Assembly: GCA_014859225.1 (NCBI GenBank)
Contig: JACUUP010000080.1
Coordinates: forward strand, 1-6,952
Reading direction: 5' to 3'
DNA length: 6,952 nucleotides
Source: Candidatus Aerophobota bacterium
GTDB taxonomy: Bacteria; Aerophobota; Aerophobia; Aerophobales; B3-G15
In this document: piece after piece, positions 1 to 6,952 of the stretch
Position numbering within the stretch: the stretch's first letter is position 1
How the letters are laid out: each line of letters opens with the position of its first letter
Notes under the pieces: model-generated
What the model saw: the letters and a program-made list of their open reading frames with translations, nothing else
Database searches by the model: none
Told to the model about the DNA's origin: nothing
Position numbers and translations under genes: made by a program

Positions 1-33
1 ATCAGCTAAAATTTACTCTCAGGAAAAAATTAA

Positions 34-1173
34 ATGACATCCCGAGAAAGGGTTCTAACCACTTTAGCTCACAAAGAACCAGATAGAGTTCCTCTTGATT
101 TGGGAGGAACGCCAACTACGATTGAAACACCTGCCTATAACCAGCTTAAAGAATATCTTGGAATAAAAAGCAAAACCAAAACTTTTTTAAGAGACCATGT
201 GCAACCGGATGAGAATTTGTTACAGCTTTTAGAAATAGACACCCGTTACCTTCACCCAAAATCTCCTAAAAGCTGGAAAATGCAGATTGACCCGGATAAC
301 TCCTATGTTGATGAGTGGGGAATAAGATGGAAAAAACCAAAGTCCAGTTTCTACTTCGATCCGGTAGAACATCCTTTGCAAAATGCCACAATTGATGAAC
401 TTGAAAAATACAGCTGGCCTGACCCTGAGGATGTGGGAAGGATAGAGGGACTAAAAGATGAGGCGAAATACCTCTATGAGAAAACAGATTACGCCATAGT
501 AGCTGATATGCACGGGGTGGGAATATTTGAGACCGCCTGGATGCTAAGAGGATTTGAAAGATTTCTGGAAGATTTAGTGGTTAATGAGGAATTTTCTTTG
601 AGGCTCCTTGAGAAGGTCACTCAGATAAAAACGGGACTTTATGAGAAGTTTCTTGATGCGGTGGGAGACTACATTCATGTAATTATGGTCTCTGATGACG
701 TTGGTATGGAAAATGGACTGCTTATCTCCCCCTATCTTTATCGGGAAATAATAAAACCATTTCATAAAAAACTCTGGCAATTTATAAAAAAGAAAACTAA
801 AGCCTATCTTTTTCTACACTCCTGTGGAAGTGTGTATCAGCTCATTCCTGATTTTATAGAACTGGGGATAGATATCTTAAACCCCATACAGGTGACGGCA
901 AAAGATATGGATACAAAAAGGTTGAAAGCTGAGTTTGGGGATAAGCTAAGCTTCTGGGGAGCCATAGATACACAGAAGGTTCTTCCTTACGGGACACCCA
1001 GAGATGTTGAGGGAGAGGTAAAAAGGAGAATAAAAGACCTTTCTTTAGGAGGTGGATACGTCCTTTGTGCTGTCCACAATATCCAGGCTGGAGTAAAACC
1101 AGAAAATATCTTAAAGATGTATCAGGCAGCAAAAAAATATGGAAAATATCCCTGCAGTCTCCAAAAAAGATAA
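34..1173 (+). CDS. URO-D/MtaA family protein, probable corrinoid-linked methyltransferase type
   Basis: A 379-residue protein of the uroporphyrinogen decarboxylase superfamily, as judged from the N-terminal RERVLTTLAHKEPDRVPLD block, the central SDDVG segment (residues 220-224) and the C-terminal GGGYVL...GVKPENI region. It lacks the RQAGR arginine motif of true HemE, so heme synthesis is unlikely. It does have His262-x-Cys264 (LHSCGS) and Cys345 (VLCAVH), matching the H-x-C...C zinc site of MtaA/CmuA-type methylcobamide:thiol methyltransferases, where zinc activates a thiol as methyl acceptor. The inferred role is therefore cytoplasmic methyl transfer to or from a corrinoid protein, substrate unknown. 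No corrinoid protein or MtaB-like partner is in the window, though the upstream side is cut off after 33 bp. The ATG follows an in-frame TAA (31-33), with an AGGA ribosome site at 21-24. Family assignment is firm; the reaction is inferred. Confidence 0.88.
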   Translation: MTSRERVLTTLAHKEPDRVPLDLGGTPTTIETPAYNQLKEYLGIKSKTKTFLRDHVQPDENLLQLLEIDTRYLHPKSPKSWKMQIDPDNSYVDEWGIRWKKPKSSFYFDPVEHPLQNATIDELEKYSWPDPEDVGRIEGLKDEAKYLYEKTDYAIVADMHGVGIFETAWMLRGFERFLEDLVVNEEFSLRLLEKVTQIKTGLYEKFLDAVGDYIHVIMVSDDVGMENGLLISPYLYREIIKPFHKKLWQFIKKKTKAYLFLHSCGSVYQLIPDFIELGIDILNPIQVTAKDMDTKRLKAEFGDKLSFWGAIDTQKVLPYGTPRDVEGEVKRRIKDLSLGGGYVLCAVHNIQAGVKPENILKMYQAAKKYGKYPCSLQKR

Positions 1174-1204
1174 TATACCAACCCCACCTTTTTCTTACCT
1201 AATA

Positions 1205-1227
1205 TCGCAGGCTCTCAAGCCCTGCGA
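1205..1227 (+). terminator. bulged hairpin, possible terminator after the URO-D family gene
   Basis: TCGCA (1205-1209) plus GGCT (1210-1213) pair with AGCC (1218-1221) and TGCGA (1223-1227). This gives a 9-bp GC-rich stem with a CTCA loop and one bulged C at 1222. A pyrimidine-rich tail (CTATCTTCTT) follows on the plus strand instead of a clean T run, so termination could be weak. It lies between the URO-D family stop and the promoter of the next unit, which fits a terminator. The opposite strand has no T tract after the stem. Confidence 0.5.
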
Positions 1228-1254
1228 CTATCTTCTTAAAAACCCGTGTCTTCC

Positions 1255-1283
1255 TTGCCTGTTAGAAAAGATTATGCTAAAAT
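1255..1283 (+). promoter_or_regulatory. housekeeping-type promoter for the small membrane gene and purM
   Basis: TTGCCT (-35, 1255-1260), a 17-bp spacer and TAAAAT (-10, 1278-1283), with a TG at 1275-1276 forming an extended -10. Transcription would start near 1290, about 20 bp before the start codon. The ribosome site GGAGGG is at 1301-1306. Confidence 0.65.
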
Positions 1284-1310
1284 AGAGAAATAATATTAAA
1301 GGAGGGTAAG

Positions 1311-1571
1311 ATGCAGATTGTATTACATAAACTGGATTGGTACACTAAATTGGTTTTAACAGTTATAGCAGCAGCACTGATAGCAATGCTTTTAAAACCA
1401 TTTTTCACATCCCGGGAAGTTGGTGCTACTGCTGAGATACAAAGACAGATAATAGATGTAAATTTGAATATTGACCAGGTGGGAGGGGAGAAAATTTTGC
1501 GCTGGTGGGAAAGAGAAAGAGCAGAAAAGGGAATACCCATCTATATTGAGGGAAAAATAACAACTGAGTAG
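1311..1571 (+). CDS. small single-pass membrane protein of unknown function
   Basis: An 86-residue protein that I do not recognise. Residues 12-32 form one strongly hydrophobic helix (LVLTVIAAALIAMLL core) ending in Lys-Pro-Phe-Phe. A mostly polar tail of about 50 residues follows, with a predicted amphipathic start (AEIQRQIIDVNLNI), a Trp-Trp pair at 65-66, a charged stretch (ERERAEKG) and a beta-like end (IPIYIEG). There is no cleavable signal-peptide pattern, so it is probably an anchored protein with a soluble domain on one face; the side is not clear. Support as a real gene: an excellent GGAGGG ribosome site 4-5 bp before the ATG, an extended -10 promoter just upstream, and purM only 10 bp downstream in the same direction. 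The overlapping minus-strand frames have no such signals. Confidence 0.75.
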   Translation: MQIVLHKLDWYTKLVLTVIAAALIAMLLKPFFTSREVGATAEIQRQIIDVNLNIDQVGGEKILRWWERERAEKGIPIYIEGKITTE

Positions 1572-1581
1572 CTAAAATAAA

Positions 1582-2673
1582 ATGGAAAAAGAGAAGATAA
1601 CTTATAAAGAAAGTGGGGTAGACGCACAAGCAGAAGAGCTTGCTTTAAAAGAGCTTTCCCGGTGGACAAAAAAGACCTTTAATTTCAGAGATAAAGTAGG
1701 TTCGGTTAAACTGGAGCTTGGCTATTTTGCCAATGTTGTTGATATTGGACAGAATATGGGCATTGCTATATCTACAGATGGGGTAGGAAGCAAAATCCTT
1801 ATCGCTCAGCTCATGGAAAAATATGATACTATTGGTATTGATTGTGTAGCCATGAATGTTAATGATGTTGTGTGTGTCGGAGCCGAGCCTATTTCCATGG
1901 TTGACTACCTTGCGGTTAGCAAGCCAGACCCAGAACTTCTATATCAAATTGGTAAAGGATTGTATGAGGGTGCAAAAATTGCCAGAGTTAACATCCCGGG
2001 AGGCGAAATTGCCCAGGTGAGGGAGATGATAAAAGGGGAAAGATACGGACATGAGTTTGACCTGGTGGGAACTGCAATTGGGGTAGTTGACATCAACAGA
2101 ATAATTACGGGCAAGGATATAAAAGAAAAAGAACTGGTCATGGGCTTTGCCAGTAGTGGCGTGCACAGCAATGGGTTAACTCTTGCCAGATGTACTCTTC
2201 TAAAAAAAGGAAAACTAAAGGTAGATAGTTATATTCCTGAGCTACAAAGAGCACTGGGGGACGAACTTCTTGAGCCAACTTTAATTTATGTTCCTGCTGT
2301 AGTGGAAATGCTAAAGAAAGGGTTAAACATAAAAGCTCTTATTCATGTAACCGGCGATGGACTTTTAAATCTAAATCGGGTAGCCTCCCCTGCAGGTTAT
2401 ATTCTGGACAACCTCCCTTCCCCTCAACTAATTTTTTCCCTCATCCAGAAAACAGGTGATATATCAGATGAGGAAATGTTCGCTGTATTTAACATGGGAA
2501 TAGGTTTTTGTGTAATTATTCCCGAAGAAGAAATGGATAATATTTGCGCCATAGCAAAAAAACATAACTTTAAAGCTCAGCGCATAGGCTATGTTGACAG
2601 GATGGGGGAAAGAGAAGTTATTATTCCTTGCAAGAAGTTGAAAGGCAAAAAAGACAAGTTTGTGAACTATTAA
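1582..2673 (+). CDS. purM: phosphoribosylformylglycinamidine cyclo-ligase (AIR synthase), divergent
   Basis: PurM closes the imidazole ring of FGAM with ATP to give AIR, the fifth step of purine synthesis, in the cytoplasm. The 363-residue protein (family usually about 330-350) shows TYKESGVD (7-14), TDGVGSK (65-71), NDVVCVGAEP (94-103), SSGVHSNG (191-198), LLEPTLIYV (229-237) and FNMGIGF (303-309). The TYK-x-GVD start separates PurM from its relatives SelD, ThiL and HypE. The usual GGETAEMP loop reads GGEIAQVR (140-147) and HITGGG reads HVTGDG (255-260). MNVNDVVCVGAEP and FNMGIGFCVI look closer to archaeal-type PurM than to the E. coli form. The start is the first ATG after an in-frame TAA (1573-1575). 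It has almost no Shine-Dalgarno, so translation may be coupled to the small gene ending 10 bp upstream. No other purine genes are in view. Confidence 0.88.
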   Translation: MEKEKITYKESGVDAQAEELALKELSRWTKKTFNFRDKVGSVKLELGYFANVVDIGQNMGIAISTDGVGSKILIAQLMEKYDTIGIDCVAMNVNDVVCVGAEPISMVDYLAVSKPDPELLYQIGKGLYEGAKIARVNIPGGEIAQVREMIKGERYGHEFDLVGTAIGVVDINRIITGKDIKEKELVMGFASSGVHSNGLTLARCTLLKKGKLKVDSYIPELQRALGDELLEPTLIYVPAVVEMLKKGLNIKALIHVTGDGLLNLNRVASPAGYILDNLPSPQLIFSLIQKTGDISDEEMFAVFNMGIGFCVIIPEEEMDNICAIAKKHNFKAQRIGYVDRMGEREVIIPCKKLKGKKDKFVNY

Positions 2674-2711
2674 CCGGCAAAGACGGTAGCTATACAATAA
2701 GGAAATGAGAT

Positions 2712-2786
2712 GGTAGTGTCAAAAATTCCATAAGTGAGTTCAAATTGAATGTCTTAAAAAAATGATTGGGAATTTTTGACATCACC
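2712..2786. repeat. 75-bp inverted-repeat element, MITE or IS remnant candidate
   Basis: The left arm GGTAGTGTCAAAAATTCC (2712-2729) is repeated inverted at 2769-2786 with 16 of 18 positions matching, including 13 consecutive bases. The arms flank a 39-bp AT-rich centre that holds a small palindrome (TTCAAATTGAA, 2739-2749). The arms look like terminal inverted repeats, and the right end carries an outward-facing TTGACA (2776-2781), as IS ends often do. No target-site duplication is evident in the flanks and there is no coding capacity. An alternative is a long AU-rich RNA hairpin or a paired operator controlling the LarA-family gene, which begins 24 bp downstream. Confidence 0.6.
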
Positions 2787-2809
2787 AATAACACATTCAG
2801 GAGGAAGAA

Positions 2810-4090
2810 ATGGAAGAGAAAATCCCTTTAAGGTACCAGGATAGCCAAATTGAAGTAAAGGTTCCCCGGAACAATTTTCTTTATGCTATAAAACCAGAGG
2901 ATGTTCCCATCTTAAAGGATGAAAAAAAATCAATCAGGGAATCACTACAAAATCCGATTAACTGCGCTCCTTTGTCTGAACAGGTAAAAAAAGGAATGAA
3001 AGTGGTAATAATAGGAGATGATATAACAAGACCCACTCCAAGAGAGAGGATTTTTCCCATTCTTTTAGATGAGTTAAATCGCGCCGGGGTTCCTGATAAG
3101 GATATAACGGTGATTATATCTCTTGGAACTCACAGGTATATGAGCGATGAGGAAATTTTAAAGTGCTATGGCAAAGAAGTGGTCCAAAGAGTTTTGGTTA
3201 TGAATCATGAATGGAAGGATGAGGGGAAACTGGTCAAGGTTGGGTCAACTCCAGGTGGAATACCGGTTAGCGTTAATAAAATAGCTTATGAGGCAGATTA
3301 CCTTATGGCTGTAGGTAGCGTTGTTCCTCACTGTCTGGCAGGATACGGTGGAGGCGGTAAAGCGGTGCAACCAGGAATTTGTTCCTGGGAAACTACAGGC
3401 AAAACTCACCTTCTTCCCATGGAAAAAGATAAGTTTCTCAAACTCGCAGGTGATACGGATAATGAGGTAAGAATAGAAATGGAAAAAGTGGCAGAAGTTG
3501 TGGGATTAAATTTTATCTGCAATGTAGTGCTTAACGAGAAAAAAGAGATAGTTCATATTACCTCAGGTGACCAGGTAAAAGCCCACAGGGAAGCGGTGAA
3601 GGTGGCAAAAAAGGTTTACGAACGCAAAATACCTGCTTTAGCTGATATTGTTATAGTAAGTGCTTATCCGGCAGACATAGATTACTGGCAGGGTGCCAAG
3701 CCTCTATCCTACTCCCAGCAGGGTCTAAAAAAAAGAGGAACAACTATCTTCTTAGCTCATCTTCCTGATGGTATCTCTCCTACCCACTGCGAGTTAGGAG
3801 AGCATGCACTTAAATCTTACAAGGAGCTTAAAAAGTTGATTAAAGAAAACAGGCTTGAAGACCTCGTTTGTGCTTCCACCCTCCTCCAGCACGCCAAAAT
3901 AATGGAACATTCATCACAGGTTATCTGTATCTCAGAAGGACTATCTTTGGAAGATAAGCAAAAACTTGGCTTCAAGCATGCAGAAACTGTAGAGGAAGCA
4001 CTGGATATGGCTTTCAAAAAACAGGGAAAAGATGCCAAGGTTGGCACAATTGATTACGGAGGTGATGTCCTACCTATCCTTGAAAGTTAG
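2810..4090 (+). CDS. larA: LarA-family nickel-pincer 2-hydroxyacid racemase/epimerase
   Basis: LarA enzymes interconvert D- and L-2-hydroxy acids (lactate in the founding member) through a nickel-pincer nucleotide bound to a lysine. The protein is 426 residues, the normal family length. Key positions visible are Asp71 and Arg74 in DDITRPTP, His108 (SLGTHRY), His174 (VVPHCLAGYGGGGK), Lys184 as cofactor attachment lysine, His200 (TGKTH), and Gln294/Lys297 (WQGAKP). His108, His174, Lys184 and His200 have the same numbers as in Lactiplantibacillus plantarum LarA. The N-terminal catalytic domain is followed by the C-terminal domain from about residue 275. An AGGAGG ribosome site (2799-2804) supports the ATG. 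No larB, larC or larE is nearby, so the cofactor must be made from elsewhere. Homologues act on several hydroxy acids, so the substrate is unsettled. No convincing promoter is seen; it may lie in or before the inverted repeat upstream. Confidence 0.9.
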   Translation: MEEKIPLRYQDSQIEVKVPRNNFLYAIKPEDVPILKDEKKSIRESLQNPINCAPLSEQVKKGMKVVIIGDDITRPTPRERIFPILLDELNRAGVPDKDITVIISLGTHRYMSDEEILKCYGKEVVQRVLVMNHEWKDEGKLVKVGSTPGGIPVSVNKIAYEADYLMAVGSVVPHCLAGYGGGGKAVQPGICSWETTGKTHLLPMEKDKFLKLAGDTDNEVRIEMEKVAEVVGLNFICNVVLNEKKEIVHITSGDQVKAHREAVKVAKKVYERKIPALADIVIVSAYPADIDYWQGAKPLSYSQQGLKKRGTTIFLAHLPDGISPTHCELGEHALKSYKELKKLIKENRLEDLVCASTLLQHAKIMEHSSQVICISEGLSLEDKQKLGFKHAETVEEALDMAFKKQGKDAKVGTIDYGGDVLPILES

Positions 4091-4105
4091 GTACTCAGTG
4101 TATAT

Positions 4106-5356
4106 TCAGGGATAAATTCCCCTTACCTTTGTTGCCTCAACTACCCTCTCTATGGCAAGTATAAGGGCAGCTTTTCGCATGCTAACATCTTTTTCGCGGG
4201 CTATCCTGTAGACATTTTCAAATGCCTTTTCCATGATGTCTCTGAGTTTAAGATTAACCTCCCTTTCGTTCCAGAAATGAAACTGAAGACCCTGAACCCA
4301 CTCAAAATAAGATACACTCACACCTCCAGCATTAGCAAGGATATCTGGAACAATAAATACTCCTTTTTCCTCAAGGATTTTATCTGCTGCGGAGGTTGTT
4401 GGACCATTAGCTGCCTCTACAATTAGTTTTGCCCTTATACCATCCGCATTATCCTGTGTGATCTGGTTCTCCAGTGCAGCAGGAACAAGCACATCACAGG
4501 TAAGGGTTAAAAGCTCTTCATTGGTAATTCTATCAGCATCTTTAAAACCAATGACAGAGCCCGTTTCTTTCAGGGCAAAGGAGACTTTAACGGGGTCTAA
4601 TCCTTTGGGATTATAGATACCACCTTCTATATCACTTATAGCAGTTATCTTGCAACCTTCCTGAAAGAGAAGGTGGGCAAGATTTCCACCTACATTTCCA
4701 AAGCCCTGAATGGCAAACTCTTTACTTAAAGGGTCAAAAGCAAGTTTTTTTGCTACGTTGAAAATGGTGAACATAACCCCTCTTGCTGTAGCTACATCTC
4801 TTCCAGCTGAGCCTCCAATGCATATTGGTTTTCCTGTAACAACCCCTGGAACAGAGTATCCTACATCCATACTGAACGTATCCATTATCCAGGACATAAC
4901 CTGGGGGTTGGTGTTAACATCAGGGGCAAGGATATCTTTTTCTGGTCCTATTATGGGAATAATCTCTGTGATGTATCTTCTTGTTAGCTTTTCCATCTCA
5001 CCTGAAGACATCTTAGCAGGCTCACAGACAATCCCGCCTTTTGCCCCCCCAAAAGGAACTCCAACTACTGCACATTTCCAGGTCATGAGCATGGCCAGTG
5101 CCTTTATCTCATCTAAGGTTACATCTGGATGATACCTTATACCTCCTTTAGCAGGACCTCGTGTGAGGCTATGCTGGACACGAAAACCGGTAAATACCTT
5201 TATAGAACCATCATCTATCTTTACGGGACAGGATACAGTTAAACACCTTTTTGGTTCTTTGAGGATTGAGCTAAGTCCCGCATCAAGATTCATATACTCT
5301 GCGACCTCATCAAATTCTTTTAATACTTCCTGTAAAAGATTTTCCGCACTTTCCAT
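4106..5356 (-). CDS. gdhA: glutamate dehydrogenase (Glu/Leu/Phe/Val dehydrogenase family)
   Basis: Catalyses reversible amination of 2-oxoglutarate to glutamate with NAD(P)H, in the cytoplasm. In the longest frame (418 residues from 5362) the signature is GPAKGGIRYHP (69-79), then the active-site block GVPFGGAKGG (101-110) with catalytic Lys108, and APDVNT with Asp148. The nucleotide-binding fold has GFGNVGG (220-226) and the C-terminal part has NAGGVSVSYFEW (344-355). Length fits the hexameric bacterial/archaeal class. Adjacency to a PII gene favours glutamate over leucine or phenylalanine as substrate. I place the start at ATG 5356 (416 residues): the AGGAG site (5367-5363) is 6 nt upstream of it, but directly abuts the alternative ATG at 5362. 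It is the second gene of an operon with glnB. It converges on the LarA-family gene with 15 bp between stops. NAD versus NADP preference is not decided. Confidence 0.93.
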   Translation of the reverse strand: MESAENLLQEVLKEFDEVAEYMNLDAGLSSILKEPKRCLTVSCPVKIDDGSIKVFTGFRVQHSLTRGPAKGGIRYHPDVTLDEIKALAMLMTWKCAVVGVPFGGAKGGIVCEPAKMSSGEMEKLTRRYITEIIPIIGPEKDILAPDVNTNPQVMSWIMDTFSMDVGYSVPGVVTGKPICIGGSAGRDVATARGVMFTIFNVAKKLAFDPLSKEFAIQGFGNVGGNLAHLLFQEGCKITAISDIEGGIYNPKGLDPVKVSFALKETGSVIGFKDADRITNEELLTLTCDVLVPAALENQITQDNADGIRAKLIVEAANGPTTSAADKILEEKGVFIVPDILANAGGVSVSYFEWVQGLQFHFWNEREVNLKLRDIMEKAFENVYRIAREKDVSMRKAALILAIERVVEATKVRGIYP

Positions 5357-5362
5357 CCTCAT

Positions 5363-5367
5363 CTCCT
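5363..5367 (-). promoter_or_regulatory. gdhA ribosome binding site overlapping the glnB stop codon
   Basis: AGGAG read on the minus strand from 5367 to 5363. It shares bases with the glnB TAG stop (5368-5366), suggesting translational coupling. Spacing is 6 nt to ATG 5356 but 0 nt to ATG 5362, which decides the start in favour of 5356. Confidence 0.7.
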
Positions 5368-5707
5368 AATAGATAGCTCTTTTCCCTACCTCTGCTGTCC
5401 TTATCCTTACAGCATCTTCAACCGGAAGAACAAATATCTTTCCTGCACCAATTGTTCTGGAAAAGCAAAGCTCACGTATTTTCTTTATTATATCATCAAC
5501 TATCTCCTCATCAACAACAATTTCAACTTTTATCTTGGGTAAAAATTTTACCTCTTTGTTTGGCACTTCACCTTCAAGGTAACCTCTCTGGGTCCCAAAT
5601 CCTTTTACCTCGCTTGCACTCATTCCCCCAACACCCATCTCTACAAGCTCATTTTTTATCTCATCAAGCTTTGATGGCTGGAGAAAACACTCTATTTTCT
5701 TGAGCAT
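5366..5707 (-). CDS. glnB: nitrogen regulatory protein PII, atypical T-loop
   Basis: PII proteins are trimeric sensors of ATP/ADP and 2-oxoglutarate that bind and control enzymes, transporters and regulators of nitrogen metabolism. The 113-residue protein has the family's normal length. It shows KKIECFLQPSKLDEIK at the start, EVKGFGTQRG (33-42) leading into the T-loop, FLPKIKVEIVV (55-65), the B-loop IGAGKIFVLPVED (86-98) and the C-terminal RIRTAEVGKRAIY. The T-loop is one residue shorter than in GlnB/GlnK, and GYLEGEVPNKE replaces the ELYRG stretch. Tyr51, the uridylylation site, is therefore missing, and no cyanobacterial-type Ser49 is apparent. Gln40 and Lys58 match conserved ligand-site residues. 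The AGGAG site (5718-5714) lies 6 nt before the ATG. It precedes gdhA in one operon, suggesting that glutamate dehydrogenase is a target (inference). No amtB is adjacent. Confidence 0.92.
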   Translation of the reverse strand: MLKKIECFLQPSKLDEIKNELVEMGVGGMSASEVKGFGTQRGYLEGEVPNKEVKFLPKIKVEIVVDEEIVDDIIKKIRELCFSRTIGAGKIFVLPVEDAVRIRTAEVGKRAIY

Positions 5708-5748
5708 GGAAGACTCCTTTTTTGCTCAGTTATCTGTTCTTTTCACAA

Positions 5749-5776
5749 ATAATATAAATAACCTGATTAAAGTCAA
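5749..5776 (-). promoter_or_regulatory. housekeeping-type promoter for glnB-gdhA
   Basis: On the minus strand, TTGACT (-35, 5776-5771), a 16-bp spacer and TATTAT (-10, 5754-5749). Each box is one base from consensus. Transcription would begin near 5742, leaving a leader of about 35 nt. No GG-N10-GC sigma-54 site was found in this gap on this strand. Confidence 0.6.
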
Positions 5777-5784
5777 TTTTTTCC

Positions 5785-5812
5785 TTGACCAGAATAAGGG
5801 GTTTTGTAAAAT
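5785..5812 (+). promoter_or_regulatory. housekeeping-type promoter for rpoN
   Basis: TTGACC (-35, 5785-5790), a 16-bp spacer and TAAAAT (-10, 5807-5812). An overlapping TACAAT (5812-5817) is less well spaced. The -35 box lies 8 bp from the divergent glnB -35 box, so a regulator bound here could affect both directions. Confidence 0.5.
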
Positions 5813-5841
5813 ACAATAAGATAAAGAGGTTAGAATTCAAC

Positions 5842-6952
5842 ATGAAACTAAACTACAAAATAGATGCAAAGCTTTCTTTTCAGGCAAAACTAATAGGCAG
5901 GATGAAACTGGGAACATTTCTTGCTCTCCCAGAAAAAGATTTCAGTGAGTATATAAAAAAAATAGAAGAAAATGAACTTTTCCAGGAACTTATAAATAAA
6001 TACAAAATAATAAAATACAGAAAATTCCAGGCAGTTAAGCCAATTTCTTCCCACCCCCAATTTCGCGAAGAGCTTGCACCAGCACCTGATTTTGATCCGG
6101 TAGAGCTTATTCAAAAATATCCGCAAAACTGGCAAATAGTAAAAAAAGTAGCTTTAAAGATGGGTGAGAAAAAATTTTCCCTTTTTCTTAAAGGAAATAG
6201 CAGCATATCTCTCAAGGAAATTTTTAAGGAATGTGAACTTTCTCCTGAAGAGACTGAAAAATTTAAAGATTTTATTAATAATTTTCAACTGCAGGAAAGT
6301 TTTTTTGCTTCGGATACTTCTGAAACTTCTTCTCCCGCAACTCACCCTTACCAGGTAGCCTGTATTGAAAATCAAGAAGGAAGGCTTTTCATTCTCCCCG
6401 CTGATAACTCAACTTATCTTAGCAAAGGAAAATATATCATTAAGCATGAACAGCTAAAAAATCTTATCCAGGAAAGATTTATTCCGCAAGATAAAGCTAA
6501 AAAAATATCAAGCCTTTTATATAAACTTGATATGATAAACAGGCGAACAATAACCTTATACCAGATTCTCTATCAAATAAAGCAAAAACAACACCGCTTT
6601 TTCCTATCCGCAGACCCTAAAAACATAGTTCCCCTTACCCAGCTTGATATGGCAAAGGCTCTCAGGGTAAATCCCAGCACCATAAGCAGAGCCATAGCTA
6701 ACAAAAGCATAATTACTCCCTGGAGGGAGGAAAAAAGCTTAATTGAATTTTTTAGAGGAAAAAAGGGGAAAATTAAAATAATACTACGACAAATAATAAT
6801 AGATGAGATGAAAAACTTGAGGGAAGGTATCCTTAAGCATCCCTTAAATGACGAGAAGATAAAAGAAAAGCTAAAGGATGCTTTCGGCGTTCAGGTTGCC
6901 CGTCGCACTGTGGCTAAATACAGAGAGGAGCTGAAGATACCCCCTTCTTCCA
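5842..6952 (+). CDS. rpoN: RNA polymerase sigma-54 factor, reduced and divergent, 3' end cut by window
   Basis: An open frame of 370 codons with no stop before the window edge. Sigma-54 directs polymerase to -24/-12 promoters that need an ATP-dependent activator. The C-terminal half is diagnostic: PLTQLDMAKAL...STISRA (264-284) is the helix-turn-helix for the -12 element, and ARRTVAKYRE (353-362) is an exact RpoN box for the -24 element, followed by IPPSS. INRRTITLYQIL...QHRFF (233-255) matches the helix before the HTH. The N-terminus (10-51) is a poorly conserved region I ending in FSEYIKKIEENELF, like the usual EL...L..NPLL. The core-binding middle is compressed: SISLKEIF...EETEKFKDFINNF (120-149) resembles its first helices, but FDPxGVxAR and the following LLLQL-type helix are absent. 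Only a few codons seem missing, so the total would be about 375-390 residues against a usual 430-500. A weak GAGG site (5826-5829) precedes the ATG by 12 nt. Confidence 0.88.
   Translation, partial: MKLNYKIDAKLSFQAKLIGRMKLGTFLALPEKDFSEYIKKIEENELFQELINKYKIIKYRKFQAVKPISSHPQFREELAPAPDFDPVELIQKYPQNWQIVKKVALKMGEKKFSLFLKGNSSISLKEIFKECELSPEETEKFKDFINNFQLQESFFASDTSETSSPATHPYQVACIENQEGRLFILPADNSTYLSKGKYIIKHEQLKNLIQERFIPQDKAKKISSLLYKLDMINRRTITLYQILYQIKQKQHRFFLSADPKNIVPLTQLDMAKALRVNPSTISRAIANKSIITPWREEKSLIEFFRGKKGKIKIILRQIIIDEMKNLREGILKHPLNDEKIKEKLKDAFGVQVARRTVAKYREELKIPPSS

Follow-up and report, generated by a model that had tools for sequence, protein, structure and literature searches.

A gene at the end of a contig from Candidatus Aerophobota probably encodes a minimal working activator-dependent sigma-54 with a smaller core-binding surface. 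This reduced sigma-54 is most likely a new, lineage-wide variant of sigma-54 that would still bind core polymerase.

The window (that is, the whole stretch of DNA analysed) is a complete contig of 6,952 bases (G000:C195) from a 1.8-Mb draft genome. The reduced sigma-54 gene occupies 5842-6952 on the forward strand, with an ATG start at 5842 that is aligned across the family and 370 visible amino acids; the last few residues are absent because the contig stops at 6952. Divergent from it are a gene for a PII nitrogen-regulatory protein (5366-5707, reverse strand) and then one for glutamate dehydrogenase (4106-5362, reverse strand), neighbours that hint at a nitrogen role for the reduced sigma-54. 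No strong -24/-12 site was seen at these two genes, and none stands out in the window (30 loose matches as compared with 25.3 expected).

Domain architecture of the reduced sigma-54

The DNA-binding half of the protein matches Sigma54_DBD (PF04552) at 92.4 bits (cut-off, 22.8). It is made up of (i) an extra-long helix (residues 216-249; 6487-6588, forward strand), identified by alignment, model and conservation; (ii) the -12 helix-turn-helix (residues 267-293; 6640-6720, forward strand), identified by alignment and conservation; (iii) the RpoN domain (residues 306-370; 6757-6952, forward strand), identified by Pfam and by structure alignment to 2o8k (Z 7.1, r.m.s.d. 2.2, 59 aligned). The latter harbours an exact RpoN box, ARRTVAKYRE (6898-6927, forward strand); thus the original prediction of an exact box and a recognizable -12 helix-turn-helix was borne out. 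R235 (6544-6546; equivalent to E. coli R336) is invariant in 17 of 17 reduced copies, R283 (E. coli R383) in 16 of 16, and the two RpoN-box arginines (E. coli R455/R456) in 14 of 14, with the equivalences to R336 and R383 taken from the phmmer alignment with PDB chains, in which sigma-54 was matched over residues 170-370 or less only. In E. coli, R336 is a residue of the extra-long helix whose mutation bypasses the activator (PMC7057263, PMC6028918).

As for the remaining domains, neither Sigma54_CBD (PF04963) nor Sigma54_AID (PF00309) matched the window protein even at E<=10, so that among the three Pfam models only the DBD was recovered; in a scan with 14 family members, CBD and AID were likewise not among the 25 most often matched families at E<=1. 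Against TIGR02395, the NCBIfam full-length sigma-54 equivalog, the window protein scored 102.8 bits, as compared with a cut-off of 277.35. In the reduced copies, 97-105 residues lie between the C-terminal end of region I and that of the retained CBD module, whereas the interval from the NP motif ending region I to the LNPxPG of the CBD is 183-251 residues in canonical sigma-54. The deletion, of ~100 residues between region I and the CBD, takes half of the core-binding domain, and these lengths agree with the earlier observation that the acidic region II is almost absent.

The canonical CBD consists of two homologous helical modules, which end in FDPxGV and LNPxPG, respectively (hhalign E 1.7e-7); the homology can be seen, for example, in the L015 protein (residues 116-208 versus 201-265). 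Such homology offers a route to the in-frame loss of one module by recombination. By profile comparison the reduced sigma-54 has one module (residues 85-150; 6094-6291, forward strand), ending in FQLQESF instead of the DP/NP-x-G motif, and the beta part of the CBD lies at residues 168-200 (6343-6441, forward strand). FQLQESF occupies the position of the [FML]xP motif of the canonical modules. The original prediction that it replaces an FDPxGV-type stretch therefore holds in substance, although either CBD module could be the lost one: local scores of the retained module tie between canonical modules 1 and 2. A specific assignment of FQLQESF to the LNPxPG position was dropped for the same tie. 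Judged by global scores, and by the beta part that comes next, the second module is more likely the retained one. When region I is left out of the structure alignments, model residues 85-90 mostly pair with E. coli residue ~201 (two rows start at 119); the deleted portion is thus region II together with one CBD module, at roughly E. coli 51-200. Retention of the second canonical module is thus favoured by the global scores and most structure alignments. Region II and one module give way to a short linker (residues 53-84; 5998-6093, forward strand), ~32 residues modelled at low confidence and carrying a conserved, family-specific VIxYxKF motif.

Region I (residues 1-52; 5842-5997, forward strand) is a divergent helical hook, located by conservation, a weak profile match and model alignment. 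It is nearly full length and collinear with the canonical region, with G19, K22, E31, F34, E42 and F47 conserved in the family. The isolated region I profile matched canonical region I weakly and in the right place (LLQL...ENPLLE; P 0.005, as compared with 0.039 for the best of ten column shuffles), and model residues 15-52 align to E. coli sigma-54 from residue 15/16. Region I had been described as divergent; the AID model does not match it, yet it remains recognizable.

Two AF2 models of the reduced sigma-54, of modest confidence (pLDDT 67 and 70) and built on alignments of six sequences only, both feature a helical region I, one CBD module, the beta part, a 34-residue extra-long helix, the helix-turn-helix and the RpoN domain. 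Compared with sigma-54 holoenzyme chains (7qwp), they gave Z 14.4 (r.m.s.d. 7.5, 225 aligned) and Z 13.7 (r.m.s.d. 6.2, 228 aligned); the match in the C-terminal half is expected from sequence.

Distribution and phylogeny of the family

The reduced architecture was found in 18 copies from 12 genomes. By search with PF04552 and the family profile, reduced copies are present in 10 of the 17 genomes of the order Candidatus Aerophobetes, and a canonical sigma-54 was found in none of the 17; the survey for a second rpoN gene thus returned reduced copies only. Second PF04552 matches in G000 (C158) and G008 (C10) are not sigma factors and belong to LacI-type repressors. Among 386 genomes, full-length family matches were confined to the order plus G353 and G131, from two other families. 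A family alignment of four members also matched deposited Candidatus Aerophobetes records (Ae_b3a and Ae_b3b) from independent projects, whose names assign the lineage to that phylum, while a scan of genome contigs for close relatives, with the window protein as query, gave no match. Among open-access papers, none was found on Aerophobetes sigma-54 or on sigma-54 without core domains.

In a tree with 22 canonical sigma-54 proteins, the 18 reduced copies formed one clade (support 100/100) on a long stem (1.87 changes per site). They fall into at least four paralogue groups, with two copies each in G001, G004, G007, G009, G010 and G131, and the window protein falls together with G001 and G004 copies. 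For three close pairs, dN/dS was about 0.42 (0.041/0.097), 0.25 (0.084/0.330) and 0.31 (0.073/0.233), and thus the reduced genes are under purifying selection. In G007, the two reduced genes (L044:3703-4869 and L051:3313-4227) share 94.7% DNA identity over 1081 bp, ~160 bp of upstream sequence included, and a contig end interrupts the second gene within this repeat.

The assemblies of G003, G005, G011 and G016 carry activators, yet no sigma-54 at all was detected in them; G003, for example, is 93% complete and has five activators. Missing contigs are a likely cause, as these drafts are 69-93% complete and paralogous repeats break contigs.

Activators, operons and -24/-12 promoters

The survey for bEBP genes identified two AAA+ activators in the genome of the window and one to five in each of 13 of the 17 genomes of the order; no activator was found in G013, which has a reduced copy. 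Activator loops across the order read GAFTGA or GAFTDA/GSFTDA, with many keeping GAFTGA, while both activators of the window's genome carry GAFTDA/GSFTDA, not GAFTGA. In Desulfovibrio, GAFTDA is counted as one of the functional loop variants (PMC4641369). Given that function and the many GAFTGA loops in the order, co-evolution of GAFTDA with an altered region I was dropped.

Several paralogues of the reduced gene share operons with a histidine kinase and an NtrC-type activator. G353 and G131 have the sigma gene side by side with genes for a kinase and an activator; in G007 the sigma gene and kinase precede a response regulator that is truncated where the contig stops; an NtrC-type activator directly follows the sigma gene in G009 and G010; and a kinase plus a cut activator lie downstream of it in G004. 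Another paralogue group adjoins flhB, flhA and fliA (G001), a FliA-like gene (G004) and a chemotaxis receptor (G002), where flhB, the FliA-like gene and the receptor are names that we presume by eye from sequence.

A GG-N10-GC site with at least 9 of 11 consensus positions was found downstream of activator genes in 18 of 27 regions, as compared with 0-2 at nine other spacings, 0-2 on the opposite strand and a mean of 0.57 (maximum 3) after shuffling; the surveyed sites are thus specific to spacing and strand. Six of them lie 9-34 nt before flgB (G001-G005 and G016; the gene presumably so, as named by eye from sequence), with the order of activator, GG-N10-GC and flgB kept (L057, L059, L060, L062, L066 and L081), and others are located in front of genes for response regulators and transporters. 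Sites next to activator genes were found in each of G003, G005, G011 and G016. An exact TGGCAC-N5-TTGC precedes a CheY-like gene in G009, G010, G011 and G015; in G001 such a site stands before a flagellar rod/hook gene. A near-identical site, TGGCACAGAAATTGC, precedes a stand-alone gene for a CheY-like receiver by ~35-43 nt in four genomes (L132, L143, L149 and L158); in G015, a site of the TGGCACAGAAATTGC type points away from the reduced sigma-54 gene itself, in divergent orientation. In the genomes with a reduced sigma factor, a gapped search for TGGCAC gave, among the matches listed, 15 at the canonical spacing versus 3-7 elsewhere.

Proposed mode of action and comparison with known sigma-54 systems

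For the reduced sigma-54, the normal RpoN box and helix-turn-helix would recognize -24/-12 promoters, the lock formed by region I and the extra-long helix would keep polymerase in the closed complex, and an AAA+ activator would remodel region I so that the complex opens. With region II nearly gone, a single CBD module would grip core polymerase instead of two; this implies a smaller surface for core and DNA/RNA channels that are less plugged, and contacts with core may be weaker or relocated and promoter escape easier. The clade has duplicated into several paralogues; some are linked through their operons to a histidine kinase and an NtrC-type activator of their own, and one group lies beside flagellar genes. 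Core binding, activator dependence and a division of labour among paralogues are what we infer. The subclass envisaged in the original prediction, with presumably altered core binding, is well supported as a subfamily that spans the lineage, given its single clade of 18 copies, constant deletion and purifying selection.

Loss of region II and half of the CBD, along with the missing Pfam CBD match, could also suggest a DNA-binding regulator derived from sigma-54, which would sit on -24/-12 sites as a decoy or repressor without delivering polymerase. This is unlikely: the region I lock has its required residues unchanged in every copy compared, the genomes retain AAA+ activators and -24/-12 promoters, and the searched genomes of the order have no canonical sigma-54 to compete with, so that the earlier suggestion of a paralogue competing with a normal sigma-54 at such sites is not supported. 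It is also quite improbable that the protein has become independent of activators through its diverged region I, although that region has no AID match and, on pre-opened templates, altering region I or R336 can make the activator unnecessary (PMC7057263). The R336 equivalent is kept in all 17 copies compared, region I is collinear and retains conserved residues, sigma genes share operons with activators, and the activators keep GAFTGA or its functional variant GAFTDA (PMC4641369); altered activation, also raised at the outset, thus finds little support.

The position of the gene at a contig end, with several relatives also breaking at contig ends, might point to an artefact of assembly or annotation, a deletion in one contig. 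The chance of this is negligible, as the same architecture and constant internal length recur in the 18 copies of 12 genomes, the deposited records come from independent projects and at least one contig break is explained by a second copy 94.7% identical; the assembly deletion that could have undone the original prediction was therefore not borne out. Beyond the minimal working sigma-54 favoured here, a more speculative possibility is a separate sigma-54 branch in which the core interface has been re-engineered to one CBD module plus the VIxYxKF linker, the RNA exit and DNA channels are largely unplugged, and each paralogue is hard-wired to its own kinase-activator pair, like modular ECF sigma systems.

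The reduced sigma-54 resembles canonical sigma-54/RpoN (E. coli, Klebsiella and Aquifex) in its RpoN box, -12 helix-turn-helix, extra-long helix with the R336 equivalent, region I hook, AAA+ activators and GG-N10-GC promoters. It differs in the stretch from region I to the CBD, which is shorter by ~100 residues, in having one CBD helical module rather than two and almost no region II, and in falling below the Pfam CBD, AID and TIGR02395 thresholds. As a consequence, Pfam/NCBIfam surveys that require CBD plus AID would miss the whole family, and sigma-54 would be wrongly scored as absent in these phyla.

A shortened region II has been described for Rhodobacter capsulatus sigma-54 (PMC10786286), a feature shared with the reduced form. 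Paralogues with distinct roles, one of them flagellar, are known from Cereibacter (Rhodobacter) sphaeroides (RpoN1-4; PMC12316311), where RpoN3 has been described with its cognate activator (PMC11999139). The presence of several sigma-54 paralogues is likewise common to that species and the reduced family. RpoN1-4 are not known to depart from the canonical domain architecture, and R. capsulatus sigma-54 is not known to have lost a CBD module.

A likewise strongly reduced protein and sequence outlier, the 332-aa sigma-54 of G051 (family f42; L054:4083-5078, forward strand), shows the opposite reduction, as it matches the CBD model over 15-122 with the rest absent. The G051 genome is 1.42 Mb in one contig; it and the related genome G196 have one AAA+ activator each. 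The 332-aa protein appears to be a second instance in which sigma-54 was reduced, independently of the first.

In known structures, region II and the CBD of sigma-54 plug the DNA/RNA channels and grip core polymerase (PMC7057263, PMC10786286). A lineage whose sigma-54 seemingly works with half a CBD and no region II is a natural deletion experiment, one that tells which parts of sigma-54 promoter recognition and activator control can do without, and in which the loss of region II and of CBD sequence predicts changed core affinity and promoter escape relative to the canonical factor.
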